From NCBI GenBank assembly GCA_964036195.1, contig OZ038457.1, positions 15,837,147 through 15,901,146 of the forward strand: a stretch of DNA of 64,000 nucleotides, written 5' to 3'. The notes beneath the pieces are model-generated. The model was not told the origin of the DNA. It saw only the letters and a program-made list of their open reading frames with translations, and made no database searches. The position numbers were made by a program, and so were the translations under genes. This DNA comes from Sphaerolaimus hirsutus. Taxonomy: Eukaryota; Nematoda; Chromadorea; Monhysterida; Sphaerolaimidae. Below, in pieces: positions 1 through 64,000 of the stretch (its first letter is position 1; each line of letters opens with the position of its first letter).

Positions 1-1679
1 TATTTATGTTTAAGCCAGCAGAATTTGGTCGGTTTTCACTTCACACAATCTGTGGAAATTCAGATAACTTCCAACATATTTGTATCGTCTCAAATGAATG
101 GGCTTTCTTTGCCGAATGAATGAAATTTATGACCATTATACGATCATTGGAATGTGAAAGTGTGAAAGAACTGTTGGGATGAAAGTGTACCATGTGCCAC
201 TTATACGTTCAATGGACCAGACAGATCATCGGCTGTGTTTCGGCCTATCGGTATGACTAGTCATGTTAAAGGCACTGGGGAATAGGGCACCGCACCAGCA
301 TACCACCGTACCGGCACCGAACTACCGAAGGGCACCAAGCTCGCTGGCTGAACGTTTCGACGTAACTAGGGGAAGTTATTTATGGCCACACCCACATACA
401 TAACTGCAGATATCAGAAATAAGAAATAAAAAATTATCAGTGATGTGATGTGATGTGACTGTTGCTGCCAAATTTGTTGTACAATGGATAAGTGTACTCT
501 GCCATAAAGAGTGGTTAAAGTTGGTGGTCATCAGAATGATGATTAGAAAGGATGCCGCAAATATGAAATATGATGCAGCTGTATGCAACAGGATTATCTA
601 CAGATAAGAGCACATGCTCACATTTTTTGTGATGAGTGAAGTCACAAAAGATTGCACAAAATTCACTGAGGAAAGAACTTCAACATTATTGATGGAAAAT
701 GGGAATGTTTGGTACCCTATTCAGAATACTTTCATTTTGTGCACTTCGGTTTTCCATCACTATGTATGCCACGCAATAAGCCATTGCAAGATGGTTTACC
801 TATTTGAACAATGAAACCAAGGTTTCAGCAATTACAATGTTCATTTTCAGAAGAAATTCGATATTTTATGGGTAATGGGGAACCGACTTAGTCTTCTGCC
901 ATCAGTACGAATAAAACATGCAGATGGATACACGCAATTGAAATAGTTGATATAACATAACTACGTAGCGGGTTTTCTCTCCGAACTTCGGACTTTCCGA
1001 TACTAAACTTTCACAAATTTTCACAATCAAGGTCACCCGCAGTGCAGCAATGTGACGTGACGAAAAAGAAATTTACACGCCGTTCCTTTTTTCAGATGGG
1101 ATGTGGTATATTGTAAGATGTGACCTCAGTAGACTTTACCAGTGTGATTTCTGTAAATTGTATCTGTCAGCACATATCAGAAGGATTTGAAGAAGCATGT
1201 TAGAAGGTTGCTGTGGGGTTTTGTCAGTGATTTAATTGTTGGATGGAAGATTGATAAGCAATGTGACAACGTATCTTCACAGCTACTTTCGCGAGAAGAT
1301 TGAGTATTGATGTCATTAGAAATGAGTCCCTTGTGTGTGAAAGAGTGGAATACTGAAAACTTGACCAAAGGTCAAGAGAAAAAGATCGGGTTATATACGT
1401 GATGTTGGCTCTTGTCCAAGTTCCCGTTTGCGTATTGTACGAACGATAGTGATAGCTCCCCCGCTAAAGTAAAAGCTTAAATTTGTTCCATGTTGCCAAT
1501 TTTCACATTTAAAATCGTTACTTTCGTCTATATACATGGTTATATACCTATTTTATTTGTATTTATTGCGATTTCGAAATTTTTGGCATTCTGCCAACTT
1601 CACATAAGGTGTATTTCCGGAAATTCGTCGTTACCTTTTCCATAAAAAAATAAATAGGCAAAAGATTGATGACTGCATT
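1..1679. other. 5' flank of UBE3C, no gene recognised
   Basis: AT-rich DNA with no exon-like GC-rich open stretch on either strand. The open frames here are short and have no recognisable domain. A GGCACC-rich patch near 270-345 resembles the repeat at 9852-10130. The UBE3C promoter and 5' UTR presumably lie in the last few hundred bases, but I see no clear TATA box or initiator. Confidence 0.5.
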
Positions 1680-4600
1680 ATGACTTCGAGTAGACTGTCT
1701 AATTTCTTCTTCGATGGGAATCATCGAGCAAGCAGACTGGAGGTGCAGCCCGTCCAAGACCGCACATTGGTTTGTTCCGTAATCTTCTGCTTACCCCATT
1801 GTGAACGTGTTTTGCGTCGTTTTAAAAGCATTTGGCACTGATCCAAGTAATCTGTAATGGCTGAACTGGCCTTCAGACTGATCGGGAGCGTTTCCTCGTG
1901 CAAGCGGAGAAGCAGCGGGTTGAGCGAGACAGACAGCGCCGGCTTGTGAGGATCGCCACTGTCCTGCAAGCTCATTTCAGAGGTTTGTTTGTCTGTTTTT
2001 GTTTCTAAGAACGGTCTGTTTTTAAAATAATAAACGTTGTTCAAAGAAACCAGAATTGTCGAATTGTTTCTTATATATTCCGACTGGAAGTGGAAACCTT
2101 ACTTTTTCAGGTGCAAGGCGCCGTGAACTTTTTCACCAGCTCCTCAGACATAAATTTGATGCCGCCCGATCTGATAATACGGTTTGTCTTTGCTTTTTTG
2201 CTACACCACTGTGTTCCTATTATCGTGTTTACTGGATTTCTCATCGCAGTTTGAGCGACTGCAACGGCAGACGTCGCTATTGCGTATATTCTTCAGGCCG
2301 GATGAAGACAGCGACCGTTTGGTTGGCTAAATTTTGTTTTGACCAAACTACCTATTGGCGCATCTGTATCCCCAAAAGTTCCCGGGGTCGGGCCTGAAAA
2401 ACACGGGGAAAATCAACTTTTGGTATCAATTTTTAAGGTGTGGTGTAAAAAATTTTGCGCGCAAGTGCGCATTCGTCCATTTCACAGGGGTATTGTAAAA
2501 AATCGGCCCTGTAATCCCAATTCTGTATTAAATACACTAAATGGCCGGCCTGTCAGTCTATATGTAGGCATATTTACATACATAATAAGCGATTTTTGGC
2601 GCCAACGCCAATGGCGCCATGGCGTGGCGCCTACGAATGGCGCCAGCGCCATGGTGACATTCCCTCACTTTATAGGAAAAATTTTAGGGGGGGGCTGAGC
2701 CCCCCCGTTCGCCGGGCTCCGTAAACAAGCAGCCCCCCGCTCAAAAATCCTGGATACGTCCCTGATCTGGCAGATCTCAATTTTTTTTGCGAATGTCCAC
2801 TTTTGAGTGCATTTGCCAAAATTTGGCGTGATATGGCCAAAACTGGCGAAATACAGCAAGACTTTGCATAAATCAACATCGATTATGTTACCTGATGTGT
2901 TTTCTGAAACGTTCACATTTTATCAACCGCAACTTGTGCGTAGTACACTTTGTAATCCCACAGTCGCCCACATCCCTCGCAGCGCTGGCTGTGCAGCCAA
3001 CTGCAGAGCTCGCTGGGAAAACGGGCACCAGAAGTGGGCCACTTTTTCACCGCCGACTGGCCGTCGTGGCTGACCGGCCAGCTGCTGGTGTGCTGTTTGC
3101 GGACGATATCGTACGCCACTGCCACTCTGGCTGGTGCCAGTGTCGATGTGAGTTTTTCATTGGGGTTGATTCTGTGGATGGGTGGATTTGTGGATGGTTT
3201 TGGATGGGTTGACGAGTTCCTTCTTCCCTGTTACATACCGCTACTTGTCACTTGTTTGAATATGTGTGGAAAAAATCGGGTTCTTTCAAATGGTAACAAA
3301 TATTGTCATAATAAGTGCTTTTATGTGATCCTGAGACAAACTTTCGCAAACTACCAAACTTTTTTGTTTTTGATTTTTAACAAATTGATTAATTTTAAGA
3401 ATAAAGCGATTTTTCAAGCTGTTTTTTAAAAAATTGTAAAAGAATGCAGTATCAATTTGATAATTTTTCTAAAAAGCTGGTCGATGCACTCGGTAATAAC
3501 CAAAAATTGTATCGCAGGCTCCAGTGTTGCGCATATTGGAGCGTGGTGTCAAGACTGCTGACGAGCGCGTTCTGCGGAGTATTATGCCCAGAATGGATAT
3601 GATAATGGGCGCAAGTTGGTCACTGCTTCACCGTTGGTCCTGCACCGTTCATTCATCTTCGTTCACCTGAATCGTTCGTTCACCTCAGCTAACGGAGGGG
3701 GTCACCCAACTGGGGGTGCGCGCGGCGTGGACTACACATCGGTGCTGCTGCAGTTGCTGTGCTCGCTGCCGCAGGTGCGCCAGCCGCGTGCCGACGATGT
3801 CGCCCCAAAGTTACCCGGAGCTCATGCACAGGTCGGCTATCTGCAATACGCGCTCGGGGGCCGACAGTCCCTAAAATGCTACCCCCGATTTCACCTATGG
3901 TTACCCCCCCCCCCCCAAGGACGTGCGCAGGGGGCGCGGGGGGGGGCGGCCGCCCCCCCCCCGTTCCCGGGCCGGACATAAAAATGTTCGGTGCCAGGAA
4001 TGGCACTTTTCTAAAGCGATTTTGTAGCCACTTTCAAAAATTTTTGAAAGCACAAATCACCATCCCATTGTTTAATGTGTATTTTCAGGAGCCTGAAAAG
4101 CATTAAAAGTGTCCAACATGTGTCTTAGTCCTATATATAGGTCTAAATCAGTACCTATAGAGTATACATTGGCGCCGGCGCCAACGCCAATACTGCCATG
4201 GCGCTGGCGCCTACAGATGGCGCCAGCGCCATGTAGGGCTCGAAACTCGAATTTTTTCAAACTCGAGTTCGAGTCGCTACCCCAAATTTTTTCCAGTCGA
4301 GTCGGCGAGTCGAGTCAGGCAAGATACTGAAAAGTCGAGTCGAGTCTGGCAAAAATCTCGAGTCTCGAGTCGAGTCGGATGCATTACTTTTTGGTATGAC
4401 CCTTGCAGAAATTTTTGATAGTGGTTTCTCTTCCAAAGTTTTCACACACTGAATGAAGTCTAAATGCCAAAAGTTCATTTAAATATCAAGATAAAGCAAA
4501 AATAGAACTTTTTATCACTCATGTTGCTACAAATAAAGTTGCAAAACGAAAAATCAGCCTGCGGATGGATAATTAACATCTTTTACAGCATTTTTTTGGA

Positions 4601-7600
4601 TCAGTGCCAACATTGTGCAATGCATTCGAGGTGGTGTGTATATCATGGATGGTGTGTGTATTTCATTATGTAGAATTGTATGGTAACAAGAAATTTGAGT
4701 TTTAACACCATTCAATACATACATCAAGCCAATCGACAATATATCACACATGTGGTATGGAAATGCGCGCTCGCGCACAAATTTTTTGAAAAATATGTTA
4801 AAAAGTTCATATCAAAATTGATGTTTTAGGACAGTATTCAATGGAAACCCTGACTCGAAATTTGCCAAAATTTCGAGTCGAGTCCGGCAAAAACCTCAAG
4901 TCTCGAGTTTGGGCCAAATTTTTCCGGTCGAGTCAGACGAGTCGAGTCGGTACCCTGTTTTACCCTCGAGTCACGAGTCGAGTCGAGTCGAGTTCGAACC
5001 CTAGCGCCATGGCTCCATTCCTTTCCTATAGAGCCAAATTTTAGGGTGGGACCCCATTCGCCGGCCGGTACCTATATCATTGGTAGTGAGTAATGGCGGA
5101 TTGAAAAAGAATTCATACCAATTCCCTTTTTGGAAAAATATTTTTGATCCCAATCTGAACCCGCAAGAATCATGTTTCAATGATTCTTCACTAGGAATGG
5201 CAAATGAAAATATTTTCAGCCCCAGCAGATGAGGCTTCGTTTCTTTACTTTTGGGGCTGACTTCATTTTTTTTACTATTCTGACTATTTTTTACGGATTC
5301 AGAGTCTTCAGAGTGTCTACCTCAACATATTTTGGAAAAATCATTCTGACCATGGTGTTCTGAACCCGCGAGAAATATGTTTCAATGATTTTTGGTAATC
5401 ATTGAAATTTTTGACCAAGCGTGGCCCCAACAAATGGAGGTTAATGATTATATTTTTTTGAGGGTGGGTTATGTGTATGGTTTGTTGGGCCATAGAACCA
5501 CGCCATGGTCGCTGAGGCCCTGAAAATGGTGAAACATTTTTTGGGTAAGGTCTCCTATTTTAGTGCATTCATTGCCCCCAAAAATTGTGAAACATATTTT
5601 TTGCGGGTTCAGTATGGCCCCGAATTCCACCTAAAAATGTTTTGATCTCCCTAAAAATGCCTGGAGTACCTCTAACCCCAAACCCGCAAAATTGATGTTT
5701 CATCAGTTCTTGAAACATACTTTCTAAGGGTGGCTGTATTTCAGTGGAATCTACAACAGACCACTGAAATAGTAAAGTGCAACTGTTGGAGCACAACTTG
5801 CTTGCTCCAACAGTTGCTTGGCATTGCGTCTTTTAAAGGAGTACTACTGGTGATCCAGCTCCCTCGCCGGCCTCCGTAAACAATCCGCCCCCCCCCCCCC
5901 CGCTCAAAAATCCTGCGTACGTCCCTGCCCCCCCCCAACCCGTGACCTACCCCTGCGGGAGTGTCCAGGATTTGGATAGCAAGGGTAGTAATATGGACGG
6001 ATAAAAAGTAAATCGCTCCTCCGCAAAAATCCAGGGTAGCCCAACCCCATCTATTAGGCACCCGTGCCGTATTGATTTGATTTGACATTGCTGTTATTCC
6101 GCTCAGGCGCTCTTTGAGTTGATGCTGTTGCCGCTGGAGCAGTCTACCAAGCTGAATGACAGCATAAAGTGAGTGTTTTCCTTGGTCATGCTACGCCGTT
6201 CAGAACTTTTTAACGTTATAAATACTTTCCCAGCAAAGCGGTTCACGGGTGCTTCGCTCTGAGTATTTTCTGCAGTCGTCCATCGTTGGCAGCTCGTTTA
6301 CACGTCTTTCCCGCCCTCGGCACAGTTGTCAGCACTAAGTAAGTCATTTAAATGGCTTTGTACTTTCAAAGGTAGATCTCGTCAGAGGTCGACTTGCTTT
6401 CAGATTGCGTTTCGATGCGTTGCTAGACAGTCTCCTGAGGGATGATTGGCTGTCAACTGTCGGCAATCCTCAGCTCGGTTTGTCGGTGAGTCGATGGTAA
6501 AATTAGTAAAAGTAAAACACACGCTAGTTGGCATCGACACCAAATGTCAACTGGTTCCGTTCCCAATTCAAAGTTTGCGTTTGAACGTCGATCGTCGGCT
6601 CGTCCGCAAGCTTTGAATCGGGATCGACACCAGTTGATATTTGGTGTCGATGTCAACTAGCGTGTGTGGGCCCAACAGTTGACAGTTCCTATGGTTCATG
6701 GTAAAAACATGGTCATTGAGCAAGTGCATCGTCTACTAGTGCAGCCATTACTGACTTGCAGACACTCTTGCGGCCATGTTTCGCCGACAAGCCGTACCTG
6801 TCGTTCGGTCTGCTCGCCCTGCTGCGACACGTGCCCACAACAGCCGCGCGGCACATCGATGGCGCCAAGGTGTGTGCCGCGCTCGCCGCTAGCCTACACT
6901 TCACGCTGGGTTTGAGGACTAGTTTTGAACGGCTGGCCGCCAGGAGCGTTCCCAGTCATGATCAAATGGGTTGGTTTCACAGTTCGTTAAGTAGGAGTCG
7001 AAAAAAACTCTGGCGACACTTTTTTAATGGCCGACAATGGGTGTACTAGAGCAGGGACGTACGCAGGATTTTTGAGCGGGGGGGGCGGATTGTTTACGGA
7101 GCCCGGCGAACGGGGGGGGGCGGCGCCCCCCCCCCCTAAAATTTGGCCCTATAGTAAAGGAATGGAGCCATGGCGCTGGCGCCATTTGTAGGCGCCAGCG
7201 CCATGGCAGTATTGGCGTTGGCGCTGGCACCAACGTACACTCTATAAGTACCGATTTAGATCTATATATAGGACTAAGACACATGTTGGACACTTTTATG
7301 ATGCTTTTTAGGCTCCTGAAAATACACATGAAACAATGGGGTGGGGATTTGCGCGCTTGCGCGCAAAAATTTTTGAAAGTGCCTACAAAATCGCTTCAGA
7401 AAAGTGCCATTCCTGGCAAATTTTGATGTCCGGCCCGGGAACGGGGGGGGGGGGGGGCCCGCCCCCCCCCGCCCCCCCCCCTGCGTACGCCCTTGTACTA
7501 GAGATAAAAAACCTTTTTCTAACGTTCCAGTTTTTCGTGTGATTTTCTTATTTATTTTTCAATCTGCCAAAACAAACAACCTAAACTGATATTGCTTTAT

Positions 7601-10600
7601 CACCTTTCATCAAAGAGCACATCTTTTTTATGAAAAATCGAAAATCTTGAAAAAAATCTAAAAACTTTCTTAGCGCTCAAAACCCGTTGCAGAGGTCGAC
7701 GATGATGTCGATGGGCAGCAAGCGGACGAGTCCGAGGCGGCTGCGGGCAGCGACGACGACGAGACTGAGGGCGACGATTGCTCGCAGGTGCACTCGCTCA
7801 GCCGCCGCAAACTGGCCGCCTTGGATGTGCAAGTATGTGCCCTAATGAGTTTTTCCACACATGGTTGACATCAAAATTAATGTCGACTAAATTTCAATTT
7901 TCTGATGGCACATAGTTAATTTTATATCGTGATGCTCAATTTTTATTATTTCTGTTAGGTGTGATGCTTTTCAGTTTTTTTCTGTGTTATTTAGTTGGCA
8001 TTCAAGTGAAATGACACAAATTTGCGATGTCACCTAGAGTGTGTGGACCAGGAAAGGGGGGGGTCCCCCCCCCCCAACCGCCCAGCTATCTATCTATCCC
8101 GTAGGCAAAATTTTGGGCTACTATCCCCCAAATCGACCAGCTATCTACCTATCTGGAGCGATTTTTGAGAAACACGACCCCAATTTTCGCACAAAATCGC
8201 TATTTTTTTATACATTTTCACCTCCAAAATCACCAGTTCATGCGTCTCACTGCCTATTTTCAGCTATTTTAGTAGGTGCTTTTATACCCATTTTCACCTA
8301 CTTTTAGCGATTTTGCTCCTTTTTCTTCCTTCTATGCCTATATATATTGAACCCCCCAACCCCCCCAGAAATTTTTACAGCTATCTATCCCTCCGGAGGA
8401 TCGATTTGCTAACTATCCAACCCCCCGGAGGGTCGAAATCTAGAAGACCCCTGGCGTGGACACATAGTCGCCTATCAATTTTTCTGTTGCAGTCAGACGA
8501 TTACGTGATGTGGGCCGTGTATGATTGCTTGCAACAAGATACCATAAACGAGATGCTCACCTCTACGTTGACGGGTAGGTTATTCGGGTTATTCTAGCAT
8601 TTTGCTTGTGTTTGAACCATCCCCAAGTTTCATTTACCCCCGGTGCTACATGTCGCAGGTGCGGTCCAAGCTGGCACAAGTGAAGACGTGAAAACTGGCG
8701 CACGCCTTTTGGCGGCTATTATTCATCTGCAGTCGAGGCACGTGCTCGCTGTGACTAACAACGTGAACACCGCCCACCAGGCGATCGTTCAATCTGCGTG
8801 AGTTCGATTGAATGTGTCTCCGGCAACTTCCATAGCTGTTTTAAATTTTTTAGTGCACCCACCATTGTGTCTCAACACTATTTTTCTGCCGAAGTTCGTA
8901 ATTATGGAAACAGCTTTGATCTATTTAAATTTAGCCGAATGCTTTATATTTTTATGATTTATATTTATTCTTCTCATGAGAATGAATGTGTTTCTCGTTT
9001 TTCCGGTAATCCGCTTATTTTATTACAGGAAAATGTAAAAACTGAATATTCCGAGCAAACGTAAATACGTCTTGACCAGGGACGTATCCAGGATTTTTGA
9101 GCGGGGGGGGGGCTGCTTGTTTACGGAGGCCGGCGAGGGGGGGGGCTCAGCCCCCCCCCCCCCTAAAATTTTAGCTACATAGTGGCGGAATGGCGCCTTG
9201 GCGCTGGCGCCATTAGTAGGCCATTAGTAACGATTTGTGGCCACATGGAGCAAATCCGATGATAATACCTTATGTCTGGTGAAGAATGCGCGTTTGCGCG
9301 CAAAATTTTTTACGCTGACGTTGAAAAAGTCACATTTTCCGGTCACTTTCTGGTCTCGCCCCGGGAGGGGGGGGCTGCAGCCCCCCCCGCCCCCCCCTGG
9401 ATACGGCCCTGGTCTTGACAAAACGTGATTTTCTGCAGGCTGTTGCGCTCGTGCGTCGTGGGCCACGGCGGTTCCCTGATGATCCGACTGTGGGATCTCT
9501 TGAAGGAAGTCGCACCAGCTCAGACACCGCTCTTTGGGTTCGTAAAGATGACTTTGAAGATTTTTGTGACGACTAGGTACAGTGTGATGGGCATCGCAAA
9601 TGACCCCTTAAATTCTATTCAGCGGTGCGCCGCGCACGTTGCTCGACCAGCTGTCGTCCGGGGTGCGTCTATGCGCCGGCGACGCGGACAACATCTTCCC
9701 CCAGCTGCACGTGTTCTGCTGCGTGCTGCGCAACGTGCTGTGCGCCGTGCACGACGACGAGTGCTGGTCGGGCGCGCAGCCGCCCGTCGGCCGCAGCATC
9801 ATGCCCATGTCGCTGCAGGTGCTCAGACAGGTGTGTCGACGACGCGGGGTTATTAGTGGTGTAAAGGGTCCGGTGCCCTGCTGCTGGTGCGGTTCCTGCA
9901 ATTTCCAGAGGTGCCCTGCCGGTGTCGGTAGCACCGGTGCTTGTGTGGTGCGGTGCCTGTCAGTGCTAGCATTGGCAACCTGCCGCTGCCCGTCGGTGCC
10001 GATGTCATTTTTTGGGGATTTGTACAGGTGCCGGTACGGTGCCGTTTTGCCAGTGTCAGGTGCCGCTTTTAAGGAATGGTAGAGGCACCACTGCGCTGTG
10101 GTGCAATATTTCCCGGTGCCTTTAAATTTATTTAACATACATAGCGGAGCAGTGATGCTTTGGTCGTAGACAATAGCACGGTTGTATGCGCAGGTGGCGA
10201 GTGTGCTGCGCAACGCCGTGCTGGGCATGATCGACGCGGCGCACCCGGACACGTTGTCCTCTGCCGCCAGGGAGGATGTCGACCGCCAGTCTGCGCTCTA
10301 TGGTCTCCTATTTCAGGTTGTCACTGGCTCAGCCTTCTTTCAGTTTCCAGTGCTCAGCTTTAGAGTGGTTTTCTCGCTGCAGATGACGTCATCTGCGCTG
10401 AGACTTTTGCACGAGCGCGACCAACGTCTGCATTTTTGTGGCGACGGTTTCTGGTCGGGCGGCGCGCGCACCGGTGGTTTCTTGGTGCCAACCAAGGTTT
10501 GTGTAGTTTTTCTCATTTTGTTGGTAACATTAATAGGTATATGCGTGGTGTGGTGATTTATTTTATTGATGCTCACTTTTCAGATGTTCATCCGTCGCGC

Positions 10601-13600
10601 GGCTGGCGCGGGTGGTTCGTGGAATGCTGGAAGATTTGCTTTCGCTCGATTTTTGACCCATGCCGAACGCTTGAGAGAATCGTTGGCGCCGGATGCGTCA
10701 ACACCTCAAAGTTCGTCTGGTTTTTAATTCGGTTTCATATTTTACCAACCGTCTAAACCTCATCGCCTGTCTCAGGTTCCCATGAAATCGGTGATGTGCC
10801 TCGACCGGCAGAAATGCGAAATTTGGTTTTGGTCACTAAGCTGCCATTTTTGGTGCCATTCATGGAGCGCGTGCAGCTTTTCACTGAAATCATCAAGATG
10901 GACAAATCTGAGGAAATGGCGATGGCTGCTGCTAATCCGCGCAACTTTACGGATGCCGACCACGAAATTATGATGCATCACAATTTCGGAATGCACAGAG
11001 TTTGTTGTGGTTTTCAACAATTTTATAAACCCTCTGTCTGAGGATGTCACGTTCCGGTGGGATGTCGTTTCGTATTTAATGTTGTTTTTCTAGAATACAA
11101 TAGACATCCGAGTGCGCCGGACACACCTGTTCGAAGACGCCTTCGATCGTCTCATGCCTCACAACCGTCTGTTGGCAATTTTAGTTGACACTTTTGTCCA
11201 AGCGCCACTACTATGTTTAATGTCAACTCCCATGCAGAGGAGAATGTAAAGGGACCCATCCGAGTGCAAATGACCAATTGGGCGGGGTTGAATGAGCCCG
11301 GCATTGACGGTGGTGGCATCTTTAGGTAAGCTGTTTTGGCTATACTCGGCGGACATCACACTTAGTATGAAAACTTACCGTAATCCATCGGAATACTCAA
11401 CCTAAAATTTTACAGTTTTTTCATCATAATATTTTGTTTCAACTATGGAATAATTAATAACGAAATTTATCGCAACATTTTATTTATTAAATTACGGTAG
11501 GTTTCCATACCAAGTGTGCTGTCCGCCGAGTATACCTCTTGACAAAATGGGATGATATGCTACAACACCCCCATCACAGAGAATTCCTAAGCGAGTTGCT
11601 GAAAGAGATCTTCGACCCCGGCCGCGGACTGTTCCTGGCCACGCCAGTGGAGGGTCTGATCTACCCGAACCCGCTGGCGATGCGGCTGCACGGCGACTGG
11701 CAGCGGCAGTTGTTCTTCGCCGGGCGCATGCTCGGCAAGCTGATCTATGAACGGCTCATGTGCGAGCTGCGTTTCGCGTCGTGCATGATCGCGCTGTTGC
11801 AGCGGCCGCAGTCCGCTTTGGAAGTGCACCATTTGAAGGAGTTGGATCCTGTGCTTTACAAGTTCGTTTGCGCCGGCCAATTTGAGGGAGGCTTGTCTTC
11901 TTCTTTTTTTTTGGGTGGGGGGTCAGTAAAATTTTAACTATATTGTGCGAAAAAATGGTAGAAACAGTTTAATTTGATGAAGAATTGACACCGGTGCTTT
12001 CGATGCTCATCTACATTTACTACCGCAGGAATTTGTTATCGCTGAAATCTTTCGAGGGCGATGTGGCCACGTTACACTTAGACTTCAGCGTTGTCGTCGA
12101 TAATCTTGGCGTGTATGAGGTGAGCTGTTTAGGTACTTGATCCTGTGCCGTAAGCCGGAATTACAGCTCAGCGGCGTTTGACGTGAAATGATGACGTCGT
12201 AAATTTGATTACATCAAAATAGACAAAGGTACAGCATTGAAATTTCAGAATTAAATAGTTATAGTAATTGTGTGTAATGTCCAAAAAAAATTTTTATCAA
12301 ATAATCATTATTTAAGTATTTATTTATTTAACGTCAAAAATTTTTGGTGACGTAAAATGTTTGACGTGAAATGTTGACGAAGAATGTGTAAATTTTGACG
12401 TAAAATTAATAACTTTTTAAATAATAATTATTTTCTTAATTTTTTAGGACATTACACACAATTACTAGAACTATCAAATTCTGAAATTTCAACGCTGTAC
12501 CTATGTCTATTTTGATGTAATCAATTTTACGACGTCATCATTTCACGTCAAACGCCGCTGAGCTGTAATTCCGGCTTTACTTGAGTTTTGTGCATGAAAC
12601 AGGGTTCATTTAATTTTTATATTGCACCAACAGACGATCGACCTGATTCCCGACGGGCGGAGCACCGTTGTCACCAGAGACAACCTGTTGTTATACGTGG
12701 AGGAAGTGGCGAAGTTCTATTTGAACAAACAGGTAATATATTGCGATTTTTCCGGTTTNNNNNNNNNNNNNNNNNNNNNNNNNNNNNNNNNNNNNNNNNN
12801 NNNNNNNNNNNNNNNNNNNNNNNNNNNNNNNNNNNNNNNNNNNNNNNNNNNNNNNNNNNNNNNNNNNNNNNNNNNNNNNNNNNNNNNNNNNNNNNNNNNN
12901 NNNNNNNNNNNNNNNNNNNNNNNNNNNNNNNNNNNNNNNNNNNNNNNNNNNNNNNNNNATTAAGTGTAGACCATTGTCAGCCAGCCGATGCCGCCGCTTG
13001 TTGTTTGCTGCATGGGGGGGGGGTGATTGAAAACACTTGAAACAATTGAAACATTTTTGTTGCGACCGTAAGCGGTAAGCGCGGCTTGCTCGCCCCCCCC
13101 CCCCCGGGCCGCGCTTGGTAACATCACATGTGCGGGGGGGGGATACCTAGCCCATTCCGCATTTTTGCCCATCCCGCAAATGTGCCCATTCCGCAAATGG
13201 CCCATCCCGCAAGTTGCATCACCTGTTTGCGGAATGGGCACATTTGCGGGATGGGTCACATAATTTGCGGGATGGGCAAAAATGCGGAATGGGCTTTTTT
13301 GCGGAATGGGCCCTTGCCTCTCCAGCTGTGGGAGGGGTATAAATCTAAAAATTTTGGGGAGGTATCGCCAACGACTGAGGCTCTCTGTGCATGTTTACCC
13401 GCTGTGCATGTTGACCCTAATTTTCACACAAAATCGCTCATTTTCATACCATTTTATACATTTTCACCTTCAAAATCACTAGTTCATGTGTTTTATTGTC
13501 TATTTTCAGCTATTTCTTGTAGTATATGTGCTTATATACCCATTTTTAGTAATTTTTCACCTACTTTTAGCGATTTTTCTACCTTTTTTCCTCATTATGA

Positions 13601-16516
13601 AAAAGCCCATACAATGAACCCCCACGAACCCCCAAACCCCCTAAATTTTTTTTCCTAGCTATCTATCCCTCCAGAGGAGCGATTAGCCATCCCCCTGGAG
13701 GCTCAAAGTCTTGAATACTCCTGACATGCACAGCGGGTAAACATGCACAGAGGCACTGGCCCATCGCCAACACCCCTTCCCTACTATACACTGGCCAGGC
13801 GGTTTTTGGCAACTCACCACAGTGTGGGGCGCAGCGCTAAAAGTGTGTTAAAACATTACGGTCCCACACAAGTCCAGCACCTAATTGCATTTTTAAAAAA
13901 TGAACACTTTTGTGTTGTTTTAACACTTAAGTGTTTGATAATGTGACATAAATATGAAATATGAACTCTAAAAATATCTTATCCCACCCAAAACAGCCCA
14001 CCACATGAACCCCTCCCACCAGGTGGCTGACAAAAAATCACTTTTTACAACTTTTTCATTAGACACTTGAACGGCTGGTTTACAATAATTTATAGGGGAG
14101 GGTTAAAGGTCTTAAGTTGTGTAAAAAATCTTACCTCAAAAATGCCTTCATAAGAAAATTTGCTGGGGGTGAATTTCAAATTATAAAAATGACATCATTG
14201 CAGGAACAAAAAAAGGCAAAATTTACAATTTTAAATTTACCCCCAGCAAATTTTCTTATGAAGGTATTTTTGAGGTAAGGTTTTTTACACAATTTGAAAC
14301 CTTTAACCCTCCCCTATAAATTATTGTAAACCAGCATTTCAAGTGTTTAATAAAAAAAGTTGTAAAAAGTGATTTTTTGTCACCCACTTGGGGGAGGGGT
14401 TCATGTGGTGGGTGGTTTTAGGTTGGATAAGATATTTTTAGACAATATTTAATGCTTATTTCACATTGTCAACCACATTAGTGTTAAAACAACACAAACG
14501 TGTCCATTTTTTAAAATTCAATTGGATGCTGGACTTGTGTGGGACAGTAACATTTTAATAAATTTTAAACGTTGCACCCCACACTGTGGTGAGTTGCCAA
14601 AAACCGCCTGGCCAGTGTATAGTAGGGGAGGGGTGTTGGCAACACATCCCCAAAAATTTAGATTGATACCCCTCCCACAGCTGGAGGTACGGCACCCGCA
14701 GTGTAAGAAATCAGTTGGGGCCGGACCTGTGTGGGACGCTGCGACCCCTTCAATTCATGCGAAGTAGAGGGGGGTTGCGCCAATATCTACCCCAAGTTTC
14801 AGTTTCTGGCGCGTCCTAGAACTGTAGATAGGACATCAGAAGTAAAACAAAAAATTGGGGGCCGGACTTGATCGGGAAGGTGTTTATATAGCGATTTTTC
14901 CGGCTTTCCATCTAATAAATCATTTCTTTGTAACTTCCCCAGCTCTGGCCGTGCGTGGAGGCGGTGCGAGCGGGCGTGTGTTCAGTTCTGCGGTCGCACT
15001 GGCTGTCCATCTTCGCGTGCAACGAACTGCAGACGTTGATTAGCGGCGTGGATGCGGAGCTGGACGTGTCCGACATGCGCGCCAACACCGAGTGGCACCG
15101 CTCGCGCGCGCCCGACCCGCACAGAGAGGTTGGTGAGCTTCTGCGGCCAGCAATACGGCTGTTTAACGTTTGACGAAAACGAAACGATTAACGACTTTAT
15201 TTTTTCAAATAAAACTGTGTTTTCGCAAATATCATAGTGAGTTTCTGTGTCCCAATACGAATTTCTGTGGATTACCGCCATTTCTGACACAGACACACAA
15301 TTTCAAGACACTTCAAGACATAGAATTCATTCACAGACACTTCAAGACACAGAATTTCTTGAGAAAGACTTTGAGAAACTATACCCCAATTTTCGCTCAA
15401 AATTGCTATTTTTCATACCTTATTATACATTTTCACTTCCAAAATACTAGTTGTTGTTCCTATTTACCTATTTTCAGTTATTTTTAGTACTATATGCTCT
15501 TGTATACCCATTTTTAGCTATTTTACACCTACTTTTAGCGATTTTTCCCCCTTTTCGTCCTTATACACCCTGAAATAGCCTATATATCGAATCACCACAA
15601 CAACCCCCCAACCCCCCCAACCCCTGTGCACAGGTTACTTCCTCGTTTTTTACCACTGTGTCTTCGACTCACCACCACAGGCAGCCGACAACGACGAGCG
15701 TTTGCAGTCGGCCTTCTGGCGCGTCGTGTCGTCGCTCGACTCGCGGCAGCAACGCGCGCTGCTGCGCTTCGTGACCGGCTGCTCGCGCCCGCCGCTCACC
15801 GGCTTCAAAGACTTGCATCCGAAACTAGGCGTGCAGATTGTCGACGATGCGACCAGACTGCCTACCGCGGCCACCTGCATGAACTTGCTCAAGTTGCCCA
15901 GATATAAGGTGAGGGGGAGTGCGACACGTTTTTTCACGCGAAATTTTATTATTAGCAACAAAAAAATTTAGCGACCTTGTCAAAATGGCCAACGACAAAT
16001 TTCCTCTGGCTGACGACAAAAATTTTGTTTAAGCAATTTTATATCAAATGATATGACAAATTTGCTATTCGAAAAATTGAAATTTAAACTTTTAAAAGTT
16101 ATAATTTGAAAAAAAACCACTTTCATGCTATTGGAATGCTCTACAGTAACTACATGACGATAGAAGACATTTTAAGTACTTAAGGACTTAAAAGTACTCG
16201 GGGTCGGTGTGCTCTCAATTTTGTTGACACACGCTGCATTCACTGCTTCAGAACAATACTGGTCAATTTTTGTGTGTATAAATGCTCGTTTTTGAAGATG
16301 CTTAGTTACGCGGTGTTACAAATTGACGTTTATTTTACTGACAATTTTTTGACCGTGTCGTCAAGTTATTGAACTACCTATTTGCGCATCAAATGCACAT
16401 CTGGCACGCCGACAATGTGCTTATAAAAAGCGCCCGTTCCCTCGCAGGACGAAGACACGCTGCGATCTAAATTGGTCTACGCCATCAGCTCTGGTGCTGG
16501 ATTCGAGCTATCCTAG
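1680..16516 (+). CDS. UBE3C: UBE3C-type HECT E3 ubiquitin ligase (complete, 28 exons)
   Basis: HECT E3 ligase that takes ubiquitin from an E2 onto a catalytic cysteine and builds chains on proteasome-bound substrates. Proposed exons: 1680-1769, 1877-1982, 2111-2181, 2250-2321, 2983-3147, 3518-3614, 3689-3774, 6107-6168, 6234-6338, 6404-6485, 6762-6869, 7674-7832, 8493-8574, 8659-8797, 9439-9537, 9623-9830, 10194-10316, 10383-10496, 10584-10710, 10776-10999, 11094-11166, 11238-11325, 11580-11861, 12029-12119, 12634-12732, 14943-15128, 15681-15908, 16448-16516. All junctions are phase-consistent and give 1144 residues (human UBE3C is about 1083). An N-terminal IQ-like motif (LQAHFRGARRR, about residues 59-69) spans an exon junction. 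An acidic linker is encoded at 7674-7832. The HECT domain ends in TAATCMNLLKLP and the hallmark GFELS terminus; the catalytic Cys codon is 15876-15878 (residue 1112). UBE3B is less likely because TCMNLLKLP matches UBE3C better. The 3518-3614 donor is the weakest junction. Confidence 0.94.
2362..2764. mobile_element. hAT-like MITE, family A (5'-truncated copy)
   Basis: Intron insertion ending in CCTGGATACGTCCCTG at 2764. It has the family A G-run and C-run ends, the GGCGCC/ATGGCG middle and the GCGCGCAAGTGCGC core near 2457. The left end has lost its clean terminal repeat and only ATCTG remains as a possible target duplication. Confidence 0.7.
3900..5070. mobile_element. hAT-like MITE, family A, interrupted by a nested element
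   Basis: Starts with the C-run and GGACGTGCGCAGGGGG end, shares the 4030-4240 body with the copy at 7052-7495 in opposite orientation, and resumes at 5004 after a nested insertion. The right end decays near 5070 at the CCCCATTCGCCGG stretch. Lies in the 2.3-kb UBE3C intron 3775-6106. Confidence 0.7.
4234..5003. mobile_element. hAT-like element with TAGGGCTCGA ends, nested in family A
   Basis: 770-bp element starting TAGGGCTCGAAACTCGA and ending TCGAGTTCGAACCCTA. It is flanked by a perfect 8-bp duplication GCGCCATG (4226-4233 and 5004-5011) taken from the host family A element. Subterminal regions carry many GAGTCGAGTC repeats. It has the shared palindromic core ATGCGCGCTCGCGCAC near 4763. 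No coding capacity. Confidence 0.85.
5800..5935. mobile_element. family A terminal fragment
   Basis: Contains the family A end (CTCGCCGGCCTCCGTAAACA, a C-run, then CTCAAAAATCCTGCGTACG and TCCCTG). Only this end is recognisable. Confidence 0.55.
6517..6671. mobile_element. short inverted-repeat MITE (CACGCTAGTTG ends)
   Basis: Imperfect hairpin: ACACGCTAGTTGGCATCGAC on the left and GTCGATGTCAACTAGCGTGT on the right. The same family occurs at 31594-31796 and 47342-47572. Sits in a UBE3C intron. Confidence 0.7.
7052..7495. mobile_element. hAT-like MITE, family A, with perfect 8-bp TSD
   Basis: 444-bp element beginning CAGGGACGTACGCAGGATTT, with the partner end GTACGCCCTTG. It is flanked by TACTAGAG at 7044-7051 and 7496-7503. 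Internal GGCGCCAGCG/GCCATGGCG palindromes and the GCGCGCTTGCGCGC core (7350-7363). No open frame of note. Confidence 0.9.
8049..8453. mobile_element. hAT-like MITE, family C (gggatagatagctg type)
   Basis: 405-bp element with CAGG and CCCCTG termini, flanked by GTGTGGAC (8041-8048) and GCGTGGAC (8454-8461), 7 of 8 matching. Its hallmark is paired copies of GCTATCTATC next to C-runs at both ends. Confidence 0.8.
9077..9411. mobile_element. hAT-like MITE, family A, with perfect 8-bp TSD
   Basis: 335-bp element beginning CAGGGACGTATCCAGGATTT and ending GGATACGGCCCTG, flanked by perfect GTCTTGAC copies (9069-9076 and 9412-9419). It has the GCGCGTTTGCGCGC core near 9287. It ends 27 bp before the UBE3C exon at 9439. 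Confidence 0.92.
9852..10130. repeat. GGTGC-rich intron repeat
   Basis: Low-complexity stretch rich in GGTGCC/GGTACC-like words between exons 9623-9830 and 10194-10316. AAAGGGTCCGGTGCCC on the left and CCGGTGCCTTTAAA on the right resemble terminal inverted repeats. Similar DNA occurs near 240-350 and 59858-59960. Confidence 0.5.
11341..11534. mobile_element. short TA-flanked MITE (mariner-like ends)
   Basis: 194-bp inverted repeat: TATACTCGGCGGACATCACA at one end and the imperfect reverse complement, closing CTGTCCGCCGAGTATA, at the other. A TA target is likely. Removing it would leave an intron of about 60 bp, close to the gene's short introns. Confidence 0.8.
12151..12578. mobile_element. 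hairpin MITE in UBE3C intron
   Basis: About 428-bp palindrome: TAAGCCGGAATTACAGCTCA at the left and TGAGCTGTAATTCCGGCTTT at the right, with matching inner arms (GACGTGAAATGATGACGTCG). A more diverged element with GCCGGAGTTACAGCACAAC ends lies at about 60515-60985. Confidence 0.8.
12759..12958. other. assembly gap of 200 N
   Basis: A run of exactly 200 N inside the UBE3C intron between exons 12634-12732 and 14943-15128. The round size suggests a scaffolding gap of unknown true length. Frame and HECT length are continuous across it, so it probably hides only intron DNA. Confidence 0.95.
13140..13312. repeat. palindromic CCCATTCCGCA / TGCGGGATGGGC repeat cluster
   Basis: Multiple short units reading CCCATTCCGCAAATG or CCCATCCCGCAAAT point one way left of about 13215 and the other way to its right, so the region folds into a large hairpin. 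Non-coding; lies in the UBE3C intron just after the gap. Confidence 0.75.
13318..14690. mobile_element. large foldback element, about 1.3 kb
   Basis: A long palindrome centred near 14205. Left-arm segments CCAGCTGTGGGAGGGGTATA (near 13322) and CACTGGCCAGGCGGTTTTTG (near 13790) reappear reverse-complemented near 14600 and 14680. Inner arms carry AATTTGCTGGGGGT and ACCCCCAGCAAATT. The left arm is broken by a later insertion (13370-13745). Confidence 0.8.
13370..13745. mobile_element. family C-like insertion inside the foldback left arm
   Basis: Inserted between two copies of ATCGCCAAC. It has outer arms CTCTGTGCATGTTTACCC and GGGTAAACATGCACAGAG and a core like family C (TAGCTATCTATCCCTCC). Its absence from the right arm shows it arrived after the palindrome formed. 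Confidence 0.7.
15390..15625. mobile_element. family C fragment
   Basis: Resembles the family C interior (TTTTCGCTCAAAATTGCTAT, TACTTTTAGCGATTTTT, and the CCCCCAACCCCCCCAACCCC run) without the CTATCTATC ends. Intron of UBE3C. Confidence 0.55.
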
Positions 16517-19198
16517 CTCCTACCGTTGTTCGTCCCCGGTTGATTGTCAGTGTGATACCTTTACCCAAAGTAATTTTTCGCAGCGATGCATGTTGTCGAA
16601 ACGTGTAAAGTTACTTTCTACGTGATATTTGTGTACATAATTACGTATCGAAATACATAGACCGTTGTATTTGGTGGGTACTTATTTGCTATTTACATGC
16701 GACTAGGTAGGCATCACTCGCTTTGTCAAGGTCCCTTAGACCCCGAGCGACAAATTTCAAATGGTATATATCGAACGAACTTTAAGATACCTTGTCAACT
16801 CGTAAAGTCGAGGTCCGGGTGCCCTGAAACCATTTTACCAAAAACTTGACGGGATGCGGGTTCATTTTGAAACCTACCCTGGCTGGCATTGTGGATTGGG
16901 CCTATTTATTTACTACGGAGAAAATCAAACCAACTTAAAAAATACTATGCTGGAGAAAGGACTAAGTCAGGATATTTCAGGTCTCACCCCTGGCTACGGC
17001 CTTGTGTTGAAGTATCAGGAAATCGATTGCCGCATACAGAATTTGTCTTATTTCCAGTAGTTCACAACCGAAGTTTCCGAAGCTTATAAATCTGTTTTGA
17101 ACACGTTCAGTTTACCTGAGATGTGTATAAACATTGCCAGTTTGGAAATTTCGGGTGTCAACTAGTATGTCCTGGGAGTCACAGAATACTTGAATTTTCA
17201 GTAAGCAGAGTGTATTCACAGTTTATTAGTATTTACGTGTAGACTGAAAACGTGCGCACACGATACTACTGAAGAGTAAATATTTCAAGTATTTTTCTTC
17301 CATTACTAAATGTAACATTGCAGTTCAAATGAAAAACAGCTGTCACTGAGTTCTTTAAATTGTAATTTGTCCAACCCGGTTGTTATACACTACCGCGGCC
17401 ATCACGTTCAGATTTACGACGTGTGCAAAGTCATAATTTTGCATTTTTTATTTAATGTCTTGTCATTTTTCTGTCTAAAAGTCCGCTTAAAAATCACACT
17501 GGCGGTTTAGTGAACGCCCTACGACCCTGCAACACGTGAGCCCGCGGAAAATTTGCATGAAAATCTAATCAGGTTTCTTTTCACTTCTCATCTATCTTAT
17601 CTGCTACCATGTTCCACGCAGCTCTAGGTAAATCTATTCAACTTGTCCAGAGACCCTCCCACTCCGCAGACAGTTGCACAGTGGGCTTTGCTTCCACGCG
17701 CTAGCGCGTGTGATGTGTGCCGTTTCAGACGCCGGCCGTTCTATGGCTGCGAATCGGTTTGCGCGCTGCGGCCGCGGTCCAATGTCCCCGTTGCAGCTGC
17801 AACGTTTCTCGGTTGGTTTGCTAGATTGATTGCCGCCCTGGTTTTTGCTTGCCTGTTTCCGGTGTTGCGTGGGGGTCATTTGTTATTTCTGCAGTCTGGT
17901 GCCTCTCGCGGAAATACTTTTTTCGATGCAGCTGGGGCTGTTTCCGCGCCGTGTGATGTGACATTTTTTGCAAATTTACTTTTCGCTTTAACTTTCCGTG
18001 TCCCTAGCACGTTACGTATCACTTGACCATTTGGCTGGAATTTGCCCCCGCCATACTAAGTTTTCCCTACGTCATAAGTATTCTACGCACTTTTTGAGAA
18101 GCCTTGCGCTAAGCCCCTTAAGATTTTGACGTCACTAAGCCTGCGCTCACATAAATGACAATGTGGTTTCTACTACACTACAGGGTGTTAGCTAAGACAG
18201 CTGAGAAGTGACTACTCTACTCGCACAGATGTGTCTGTTTCACTACTCTTTGAGCGTATTTATGTGCGACGACATATCGATCGTGCGTTGCCCTGCCAGC
18301 CTTACTAAAAAGCTGCGTTCTAGTAGCATGTTTGCTTTGAGCGTTTGTCGGGATTAAATGGTTTTTGCACTGCCAGAGTCGTCGTGTTTTTTTCAGTTCT
18401 CTGGGAATAAGTAGTTTTGAAACTGAATCTTTCTCATCATTGCAATGTGCGTGGGTGGGGGTAGTGTTTGTTAAATACGTATGTAGTTTTGCGCTTCGTG
18501 AATTAGTAATCTCTACCGCAAATATTTAGGATTGCAACCTGACGCCAATATCTAAAATTTCTCTCAACATAGTTTAGACTTTAGAATTTAGATTTAAATT
18601 TAAATATTTTGTGAATGCAATCTGTGCGAAGTGGTTTGCTGTTTCAAAGCAGCTTCTTACTAACATCTGTACTTTCATTTTACTTTTTGATTAAACTGGT
18701 AGTTATACCTGGGTTTTTTCAAACGATTTTTTATAAAAAAACTTTTTTTCAAAGCTGACAAACATGGTCATGAGTCATCATATACAGGTATGCATGTGCC
18801 AGTACTTTGTGATGTTATATTTATATAGCTATAGAATGGCTACGAAGCATCATAGCATTTTAAGTGGTGATTTCTGTCAAAAAAGTCCAGTTTTATGTCA
18901 ACTCGTTACGTATATCGCCTTTTGTCGAATGTTTATGACTTAAAGTGAAGTTGGATAGTGCCTAGAAATTTGTTAGGCTAACATTGAGAGATGTTTCATA
19001 CTGTGGAAGTATACACCATGCTATTTCTGGTTCTTTAACCCGAAACCTGACGATTTGAAACCCCCAAACATAACATTTCCTTAATTGAACTCGTTAACCA
19101 ACCCAAACTTTTCTCAACCCGAACACGAACATTTGGAAAATTCAGTCGGGGCCGGCTTGTTTTTTTTGCACGTAGGCTAAAACACATTCAACATTATT
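16517..19198. other. UBE3C 3' flank, no gene recognised
   Basis: Probably holds the 3' UTR just after the stop codon at 16514-16516, but no canonical AATAAA is close enough to place its end. A GC-richer patch at 17620-18030 has a 127-codon open frame on the + strand with no domain I recognise. A family A-like end fragment (CCCCTGGCTACGGCCTTG) lies near 16986. Otherwise AT-rich. Confidence 0.5.
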
Positions 19199-19459
19199 TA
19201 CCGTATTTCTTCTAATAGAACAGCATACCTCCAATAGAACGGCGCCTCCAATAGAACGGCAGGTTTTGGCACATTTTTGCGCTCACAGAAACAATAGAAC
19301 GGCAGCCTCCAATAGAACGGCACCTCCAATAGAACGGCACCTCCACTAGAACGGCAGGTAGAAATCATCTTTGGAGTGTGCTAAAAGACAGAAATAAATT
19401 GAATAAAAAAGTTGACGAAAAAAATAAAACGGCGCTCTTCTATTAGAAGAAATACGGTA
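19199..19459. repeat. TACCGTATTTC inverted-repeat element with 17-bp tandem units
   Basis: Begins TACCGTATTTCTTCTAATAG and ends CTATTAGAAGAAATACGGTA. Inside are about six copies of a roughly 17-bp unit like CACCTCCAATAGAACGG (19229-19355). Related by its ends to the CCGTATTTCCTCGAA family elsewhere in the window. Confidence 0.75.
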
Positions 19460-19627
19460 GTAACAACATGAGCGCAGATGATTATACTGTTTTGCAGTGC
19501 CGGTGGACGCCTGGTGCAGCTACGCAGGCGCGTGCCTATTATAAGTAAGCGACCAATTTCCCATCCCTGCGCTTTGTCCCAAAAAGTTTTACCACGGACC
19601 GTGGGGGGTCGCCGCGGCCGGCGCGTG

Positions 19628-20277
19628 TAGGGTTGGCCGATGTTTTTTTTTTTTAAAAACGTTGTTTTTTTTTAAAAAACATGACGTCCGAAATGTTTTT
19701 TTTTTTAAAAAAACATCGGCCGAAATTTTTAGTACTAAGCACTAGGTATTTTGCAAAATTTTTGCGCGCAAGCGCGCAATTTCACACACAAATTGACATT
19801 GGTGGTTGTTTTCATTGGTTTTGTTGCATTTTTAGTATCAAAACATCCATTTCTATGTGCTACCATGGGTGAATAAGCCGACATATGTTGCTGTAATATA
19901 GAATATTGAGGTAATGTGCTTCTATGTACCTCCACAGTGTGTAACTTCACTCCCAAAGTAACAACCTCCTTTTATAACCTTGTTTGATCACCATTCCGTG
20001 CCAAACTTTACCTGAAGTCACGAACATTCGACTATAAGGCGATATACAAACGATATGTCGACGAAAAATGGATATTTTTGACACAAATCACCACTTATAA
20101 TGCTATCCCATGGCTCCACAGCCATTATATGGTCATATTTAACATCACAGAGTATTGCCAGTGTCTGATATACCTATATATGTTGACACTAGGTCATATC
20201 TGGGAGCTTTAAAAAAAAAACGTTTTTTTTTTAAAAAAAACATCGAGTTAAAAAAAAACGTTTTTTTTCCAACCCTA
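19628..20277. mobile_element. hAT-like MITE, family B (TAGGGTTGG), perfect 8-bp TSD
   Basis: 650-bp element beginning TAGGGTTGGCCGATG and ending TTTTCCAACCCTA, flanked by perfect GGCGCGTG at 19620-19627 and 20278-20285. Both ends are packed with AAAACGTTTT-type homopolymer arms. The core has GCGCGCAAGCGCGC at 19763-19776. Confidence 0.92.
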
Positions 20278-20479
20278 GGCGCGTGTGTTCTATTTATTTC
20301 CTGCAGTTGGGCTTATGCACATTAAACAGAATAGTGTTTTCCAAGCGATCAATCTAAGGAGTCGACTAAAATGCTACTATTTATGTTCCATTTTCAAACT
20401 TCCAGTTTTTCGTTGTTGCAGCCACAACATGATTCCGTTTTCGTTGGGGCGGCCTGCTAAATAAAGTTACTTACACTAA

Positions 20480-20940
20480 ATGCTAGAATAAGAAATGAAT
20501 GCCGAATAAGAAATGAATGCCACCCTTGCATAACAACCCCCTGCGTAACAACCCTTGAATGAATGAATAACTCCCCCCGTTGGCCGTGTGAGGAAAAAAT
20601 AACTCCCCCTTGAAAAACTCTCCTTTTGAAAAACTTCCCTTCTGTGATGGGCGCAAAACATGCTGCAAAGGGTGAAAAAACGATCGATCTAGTCAGACAG
20701 CATAAAAAGCTACGAGTGCAAATGCAGTGCACTGCAGTACAAAAATACGAGAGAATCTTAACCTTCCACAGTGGCATTTGTATGATGAATAGAGTCCCAA
20801 GTTTCCTTGAAACTCCTGAGGAAAAAGTGACTCCATCCCTCGAACAACTCCCCCCCTTGAATAAACCCCCCCCCCCCTCAAAAACTCTGACGAAAAAATT
20901 ACTCCCCTGGGGTCTTATTCGAGCATTAGCGGTATGTTTT
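20480..20940. repeat. C-rich, TACCGTATTT-family-related stretch
   Basis: Repeats of AATAACTCCCCC- and AAAAACTCTGACGAAAAAAT-type words, as in the CCGTATTTCCTCGAA family, but without clear terminal repeats. Confidence 0.45.
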
Positions 20941-20957
20941 ATGCTTGAGCAATATCA

Positions 20958-21725
20958 TCTGGGGCCAGTTCCGCAAGTAGACAAGTTAAGAGTTGAGTTA
21001 AAGGTTAAAAGTTGAGTCAAAAGTTGAGTTAAAAGTTAAGAGTTGAGTTAAAGGTTAAAAGTTGAGTCAAAAGTTGAGTTAAAAGTTAAGAGTTGAGTTA
21101 AAGGTTAAAAGTTGAGTCAAAAGTTGAGTTAAAAGTTAAGAGTTGAGTTAAAGGTTAAAAGTTGAGTCAAAAGTTGAGTTAAAAGTTAAGAGTTGAGTTA
21201 AAGGTTAAAAAATGAGTTAAAAGTTGATTTAATTAGACAAATGGGTCATTCGTTGCAGAAGCGCGATACGCTGATCTTCAATCATATTTTGTCCCCGCAC
21301 GGCCATTTCGGAACAACGTTCGGCGATTTTTTCTTTTTTTAGCGATAATTTTTTTGGATACGTTATTTTCAAATGACGTGCATACAACATTGGCACCATG
21401 CCAGCGAACAGCCGTATCGATACCAATTTCATATTTTTATTTTTTTATATTTTTTTACCATCATTTTCCACTTGTCTCTTAACTCAACTCTTAACTCAAC
21501 TTTTAACTCTTAACTCAACTTTTAACTCTTAACTCAACTTTTAACTCTTAACTCAACTTTTAACCTTTAACTCAACTTTTAACTTTTCTCTTAAATTTTA
21601 ACTTTTCTCTTAAACTTTAACTTTTCTCTTAAACTTTAACTTTACTCTTAACTCGCCATTTGTCTTTTTACTCAACTCTTAACTTTTAACTCTTAACTTG
21701 TCCACTTGCGGAACCGGCACCAGGT
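20958..21725. mobile_element. foldback element with GTTAAGAGTTGAGTT tandem arms
   Basis: Starts GGGGCCAGTTCCGCAAGTAG and ends CCACTTGCGGAACCGGCACC. The left arm is a tandem array of a roughly 48-bp unit (20985-21210) built from GAGTTGAGTTAAAGGTTAAA. The right arm (21474-21705) is the reverse complement with shorter units. The unique centre encodes the ORF at 21229-21432. A second element with the same ends lies at 59043-59684. Confidence 0.8.
21229..21432 (-). CDS. hypothetical 67-residue ORF in the centre of a foldback element
   Basis: Minus-strand frame of 67 codons between the two repeat arms. It is basic in the middle (TYPKKLSLKKEKIAER) and has a hydrophobic start (SIRLFAGMVPMLYA). I recognise no domain. 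It could be the tail of a captured host exon, a relic of the element's own gene, or a chance frame; the repeat arms have no comparable frame. Low confidence that it is expressed. Confidence 0.25.
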   Translation of the reverse strand: MKLVSIRLFAGMVPMLYARHLKITYPKKLSLKKEKIAERCSEMAVRGQNMIEDQRIALLQRMTHLSN

Positions 21726-23236
21726 CGCGTTTACGAGCGCCAGACGGCCCCGCTGTGCTCCGGGGAGCGCTTGGGCAAGCCCGGCCATTAGTCAGCCGCG
21801 TGTCTGCGCCCGGGTCCGAGCTCGCAGCTAGGTTGTTGACTGATTGCGTCCGCCATTTCGTAAATATTTGTTTGCCGCGATGCCCCGCCCGGATGGCCCG
21901 GCGCCGAACTTCACGTGAAGCGCTATAGTTCGCGTGTTTAACTGTCGCTGTACCCGGTCACTGACTGGTTTCACAACGTTCCCGTGAACAACATAATTAG
22001 CTGTTTTGCCCGCGATTGAATCATCCTGGTCGAGGCGGCGGTGTATCCAACCCACATTGCCATGCTGAGCTTAATCGCGAGAAATATCACATCGCTGGCA
22101 ATTTTGCACGGGCAATTTCCCTAAGCGATCAAGTGACATGAAAACTGGTAAGACAAGGAACTAAGATTGGAAAACAACTAGGTTTTTTTCTCATCGGCCC
22201 GCTTTTTACTAAAAAAATGTTTTTTAATGGCCGGACATCCTAGACATTTAAATCATGTTTTTGAATGTCCTTTAAAATCACTAGTTTGAGTTATGTACTT
22301 ACAGCTATTTGTCTCTCCCGAAGCACAGAATTTATCTACTATTTTTCGACCACCCCCCCCCAAGTCGACCAAAATCTATTTTCAGTAACTTGTTTACATA
22401 AACCATAAAACTTGAAAACATATAATTGAGGCAGTTTTTCCCAATTGAGACTTTTCACACATTTCTAAACAGGATTTCATGGACAACCATTTTCTACCAT
22501 ATACATTGAGAACAGTGGGTTAAGAACTCATTGGGGCATGTCCATTGGACACGCTTCACCTGCAGGGTGGAACAAAGCGTTAAACGCGATTTGCACAAAA
22601 TCAGTTTCTGGACTAAGGACCTTTACAAGTAGACGCCTAAAATGCAATACCCCCTGTAGCCTCAAATATACCTTTTATTTATTCCCTGTCAATTTCTCCT
22701 GTATACGTTTTGTTGTTTTTAACGCAGAAAATATTGTGTCGCTCTTTGAGAAATCTTAGATGTTGTTTAGATTGTTACCCTGATATGCGCTGTTTATTTA
22801 CCTACAGAGATATGTCTGTGACACGTGTCACGTAAACACTATGACAACATTAAGCCATAAATCTCTAGGCAAACATTTTTTATTGTGAATGCGCCAGACT
22901 TTATTTATTGGGTCTGACACTGCCGTGCATACAATTTTTTTATGTTCTCTCAGTCGTGCCATCTCTAGCCCATATTCAGTAGTTTCCAATGGGTGGCTCC
23001 CCTATGAAATTTTTTTTTGTTATCTATCCTTCCGTAGGAGCGATTTGCTGTGTCCTGGACCCCCGCGACCCCGGAGACCCCTGTTCGCATTCGCATCGCG
23101 TACATCTTAGCCAGTTATCAAAACACAACCCACCTCGCATTATCCGCTCACATCCCAAAAAGTGGACACAAATACACGCTAGCTATCGCCCGCGCTTGCA
23201 GACCGCAACTGGGTGCTTTGCCCAATCGCTCGGCCC
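21726..23236. other. 5' flank of SARM1
   Basis: A GC-rich patch at 21720-21930 could be a CpG-type promoter or an untranslated first exon, but I see no defining motif. A family C fragment with TTATCTATCCTTCC and AGACCCCTG lies near 23020-23085. An acceptor-like TTGCAG at about 23196-23201 precedes the proposed first coding exon, so upstream untranslated or coding exons are possible. Confidence 0.4.
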
Positions 23237-26200
23237 ATGGCTGCTGTGGCGACCGACTGCCGCCGCGGCACGCTGATCTCGCTGCTCCAGCACGAGCCCA
23301 TATTGATTTCACGCGGCAGCACTGACTGCAACACCATAGCCGAGAGCGCCAGCCTGGAGGCCATGGAGGCGGCCGCACAGCGCAACGAGGAACGCAGCGA
23401 CGAGGAACACGAACAGCCGCAGAGGTTGGTGGGCACGTTTTGTTATTTACGTAAATATGGCTGGTGACAGTCCTGAGTAGGGTTGGCCGATGTTTTTTTT
23501 TAAACGTTTTTTTTTTTTTAAAACGTTTTTTTTTTTAAAAAAACATGACGTCCGAAATGTTTTTTTTTTAAAAAAAACATCGGCCGAAATTTTTAGTACT
23601 AAGCACTAGGTATTTTGCAAAATTTTTGCGCGCAAGCGCGCAATTTCACACACAAATTGACATTGGTGGTTGTTTTCATTGGTTTTGTTGCATTTTTAGT
23701 ATCAAAACATCCATTTCTATGTGCTACCATGGGTGAATAAGCCGACATATGTTGCTGTAATATAAAATATTGAGGTAATGTGCTTCCATGTACCTCCACA
23801 GTGTGTAACTTGACTCCCAAAGTAACAACCTCCTTTTATAACCTTGTTTGATCACCATTCCGTGCCAAACTTTACCTGAAGTCACGAACATTCGACTATA
23901 AGGCGATATACGAACGATATGTCGACGAAAAATGGATATTTTTGACACAAATCACCACTTATAATGCTATCATATGGCTCCACAGCCATTATATGGTCAT
24001 ATTTAACATCACAGAGTATTGCCAGTGTCTGATATACCTATATATGTTGACACTAGGTCCTATCTGGGAGCTTTTAAAAAAAACGTTTTTTTTTTTTAAA
24101 AACGTTTTTTTTAAAAAAAAAAACGTTTAAAAAAAAAAAAACATCGAGTTAAAAAAAACGTTTTTTTTCCAACCCTAGTCCTGAGCCCTGTAAAGTATAA
24201 AGTAAAGTGTCAAATGTTATGTGAAAGGTCAAACGAAAGAAAAAAGGGACGATTTTTTACTGGACTTTCTATGTCAATTGACACATCATTTGTCATGACA
24301 ATTGACACTTAACATTTGTCATGACAATTGACACTTTACATTTGTCATGACATTGACAGTTTGCATGACATTTTACATGACATTTGTTTGACACTACTTC
24401 ACACTTTACAGGGCTTGGCACTGCCCCCTGGAAAAACGTCGTTTCAAGTGACCTCGCTTTACGGAACTTTAAAAAAAGCAAATAAAGTGACGTGGGAACG
24501 TTTCAGGGTGCACTGGGTGGCGGGCGCGTCCGACTCTGCCGATGGATGCGATGGTTCCGCCGCGCCCGATCCCACTGTTTCCTGGTTCGTTTACTTAATT
24601 AATTTGCCACTCTGCTATGTGTGCGTGCGATTTTTGTGCTGGACTGTGCTATTGAAGTGCTAAATAGGGTTGGTCTGAAGCTTTTTTGGAAATTTCACTA
24701 ATTTTCATCGATTCCACTTCCGAGGTGGATTTAGGTGAAGCTAGAAGTTGTATCAAATTCTTGCCACTGTACTGTTATTTCTGCTAGATGAGTGTGGAAA
24801 CAATACCCCCCCCCCTCTTTCGTGGGTGAGACAGATGGTGGCATAAAGATGTAATAAAACGTTTTATGTGTGTGTTCTTTAAAAATGTGTTCTTTTGCGG
24901 CTGATGTCAACTAGCATTGTTTTCAGTTCTAGAAGTTGTATTCTGACCTGTGGATTCGTGTAACTAACTAATTTGACCCAATTCATGCAATAAATTGATC
25001 ATGCATTTTAGTTAAGATTGATGAAAAATAACTCCCTCTCGAATAACCCCCAATCAAAAAGTCGTCATTTCGTCATTTACCTTGCGCTTCAGTACAAAAA
25101 AAGTCTGCTAGCGATTTTTTTGATCGCATTTCATGTGCGACAATTGTCTGAATTATTTATAGCTTGAAAAAAATCGCTTACGAACCCTAGTCTGTGCATT
25201 TCTCATGTCTCGGTGCTGTCACTGTGGGATTTAATCAGAACGAAGGCGAAGTACCTAGTATAAATTTTTTATGAGATGAATGAGGGCAGCTGCGTTCCTT
25301 TTATACTCCGCGGGCCGCATGCTATATGCTTTTTTTTAACGAAGCGTTCCATCGTGACGTGAATATTGGCCACGACCAGGGTTGGCAAAATCTCAGAAAA
25401 AATGAAAATAAAATTAAAATAAAATGGAAAATTTAAGAATAAATTAAAATAAATTAAATGGAAAATTTCAAAAGAAAGATAAAAATTCGAATTTTTGTAA
25501 AATTATTGTAAAATTGTACAAAAATTTGTATTTTTGTAAAATTTAATAAAAATTCATATTTTTTGTAAAATATTTATCTTGTTACTTAAGCTTCTACGTG
25601 TTTTTTCGTGGAACTGTGGGCAGTCCCAAGCTTTGTTAAGTGTTAAATGTCATGTAAAATGTCATGCAAAGTGTCAATTGTCATGATGAATGTAAAGTAA
25701 AGTGTCAATTGTCAAGCAATCCAAATCTTATGTTCTGTATCCAAATCTTGTTGTTTGATAATTCAAATCTTATGTGAACAATTGGATACAAAAAAAAGAA
25801 GATTTGAATACAAAACACAAGCTTTGGATACAAAACCATAAGATTTGGATACACAATTTACACTTTGCATGGCATTTGTCATGACTATTACCACTTTACT
25901 TGACATTTGACATGTCACTTGACATTTTGCATGACAAACCACACATTTTTACCTTTGTCAGGACAATTGACACTTTGCATGACAATTTACAAATTCACCG
26001 CATACTCCAGTAGTCCTTCTACTGGAAATGCAAACCATTGTTATCAATAATTAAAATTTTACAATTGCAGCTAGCTAACAATACCTACTGCATGCAACTT
26101 TTGCAAAGTAATGGAAAAATTTGTCACACGTTTTTCATGTTTAGGTCTAATTATAACATTTTGCTGGCTTTGCATGCAAGATTCTGATTTTTTGTAAAAT

Positions 26201-29200
26201 TATGTACATTTTTTGTAAAATGGTGTAATTTTATTTTATACTTGTATTTTATTTTTATACAATTTGTATACAAATAATTTTTATAAAACCAACCCTGGCC
26301 ACGACTCATTAGTCAACATATAAATAAGTACAGTAGACCATAAGTACATAGTATCGTGCAACTAGCAGTATACGTTGTGATGTCTATATTTATAGCCAGG
26401 GTTGGAAAAAACTTTTTAACGCCATGTTTCAAAAACACACGTTTTTTTAAATTTTAAACATTTTTTAATGTAAAAAAAGCTTTTTTTAAAAATCTCCCAG
26501 ATAAGGCATTGTGTCAACATAAATACATAGGTATATCAGGCAAGTGGCAATACTCTGTGATGTTATATACGTAAAAAACGTTATGTAACAAAAGCGTTTC
26601 GGGCATCGTGTTTTGAAAAAAACGTTTAAAAACAACATCGACCAACTCTATTTATAACCATATAGTTTCTGTGGAGCCAAAGTTGTGATTTCTACTAAAA
26701 ATTTATCCATTTTTATGTCGACTCGTTGCGCAAATAGCCTTTCCTTGATTTCAAGTGAAGCTGGCCATGGAATAAATAAAGTTACAAGAGAAAGTTAATA
26801 CATTGAGAGAATATGTGTAAAAGTAGATTTGTTTAAGAAAACGGTTAAAAAGCCTCCCAGCATCCCTGGTTTGCACTTGCTATTTATGAATAAATACAAT
26901 CGGTTGATATACAATATGATATATTTTGACCGAGATTGACTGCACTGACAATGACATAAAGCAACAGTTGCGTGAAATTTCCACAAATTTGAATAATTGA
27001 AATAGGTAATCAATTACATACCATGAACTGGAAGAGTCAACTGAAAATTAAAGCACAACCCCCAGCCCGCCCCAGCATGAGTTATACGTGATAGATAACT
27101 CATGTAGCTCTAAACTGTACCGTGGTCTGTGAGCTACGGTCGTGTTAAGGGCATTTCCTGTGCAATGTTGAACGCTAGACTATGGAGGTGGGTATCTTTA
27201 TAGTTATATGATGGGCAGTCAGGGTCGAGTAACGAGCGTCAACTCGAGTTACTGTGTTGACAAAAATGAATTGACGAGTACGCTACCATGTGCGTGAATA
27301 CCACAATACTCTCATCGAGTTGTACGTAAGGTCCCATAAGGTATTTACCGTATTTCCTCGAAATACCCCCCGGGGGTTTATTTTTTCAGAGTGAAAATTT
27401 TGAGAGAAAACATGAAAAATGCAACAATAACCACCATTTATAAGTTTTTACAGCCTTATATAAGGATGGTATAAACGATGTTCTAACATAACACAGTAAG
27501 TGTTTTGAATGTTTGTTATGCATTTCCCGGACCACAAATTCATAGTGCCCATTTTGAGGGGGGGGGGGGTATTTCGAGGAAATACGGTAGTTGAAAAGGG
27601 TAAACGTGAATGTTTACTGGATGTTTCTAATCATAGGTTTTCCGGTTCATTTATTACTTTGAATATGGGCTTTTTTATTTCTGCCATAGAATAAGTATTG
27701 TGTTGTGAGTCTAAAGGAAAACTTGCAATTTTATTTTTGCTTATTTTCAGTGGGTTGCTTATACTTAAGTGGATCATTTATTTTACATCAAAATTGTGTG
27801 AATATATTTATTTTAATCAATAGTTGCCATCAGGGGTCTCCAGGATTTTGGCCTTCGCGGGGGCTGGATAGATAGCAAATCGCTCCTCCCAAGGGATAGA
27901 TAGCTGAAAAAATTTTCTGGGGGGGGGCTTGGGGGGGGGGCTGGCGGGGGCACAATATATAGGCTTTTTCAAGGTTAAGAAGGCAGAAAGGGGAAAAAAT
28001 CGCTAAGAATCAGTTAAAAGTAGCCAAAAGTAGGTATAAAATGGCTCAAAATAGGTATATAACCATGTATATAGCCGGAAAGCCCGATTTTGAAGGTGAA
28101 AAACTATAAAAAGGTGCGAAAATTAGCGATTTTGAGCGAAAATTTCTCAAAAACCACTCCAGATAGATAGATAGCTGAGCGATTTGGGGGGGGTCTTTGG
28201 GGGTAGTAGCCAAAAAATTTGCCTCGGGATAGATAGATAGCTGAGCGGCCTCCGGGATAGATAGATAGCTGGCCGATTTGGGGGGGGGGGGGCAGCCCCC
28301 CCCCCCCAGCCCCCCCCCCTAGGAGACCCCTGGTTGCCATACTTAACAACAAATACTTTTTTCAAAACGGTTCTCGGGTTCTGAACGAAGTTGACAAACA
28401 ATTTCATGGTTTCCCCTGAAACATATTTTAATATTCTTCATTTGATATGATGATGACTTTTCTACCTATTGCCTGTGTTTGATCAGGCACAAGCGTTATA
28501 AATATCTTTCCAAACACCGATGCATTGATACATACATAACCCGCTTCTCTTCTATATATTTAGATATTCACCTCCCATCATTGCAACCGGTTACAGAAAG
28601 TACCGAAGGTGTTTGTAACGGCCCTGTGCCAGTACTAGGGATGGAAAAAAGCGCTTTTTTTTAACGGCCCCGCTTTTTTTTTAAAAAAAGCGCTTTTTTT
28701 TTAAAAAAACGCGCTTTTTTCGCTTTTTTTCAAAAAATGTCGAGATGTTCCCTAAAAAGCTCCCAAATATGGTTCTGTATCAATATATACAGGTATATCA
28801 GACAAGTGACAGTACTTGTGATGATATAGAGCCATAGAATGGCTGTGTAGTCATGGGATGACATGATAAGTGGTGTTTTCGTGCAAAAAAATACTTTTTA
28901 TGTTGATTCGTCATGTATATCGCTGTTTGTGAATGTTTCGTGACTTCAAGTGATATTAGGCATGAAATAGTGCTTATAAATAAGGCTATAAGACAAGGTT
29001 AATACATTGAAACTAATGTTTCCCACTGTAGAAGTATGTGGGAGCACATTGGCTGAATATTCAATACTACACTAACATATCACAACTTATTATTACATGA
29101 TAGCATGCAGGAATAGAAGCAATGACACTAAAAATATAACAAAACCAATGAAAACAACCGCCAATGTCAATTTGTGTGTGAAATTGCGCGCTTGCGCGCA

Positions 29201-32200
29201 AAAATTTTGCAAAATACCTAGTGCATAAGAACTAAAAAAAATTGCCGGCGCTTTTTTTTTAAAAAAAGCGCTGGGACCATAGCGCTTTTTTTTAAAAAAA
29301 AGCGGCGTTTTTTTAAAAAAAAGCGCTTGAAAAAGAGCGCTGGCCATCCCTAGCCAGTACACATCTAAAGCCAATACACATCTAGATAGAGTCCGTGGAT
29401 AAACAGCGCTTATCTACATGTTAGATTGATAAACGTTCATCACTTATTTAACATAGTACATTGTTCAGTGGCACTGGCTGCATGGATTGTTTCCATCGTC
29501 AGCGCGCCCGAATTTGGTTCGATGACAGTGATATTAGTAGACAGGCCCGCTCTAGACTGAGCGGTAAACAAAAAGGCATACGGGTCTACGTCTTTGTGTT
29601 TTCCGCCCACTGTAGAACGGGCGTATCAAATAATACGTAAATATCGTTATCCTAGATGTTTGATGGGTAGAATTAGATGGGTGGCGGGTTTAGATGTGGA
29701 ATGGGTCTAGATGTTAACTCGGCCTCAGTCTTTGTAACTATGTGAACAAGGCACAGTGTCATGTAATAGATAAATACGATACCCTCCTGCAGGGACGTAT
29801 CCAGGATTTTTGAGCGGGGGGGGCTGTTTGTTTACGGAGCCCGGCGAACGGGGGGGGGCTCAGCCCCCCCCCCCCTAAAATTTTACCTATAAAGTGAGGG
29901 AATGGCGCCATGGCGCTGGCGCCATTCGTAGGCGCCACGCCATGGCGCCATTGGCGTTGGCGCTGGCGCCAAAAGTCGCTTATTATGTATGTAAATACAG
30001 CTACATATAGAGCGACAGGCCGGCCATTTAGTGTATTTAATCCGGAATTGAGATTACAGGGTCGATTTTCTATAATACCTCTGTGAGATAGACGAATGCG
30101 CGCTTGCGCGCAAAATTTTTTACGCCACACCTTAAAAATTGCTACCAAAAGTTGATTTTCCCCGTGTTTTCCAAGTCCGACCCCGGGAGCGGGGGGGGCT
30201 GCAGCCCCCCCCCCGCCCCCCCCCCTGGATACGTCCTTGCCCTCCTGCGCATGCGCAACATGTGATATTTTATTCAGCCGTCTCATCCTGATAAAATGCC
30301 CTTCGCAATCGCACGCATGCACATGTACATTCGCGCAGTGCATTCTTGAATACAGCGCAGCGCGTCATGTACCGTATATTGTTGGATGAGATCCCCGGGG
30401 ATTGTTTTTGTGGATGATTGGAATGGGGAATTATTCGAGGGGGTGCTTGATTTCCATCCGAAATTTTGTAAGCATACAGTAAAAATAAGACTGGGATTCC
30501 ACCTATTAACGTCAACTTCATTTGCTATGTACCTAATGGCTGTCAAGCACTCAGTCCGAGTGCAGGTCAATTTTGTCTATTTTAAGCACACCGGGTCGTA
30601 GTCACATATTTACATGTATTTATTTTCGATTTTCTTATTTCCTCGGGTCGCTTAAAGGGGGTATTATTCGGGAGCAGTGTGTAAATATGTAGGCGTATAC
30701 ATTTGGCGGAATACAATTGCCGAGACAACCTCCATTTATGCTGTCCCTTTCTTGCTGTCGTACAATCTGGCGGAGGTACATAAAGCCGACAGCTTCTCTA
30801 TGTACATATGTACTTTTCATTTGCTGACGCCAGTGCCCTTTTCAGCTCTACAAGTACTCTTCGTGTTTTATTAAGAGTGACTGCTTGCTGACGTGATTGC
30901 TTTAGGGCTTTAGGTGGGCTTTATGCCTTTGCTGATGTACTATTTTTTTAAGTGTTTTTGGATGTACACAAATATGTAATGTCGTTTTTATTTGTGTTTC
31001 GTAATCAACACAGTTGCATATTTGTTTACTTATAAGGATTTGTACTTCGTCTAGCGGTTATTTAGGACACCACTTTCGTGTGAAAAGTAAACCGTATATT
31101 TACACACAACAATGCGAACGTGAACACTCGGATTCGGTAACTCAATCTCGCCATTACTCTTGCAGCCGGCAGTCGAATGACGACGACAGATCGGCCAGTC
31201 AGCAACCGGGTGCCACTCCCAGACCCTGTAAAGAGCCCTGTAAAATAAAATGTCATGCAAAGTGTCTAAAGTCATGGAAAATGCCCTGCCATTTCGCAGG
31301 GCATTTTCCATGACTTTAGACACTTTGCTAGACATTTGACATTTTACAGGGCTCTTTACAGGGTCTGGGACTGCCCTAGGTGAGCGTCCGCCCGCCGAAG
31401 TCTGCGCCAGCGGCGACGCGCATCGTTCGCGGCCCCACGATCGCAAGCAGAAGGACTGCCCCCAGCGCAACGGCAGCATGGCCAGCGAGCTCAACTTGGG
31501 CGCCGTCATTTACGAAACCCCAGGGAGTAGGAGCCAGGAGGTTGGTCTCTTGCGATGATTTTTCGGTGGCTCTGAGCATGGATATTGGAGGGTTACACGC
31601 TAGTTGACACTTGACAGTTGTGTGCCAACTGGTCTGTGTCAACTCCGATTTCGGTTTCACGTGTTGCTGAGCGATCTTCCAATACACTTGCCGTAACATT
31701 TATTTTTCTAGATTGCCGTAAGTGCATTTGGGGATCACTCTGCGACACGTGAAGCCGAAATCTGAGTTGACACACATGTGTCAACTAGTGTGTGGGCCGC
31801 CATTAATGTTCCTATCCATCTTCCAGGGGCTGGCGCAAACCACCTCGCACTACCCCTCGGTGGGTTCGCCGTTGCCCATGTCCTACTACACGATCCCGCC
31901 GGGCACGGGCCACGCGATGGTGGCCGCGCTGCAGAAGTGCGCCAGCGGGCCCGTGTCGCACCGGCGCGGCAGCACGTTCCACGGCGCCGCGCCCATGCAC
32001 CAGCCGCGCTGCTCCAGCCCGCTCAGACAGCACAGCTTGCAGATGCGGAATAATGATGCGGGTGAGTGATTGGGGGTTGGGGTTTTTGGAAGGTGGGGTG
32101 GGGGTCTCCAGGATTTTGACCATCACGGCGGTTGGATGGATAGCAGATCGTTCCTTCTGAGAGATAGCTGCAAAAATTATGTTTGGGGAGGGGGTTCGCG

Positions 32201-35200
32201 GGGTTCACTTTTATATGCTTTTAAGGTATGGAAAGCTGAACAGTGGGGAAATCGCTAAAAATATGGGAATTTCTCAAAAATCGCTTCAAATAGATATATA
32301 GCTGGCCGATCTGAGGGGGGCAGGGGTTCGGGGGATAGCCAAAAAATATGCCTCGGGATAGGTAGATAGCCGAGCAGCCTCCGGAATTGATTTGGGGGCG
32401 GTTTACCCACTGGAGTCCCATGTGTATGTGTCTACCATCAGCTTGCACTAATTCGGCTGGTTTAGCTACTTAATGGTTTCACTTCATTTTTTTGTTATTC
32501 GCACCAAAGCCCTGTCTCAATTTTTGTTGGATAATTCATTGCACTTCTGCTCAATTGATGATATTTCGTTTCCCGGGATCCTTTACTTTTCCTTTCGTGT
32601 TGTTAGCTACCACTTTCACGTCTTACTCTGAAGTTGAGTTAGGTAACAACACGGCCAGTAGTGGTGCCGGGTCTAGTAGCATCGCACTGTGTCGGTGGCG
32701 CGTGCAGGCGCCGCGTCGACCGGCTACACGCTGGGGCGGTTCGCGGTGCAGCGCATCCGCGCCCACCAGCGGCAGCACCACCTTAGCCAGCACGAGTCGC
32801 TTTTGCCCTCATCGAGCGGCACCGCGTGCTCAGGCGACGGCGCCGTGGGCTCGGCGGCCGGGTCGACCGCGTCGGGCGCCGCCGCCGCCAACGGCCTGTC
32901 GCACGCGCAGCACGCCAAGCACCTGCAGACTGAGCAGGTCATGGCCAAGCACACGCTCAAGGCCAGGGCCAGCAGATACCAGGTGGGTGCCCGCTGCCGC
33001 CTTGCCCTAGGCAGTCCCGCCTTGCCTGACCTAGGGTTCTAACGAGACTAGGGTTGGCCGATGTTTTTTTTTAAACGTTTTTTATTAAAAAAAAACGTTT
33101 TTTTTTAAAAAAAAACATGACGTCCGAAATGTTTTTTTTTAAAAAAAAACATCGACCGAAATTTTTAGTACTAAGCACTAGGTATTTTGCAAAATTTTTG
33201 CGCGCAAGCGCGCAATTTCACACACAAATTGACATTGGTGGTTGTTTTCATTGGTTTTGTGGCATTTTTAGTATCAAAGTATCCATTTCTATGTGCTACC
33301 ATGGGTTAATATGTCGTCATATGTTGCTGTAGTTATATAATATTGAGGTAATGTGCTTCCGTGTACCTCCACAGTGTGTAGCATCACTCCCAAAGTAACA
33401 ACCTCCTTTTTTAACCTTGTTTCATCACTATTCCGTGCGAAACTTTACCTGAAGTCACGAACATTCGACTATAAGGCGATATACGAACGATATGTCAACA
33501 AAAAATGGATATTTTTGACACAAATCACCACTTATAATGCTATCCCATGCCTCAACAGCCATTATATGGTCATATATAACATCACAGAGTATTGCAACTG
33601 TCTGATATACCTATATATGTTGACACAAGGTCATATCTGGGAGCTTTTAAAAAAAAACGTTTTTTATTAAAAAAAAACGTTTTTTTTTAAAAAAAAACGT
33701 TTTTTTTTTAAAAAAAACATCGAGTTAAAAAAAAACGTTTTTTTTCCAACCCTAAACGAGACCCCGATCCCGAGTCCCGAAAATTTTCGGGATTTTGCGG
33801 TCCCGATTTCTGTTCCGATCTCAAAAACGAATCCCGATCACGGTCCCGAAGAAATTAAATATAATCGCGATCCCGGAAAAATTTGCCAACTTTATTAAAT
33901 GCTATTTTTTCACCAAAAAACGTGAGCGGAAATCTCAAGTTTCCACTTAACGCCACGTTTCTGGTGTCGAGATGTGATGTTAGACCATGTTATGACAAAT
34001 TAGAAACAAACATAATTAATCAGACCAATCAGAACGTTTTCTAAAAAAAAACCCATTCCGATCCCAAAAAGTCAATCCCGATTGAACCGAAGCCTGACCC
34101 GGCGTGATTCTCGCAGGCGTTCATCGACCGCGCCTTCAACACTATGGAGACCGATAACCGCGAGTCGCTCACCGACGGCTTCACCATGGTGTCCAAGCTG
34201 ATGGAACGCGCCTGGGACATGCCGCGCATCGGCCACGACCTGGGCTATCACCTGTCCGATTACATGCGCCAATCGGGCTACGTTTCCCTAGTGCTCAAGT
34301 ATGCACTCGATTCTGATGTGTGCAGCGATGTTCGGTTCGTTCCAGTGCACGCACCGTTTGCGCGACGGTATACATAGGACGTCAAAATTTATGGAAAACT
34401 GAAACGGAAAAAATTTTGCACTTGCCGGAAAACGAAAAGCAAAAGTTGCACGGAAAAGGAAACCAATTGGAAATTTTTTTGCCAGAAACGCATAAATTTT
34501 GTCGGAAACTGAAATAAAATTGCTTTGCTTGCTGGAAGTTTTTCTGGAAAAAGACAAAATTTGGCATAATTGAGCCAGAAAATGGAAAATAGGGCGGAAA
34601 AACAGAAATTTTGTCGGAAAACGGAAAATGATTTAGAAAACGGAAAAAAAATTACAACCGGAAGCGTAAAAAGTTGAGCAGACGGAAACAGAAAAAAATT
34701 GCCTTCGGCTTCGAGAAACGTGATACGGAAAGTTACACACTATTGAGTATACACGCGTCGATTGAGGGTCCCCTTGACGCAGACTGGCCGCCGCGTCGGT
34801 GCTGGAGAACAGCATGTCTCTGGGCAACCGGGAATACATCGTGGGCCACGGCCGGCTCGACTCCATGATGCAGTGCATAGTCAAGCAGTTCGGCGGCGAC
34901 AGCTACGACGCCATGCGCGTCGCCGTCAGCATGATGGAGAATATGTTCAAGGTCAATATACATGCACTGCTTTTTTGTGTTGCTCTGCGTTACTTTACTT
35001 CTTAAAGTGATGGCACTTGTTTACATTGATGCGCAGGTGTCTGCCGAGGTTTGCCTACAGATGCTTGATCTAGGAGCACTGGACTATATACTCAGCGTGT
35101 GCAAGTTGCATAAGCCTGAAGAACAGGACAGCTCTTTCACTCTCAGGTAGATCACTCTAAGCCTCAATCACTCGATCTTTATTGTAATTCATTCTATTTT

Positions 35201-38200
35201 ACACGCTGCGCAGACACGCCGCACTGGCAGTGGCCAACTTGTGCGTTTACAGCGATTCCGAATGCCACCAGCGGGTGATAGCGAAAAAGTTGCCAGACTG
35301 GCTGTTTCTGCTCGCTTCCAACAGGGACGACATTACTTCATACTACGCCTGTTTAGCTGGTTGGTTATCGACGTATATTGTCTCCTAAATTTTTACCCCC
35401 CGTGCGGTTTGATAGATAGTAAATCGCTCCTCCGGAGGGATAGATAGATAGCTTGACGGTTTTGAGGGGGGTTGGAGACCCGTGCATTGTGCGTGTGACA
35501 GTGTTCAGCAGCATACAAACCCCTCCTACAGTGTGCATTCTGGCCTCGAACAAGGAGGCGGAGTCGGCGGTGAGCAAGTCGGGCACGTTGGCCCTGGTGG
35601 AGCCCTTCCTGCAGCGGCACAAGCCCGACAGCTTCCTCCGGGCCGATCACAAGCTGTCGCAGGGCCGGCCCAAAGAATGGCTTCAGAAAATGGTCGGTGC
35701 GGTGAACGCTTTTGCGGTGCCTTGGCAGTGTTTGAGTAGGTAGCGATTTGGTGTGTGAGTGCTGCATTTGTCATCGAACTTGTGTGCTTCCGTTAGGGCG
35801 TGGGCTGTTTTTTCTCTTGGTTGTTTCAATTTGGAAATTTATTTGTGCTATTCCGGTAGTGCAGGATTAGCACTACAAATATTGGCTATCGAGTAGTAAC
35901 ACATTGAATCACACATACAAACAGAGTTGATATAAATATGAGTCATTTATTGAATGGGATATGTGGGTGGGCGTGGGTAATGTGTGGTATGTGCGATTCA
36001 AATGTCAGTCTCTTTAGATTGTGTGATTTTGAGCTTACACCAAACACTTATTTATTCAAACCCGTCGTCCGAACAACGCCAATTATGCCCCAGTTACAGG
36101 TAGCTCTACCATTCTCATTCCTACTCTTGGATAATACTCCGTCATTCCTCCACTTGCACTCCGTCTCTTTTCACCCTCAGGTCTCTCTACTTACCGCGTC
36201 TCGTCGCGAAGTCAACGCGCTGGCTGCATTCCACTTTTGCATGGAGGGCATCATCAAGATGTCGCAGGACAGGTTGGAAGTGTTCCAAGAGATCGGCGCC
36301 GTGTCCGCGCTCAAGGATTTGGCTTCTTCACCGAGTGAAATCTCAGCGAAGTTGGCTAGCCAGGCGTTGACGATCATCGGGGAGGCGGTGCCGTACAAGC
36401 TCAGCCAGCAGGTGCCCCTGTGGTCGGTCGACGACGTCGCTTATTGGGTGGCCAAGGTGAACATTTGCTATACTCTGCTATATAACATATGTTTTTAAAT
36501 CTGCTAATCGGCCCTTTGCCATTACGCATGTAAACCCATCGCGCATGTAGACCCGGCACGCATTTAACTATACCCGGCAAGCTGAAACTGTGCAATAAAA
36601 CACATGACCTGGTTATTTTAAAGGTGGAAATATATAAAAAGTATGAGAATTAGGGTAAAATTGCTCAGAAGCGCTCCAGATAGTTGGATAGCTAGGCAAT
36701 TTGCGGGAGGGGATGTTCAGGGGAAAGTGGCCTAAAAATTGCCTCTAGGATAGGTAGATAACTTGGCGGTTTGGGGTGGGATTACCAACCCCAATTCTTA
36801 CCCTGCGGGTATAATGGGTCTACATGCGCAATAGGCCTGACCCCTGCTAATCATTTTTTTACTTTGGAATTTCTTTCTGCAGATCGGCTTTGAGCAATAT
36901 GTGCAAGCATTCCGCGACCAAATGGTGGACGGCGATTTGCTGCTGTTGTTGAAGGAAACCGAGCTTAGCAATGATATCGGCATGACCAGTTCGCTTTTGA
37001 GGAAGCGATTCATGAGAGAGTTGGGCGCTTTAAAAGTTGGTTTTTGGTGGAGGGTGAGATTTTATTAAACTGGACAGACAGATTGCTTTATAATGAATGA
37101 TACCATATTTTGATGAATTAGGTCACGTGAAAAACTGCATCAAATTCACCCGATATAGAAGCAATTTGATGTTATTTTATTCAGATTGGATATGGTAGAT
37201 TTCATTGTAAGGCGTAATGTCGCTGGAGTATACCTGATGTATATCCTGGCAACGTTTTTTATGGCTGAATCGATCTGGCTATCAGCAACAAGTTCTGGGC
37301 CAAGTAAATTTCGTACCCGATCTCTAAAAGTCGTCGCTTTCATTCGATTGTGTTTTCATCCAGATCTCGGCCGACTACTCGTCCGTGGACCCGACCGAGC
37401 TGGACTCGTTCCTGATGTCTGTCACTGAGGAACTGTCCGTGTACACGTACCAGATGCTCGAGGTGGGCGTCGACCGGTCCATGCTGCCCGCGCTCACCGA
37501 CGACATCATGCAGAGCACTTGCGGCATCAAGAACCCCGTGCACAGGGCCAAGCTGCTGCACTCGTTGCAGGTACTACCGACCATGTGCCTGTAGTCATGT
37601 GGACCCGCTAGTCATGTAGACCCCCAGTCATGTATTTTAGGGGGGGGGATTAGCGCGTGGTTTACATAATTAGTGGAGTACATAGCTCGGGCCGCAGTGC
37701 GTGTGAACTCACTAATGTTTTTGTTGCTTTTTTCATGATACCGCTCGAAGAAAAATTTAAAAACTCACAAATCATTTGTTACATATTTGAGTTTTTAAAA
37801 TTTTCTTAAAGTAGCGTCATACAAATTTCGACAAAAACAATAGTGAGTGCACATGCACTGCGGTCCGTGCTATGTACTCTACTAATAATGTAAACCACCG
37901 CGCTAATCCCCCTAAAATACATGACCGGTAGATCTACATGACTAGTAGGCTTACGTCGTCCTACCCAACTTTTGTCAAACGCACATTTGTTATACCTAAT
38001 TCAACATGCCGCAGGACTGCAAAACGATGGAAGACATGGAGATTGCTGTTCTATCGAAGCAGATCGACATATTCATTTCATACCGGCGGCGGGACGGCAA
38101 CCAGATGGCCAGCCTGCTCAAAGTGCTGCTGCAGCTGCGCGGCTACAAAGTTTTCATCGATGTCGATAGGCTGTATGCTGGCCAGTTTGACACGTCGCTG

Positions 38201-39141
38201 CTCAAACATATTCAGGTGGGTAGTTGGATGTGAGGGTTCAACCGGTACCGGCTTTTCCATACCGACACTGACATTGAATTTTCAATTCCGATACGTGGGT
38301 ATTGATACCGATACTGTGATTTTAAGTTTTGCTGTTTTCCGGTGCAATATAATATCAGGTGTAGGGCAGCTCAGTACTTTATCGTTTCTTTTGTGTGCCA
38401 ATGTTCAGCGGCGATAATTGGGCTCTAAAAACTGGGTTATAAATTCCAGGCGGCGCGTCACTTCATCCTGGTACTTACGGAACGCGCGCTCGACCGCTGG
38501 GTGGGCACGGACGACGTGGAGCAGGACTGGGTGTACAAGGAGGTCCGCTGCGCCCTGGACAACAAGAAGAACATCGTGCCCGTGTTCGACGCCAACTTCG
38601 AGTATCCCGAGGAGTGTCGCATGCCGCAGGACATGCGCCTCATTACCAAGTTTAATGGTATTAGATGGGTGCACGAATATCAGGAGGCGTGCGTGGATAA
38701 ACTGGAAAAGTTAGTTGTTTGAGCTGGCGAGGCTACCGCATTTTCTGGAATAATTCCCCTGGGCTATTATTGTTTTGTCAGACTTTGAAGGGGGATTTAT
38801 TCAAGGGTGAGGTAAATATTACTATTTCGTCAGACTTCTTTTGAGGGGGAACTATTCAAGGGGGGGATTATTATTATTTCGTCAAAATATTCATGAATAT
38901 TTCTATCAAGTCATTTCACGAAATCTGCATTATTTCAATATTCACTCCATTCCGCCACTGCAGATTTCTGCGCGGCGAGGGCAGCCAGACGAACCTGTCG
39001 TCGCTGCACCACGTGCATCACAAGCGCGCCTCGTCGACGGGCGCAGGCGCGCAGAACGCCTCCTATGGGGCGCTGCGGTCAGCTGCGGGCAAACCTCGAC
39101 CGCCGCCGCTCAGGGCGCAGCAACAGGACGACATGTTGTGA
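23237..39141 (+). CDS. SARM1: SARM1 / TIR-1 NAD+ hydrolase (ARM-SAM-SAM-TIR)
   Basis: Cytosolic NAD+ glycohydrolase that drives programmed axon death in flies and mammals and p38 immune signalling in worms (TIR-1). Proposed exons: 23237-23424, 24507-24584, 31166-31209, 31380-31540, 31827-32061, 32708-32982, 34117-34298, 34783-34951, 35037-35146, 35214-35359, 35532-35692, 36181-36456, 36883-37035, 37364-37570, 38015-38215, 38450-38709, 38964-39141. Phases agree throughout and give 1007 residues. The N-terminal third is Ser/Gln/Ala-rich and low complexity. ARM repeats cover about residues 327-660, SAM1 665-725, SAM2 726-795, TIR 805-905. The TIR has [18 protein letters not shown] and DWVYKE with the catalytic Glu codon at 38540-38542. 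The tail is Ser/Gln-rich. The first two exons have no family match to anchor them; the Met at 23237 is the first in frame with exon 2 but the true start may lie upstream. Confidence 0.93.
23467..24437. mobile_element. MITE1 (GGCAGTCCC...CCCTGTAAAG) split by a family B element
   Basis: Left end GTGACAGTCCTGAG, right end CTTTACAGGGCTTGGCACTG. The inner DNA is rich in GTCATGACAATTGACAC words typical of this family. A family B element sits in its left terminal repeat. Located in SARM1 intron 1. Confidence 0.75.
23478..24177. mobile_element. hAT-like MITE, family B, perfect 8-bp TSD, nested in MITE1
   Basis: 700-bp element, TAGGGTTGGCCGATG to CCAACCCTA, flanked by GTCCTGAG at 23470-23477 and 24178-24185. 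Near-identical in its core to the copy at 19628-20277, so activity was recent. Contains GCGCGCAAGCGCGC near 23627. Confidence 0.92.
25377..26297. mobile_element. hAT-like element (CAGGGTTGG ends), perfect 8-bp TSD
   Basis: 921-bp AT-rich element starting CAGGGTTGGCAAAATC and ending AACCAACCCTG, flanked by GCCACGAC at 25369-25376 and 26298-26305. It contains a diverged MITE1 copy (about 25614-26000, starting GGGCAGTCCCAAGCTTTG). In SARM1 intron 24585-31165. Confidence 0.88.
26390..26660. mobile_element. short, diverged family B copy
   Basis: Begins CAGGGTTGGAAAAAACTTTT and ends ACAACATCGACCAACTC, with imperfect flanks (TTTATAGC and TATTTATAAC). The homopolymer arms are eroded, so it is older than the other family B copies. 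Confidence 0.6.
27350..27592. mobile_element. TACCGTATTTCCTCGAA inverted-repeat element
   Basis: Begins ACCGTATTTCCTCGAAATAC and ends GTATTTCGAGGAAATACGGT, with C- and G-runs just inside each end. One of at least six copies in the window (also 46037-46139, 59152-59550, 62466-63479, 63900-64000 and diverged ones). I could not define a convincing target duplication. Confidence 0.75.
27831..28332. mobile_element. hAT-like MITE, family C, perfect 8-bp TSD
   Basis: 502-bp element beginning CAGGGGTCTCCAGGATTTTG and ending GGAGACCCCTG, flanked by GTTGCCAT at 27823-27830 and 28333-28340. Both ends carry GATAGATAGCTG words and long G-runs. This copy defines the family C ends. Confidence 0.92.
28636..29352. 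mobile_element. hAT-like MITE, family B variant (TAGGGATGG), perfect 8-bp TSD
   Basis: 717-bp element, TAGGGATGGAAAAAAGCGC to GCCATCCCTA, flanked by GCCAGTAC at 28628-28635 and 29353-29360. The arms are AAAAAGCGCTTTTT rather than AAAACGTTTT. The core is the family B core in opposite orientation, including GCGCGCTTGCGCGC near 29187. Confidence 0.9.
29790..30239. mobile_element. hAT-like MITE, family A, perfect 8-bp TSD
   Basis: 450-bp element, CAGGGACGTATCCAGGATTT to GGATACGTCCTTG, flanked by CCCTCCTG at 29782-29789 and 30240-30247. It has the GGCGCC/ATGGCG palindromes and the GCGCGCTTGCGCGC core near 30099. A 194-codon minus-strand frame across it is a by-product of its composition. Confidence 0.92.
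30370..30675. repeat. diverged TACCGTATTT-family element
   Basis: Starts TACCGTATATTGTTGGATG with GATCCCCGGGGATT just inside and ends at GGGGGTATTATTCGGGAG. The plan matches the CCGTATTTCCTCGAA family but the ends are eroded. In SARM1 intron 24585-31165. Confidence 0.4.
31206..31379. mobile_element. MITE1 hairpin that coincides with a whole SARM1 intron
   Basis: A near-complete hairpin: CTCCCAGACCCTGTAAAGAG on the left and CTCTTTACAGGGTCTGGGAC on the right, arms continuing to a small loop near 31290-31297. The proposed intron 31210-31379 has its GT in the left terminal repeat and its AG at the last bases of the right one. The frame runs [11 protein letters not shown] across the junction. Reading through the element instead meets a stop at about 31311-31313. 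Confidence 0.75.
31594..31796. mobile_element. short inverted-repeat MITE (CACGCTAGTTGACAC ends)
   Basis: Left arm ACACGCTAGTTGACACTTG, right arm TGTGTCAACTAGTGTGTGG. Inner arms ATTTCGGTTTCACGTGTTGC and CGACACGTGAAGCCGAAAT also pair. In the SARM1 intron 31541-31826. Confidence 0.75.
32095..32400. mobile_element. family C copy, eroded ends
   Basis: Starts near GGGGTCTCCAGGATTTTGAC and carries AGATAGCTG, GGATAGGTAGATAGC and ATAGCCAAAAAATATGCCTC as in the 27831-28332 copy. No clean target duplication seen. In the SARM1 intron 32062-32707. Confidence 0.65.
33049..33754. mobile_element. hAT-like MITE, family B, perfect 8-bp TSD
   Basis: 706-bp element, TAGGGTTGGCCGATG to TCCAACCCTA, flanked by AACGAGAC at 33041-33048 and 33755-33762. 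Near-identical core to 19628-20277 and 23478-24177. In the SARM1 intron 32983-34116. Confidence 0.92.
34370..34760. mobile_element. diverged GGAAAACGGAAA-type element
   Basis: AGGACGTCAAAATTTATGG on the left and GAAAGTTACACACTATTGA on the right loosely match the TAGGGTGTCAAA ends of the 62703-63344 element. The body repeats GGAAAACGGAAA-like words. Flanks GTATACAT and GTATACAC may be the target duplication. Confidence 0.55.
35385..35480. mobile_element. family C end-only fragment
   Basis: Contains GATAGATAGTAAATCGCTCC and GGGATAGATAGATAGCTTG close together, then GGGGTTGGAGACCCGTG. It looks like a family C copy that lost its middle. In the SARM1 intron 35360-35531. Confidence 0.6.
36181..37570 (+). 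other. SARM1: last ARM segment and tandem SAM domain exons of SARM1
   Basis: The 36181-36456 exon ends ARM ([20 protein letters not shown]) and starts SAM1 ([15 protein letters not shown]). Exon 36883-37035 completes SAM1 ([20 protein letters not shown]). Exon 37364-37570 encodes SAM2 ([34 protein letters not shown]). In the family these domains assemble the octameric ring that holds the TIR domains apart. Confidence 0.9.
36600..36790. mobile_element. family C fragment
   Basis: Words such as GCGCTCCAGATAGTTGGATA, ATTGCCTCTAGGATAGGTAG and TTTGGGGTGGGATTACC match the family C right half. In the SARM1 intron 36457-36882. Confidence 0.5.
38015..38709 (+). other. SARM1: TIR catalytic domain exons of SARM1
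   Basis: Two exons encode the TIR fold. The first has [14 protein letters not shown] (strand A and the AA loop) and [16 protein letters not shown] (strand B and the BB loop). The second has [16 protein letters not shown], then [12 protein letters not shown] with the catalytic glutamate, then KNIVPVFD and [13 protein letters not shown]. All expected core elements are present, so NADase activity is expected. Confidence 0.92.
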
Positions 39142-40436
39142 CGATGGCTGCACCCCCTTCCGGCTGCCTAGACTGCCGCAGCTGCAGCTGCAACCAGCTA
39201 CTGGTGCCAGGGTTGGCTGCAGAATGCGTCAACTTTGACGTTGACGTTGACTCGTTTGCCGCCGCGCTCGCCGGCGCGACCGCTCACGTTTTCCGCTCTA
39301 GCGCAATCTCGCCGCTCAAAGCGGTGATCTTGAATTGACATTGGGGAGCAGTTCTTGCAAATCTTGTTTTTATTGACGTTTTGCGCAATTATTTTGTGCT
39401 CGTATGATGTGATAATGAATCGATTGTTTTGCTTTTTACCGTGGGTTTTTTTCCACTCAAAACTGCTTCGATCAGCTCCATGAGTATTATAATGAAGCGA
39501 TTTTGACCCGGTTGATTTTCTTGTGAATGAATGGCATAATTCCGGTTACCTATAAACATTTGCTAGAGATATGATCAATAGATTATTAGCCGCTTGTTTT
39601 TTGGTTTGATCTCTCGATGGCTCTGTGGTGAAGAAGTGAAATATCCCTTTTGTTCAATGTTGAGTTTTGATTCACTGTTGTTACGGCGCCTCTAATTTGT
39701 AATTTTTATGTCTATTTCACTTCTTGAAAGTGACCCTAGCGCATTGCGCTGTAGATCTGTTTTTTTTTTCATTTGATTTCATGCTCCAGGTATGCGCCCG
39801 TATCGATGGGTTGCGAGGTTTTTCTTTCATTTCAGTCCAATTTTTCTAAGTCAATGTTATTCGCCAAAGTTATTACACGACGCACTATTTACGAAGGGTC
39901 ATCTTATAACACCGTTCCACCACAGTTACATAATGATACGGTTGATAAAATTCAATTATTGGTTATTTTCATACCTCTTGCGTAGTTATAACTGCGTATT
40001 TTGTGATGGGCATTTTGGAAGTTTGTATAAGTATTTGAAATATAATGGCAAATTAGCACATCGGTATATATGCGTAGTAAAATGCGAATTATGCGTAGTA
40101 AAATGATTTGAAGGACTCTGTCAGCACCGTACAAAAAATAAAAAAAATGCAAATTCGTCACCAGTATTCAGAGTATTTGGTGTGTGCAACGATCATGTAA
40201 ATTGAATTCCTTTTGGGACAGAAATGGGAATCTCATAGAGCCTACACATTCTAATGTCAATTGATAGACGTGACTTATCAGAAATGAAAAGTTAAAGACA
40301 ATATCTGTGGACACTGTATAAACGATAGATATAGTCCCATCATCAAATAATGTCCAAATGAAAAAGCAATAATAAGGCACGCCAAATTGACTGTATCTAC
40401 AAAAGTCCGCCGTGAGGCATCCGTCAACCTTCCTTT
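39142..40436. other. convergent 3' region between SARM1 and the peroxidase
   Basis: Should contain both 3' UTRs. A TIR-element fragment (AATTCCCCTGGGCTATTATT) lies just upstream at 38740-38890 in the last SARM1 intron. No further gene, tRNA or recognisable element is visible. AT-rich, with no obvious AATAAA close to either stop codon. Confidence 0.5.
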
Positions 40437-43400
40437 TCACTCCCTCCACTTGCTAATGTCAATGCCGGGTATCGCGTTGCAATTGGCAGTCGCCCCAGCA
40501 TTGTTGGCGAACATAAAGGCGTCGCGCGGCGCCGCGCCAAAGGCCTCGCCGGAGTCGCACAGGACCCTGGCGAGGGTGGCCTTCTTTAACTCTGCCTGCT
40601 GCTCTGAAGTGAACACGTCGGCAGACTCGTACCATAGTCTGCGGGCGAGGCGGGGGGGTGTTCCGATTGGAGGATTGCGGGGCGTTTTGTGTGATGCTGG
40701 TGAGCAACGTTGGCAAGCAAATTTGGAGATGTGTGTGAAACCCTTCCAAAACATACATACGACTTGTTCAAAATTGTCCAAAAAATAGCAAAATTGATTC
40801 TATTTTTTCAAAGAAAAATCTGATTTTTTATCACATTTTGGAGAAAAATAAAAAAAATGCTTTCGGAGGGTGCGCCGTCGTTAGTGGCGAGTAGCGTTGG
40901 CAAAGTCACTGCGAAAGTTTTTTTGAAGGGCACTAGTTTTCAATTCCTATTTATTTTAAATCCATTTTATGTTTTAGAATTTTTAGTCATTTGAAAGTTG
41001 TTGAAAAGTTGTCGATGTCGCATTCGATGCGTTTACATCAAATCTACGGTTGCAGTTGAAAAGCCGAGTGGCATTCCTTCAACAACCGCCCTGGAATTAC
41101 ACAAAGTTTCTGACAGCCACCCCGTAGTTAATTTACACGTACCGGTCTCCGTCCCTGAGTCGCTTGAACTGGTCGCCGATGAGGCAGGCGAGCGTGGGGC
41201 CGATCATGCCGCCCGCCACCGGGTCCTCCAGCATCGCGCCCACGTACAGGTCGATGTTGTCTGCGTGCCAAGTTGGACCGTGCGCGTCGCGAAAAATGAA
41301 AATGAAACTTGGACAAAGACGTTTTCATTGTCTGACAAATTTGTATGAAGATGGTTAATTTTATCACAAAATAACTTGGTTTGTTCAATTGATATGAGTT
41401 TGAGGCTATGGTTTGAGTTCCCTTAAGCAGGAACATAATGCAGTAATCTGAAATGAGTTTTCTTGTGGTGGCACCTTTATGGTAAATAATTTCTCTGTAT
41501 TCTCATCATCAAATATTTTTCCCTCGAATAATTTTTTGTGTAAAATAATCTGACAAAAATGGCTTGTTATGTTGGTTATAAACCATATTTGATGCACTCA
41601 GTTGATAGAAACAAGCTTAAAAATTTTGACCAAATAATAATTCCCCTCCTTGAGGTATTCCCTCCTTGAATAATTCCCCCTCGAATAATTCCGCCCTCGA
41701 ACAGTCCCCTCTCAACAAAGTCTGACGAAAAAAACTATTCCGAGTAAATACGGTATGTGTACGGCCATCACCCTAAGACTACTCACCGGGACTTCCATAC
41801 ATGTTCTGCAAACTAGACCGCGTCTCAAAGGTGGATATCTCGTTGGCCAAGTCGTTCTGTATATTAGTAGCACGCGGCAGCCCGCAAAATGCGCGCCAAT
41901 CGTTGTACGAGGGCAGGCCGTGGTCGCGGCCGCGCTGTATGTTGATGGCGCACAGGTCCGTGTTGCCGAACATGCGCTCGGTGATTGCTGGTGTGAGCCG
42001 CTGCGGCATCTTCACTGCGGTTGCCATCAAACCACGTAGAACAGAGTCCACGCCAGCTTCGGTCAGGCGATCTGCGAACAATTGACACTTGTCTTAAATT
42101 TGTCATGACAATTAACACTTAACATGACATTTTACCTGACATTTGACACTTTACTTTTCAGTTTACAATGTCTGGGATTGGCACCAGGGGGCAGTCCCAA
42201 GCCCTGTAAAGTATAAAGTAAAGTGTCAAATGTAAAGTCAAATGCAAAGTAAAGTGTCAATCAAAACAAAAAAGAAAAGATTTTATTACTGAACTTTGCA
42301 TGACAATTGACAGTTTACTTTGCATTTGACTTTACATTTGACACTTTACTTTGCATTTGACTTTACATTTGACACTTTACTTTGCATTTGACTTTACATT
42401 TGACACTTTACTTTGCATTTGACTTTACATTTGACACTTTACTTTACACTTTACAGGGCTTGGGACTGCCACCAGGATGACATGCACAAGAAAACAAACG
42501 CTTCCCCCGAAATACGTCAGCCCGGAATGTGTGTTGTGTGAACAAAGAATTAAACATGAAAACTATTGTTGTTTGTGATTGGCAACGCAACTATGCATTT
42601 ACTTGGTTGTGTAACTATTTATACATTTTAATTTAAAATGTTGACGTGTTTCACGATTGATTACATTTATTTACCTACCTATGTATAAATTCATCATGGC
42701 GATTCATCAAAAAATTCTGGCGAAATAATAGTTCCCTCTCCTGACTTCACCCTCCCTTCGAAATAGCCTGACGTCTGACCCATGTTGTTAAAACGTATTT
42801 ACTTTTACTCGATAAATACGTATACTCGAGTACCGAGTAAATACGTTTACGTTTCCTCCGAAAAAGTTCTGGTACTCGCTTTTACGTATACTTTTTGAAA
42901 GTACTCGAGTACAGAAAACGTAATTTAGATCGTTTTTTATATAGGTTTTTAAAGGCGTAGAAGGGAAAAAAGGGAGAAAATGTGCTAAAATTTTTGGAAA
43001 CTAGTCGAAAATGAGTATAGAACGAAATACATAGTCAAAAATTGCGTAAAATAAGCAAAAAGTTATGAAAATGAGTGATTTTTGAGTGACATTTCTCGAA
43101 AAGTATGGCGACATTTCTCAAAAGTACTTACGTTTACGTTTTCTGCGAGGAAAAGTACGTTTACTTACGTTTACTCATGAGTAAAAGTAAGAAAATTTCT
43201 TTACGTTTCTCGAAAATTTCTCTACTCAAGGCGTGAGTAAAAAATAAATACTTTACGTTTAGGTATACTTTGAAAAAGTTCGGTACTTTTAACAACTCTG
43301 GTCTGACCAAGGTGGCAAAAAATAAATCCCCTGGAGTTATTTCGAAGAAATACGGTATTTACATGCAAACAGACTTATGTTGAATATGCCGTCTCCAAAG

Positions 43401-46400
43401 TTCAGTCCGCCCTGCGGTATCGGCTGGAAGAAGTTGTTCAATCTGGGGTAGAACTCTTGAATCAAGCCGTGGCCGAAGCGGAACGCGGAGCCGACGAACA
43501 CGTTGGATATGGACGGGTTCACCGATGACTTGTAGCCGCTGTACGCTCCAATGCGCGTACCCATGGACGAGCCGAGCAGCTGCGCGTGCCACTCGTTCAT
43601 TTTCACGCACGCGTCACTAATATAATTAGTGTTCCAAAAATGGGTGTATTTCAGAAAATATAATTAAATATAGGTTATCTCAGAAAATCTCTAAAAAATG
43701 ACAAATAATTTTATCTCTCTGAAAAAACAGAATATATAAATAAATATTTAAAAATAAAAATGATAAATGTTTTATATTTATTCTCATGGAAAAAATATCA
43801 TTTAATCTCGCTGGAATAACCTGGAGAAAACTTCAATAAATTTTTGTTAACATTTTCTGAAATTGTTTAACTATAAATACATTTTTGGAACACTTATCTC
43901 CGTCAAGATCAGCACACCTTGGGCAGGAAGTCGTCATAAGTGATTTTCTGCATCTGCGCGCCGACGATTTTCCTCGCCTCGTGGAAGAGCTGGTCGCTGG
44001 ACCAGTGCGGGTTGACGCTCTGCAGCGCGGACACGACGCGGTTGTGCTCGCGCACGAACAGAGAGTGCATGGCGGCCAGGCCGACGAAGATGCTGCCGCG
44101 GTCGTCCCCCTGCGTGCGGGTCGAGGCGCTGACTTCAGTGAACCATAGTTTTTTAAACGTATTTACGTTTACTCGATAAATACGGATGCTCGGGTACTGC
44201 GTAAATACGTTTACGTTTCCTCCGAAAAATACCGGTACTCACTTACTCGCGTACTTTTGAAAGTACGCGAGTACAGAAAACGTATTTCAAACAGGTTTTT
44301 TAATACGCTTTTTCAAAGCATAATTGAAACAAAGGGAGAGAAAAGCTAACAATATGGACAAAATATCCAAAATAGCATAAAAATAGGCAAAAACACTTTA
44401 ACTATTGAATTTGATGGTGAAAAAGTTCGAAAATTAGTGATTTTGAGCGAAAATTGGGACAAAATTTCTTAAAAATACCCACTTTTACGTTTTCCGGGTA
44501 AAAAAGTAATTTACTCACGTTTACTCATGAGTAACGATGGCAAAAAAAGATTCGAAAATTCGAAAATATTTTCGAATTTTCGAATTTTTTCATAATTTTC
44601 GAATTTTTATTTCACCCCTGGAAAAAACACTTAAAAATCGATTTATTTTTTTAAAAATTCGAAAATTCAAAAATTCGAAAATAGTTTTCGAATTTTTCAG
44701 GAAATTCAAGGTGACAAAACACAGTTTTAAGTTCAGCGTGCTAAATAAAGCGACAATTGATAAGCGGCAAGCGACAATTGATCGACAAAATCTCATGTAA
44801 TGAAAATTCAAGCATAAAAAAAACATTGAAATGGCATCCGCGGCGGCAGCAGCGGACTCAATCACATCCATTTAGGAATGCATGGCCCAAACGCCCAAAT
44901 AATCACGTCCATCAAAAATATCGCTAGCGGGTCTTCCGAGGGGCAGTCACACAAACTTTTTTGGAAGGCATTCAGACCCAGCGAAAATGGTGCAAACTGA
45001 TCCACATAAGTGTTTCTACCATTTGTCATGTTAAAGTGGAGTGAAATTGTCATGTCATGCTTCACTTACAGTGAAATTAAGGTTAAGAGGGGCTCCAAAC
45101 ATAAAAACAGTCAAAATACTGTGTTTTAAGCTTCAAATTCAATGATTTTCTTTAAAAAATTCGAAAATTGCCAAAAAAGATTCGAAAATTCGAAAATTCG
45201 AAAATTAAATTCGAAATTCGAAAATTAATTTGGGAAAAAATTCGAAAATTCGAAAATTCACTTTAGAAAAAACACTTAAAAATTTAAATACTTTTTTCTG
45301 GAAGGTTTGCCATCGTTACTCATGAGTAAAAGTAAATAAAAATACTTTACGTTTTCTGTACTCATCTGTGAGTAAAAAAATACTTTACGTTTACTTTCAA
45401 AAAAGTTCAGTACTTTTAACAACTCTGCAGTCAACATGGCGACAGTATGCCACAAAATGTGGATGGTGCCATTGCGTCTTTCACAGTAGCTTCATGATTT
45501 CCTCACACTTATGAAAACTAATGCTTACAAAACTTTCCAAAACGAATCATTTTCGAGTAGTCCTTGACATATTCCTTGACATATTTCGGTTATGAGTAGT
45601 AGACATACTCCCCATTTCGGTAAACTCAATTGTGTTGTGTTCAAAGCTCATTAATCAGTTTCCGCAATTTCGGCCGTAAACTAGTGTGCGTGTGGCTGGC
45701 TTTTCAGACGAACTTTCAAAGATACGCGGTAAACTCGACACGCACCACAATAAAGTTGTTATTGCCATCGACAGGCGGGAACGCCCTGCCGTTGATGAAG
45801 GTAGTCCGGAGCTGCGGAGCGAAGCCGTTGCGAAAGCGGTCGACGTCCCTGGGCGAGCTGCCGTACACGACCGACGCGTCGACGAAGGCCGTGTTCTCGT
45901 TGAGCTGCTCGCGGGGCCCGTTCCTGTTGCACACGGGCGTGGAACGAGCCACGGCCAGACAGCGCGACGGACCGAATCTGCGCCGCACATCCGCTAATTG
46001 TACATTGGTAGTTGTTAAAGTATAGTATAGTAAGTACCGTATTTCCTCGAATTACCCCCGGGGGGGTTATTTTTCAGAGTGGAAATTTTGAGCGGGGTAT
46101 TTCGGGGGGGGGGCGGTATTTCGAGGAAATACGGTAGTTGGTTTGGCGCGCCGCACATTTGTGTTGCAGTGTTCCCCAAGTTTTGCTTTAACTGAATTAA
46201 TTTTAATTGAATTATTTCTCACGTAAGCACCTGAAATCTTGCGGAAACGTCTGCACGTTGACGCAGTTCGGTGAATTGTTGCCGCACGTGCCGCAGGCGC
46301 CGTTGTTCAACTGAAATTAGTTTGAATTTGATTTGATTTCGTTACAAGTTGAAACTTACTACATCCATCAACACTGCGACCGAAAAATCACAACGAACCT

Positions 46401-48803
46401 GTGTGGTCTTTGCAATATCGTGGCTGATAAATTGTCCCCACTGCATCAGCAGTGCATTGAAATTGCTAGTGAACGCCTGGTTGGATGAGAGCAGAAAGCG
46501 AGACAGCTCGCGCGCCGACGGCCGGTTTGACACTGCGTGGATTGGCAGTGTCGCGACAAAAAAACGGTCACTTGAAAGCAGCGTTCATTACCTCGCGGCG
46601 CCTGGAAACCGTCGTCATACACCGGCGGCAGAAGTCTGATGTAGGGCGTAAATGCGGCTCCCAGCAAAGGCTGCTGCCTGTTGTTGCAGTTGCCATCTAA
46701 GGAACGATATTTCTTGTGGAAACAGTCGTTCCGGTTGCAGTCCGCCGGCGACAAGGCCGGCGCGCACCCAAAGTTGTTGTTCGACGATGTGACGTCCTAC
46801 GCGCAGCGCGTGAAACCACCATTCCAGTGACCAACCATAGCAAAAAATTGGTGTGTGATGCGTCGTGAAGTGTCTTCACGGCGACACTTCCCGACGCTGT
46901 GAAGAGCTGGCTGGCGCTTCCCGGCGCTTCACGAAATTTGTTGTGAAGACACTTCACCAAAAATTTCGTGATGTTTGGTGAACTGTGTGGAAGAGTCTTC
47001 ATAGAGGCCGCTTCACGCACATCCAGCCCGCTTCCACACACTTCACGAACCTATTTTTCGCTGTGAACGTGGCAAAGGACCATCCGTACCTGAAGGTTAA
47101 GTGTCCGTCTAGCAGAGATGTCCTCCCTGGACACGACTTGGCCGCAGCCGGGCGGCAGCTTGCCGGGCGACCGGCCGCCGGTGGCCACCGCGTTGGTTGT
47201 CTGGATCTCGTTGGCCGACTGCGCCGCCGGCTCCGCGTCGTTGTTCACCGGCAGCGGGCGCGGCGCCGGCGGCGAACTGAAGCCGGCTGCGTGGAGAGTG
47301 CATCATGTGTTAGGCTGCTAAACTTCCCCCTCCCCGGGTTTAATGGCGGCCTACACACTAGTTGACACATGCGGGTCAACTGGTCTGTGTCAACTCAGAT
47401 TTAAGGTTCACGTGTTGCAGAGTCATTTTGTGCTGCACTTGACGTATACCTTTTTATGTTGTTTCATTGGCGCAAGTGCATGTGGAGATCGCTCTGCGAC
47501 ACGTGAAGCCGAAATCTGAGTTAACACAGACCAGTTGACACACTTGTGTCAACTAGTGTGTGGGCCGCAAATAGTGAAGTTGACGAGCACAAACGATCAG
47601 AGCACTGGTTGCAAGAGCGGCGGCAGTTCTCGCGCATCCAATTGAAGTTCTTGGGGCACTCGCCCACCCTCGCCCAAAACGAGCACAGCGCGTCCGTGTC
47701 CGTGCATCGGCCGGCCCGCCCGTTCTGCCCTGCGATAGAATGGTCGTTGTGTCAACTCAAACGAGCTCTGAGCCGCTGATCAACCAACCAGAGTTGTTAA
47801 AAGTACTGAACTTTTTTCAAAGTAAACGTAAATGTAGAGTATTTTTACTCACCCCTGAGTACAGAAAACGTGAAGTGGTTTTTTTTACTTTTACGCTGCG
47901 TTAAAGGGTGAGTAAACGTAAATACCAGTATTTTTACTCCGGGAAAACGTAAAAATGAGAACATAAAAACAAATTGAACCTAGGAAAACATAAAAATGAG
48001 TAAAAGTAAAAGCGAGGGTCGTCGCTTTCCCTACCCATCGAAACTTCTATCATTTCTTCTGCTACCATTATTGCAGCCGTTTCAATTCGTTTGAGTATTT
48101 TTTTCTGTTGTTGCACCCCAAAAATTTTTCTCAATTACGTTTTCTGTACTCGCGTACTTTACAAAAGTACACGTAAATTTCAGTACCGGTATTTTCTCCG
48201 AGGGAAACGTAAACGTAGTTACTCAGTACTCGAGTATACGTAATTTTCGAGTAAACGTAAATACGTTTTAAGTAGGTACTATCATATGCAACCAACTGAG
48301 TGGGCACGAGTTGCAGGCGATCTGGCAGTTGTCGCGCATCCAGTCGCGGTTGGTCACGCACTCGCCCACGTTCGACCAGAAGGAGCAGAACTCATGGTGG
48401 TCGCAGCAGCCCACCGCGTCGCAGTTGAAATTCAACGTGACTTGACCACTGGCTGCGCACCGGACAATACAGTACATTGCAGGGTTTTGTGGTGGGTAGA
48501 AGGTTCTGAAGCTTAAAACAGACCGAAGGATAGAAGACTGAGTGCAGCGAGCAGTGCCAGAAAAAGACTAGAATAATTTACTTCGGTAATGCCATGCTTT
48601 CTGCCAGTGCCATGCTTTCTGCAATTTCTTCCTTCAATATTTCTGCCTCCTGTAGTATTTCTAATCGCCTGGCCGCTGACATCAACGTCAGTTTCGACCA
48701 TGGGCGAGGTGTTGAGTGCCGGTGAGCTCACAGAGCTCGTCGAACCGGAACAGGAGCAACAGCTGCTTGAAGTTGCCGCTGTAGAAGTATAGTGAGAATG
48801 CAT
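40437..48803 (-). CDS. animal heme peroxidase with tandem ShKT domains
   Basis: Peroxidase of the animal (MPO/peroxidasin) superfamily; nematode relatives (SKPO, MLT-7) cross-link cuticle proteins or act in defence. Proposed exons in transcript order: 48803-48524, 48452-48297, 47729-47595, 47286-47090, 46796-46592, 46532-46399, 46310-46231, 45977-45746, 44109-43918, 43579-43375, 42071-41787, 41260-41143, 40638-40437. All phases agree; 806 residues. Residues 78-93 form a hydrophobic segment. ShKT1 is about 104-142 and ShKT2 153-188, each with six cysteines (GEC..N..WMR.NC...C..C). A Pro/Ala linker leads to the catalytic domain from 256: [36 protein letters not shown] (distal His362, codon 46420-46422), [12 protein letters not shown] (calcium site), [14 protein letters not shown] (proximal His574, codon 43469-43471), [18 protein letters not shown]. 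The first exon and the 45746/44109 junction are the least certain. Confidence 0.92.
41635..41757. repeat. TACCGTATTT-family fragment
   Basis: AATTCCCCTCCTTGAGG, CCTCGAATAATTCCGCCC, TCTGACGAAAAAAACTATTC and a closing GAGTAAATACGGTA. In the peroxidase intron 41261-41786. Confidence 0.55.
42076..42476. mobile_element. two adjacent MITE1 copies with internal tandem repeats
   Basis: A partial copy ends at TGTCTGGGATTGGCACC (42184). It is followed directly by a full copy from GGGCAGTCCCAAGCCCTG to TTACAGGGCTTGGGACTGCC at about 42470, closing ACCAGG. The second copy holds about four tandem units of roughly 30 bp (TTTGCATTTGACTTTACATT, 42320-42440). In the peroxidase intron 42072-43374. Confidence 0.8.
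42781..43300. mobile_element. hAT-like MITE, family E (GTTGTTAAAA ends), perfect 8-bp TSD
   Basis: 520-bp element, CATGTTGTTAAAACGTATTT to TACTTTTAACAACTCTG, flanked by GTCTGACC at 42773-42780 and 43301-43308. Ends are rich in ACGTTTACTCG words. Confidence 0.9.
44144..45427. mobile_element. hAT-like MITE, family E, carrying a nested element
   Basis: CATAGTTTTTTAAACG to TTTTAACAACTCTG, flanked by CAGTGAAC (44136-44143) and CAGTCAAC (45428-45435), 7 of 8 matching. Split by the 44532-45318 insertion. Fills most of the peroxidase intron between exons 45977-45746 and 44109-43918. Confidence 0.85.
44532..45318. mobile_element. hAT-like element with TAACGATGG ends, nested in family E
   Basis: 787-bp element, TAACGATGGCAAAAAAAG to GGTTTGCCATCGTTA, flanked by perfect CTCATGAG (44524-44531 and 45319-45326). 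Ends hold tandem ATTCGAAAATTCGAAAA. Possible family fragments start at about 49099 (TAACGATGGCAAACTATC) and 52054. Confidence 0.88.
46037..46139. mobile_element. minimal TACCGTATTTCCTCGAA element
   Basis: About 100 bp: TACCGTATTTCCTCGAATTA to GTATTTCGAGGAAATACGGTA, with C- and G-runs between, almost no interior. Probably an internal-deletion derivative. In the peroxidase intron 45978-46230. Confidence 0.75.
46850..47050. repeat. CTTCAC/GTGAAG repeat cluster
   Basis: Short words such as GTGAAGTGTCTTCACGG and TGAAGACACTTCACC alternate in both orientations through the peroxidase intron 46797-47089. It could form small hairpins. No clear element boundary. Confidence 0.45.
47342..47572. mobile_element. 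inverted-repeat MITE (CACACTAGTTGACAC ends)
   Basis: GGCCTACACACTAGTTGACA on the left and GTGTCAACTAGTGTGTGGGC on the right; inner arms match the copy at 31594-31796. In the peroxidase intron 47287-47594. Confidence 0.8.
47595..48452 (-). other. two ShKT-domain exons of the peroxidase
   Basis: Exon 48452-48297 encodes [20 protein letters not shown] and [13 protein letters not shown]. Exon 47729-47595 encodes [17 protein letters not shown] and [13 protein letters not shown]. One ShKT per exon, both exons in phase 1 at each end, fits exon duplication. In nematode peroxidases ShKT domains precede the catalytic domain in the same way. Confidence 0.9.
47789..48288. mobile_element. hAT-like MITE, family E, inserted at a splice donor
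   Basis: 500-bp element starting CAGAGTTGTTAAAAGTAC and ending CGTAAATACGTTTTAAGTAG plus a short tail, flanked by perfect CAACCAAC (47781-47788 and 48289-48296). On the coding strand the duplicated 8-mer is GTTGGTTG, the first eight bases of the intron after ShKT exon 48452-48297. Removing element and one copy leaves a 59-bp intron with the same donor. Confidence 0.8.
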
Positions 48804-48817
48804 GGCGCCTTTTGCCG

Positions 48818-48827
48818 TATATATTTA
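48818..48827 (-). promoter_or_regulatory. TATA-like box upstream of the peroxidase start
   Basis: On the minus strand AAATATATAC lies 15-24 bases before the proposed ATG (48803-48801). If it is a real TATA box, transcription would start at or after that ATG. That would argue for a downstream start or a missing first exon. Confidence 0.25.
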
Positions 48828-51800
48828 GTTTGTAGATTGCGTAGTGTTTATGGACATGATGTTGCCATGATGTTGCTAGTTGCGTTGCAGGATCTCGATA
48901 ATTAAAAATTCAAAGGTTGTCTGCGTTTTGTTGAATAATTTGAGCACAATGCATGCAAAAATAGACTCCGTTTCAGCGCGGATCAATAATAACGAGTCAA
49001 GGATTTGGCATTGAACAGCACCAGCATATTGTTGTGGTTGTATGCGAGTGTCAGCAATCCCACTCAGCTGTTCGAAACCACATCCTATTTACGGCTAACG
49101 ATGGCAAACTATCTGAAAAAGTGTACAAAATTCTCAGGGTTTTTTTTTCGAAGATAAGTTCCTGAATTTAAGATTTTTGCATTTTTTTGTCTCTGAGGTG
49201 CTGAACTTTCTAGAACACTTTAAAAACGATTTAATGTTTTTTTAGTATTTTTCACACCGTTGCGTGGTCACCATTTTATTTAACTTTCTACGCCATCATT
49301 CATTTGATCCAGGTAAACTCATGGATGGGGACGGATCACCCGTCCATTTTGTTTTTGTTCGAATTTTGTGCCCCCAAATTCTTTTCCACGCGGTGAAAAT
49401 AAATTCGACAACTCAATAAATACCCATTTTGAAAAAGTTGTTTATTTTTTTATTTTTGTTTGTTGTCGTTGCCACGGCACAATCAGAACTCGGATTGGCA
49501 TGATCATGTTTATCCATGGGACCACAAAAAAGGAACGAATGAACGATATGGACTAAACCTGTTCCCAAGCACACGGCAGCATTTGACAGATATATATTTA
49601 CATGGTGCGTTCTAAAAGTACTGCACACCATCATACACATTTCAATTTTTTTTCATGGACGTCAAAATAAGTGTGAAATGGTATAAACTTCTGGATCGAA
49701 GTTGAACATTGTGTAACAGATAGTAATGGCGCAATAAAATTTTTCAAAAGTGTTAGAATGTATCAAAAATGTTGTGAAATCATTTTAGCTGATTTTACGA
49801 ATTTGAGCCACCAGACGAGCAAACGCTAGAGAGGAAACCAAAAAAAGGAGTTTGGCACGAACGACGCAGTTTTTCTCAACTCGACACGTTCCAGGAAAAG
49901 TACGAATATTTTCCAAAACATTAATGTTGCATGGATCAATCACGCTTCAATTTGTATACAACATTTTGACGGTGTTTCGCACGTCTGCAATACCCCTTTG
50001 AAAATTGACGTTTTCGATCGATGCGCCGCGGCAGCGGCACAATAGCCACGCCGACACAATCGCTTTCCTTTGTGGATCGACAGGGAATCTTACAAAATTA
50101 CCTGCCATTATTAATGGTTTCAAGCAAAACTCGGCAATTTCGGTGATAAAATTATGGGCGACAACTTTTAAACTACGTAGACTCAACTCATAAAGCGGAA
50201 ATCGAGCGACTAGTGTCGCAGTTTTCTGGCTCGACGACACAAAGAATTTCATAAAAAATTGCATTTGCTCAGTTCTCCTGATAACATGCGATGCCAAAAT
50301 CGCGCAGGGGCAATGGTGTTATAAATAATTAGTAAACGACATGTAGTAGCCATTCTTTTTGTAAAAACGCACGCTGTAGTACGCCGAAACAGAATTCTAA
50401 GCCTCAACATGTAGAAAAAAGTTTGAAGATTCATATTTTTACGCACAACGCATTTATTTTTACGCATGCGCGTTAAACATAAGACATTTTATGAAATTCG
50501 GCACCAATCCACCTTAGCTTAACTAGAAATACCATGCCATGAATAAACTTATAAAGATAGTCTGTGGCGATCAGTAGAAAATGAAAAGATATCCTACACT
50601 GGCAACAGGGAGGTAATTAATAGCGCAGAGAAGTAGGTAATTTGCATTACGCAAGGTTAACGAATTATGGTGAAAAATCAAGTAAAAACAATAGCTTGTT
50701 ACGGCCGTGTAAAATTGTAAAGTGCAATTGTGAAAGCTGTGTCCAGATAGGCATCCGAAAAGTCATTTTCAATCAATTCAATATACTCAATTGAGCGCGA
50801 CCAATAGTCAATTACAGACGCGAAAGCGGTTGAAATCCGCAATTAAAGTGAACTTCACAGAAACGCTCACACGGGCGGCGGGAAGAAACGAGCTAAAAAA
50901 GCATGAAAATCTAATGCCATGTGCTCGGCTGCGTGCGACCGGTCGAATTAATCAGCTGTTTTCGAATCCGCTCCGCAGTGGGGAAAAGCGTCCAGCGCGT
51001 TCAGTTTCTCATTTCATTATGAGCATTGTGCGCGCAGTAGCAGCGGCAGATTTGTCTTTGTTGCGCTATTCGTTCGGCGGACCAGTTTTGCTTGACGCCA
51101 CCGGTTCGACCGCCGCCGCGGAGATGCTGATAAAGCATGAAAACATGGCGTAATGGTGCGACTGCAGATCCCGTGTCGCGACGAAATCCGAATGCGAAAG
51201 TATAGTCCATGGGGTTCATGTTTTTATGTAGATTCAAGGGGGGGATTGATCGAAGACACTGTAAAGATCAAAAAATGCTCAAAAATGCTCATACTCGATC
51301 GCTGAAAATAATTTCTGTTAACTTGTCCTTCCGGCGGGCAAATGTCACAAGCGGCGAGCGCGCGCGCGACACTTTTCACGAAACACGCGCTGTTACACGA
51401 GCGAAACTGAAAGTGACCAAAAATCGAAGAGAGCCCGTTTTATTATCACCGTCGTCGACGCGTGGTGGAGATAAATACGCAGATAGATGTATACGACGTT
51501 GGAAGTTGTGGCAGCTGCAGCAGCACATAAATACTACATATGTATGATACGCAGAGAAGAAACGCACGCGGCTGGCAGCAGAAACGAGTCCATGATATCC
51601 GACCTTGCGCTGCGGCAAGTCAACACAATGATTATTGAGAGGTCCAAGTTCGGCACGGGAATCTGCAGTCGGACAAGCGCGCCGCAGTTTGCGCTGCTGT
51701 TCTGGTTTATGGCATTGACACTGCGCGGCTGCATGTCGTTCATGTCACCTTCACTTGTCGTTACAATAGCGCCTGTCGCGTAAATTTGCTTGTACAAAAT

Positions 51801-52429
51801 TGTGTGTAGTACGACGATCGCCATTGTCGCTGAGTGAATTTCTAGCCTCATTTACGACACAGTCGGAGAAATTACGCGCTATTTTTGTAACAATTTGTTT
51901 CGGCGCTAGCGCGGAATGTGCTTGATTGGATCGGCGCCATTTTTTCCATCGGTACATAAAAGAAAACGAGTGAATTTCACAAAGCGCTGAAAGCATGCGC
52001 GACTGTCAATTTGTCATTTATTTTGTATTTACGAATGGTGGCCACGTTACAATAACGATGGGAAACACTCTGAAAAGTGTTAGAAAAATTTAGGTAAGCG
52101 TTTTTTTAAAGGATTTTCAATTTTAAAATTTAAAAAAAAATAATTTTATTGGACACTTTCAAACTTTGATTTTTTTACAAAATTATTGCATTTCAGATTT
52201 TTCTGCTGAATTTTAATATACCGAGTGGAGCACATACTTTGCACAGAATTCTACCATACTGTAATGAATAAAATCTTGTTATAAATTTTGTTATTAATTT
52301 TCCCATAGTAAAAATGAAATATTACGATGAAAAAAGTGTATAACTTTTGGTTCAGATGGGTTATGTTAGGTTTTCATACTAAATATTATGTATGCTCAGT
52401 ATACCCTATTACTTCTAAGTAAGAATTTT

Positions 52430-53440
52430 TTTAATAAACATTTTGCAAACCTTTGACACTTCACTTTACATTTGACATGGCTCAGGACTAGTGATGTAAA
52501 AAGCGCCAGGACTTTAGCGCCAAACGCCAAAAGCGCCATGGCGCTTTTCCAAAGCCAGCGCCAAGCGCCAATGGCGCCACAGCAAAATGGCGCCAAGCGC
52601 CAAAAGCGCCATGGCACTTTTCCAGACCATGGCGCCAAGCGCCAATGGCGCCAGAGGACAGTGGCGCCAAGCGCCAAAAGCGCCAGCGCCAAAATAACTT
52701 TACAGTTTGTATATGCAGCGGTGGTTTTGAAACGCTTTGCGTTCAGTTCTATTTATTTTTTTCATTTGCAGCGAGGTAAAGCTTTTTAGAGCACTGGGAT
52801 AAGTTTAGTTAAAATCAGATGTGATCATCTATAATTCTTTTAGCATCAATCAGCCAAAATGTTGCTTCTTCGGTAAGTTGGAGGCTGCAGTTATTAGATA
52901 AAATAATGAAACTCTTCGTGTGAGATATGATATTGCAACAGTAAATATGAGATTATAAATTAGCCTTAAAGTAATTGCCTCACAGTGCAAAAATTAGCTA
53001 TTTTTATATTAAAAGTTTTTGTAGAAAAAGTGCCAGTTTGCTCCAGATATATGTAGATAGTGAAACAATTGGGGGAGGGGCATTCGGATGATAATGGCCA
53101 AAACACGGTTTCTAAAAGCTCTTAAGATAAATATCACAAAATTTGGGGTCGTTATTAGATTTTTATTTTTGCAATTTACACATCCTTTTGCATCAATTGT
53201 TGCTGTGAATTTTAAACTGTGTGGCGCTTTTTTGGCGCTTTTCAAAACACTAGCGCCAAGCGCCAATGGCGCCAGAGCATTATAGCGCCAAGCGCCAAAA
53301 GCGCCATGGCGCTTTTCATAAGTCCAGCGCCAAGCGCCAATGGCGCCACAGCAAAATGGTGCTTTTTGCTTTGGCGCTAGCGCCAGGCGCCAGCGCCATG
53401 GCGCTTTTACATCACTACTCAGGACTGCCTCCTGGTGGGG
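52430..53440. mobile_element. MITE1 copy split by a nested element
   Basis: Left flank has CACTTCACTTTACATTTGAC and ATGGCTCAGGAC, right flank CTCAGGACTGCCTCCTGG. Together they make a MITE1-like element interrupted at its terminal repeat. Confidence 0.6.
52489..53417. mobile_element. hAT-like element with TAGTGATGTAAAAAGCGCC ends, perfect 8-bp TSD
   Basis: 929-bp element flanked by CTCAGGAC at 52481-52488 and 53418-53425. Both ends are arrays of AAGCGCCAATGGCGCC-like words in opposite orientation. A fragment of similar DNA is in the CAL intron near 58885-59005. Confidence 0.9.
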
Positions 53441-53839
53441 TGTGTTAAGTAAGGTGTTTGCAACATTTCCCCAAAATATCAGCATTCAATGCCCTTGGTA
53501 GCTGGAGATACAGCACCCATGGTGTAATGAGTCAAATGAGGGCTGAACCTGTTGAAACATTGAAAATGCCAAAAAGCATTCCATATATTGTGACCCACTC
53601 TGTATTGAGTTGCCATGCCCAGCATACATGCACAATGGGGGGGGGGGGGTGTTACACCCATATCCCTCCAAATATCCAAATACACCCATATCCCTTTCTA
53701 TCTCCCCACAGCTGAAGATGGGCATTGGAAGTGAAATCACAAATTGACAGCTGAACTTGAGTGGACAGGTGTTTACATCTTTATGATTCCAAGCTGTTAC
53801 ACAAGATCCATTTTAACATTTTTGTTCAGTCACTGCAAA

Positions 53840-54252
53840 TACAGTGTATCCTTGAATAAGTCCCCCTCAACCCTCCCCCCCCCATCGAATAACTCACCCC
53901 ATTATCTAACTGAGGTAAAAATACCCCCCTCAATAACTACTGTCTCTCTACTCTCTACTACTTCTGTTCAATTACCCATGTAAAAAAATGTTGTATTTAT
54001 GTATGTGTACATTGAAAACAATGTATTCTTTTGCAGTTTGAATTCACTAGCATTGAGTTCAATGCATTAATTACAGAATTTATATTCTGACTTACAGGTT
54101 TACGCTACTAATTTATATATTGATCATGCATTTGACTTAATATTCTGATGAAAAACCCTCCCCTCAAAGAACCCTCCTCGACAACTCCCCAGTGAAAAAA
54201 TTCTGATGAAAAAATAACTCCCCTTGGGACGTATTTGAGGATATATGGTAGA
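53840..54252. repeat. TACCGTATTT-family-related C-rich stretch
   Basis: CTTGAATAAGTCCCCCTC at the left and CCCTTGGGACGTATTTGAGG at the right, with repeats of TCTGATGAAAAAATAACTCC between. Diverged ends. Confidence 0.45.
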
Positions 54253-55089
54253 TCTATGTCAAATTGTCGTTTTATTTATGTGAAGTAATGTGAATACATT
54301 TTCAACAAAAATGTGAAAACAGTTTGAATACAGTTTTCAAATACTTCTAGAAAAAGTCGATTTTTACGTGTTTTTTTTCTAGTGATAAATAAAAACGTTT
54401 TCAAATTTTTGTTTGTCATCGTTACGTTACAATATGAGAATGGGGACCGCCGCACCCCAAAGATGTTCATTCAATCGAAGACAAACAAATGCATATTTTC
54501 TCACAGCCGAAGAAATGTTCAACTTATCTCAAATCACACCAGCGAACTGCAAAATGCTCGGTGTTTGAACGATTAGGTGAATTTTTTATGACAATACTTG
54601 CACTACGTATGAAAAACATTTTCAGGCGATACGACGGCAAAAGATTCAAATGGAATTGCCTCGACATAAAATGCTACACGATCACCGTTCACTTGCGTTC
54701 AGCAAAATGACATGCTATTTATTAAATGGCGCTTTTAATTCATCAAGATAGGGCACACTATTAAACGAATCAGATACAGCAAGAACAAGCATCTACGATT
54801 ACGAAAGCGTAATAAATAAATACATATATTTACACAATACAAGTACACAATGGCACATTCAGCGCGGAGCTCACCGGAATTCCCCAACGTTCAGTTGACT
54901 GACTGCAATAAACATTTAAAAAATGACTGAACAAATGATGACGGGTATTTTACACATCAACTCAACTCGGAGAAATACCTATCTCACGGCTCACGCGCGA
55001 GTTTTCCGGAATAGTTGCGCAAACCGCAAAGATTTGCCGCACCGGACGGCGGCCGCCGCAAAAGTGAAAACGGCCGGCATGAGAATGAA

Positions 55090-55262
55090 GTCAGGTGGCA
55101 CTCCCAAGCCCTGTAAAGTGTAAAGTGTCAAATGTCATGTAAAATGTCATGCAAAGTGTCAATTGTCATGCAAGGTTCAGGAATAAAATCTTGTATTTTT
55201 TGTTTTGATTGACATTTTACATGACATTTGACACTTTACTTTTCAAGGTTTGGAACTGCCCC
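55090..55262. mobile_element. MITE1 copy (short)
   Basis: CAGGTGGCACTCCCAAGCCC at the left and AAGGTTTGGAACTGCCCCCT at the right, with GTCATGTAAAATGTCATGC inside. About the same size as the copy that forms the SARM1 intron. Its left end reads CAG|GTGGCA, a good match to a 5' splice site. Confidence 0.8.
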
Positions 55263-56999
55263 CTGATTGACAGATTTGGTATTTACTCGATCATTGTTGC
55301 TGCCAGATCGATCATTCTCGCTTTTTGTGGCGGAAGGAAAGACTTTTGACCGGTAGTGTTTGTTGCAAAGGATGTTATGAAATGTAAATGGCGACGTTAT
55401 GGTGCTTTGGTTGAACGTAAATGTGGGGAAAATTACGCTCACGTTTGACAACTTCCCTGTTATTTGTTAGACAACGTTGTTCTTGTGCAAGTATTTGCAA
55501 AATTATTTATGTCTGAAAATTTGTTCGCATTTTTGTACTACATATCTCTAACACCATATGCTCGCATTCCCTGTGAATTCCACTCCAAATTAACTTTGAT
55601 TTAATGGCCACTTATGCCAGTTGAGAGGCACCGAATTTCACACGACAAGCGCCGTTTGCCCATCGACAAGTTTTCTTTTTTCACTTTTTGTATCCGTTAC
55701 AAATAACGATCGAAGTAGCTCCGCACAATTCGTGCATCCGTCGCACCGACGGAAATTGTCAAAAACATCGAACTTTGACGTAAAAATACATATTTAAATG
55801 TTTGGGCCCTACCCGACCACTTAGGCGGCTGAATAAAAGAGCTGTTTAAATACGCAGTGCCCTGCGGCGGCGTAGATGCGTCGCGCGGCAGTGCGCGCCT
55901 AGCATTGAAAAAATCATCAATTTTTGGAAAATATTATTACGAATAATCTCAGAAAATCTCTCAAGAAAAACTATAATTAAATCCCTCTCAAAATACCTGG
56001 AAAAAATATAAATAAATAAAAATAGGTATCAGAATTTGAGAAATTTTCGGATATTTTTCAAAATATCAGAAAATCACTCAAAAAGAACATTAATATAATT
56101 CAATCTCTCTGGAAAATCGTGAAAAAATATAAATCTCAGAAACTCTTTTATTTTCTGAGATTTACCGAGATTTTTAAAATATAAATCTCGCAGAGATTTT
56201 TTCAATGCTATGCTCAGCCTGAGAAAATGACTGCAAAGCCGCGGCGAGTTGAGCCAACACGACACAGTTTTCGGGTAGGTGAGGCAAAATCATTTTCGAC
56301 CGACAGCTGCCTTCTGGGCGGACATGTTTAAATTGGCCCGAAGTGACCTTTTTGCGGATGCCGCACATTGCCGCCGACATCTCGCGGACGAAACGAATGA
56401 CACGCCATACTGGCTGACATTGTCACCGGCGTTCAGTTGGCTGCAGCGTTTAGTTACTACTAGCATGGTATTATGTTGCCTCTTGGGTTTTTTTTAATGT
56501 GAAAAAGTGTTGTCCATAACCTCCCTCATATTGTTCTGCAAGCTTAATTTTTTTGCAAAATCTTATCACTACGTTACCGTATCTAAATACATTTGCATCA
56601 TTTGTTGAGTTCCTATCGCAACAAATAATGAGGAGTCTTTCAAGTCACTACCTACTGATAAATCTAGATTTTTACAAGACTTCAGTCATCAAGTCGTTGG
56701 CTTCAATGGATATGTATGTCTGCTTCAGTATAGTCGCCTGATCAAATAGATACACACATATACCTAAGCTACCTGTACCTACACTTGAAGATTACCATCA
56801 TCTGTTTGAATCAAGACACCCTCAGTGAAGAATGTGTGCTTTTGTCATGCCAACTCAATGGCTTTTCATACTATTTAGAGTGTTTAAAATGTTCCCACGT
56901 TTCAGTAGACTTGGAGCTTATGGAGCTTATTATTTAGAATGCAGTCAAGAATTTTTTGAATGATAGCCCCAAACCGCCCTCAAATCGTGCGAGGGAAAC

Positions 57000-57812
57000 C
57001 CATTATTTAACCACAGCGACTCGTAACCCATCGACTCGTAAGCCAAAGTGCATCAAGATTTAAGCCAAAGTGCCTCTTCTCTAAAGCCGCATCCAATCAT
57101 TTGACTGGGCACCAAAAGTGTGTCATTATTTAACCTTACTGTGTCATTATTAAAGCCATGTGTACATAGTGCATATTTTGTGTCATTATTTAAGCCATGT
57201 GCACATACGTATTTTTTTGTTCATATTTATGTAAATACTGCTGACTTCAATAAATAGAATTGGCTGGTTCTTGATTCACAAGCCATGCCCATGAATTACT
57301 TGTTCATTCACAATTTTTCCAAAGGCGGCTCCAGACATTTCTGTGTAATATTATGATTACAATTTGTTGCCAAAAATGCAAAACAAACATGAAAATGCAA
57401 TGGAAATAATGCAGATAAATAAAAAAACTGATCCATATGATCCATATCACATATGAAACACTCTTTATATCTGTTGCACATTTCTTTGTTAGGTCCAAAA
57501 GGATCGATGATCCACTTCATCGAGCCAAACAGAAATTGGCCACACGTGTCCACCAAGCCCAAAAACAACGTTGATCTCACCGCCAAATGTAATGACTATA
57601 CATTTTGTATGTATACATTAAGTATTCACCTCTACTGCGGCTTACGAGTCGACACATTGGGTTAAATAATGATGCGCAATGGCTTAAATAATGACACACT
57701 TTTTAACATTAATTGTGGCTTAAATGATGCTATACTTTGGCTTACCTAGCGAGGTACTTTGGCTTTACAGTCGATGGGTTAAATCTCGGGTAGCTTAAAT
57801 CTCGCTATACTC
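57000..57812. mobile_element. element between 12-bp direct repeats, terminal AACCCATCGACT repeats
   Basis: Flanked by CTCAAATCGTGC at 56981-56992 and again near 57812-57823. Left region AACCCATCGACTCGTAAGCC and right region CTTTACAGTCGATGGGTT are inverted copies. The interior has a 92-codon minus-strand frame (57308-57586) with no domain I recognise. Confidence 0.55.
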
Positions 57813-58700
57813 TCAAATCGTGCCAGCGCCATGGCGCCATTCCTTCAACACTTGGGGGATCGGTGCCATCTGTAATTTTGTAAAAGTTCCTATTGGAATG
57901 GCGTTTTAAACAACGTTTTTAATGGCACCATGCATCATTCTTAATTGATTGCCATGCTTGACATATTCTGGTTACCTAGTGTGAAATACATAAACAAGAA
58001 ACATAAATATAAATATTAATTAATCTTTTACGTATCCCGATAGGTGTAGGTATTTATGTAGGTAGTTGAAGCATTTTACTGCAACTCGAGGAACTTCAAT
58101 TGCAGATTTTTCCCTCGGAAAGACCAACTCGCTCTACACAAGAGATTGAAGACAATTATTTTTTCATGTCACAGGATTTTCTATTCACTCAAGACGTTGA
58201 ACCGTAGCTGAGCCGCACTTGAGCCGTAGACTTGGCAACACCAATAAGTTTTTCAGTTCATAAGGTATACTTGTATTTATGCAAGCTATAACTGGATGCT
58301 TATAAAACACACTTGACCAACAATGAGGCATTATTTACCACAGACACATGTCAAGTATTCGCGTCGTTTAGGTCAGGCGCAAGAGGAATATTTTTGAACA
58401 AATGTTGCGTTAGCTTATAGCCCACACTCTGCAACGAAGAGTTTTTACATGTTTTGTTGTCGGTAAAATAAATGACGATTTTTCATTCGAATTCTAGCTA
58501 AACAAACACAGCGCTAAATATTTATTGATATAAAATTTGAAAACATCATTCAGTTCAACGCCGCTGGCCGATTCTCCCGTTCAGTATTGAAAAACCTACA
58601 TTACACGATTTACCAAACTCAAAATACCTAAACTCAAAGTGATTCAGAAACCAACCGGAAATACCTAGTCGACTTTTGCCCCTTTCAACACTACCCAAAT

Positions 58701-61362
58701 ATGGCGAACACGGGCGAGGGCCCGAAGCCGCCCGTGGCCGGCCTGACGAAGTTGCTGAAGCGCAACCAGACCATACCCGACGAGCTGCAGGACGTGTCCC
58801 AGGACGAGATCGACGAGTACAGGGAGGCATTCCAAATATTCGATAAGGTTGGTACAGGTTGGTACACCTGTTCGACTGTGTTCGGTGTGGCGCTGTTCTT
58901 GGCATGACGCCAAGCGACAACAGTGCCGCACCAAAAGCGCCATGGCACCTTTTGCTTTGGCGATCGCCCCAGGCGCCGGCGTTACGGCGCTTTTACGTCA
59001 CCAGTCTCCACAGACAGACACAGTCGTTTACCGGCGGGATCTCGGGGCCAGTTCCGCAAATTGAGAAGCGAGAAGTAAAATGGCAAATGCGAAGTGAAAT
59101 TAGAAGTGAATTGAGAAGGAATTTGGCAAAAGCGAAGGAAAATTACTTTTTACCGTATTACCTCGAATTAACCCCCCCCCACTCAAAATAAGCTGGGGAA
59201 ATAATAACCCCCCCCCCTCGAAATACCCCCCCCCCCTTCGGAATGATGTACATCATGTACGTAATAAATACATCATGTTTGCAATGTACATGATGTATAT
59301 TACTGCTAATTTGTATTGCAGCTACACATAGACTAGTTTATGTAGCTATCTACATTTTTATATCCAAATATATGCTGTTTAGACGCATTTATTACCTGTT
59401 TTGGGTACGAAAATGCCTACTATTTACTACGATCCTTACAAAAATTTCTGACGAAATAATAACCCCCCCCCCCCCTCGAATTACTCCCCCTCAAATTTTG
59501 CTGGCGAAAAAATAAACCCCATGGGGGTATTTCGAGGTAATACGGTATTTTTATTTTTTTTACTTCGCTTTTGCCAATTTACGTGCCATTTCATATAGCT
59601 TTTGCCAATTTTCTTCTCACTTCTCATTTCACTACGCATTCGCCATTTTACATATCACTTCTCAATTTGCGGAACTGGCACCTGTTTAACAATTTGAGTT
59701 GAATGCAATGAATCATTTCGGATCTCCGCCAACAGAGTGACTTTTCATTTTGGCAAACTCAAATTCGTTGAAGCTGATTTATCAGTTTCGGTAACTTCTG
59801 TTGTAAACTAGCGTCGTCGGGCCTTCACTTTTTTCAATCGCGTTTAACTAATTAATGGTGAATACCTGTCACCGGTCCCGGTGCAGTGCTGTGCCAAATT
59901 TTGCTGGTGCCCTACAGTGCTGGCACTGACTGGAAACAGTGGGTCACCGGGAAAGGCAGGATTTTAAGGGTTCGAGTTACTGGGCTACTAATCGATGGGT
60001 AAGACCAGCCACGTAAAATTAACGTTTACGGTGTATTTTACATTTCCCAAGTATATTTACAGTATACGTTTTAGCATTCACACTCAAGTTCTCGAAAAGG
60101 TACCTTCAAAATCGGTTTGCTGTCAACAAAGTGTATAACGTTGATTCAGGACGGGAGCGGCGCCATCTCGAGCAAGGAGTTGGGCATCGCGATGCGAGCG
60201 CTGGGCCAGAACCCCACAGAGTCCGAGTTGTTAGACATGATCAACGAGATCGACGTGGACGGCTCGGGCACCATCGACTTTGTCGAATTTTGCACAATGA
60301 TGCGGCGAATGAACAAGGTCGGCTTTTACGTGTCTAGTTCACATCGATTTTACGTGCGGCACACAGTTGGTCAGCGTGAACAACTATTTAGGAGACAAAA
60401 ATTAATGTGAAAACTGCAGGAAAATGAAACGGAAATGATTCGAGAAGCGTTCCGCGTGTTCGACCGCGACGGCAACGGAGTGATCACCGCCGACGAGTTC
60501 AGGTACTCATTTGCACATCTGGTCGGAGTTACGCCGGAGTTACAGCACAACAATAATAAACGGTGATACGAGAAATAAAACGCCACCGAAAAATCCATTT
60601 TTTTCATGTTTTAAGGGGTTTTTTTTCATAATTCATGTTCAATACTCGATTTTTTACACAAATTTATTATGCACGATATGTTCAATTCGAATTTGAAAGA
60701 AAAACGTTTGATCAATCAATTTGTCGATGGCCATTGCATGAAATTACCGCCGACAAATTGATTTTAGGGCCTCGCCGTAAATTGATTTGTCGGTGGACCA
60801 TTTTTCATCCAACGTTTTTCATTCAAATTTGAATTTAACATCTCGCACGTTATTAATAAAGTTTTACAAAACAATGAGTATTGAGCATGGATCTTGGAAT
60901 TTTTTTTTTAAACTTGAATATTTGGTGATTTTTTATTTGTCGTTTCACCTCCCATTGGTCGTTGTGCCGTAACTCCGGCTTTATGCCTTCAATTCAAATT
61001 ACAGAGCGAGCTTTTGAAGGAATCAGTTTTAATTATTCCGGGTATTTGGAGTACAGAGAAGCAATTTAAGCGCGATACTGTTAGCCGGCAAACCCCCCCC
61101 CCAAATGTATTTCGTTGCTTGAGGGTAAAAAGATGTGATTTTGCTTTACTGCGAGTTGACTTTGTGTTGTCATTTCAATTGAAAGCAGTGTGACAAACGT
61201 TATGGTTAGACGGCAAGCCACCCACGCTTTGGCAGGTACTTCATGACGCACATGGGCGAGCAGTTCAGCGACAGCGAGGTCGACGAGATCATACACGAGG
61301 TCGACATCGACGGCGATGGGCAGATCGACTACGAAGAATTTGTCAAGATGATGACCTCGTGA
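58701..61362 (+). CDS. calmodulin-like four-EF-hand protein (CAL-1 type)
   Basis: Calcium sensor, most like nematode CAL-1 and close to calmodulin. Exons 58701-58847, 60150-60317, 60420-60502, 61236-61362 join in phase to 174 residues ending KMMTS. A 30-odd-residue N-terminal extension ([19 protein letters not shown]) precedes the calmodulin body, which starts at [17 protein letters not shown]. All four loops look competent: [12 protein letters not shown] (split by intron 1 after DK), [36 protein letters not shown]. The segments [13 protein letters not shown] ([17 protein letters not shown]) and [16 protein letters not shown] are close to CAL-1. True calmodulin is 149 residues and lacks the extension. 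The start is the first ATG in frame; an upstream one is not seen. Confidence 0.95.
58885..59005. mobile_element. GCGCC-element terminal fragment
   Basis: AAAAGCGCCATGGCACCTTT and CGGCGCTTTTACGTCACCAG match the right end of the 52489-53417 element. In CAL intron 1. Confidence 0.55.
59043..59684. mobile_element. foldback element with GGTGCCAGTTCCGCAA ends, carrying a nested repeat
   Basis: Starts GGGGCCAGTTCCGCAAATTG and ends CAATTTGCGGAACTGGCACC, the same ends as 20958-21725. The arms differ: AGAAGTGAAATTAGAAGTGA words in place of GAGTTGAGTT. A TACCGTATTA...TAATACGGTA element sits inside at 59152-59550. Confidence 0.8.
59152..59550. mobile_element. TACCGTATTACCTCGAA element nested in the foldback
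   Basis: ACCGTATTACCTCGAATTAA to GGGGTATTTCGAGGTAATAC, with long C-runs inside the ends and GATGTACATCATGTACGT in the middle. Confidence 0.75.
60515..60985. mobile_element. inverted-repeat element in CAL intron 3
   Basis: Left GGAGTTACGCCGGAGTTACA with GTTACAGCACAACAATAATA; right CATTGGTCGTTGTGCCGTAA then CTCCGGCTTTA. Inner palindromic words CAAATTTGAATTTAACATCT. Its ends echo the GCCGGAATTACAGC ends of 12151-12578. Confidence 0.6.
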
Positions 61363-61950
61363 TTTCCGTGCGCACGGCACGTGTATATATTTATTTCAGT
61401 CGTTTTTAAAACGTTTCTAATACACGTTCATGTAGGTTTCATGGACACGAACAAGATGCCGATATCTACCTTCTGTAATCTGAGCTTCCCGACTGTGTTG
61501 TGATCGCAAATTGCCAGTTATTGCACACCATCCCCCGAGTTAAAAGTAATAATGAGACTATACTTTCAGCACCACGTGCTTATTGAACGCGTGCAAGTTT
61601 GCATTCACCTATCATTAATCATGATGCAACAGAAAAAAGTAGCTGATACGACATCTGAACACCGCGGAAACAACAGATCCGTTCATTCGCACAAAGCACA
61701 TTTACAATTTATTGCGCCGCGTCAGTATTAGGTAGCCGTCTGTCTTCATATCCACGCAAAGTACGCGGGATCAAGCGTGGGCGGATACCGGTCCGGCAGG
61801 CTATATTTCACTGGAGTACCGAAAACTTATGCGGCAGTGCGATCTCTGATAAAATACCCTCCACTTTGGTTGGATTCACGCTATATCCTTACCTTCCTGC
61901 GACGCAAACCCTGCGCTCTTGCAGAGAATCGAAGGTACGCCACACATATT
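61363..61950. other. CAL 3' flank
   Basis: Likely 3' UTR after the stop at 61360-61362. AT-rich at first, then unremarkable. No exact AATAAA close to the stop and no gene recognised. Confidence 0.5.
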
Positions 61951-62465
61951 TAACACAGTTGTTAAAATGTATTTACATTTACTCGAAATACTAGAGTACG
62001 GTATACTAGGTATACTCGAGTACGGGGTGAATACATATATACATACTTTTTTAAAGTACCTGTCTGTACTCACCTGTACGCGTACATTTGAAAGGTACTC
62101 GTGTACATAATATTTATTTCAGAACTTTCAAAATGCAATTTTTTGTTGCTAAAAATAAAGAAACTTTGAAGAAATCGTGTCATTTTTCCATAGAAATACT
62201 AAATAATCATTACAAAATGACATGTTATGTCTCCCAGTATGAAAATGCTTTCATATGTTAAAAGTAGTTGCTTTTACATTTTCCAAGAAAAATACCCACT
62301 TTTACATATTCTATGAAGAAGTACTCACATTTAAATTTTCCAGGGTAAAAGGTAAATATTTACGTGATTATACATTTTCCTGGAAAAAAATATGTAACTC
62401 ACATGTATTTTACACATGTATATCGGTAAAATAGTATTTTACATTTTCTGTACTCAGGGGTAAGT

Positions 62466-63479
62466 AAATATTTCCTCGAAATACCCGCCCTCCTTGGTTC
62501 GCGCTGGGGAAAAAATAAACCCCCTCGAAATACCCCTAGTCTTCAATGAGGTACATCATGTATGCAATGTATTATACATGATGTATTTATTGGAGCCGAA
62601 TCGCAGCTATACATAAAGTAGTCTGTATGACTATATCTACGTTAACATGTTATAATATGTCCTCTTTTGTGAAATTTACTACCAGTTTTGGGTATGTACA
62701 TCTAGGGTGTCAAAAAATTTTTTTTACGGAAAACGGAAACGGAAAATTTTTTTCAGCAGCCGGAAAACGGAATGGAAAACGGAAAAAAATTTCACTTGGC
62801 GGAAAACGGAAACGGAAACGGAAAAAAAATTTCAGCGGCCGGAAAACGGAAAAAGTGGCCGGAAAAACGGAAACGGAAAAATCAAATTTGCACGGAAATG
62901 GAAAAACTTGCTGAAATTTTGCCAGAAAATGGATAAAATTTGCTGCAATTTTGCTGGAAGTGGAAAAAATTTGCAGTAATTTTGCTGGAAACAGAATTTT
63001 TTTACATCATTGACAATCTGCATGAATTTTTACCAGTTTGGCTGATCAGAAAACAGACAGTTGAGCCAGAAAAAGGTAAAATGAGGCGGAAAAATGCAAA
63101 ATTGAGGCGGAAAATGGAAAAAAGGCAGAAAAACTGGAAATTGAGGTGGAAAACTGAAAAAGGGCGGAAAAACTGAAAATTTACCCGGAAAACGGAAAAT
63201 GAGCCGGAAAAACAGAAACGGAAAAAAAAGTTGCCGGAAAATGGAACGGAAAACGGAAAAAAAAATTTCAGCGGCCGGAAAACGGAAAAAATTTGCCTGC
63301 GGAAAACGGAAACGGAAAACGGAAAACGGAAATTTGACACCCTATGTACATCCCATTCTTTACTACGAACTTACCGAAAATTTCTGGCGAAATAATGATG
63401 CCCCTCGAAATACCCCCCTCAAAATTTCCACCCTGAAAAATTAAAAACCCCCTGAGGTATTTCGAGGAAATACGGTACA
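62466..63479. mobile_element. TACCGTATTT-family element, middle layer of the nest
   Basis: ATATTTCCTCGAAATACCCG to GTATTTCGAGGAAATACGGTA. Contains GTACATCATGTATGC-type words shared with the copy at 59152-59550. Confidence 0.7.
62703..63344. mobile_element. hAT-like element with TAGGGTGTCAAA ends, innermost layer
   Basis: 642-bp element, TAGGGTGTCAAAAAATTTTT to GGAAATTTGACACCCTA, flanked by perfect TGTACATC (62695-62702 and 63345-63352). The body is nearly all GGAAAACGGAAA variants. Confidence 0.9.
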
Positions 63480-63899
63480 TCGAAAAAGTTCTGTAATTTG
63501 AACAACTGTGATATTTAACACCACACACGCACGCACGCACAATTAAGTTTCGGATTGAATTGAAGGGTTAGTCATTAAAATGTTGCACCCTGTACATTGC
63601 CCCAAGCTATCATCGCGATCAACTGCGCGTGCTTTTTATGTATTCCGTTGGATTCCACTCTGGGTAATTTTAGAGGGTAATGGTGAATTGGTAGAAATTA
63701 TCCGCCGGCACACGCGCGTTTGGCCCGGTGATAAACTGGGAGCAGATAAACGGCGCAGAGCCGAGCAGATGAAGCTATGCATAGCTGCCGCCACGCGCCA
63801 TCGGTGAAAAATAGGCCCATTTTCTGCAGCGGCCATCCACAGGCGAACCACCATGAACATTTGCTGAAATTGCTTTCACACATAACTTTACTTATTTAT

Positions 63900-64000
63900 A
63901 CCGTATTTCCTCGAATTACTCCCCGGGGGTTTATTTTTTCAGGGAATTTTGTGGAAATTTTGAGTGGCGGTTTATTATTCCGCCAGAAATTTTTTTAACT
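63900..64000. mobile_element. TACCGTATTTCCTCGAA element cut by the window end
   Basis: TACCGTATTTCCTCGAATTA followed by CTCCCCGGGGGTTTATTTTT; the right end is outside the window. Confidence 0.65.

Follow-up and report, generated by a model that had tools for sequence, protein, structure and literature searches.

The window, i.e., the whole 64-kb stretch of Sphaerolaimus hirsutus DNA analyzed here, contains a gene that we identified as SARM1 from an exon at about 36193 to 36462, which matches tir-1 in the Protein Data Bank (PDB). Between two coding-like stretches assigned to this gene, positions 31210 to 31379 form a single near-perfect hairpin of 170 nt that reaches from edge to edge. Two nested pairs of inverted arms fill this interval, the outer pair (31214 to 31246 with 31341 to 31373) being 33 nt long and 97% complementary and the inner pair (31248 to 31289 with 31296 to 31337) 42 nt long and 95% complementary. 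The RNA of positions 31166 to 31420 folds with an energy of -161.5 kcal/mol (z score of -19.4), and none of 200 shuffled sequences folded equally well. This bears out the original prediction that a proposed intron at this place is a hairpin from end to end. A GT is present at 31210 and an AG at 31378. Joining 31209 to 31380 gives a stop-free frame, while all three unspliced frames of 31166 to 31545 contain stops, as had also been predicted. Since moving the join by one base also leaves the frame free of stops (moving it by two brings in a stop), an open frame counts for little on its own. The GC content of the flanks is 0.64 (31166 to 31209) and 0.68 (31380 to 31540), compared with 0.39 upstream, and the joined frame has a GC content of 0.66, 0.54, and 0.79 at the three codon positions, i.e., an excess at the third. 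That the frame runs on into the later SARM1 exons was judged by eye. All features are collected in Table 1. Another, unrelated inverted repeat, with arms GTTGACAC..., was seen by eye in the next SARM1 intron (31541 to 31826).

Table 1. Features of the SARM1 locus and further copies of the element in the window
Feature	Position	Strand	Evidence
SARM1 coding exon, left part	31166..31209	+	Open frame, GC 0.64; phase 1 end ...CCG G/; acceptor CTTGCAG directly before
Left target copy CGG (family: CAG or CTG)	31207..31209	+	Family register; diverged in the SARM1 copy
Proposed intron of introner type, GT...AG, 170 nt; comprises the element and the right target copy	31210..31379	+	Hairpin arms, fold, identity to consensus
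Outer left hairpin arm (terminal repeat)	31214..31246	+	Inverted-arm search
Outer right hairpin arm	31341..31373	+	Inverted-arm search
Right target copy TAG (family: CAG or CTG), putative source of the 3' AG	31377..31379	+	By eye
SARM1 coding exon, right part	31380..31540	+	Open frame ERPPAEV...SRSQE, GC 0.68; end GGAG/GTTGGT, phase 0
SARM1 exon of the ARM-SAM region, used to identify the gene	36193..36462	+	PDB 8p2m (tir-1), E value 7.1e-32
Decayed sister copy with a degraded left tip and GCCCC/CTG as its right tip	24172..24427	+	Sequence
Sister-subfamily copy CTG/GTGGCAG...GACTGCCCC/CTG	42188..42472	-	Sequence
Sister-subfamily copy CAG/GTGGCAC...AACTGCCCC/CTG	55095..55262	+	Sequence

The element family and its target site

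The SARM1 hairpin is 92.3% identical to the consensus of a repeat family (184 nt, GTGCCACTCCC...GGGAGTGCCCC, with the tips also given as GTGCCACTCCCAGACCCTGTAAAA...TTTTACAGGGTCTGGGAGTGCCCC), which was derived from 65 copies of 150 to 215 nt. The consensus is a nearly perfect hairpin with unequal tips, the left one reading GTGCCA and thus offering a GT and the right one reading GTGCCCC, with a run of CCCC. The 65-copy alignment is conserved up to both tips (0.62 to 1.0 over the left 24 positions and 0.63 to 1.0 over the right 24). Most of the aligned loci were picked by their exact left tip; in loci L031 to L080 and L082 to L101, from two contigs, this was the selection criterion, which by itself guarantees a canonical left end. 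Searching the whole 348-Mb assembly with a 24-base tip pattern, allowing up to 3 mismatches, yielded 18,742 matches (9415 forward and 9327 reverse; control, 0), which corresponds to roughly nine to nineteen thousand copies, as either end of an element may match. The 64-kb window has 8 tip-like sequences, where 0.01 would be expected. No exact match to a 20-base tip pattern was found in viral contigs. The genes of the assembly are animal (SARM1, an animal haem peroxidase, a rhodopsin-type receptor, and bestrophin).

Some copies lie in arrangements of their own. Inspection by eye showed a partial second relative (42098 to 42188) adjoining the copy at 42188 to 42472, with one CTG common to both, as though one element had landed in the target site of the other. 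Copies L021 to L024, all four with the same flanks, lie within about 90 kb (G000:C4, 0.88 to 0.97 Mb); L021 and L022, the only pair compared, are 99% identical over 1.6 kb, pointing to a repeated segment bearing the element. A cluster of left tips (L053 to L057; G000:C1, 16.51 to 16.53 Mb), two of them 875 bases apart, has no right end within 900 bases and is perhaps a longer relative or an array. Locus L081 (G000:C762) is on the mitochondrial contig, which has COX1 (Pfam) and then, by eye, an ATP6-like frame and repeats. This COX1 is open under genetic code 5 and likewise under codes 4, 9, and 13, AGR was judged by eye to stand for serine, and Rfam gave no match on the COX1 locus.

Before counting, we left out opposite-strand repeats (L006, L008, L011, L017, and L029), doubles (L070 and L074), L081, and repeated segments (L022 to L024 and L054 to L057); removal of five copies with identical or too short flanks took the number from 94 to 89 unique copies. 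A CAG or CTG triplet (CWG) stands on the left in 77 of these and on the right in 67. Both triplets are CWG in 60 copies and agree in 46 of them (Fisher P value of 5.7e-5), the combinations being CAG/CAG in 26, CTG/CTG in 20, CTG/CAG in 9, and CAG/CTG in 5. C precedes the triplet in 19 of the 26 CAG/CAG copies and G follows it in 19 of the 20 CTG/CTG copies; the target is therefore CCAG, hit in either orientation. A duplication of 3 bp fits the copies, and one of 4 bp fits equally well in those with G after CTG or C before CAG, the two lengths being indistinguishable there because the first base of the element is G and its last is C. The left and right flanks agree with an identity of 0.88, 0.61, and 0.82 over the triplet positions and of 0.61 and 0.54 at the positions beside them, where a flank is set against the G that opens the element or the C that closes it; these neighbors match because C precedes the left triplet (54 of 89) and G follows the right one (53 of 89) in most copies. 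A longer, hAT-like duplication was rejected, since beyond the triplet's neighbors the identity falls to 0.16 to 0.39.

Sites without the element point the same way for one copy. The diverged copy L034:274 lies inside a dispersed repeat. Of the 20 alignment rows for its empty sites, 14 (from 13 places) read a single CTG without any extra base, three, which list one place three times, read TTG, and three are gapped at this point. For a second copy (L075:790), four empty-site rows read GGG or GGA and none CTG, and for a copy in the window, two rows matched neighboring element sequence, not an empty site. The family carries the signature of transposition, namely, a target duplication and inverted ends. 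A zebrafish Harbinger has a CWG target. The short CWG duplication suggests a relative of PIF/Harbinger, whose MITEs have a 3-bp target duplication according to the part of the literature source used here (PMC2213677). No transposase was recognized by eye among the open frames of 11 loci without a near right end.

Proteins rejoined across the element

Several copies sit in sense orientation within conserved coding sequence, and the proteins rejoin there. When the stretch from GT to CWG was removed, 8 of the 31 tested copies gave a match to a homologous protein that runs on through the junction, above the curated cutoff or by PDB comparison. These 8 copies lie in genes for PRP8, a lipase, a carnitine acyltransferase, a COMM domain protein, bestrophin, and a transporter of the major facilitator superfamily (MFS) and at two places of one chondroitin-synthase gene. 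PRP8 (L069), a highly conserved protein of the spliceosome that was compared with the PDB only, is cut at KTEDP^DLPAFY (the caret marks the junction), and both alignments displayed are gapless there, with E values of 7e-93 for the best match (a chain with two stretches) and 3.9e-47 for 8ro0, which we take to be the C. elegans structure. The lipase (L045) is cut at TRP^VIFLQHG and matches gastric lipase with an E value of 2.4e-20, with a one-residue gap two residues ahead of the junction, and the Pfam family with 2.4e-27. For the two copies of the chondroitin-synthase-like (CHGN) gene the Pfam values are 4.8e-16 and 4.5e-15, the second also having a PDB match of 1.2e-8. The remaining junction-crossing Pfam matches are to carnitine acyltransferase (1.8e-16), bestrophin (1.4e-22, gapless at the junction when compared with the PDB), the COMM domain (4.1e-5), and MFS (7.6e-9).

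The Pfam comparison covered 30 sense peptides, of which 10 were coding-looking ones picked by eye and 20 were taken from the 90 sense frames, with one hand-chosen frame per copy. A match at an E value of 0.01 or lower was obtained for 12 of the 30. It crossed the junction above the curated cutoff in 7 and below it in 2 (a zinc finger in L012 and Reeler in L003), and it was one sided in 3 (L062, L048, and L044). The other 18, among them the SARM1 junction peptide, had no Pfam match, and the antisense peptides (10 of 76 frames) matched no Pfam family. Frames of at least 110 amino acids across the junction occur in 29 of 90 sense and 9 of 76 antisense cases (P value of 0.003, to be read with the frames within one copy not being independent).

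Two lipase paralogues 6 kb apart (L044 and L045; G000:C1, about 12.06 Mb) share the codon and the phase at which an element interrupts them, with junctions APRP^VVFMQHG and QTRP^VIFLQHG. Past the junction, 69 bases of their exon DNA align at 88% identity and the stretch ahead of it gives no DNA alignment, while the intervening parts, of 196 and 326 nt, are 77 to 86% alike where they can be aligned. The simplest reading would be that the element inserted once, ahead of the gene duplication, and that its inside then changed under a constant border and frame, as a working intron would be expected to do; independent insertions of two elements into this target are possible. In addition, L069 and L070 (G000:C1, 22.20 and 22.24 Mb) share 3,251 bases at 100% identity, each with a PRP8 exon and the element, which is either a very recent duplication or an assembly duplicate.

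Probable intron birth and the predicted 3' splice site

Taken together, the sequences make it very likely that the SARM1 intron arose by insertion of a nonautonomous cut-and-paste transposon of an introner family. Insertion into a CAG target in sense orientation would give the order CAG/GTGCCA...GCCCC CAG/, in which GT is the left tip of the element and AG belongs to the copied target. Removal from GT to CAG leaves one uninterrupted target and hence the old exon. The spliceosome would thus use the GT of the left tip and the AG of the target copy, with a putative branch point in the TTTTAC run about 22 nt ahead of the end, and sense insertions into CAG would be nearly silent and could persist as introns. 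The SARM1 copy and 5 of the 8 well-supported exonic copies start with GT and end with AG; the other 3 end in TG. At SARM1, the target copies (CGG and TAG) may have drifted after the insertion, and splicing would be compatible with both. The right tip is one C short here (GCCC-TAG versus GCCCC-CAG), so the family's fixed register would read AGG. Counting against the model are the look of GTGCCA as a weak donor, the other frame-keeping splice pairs, the differing target copies of SARM1 and its peptide without a family match, the 3 exonic copies that end in TG, the 18 sense peptides without a Pfam match, the empty-site rows of L075:790, and the gap in the lipase alignment.

The original prediction had placed both splice sites in the terminal repeats. 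This held for the GT, which lies in the left tip; the right tip is a CCCC run, and the AG comes from the duplicated target that adjoins the right terminal repeat, so that the repeats do not supply both sites. Its reading of the element as introner-like gained support from other copies, which interrupt conserved coding sequence at exact codons, and from the empty paralogous sites of one copy, which show the short duplication. In each of the 8 exonic copies, both borders fall at a codon junction of a protein match. As in introners, similarity appears to run to both splice borders (65-copy alignment and 8 exonic copies), and protein continuity in 8 of 31 copies indicates insertion into exons with creation of an intron. 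Judged by these features, the family is an introner family, of a known kind, in an animal genome.

Splicing might use other sites, i.e., a GTAAA donor 18 nt inside the element and/or a GAG acceptor 9 nt before its end, the tips then adding a few codons. Pairing the inner donor with the exact acceptor preserves the frame in 9 of 14 copies, SARM1 included, and the exact donor with the earlier acceptor in 8 of 14, each among the first five pairs listed; moreover, Aureococcus introners add 12 bp in the sections of the survey used here (PMC9860276), and the lipase alignment shows one extra residue near the junction. Against this, the exact ends align PRP8 and bestrophin to their homologues without a gap at the junction, and 3 to 6 extra residues within KTEDPDLPAFY of PRP8 are improbable. 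SARM1 has GACTG at the place of the GAG, so this acceptor is absent there and the inner donor is present. We therefore consider the use of other sites unlikely.

It is quite unlikely that positions 31166 to 31209 are not a SARM1 coding exon and that the element is located in a 5' untranslated region or a promoter. The SARM1 peptide without a family match and the reading of the onward frame by eye leave room for this, whereas the step in GC content at 31166 and the third-position excess in the joined frame speak for coding sequence.

The element could instead have invaded an existing intron that was then trimmed by deletions down to the element alone. As the SARM1 target copies differ, the flanks cannot settle the SARM1 case alone. 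In the family, however, CWG abuts both element ends in 60 of 89 copies (exonic position being established for a minority), the empty paralogues of one copy hold a single CTG and nothing else, and the same edge-to-edge trimming would be needed in several unrelated genes, which makes this history very unlikely. For the family as a whole, the filling of older introns is unlikely because the elements lie inside continuous protein domains. Finally, that the element simply stays in the exon, in a broken allele or gene copy or read as exon, would fit the CTG-ended exonic copies without an AG at the end (L037:2545 with no frame-keeping pair and L015 with a far one only) but is highly improbable given the stops inside the element in the coding frames of SARM1, L058, and L015, the open and conserved flanks of PRP8 and others, and the two lipase paralogues, which keep border and frame though their elements differ. 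The SARM1 intron is very probably a product of the introner family.

The CCAG target can be read on either strand, so that a sense insertion may end in CTG rather than CAG, and a CTG right end is found in 25 of the 60 copies with CWG on both sides. Three of the 8 well-supported exonic copies (L058, L037:2545, and L015), in bestrophin, one of the chondroitin-synthase places, and an MFS transporter, have CTG after the element and no AG at the predicted end. In L058, a GAG acceptor nine bases earlier is possible, and its use would add three codons. Within the range searched, L037:2545 offers no GT-AG pair that keeps the frame and L015 a far one only. Such copies may be recent and harmful, other sites may be used, or TG may be accepted. 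Tentatively, and with less than even confidence, we suggest that this animal routinely removes GT-TG introns, in which case one transposon family would both make introns and relax the 3' splice rule; the long hairpin itself would perhaps bring both exon borders together. According to the part of the source used here, 36 human genes have TG as an alternative acceptor (PMC2374985).

No paper on an introner family of the SARM1 type was among the literature matches listed. The introners of Huff et al. (2016) reportedly have target duplications and/or terminal repeats. In the sections used here of a survey of 3,325 eukaryotic genomes, introners were found in only two animal groups, with copepods named (Gozashti et al. 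2022, PMC9860276). Like introners of that survey, the SARM1-type element is a nonautonomous DNA element with exonic copies and a target duplication in their range of 3 to 9 bp, and its splicing would restore the old coding sequence; unlike theirs, its splice sites are inferred from sequence. The closest match there is the Chrysochromulina type, with its own 5' site and a 3' site from the target; that family lacks terminal repeats, whereas the element described here has clear ones, a CCAG target, and an animal host (PMC9860276). The copepod Eurytemora affinis has many idiosyncratic, apparently recent introns, with GA and GG donors in about 12% of the introns of ten genes (Robertson 2017, PMC5714493), so that S. 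hirsutus resembles it as an animal with apparently recent introns but differs in the GT donor at the element tip. The introner elements of the protist Amoebophrya are hairpin introns with direct repeats of 3 to 5 nt at the exon borders, many without GT-AG; in the portion of that report used here, no family-specific inverted repeat was detected, in contrast to the one abundant family of S. hirsutus (PMC7789003).

The family is large, its host is an animal, its mechanism is easy to read, and the CAG and CTG ends of one element provide a natural control. For gene annotators, it is a warning that exons holding such elements may be mismodeled. With such a family, one could measure in a single genome how introns are born, what this costs, and how tolerant the 3' splice site is.
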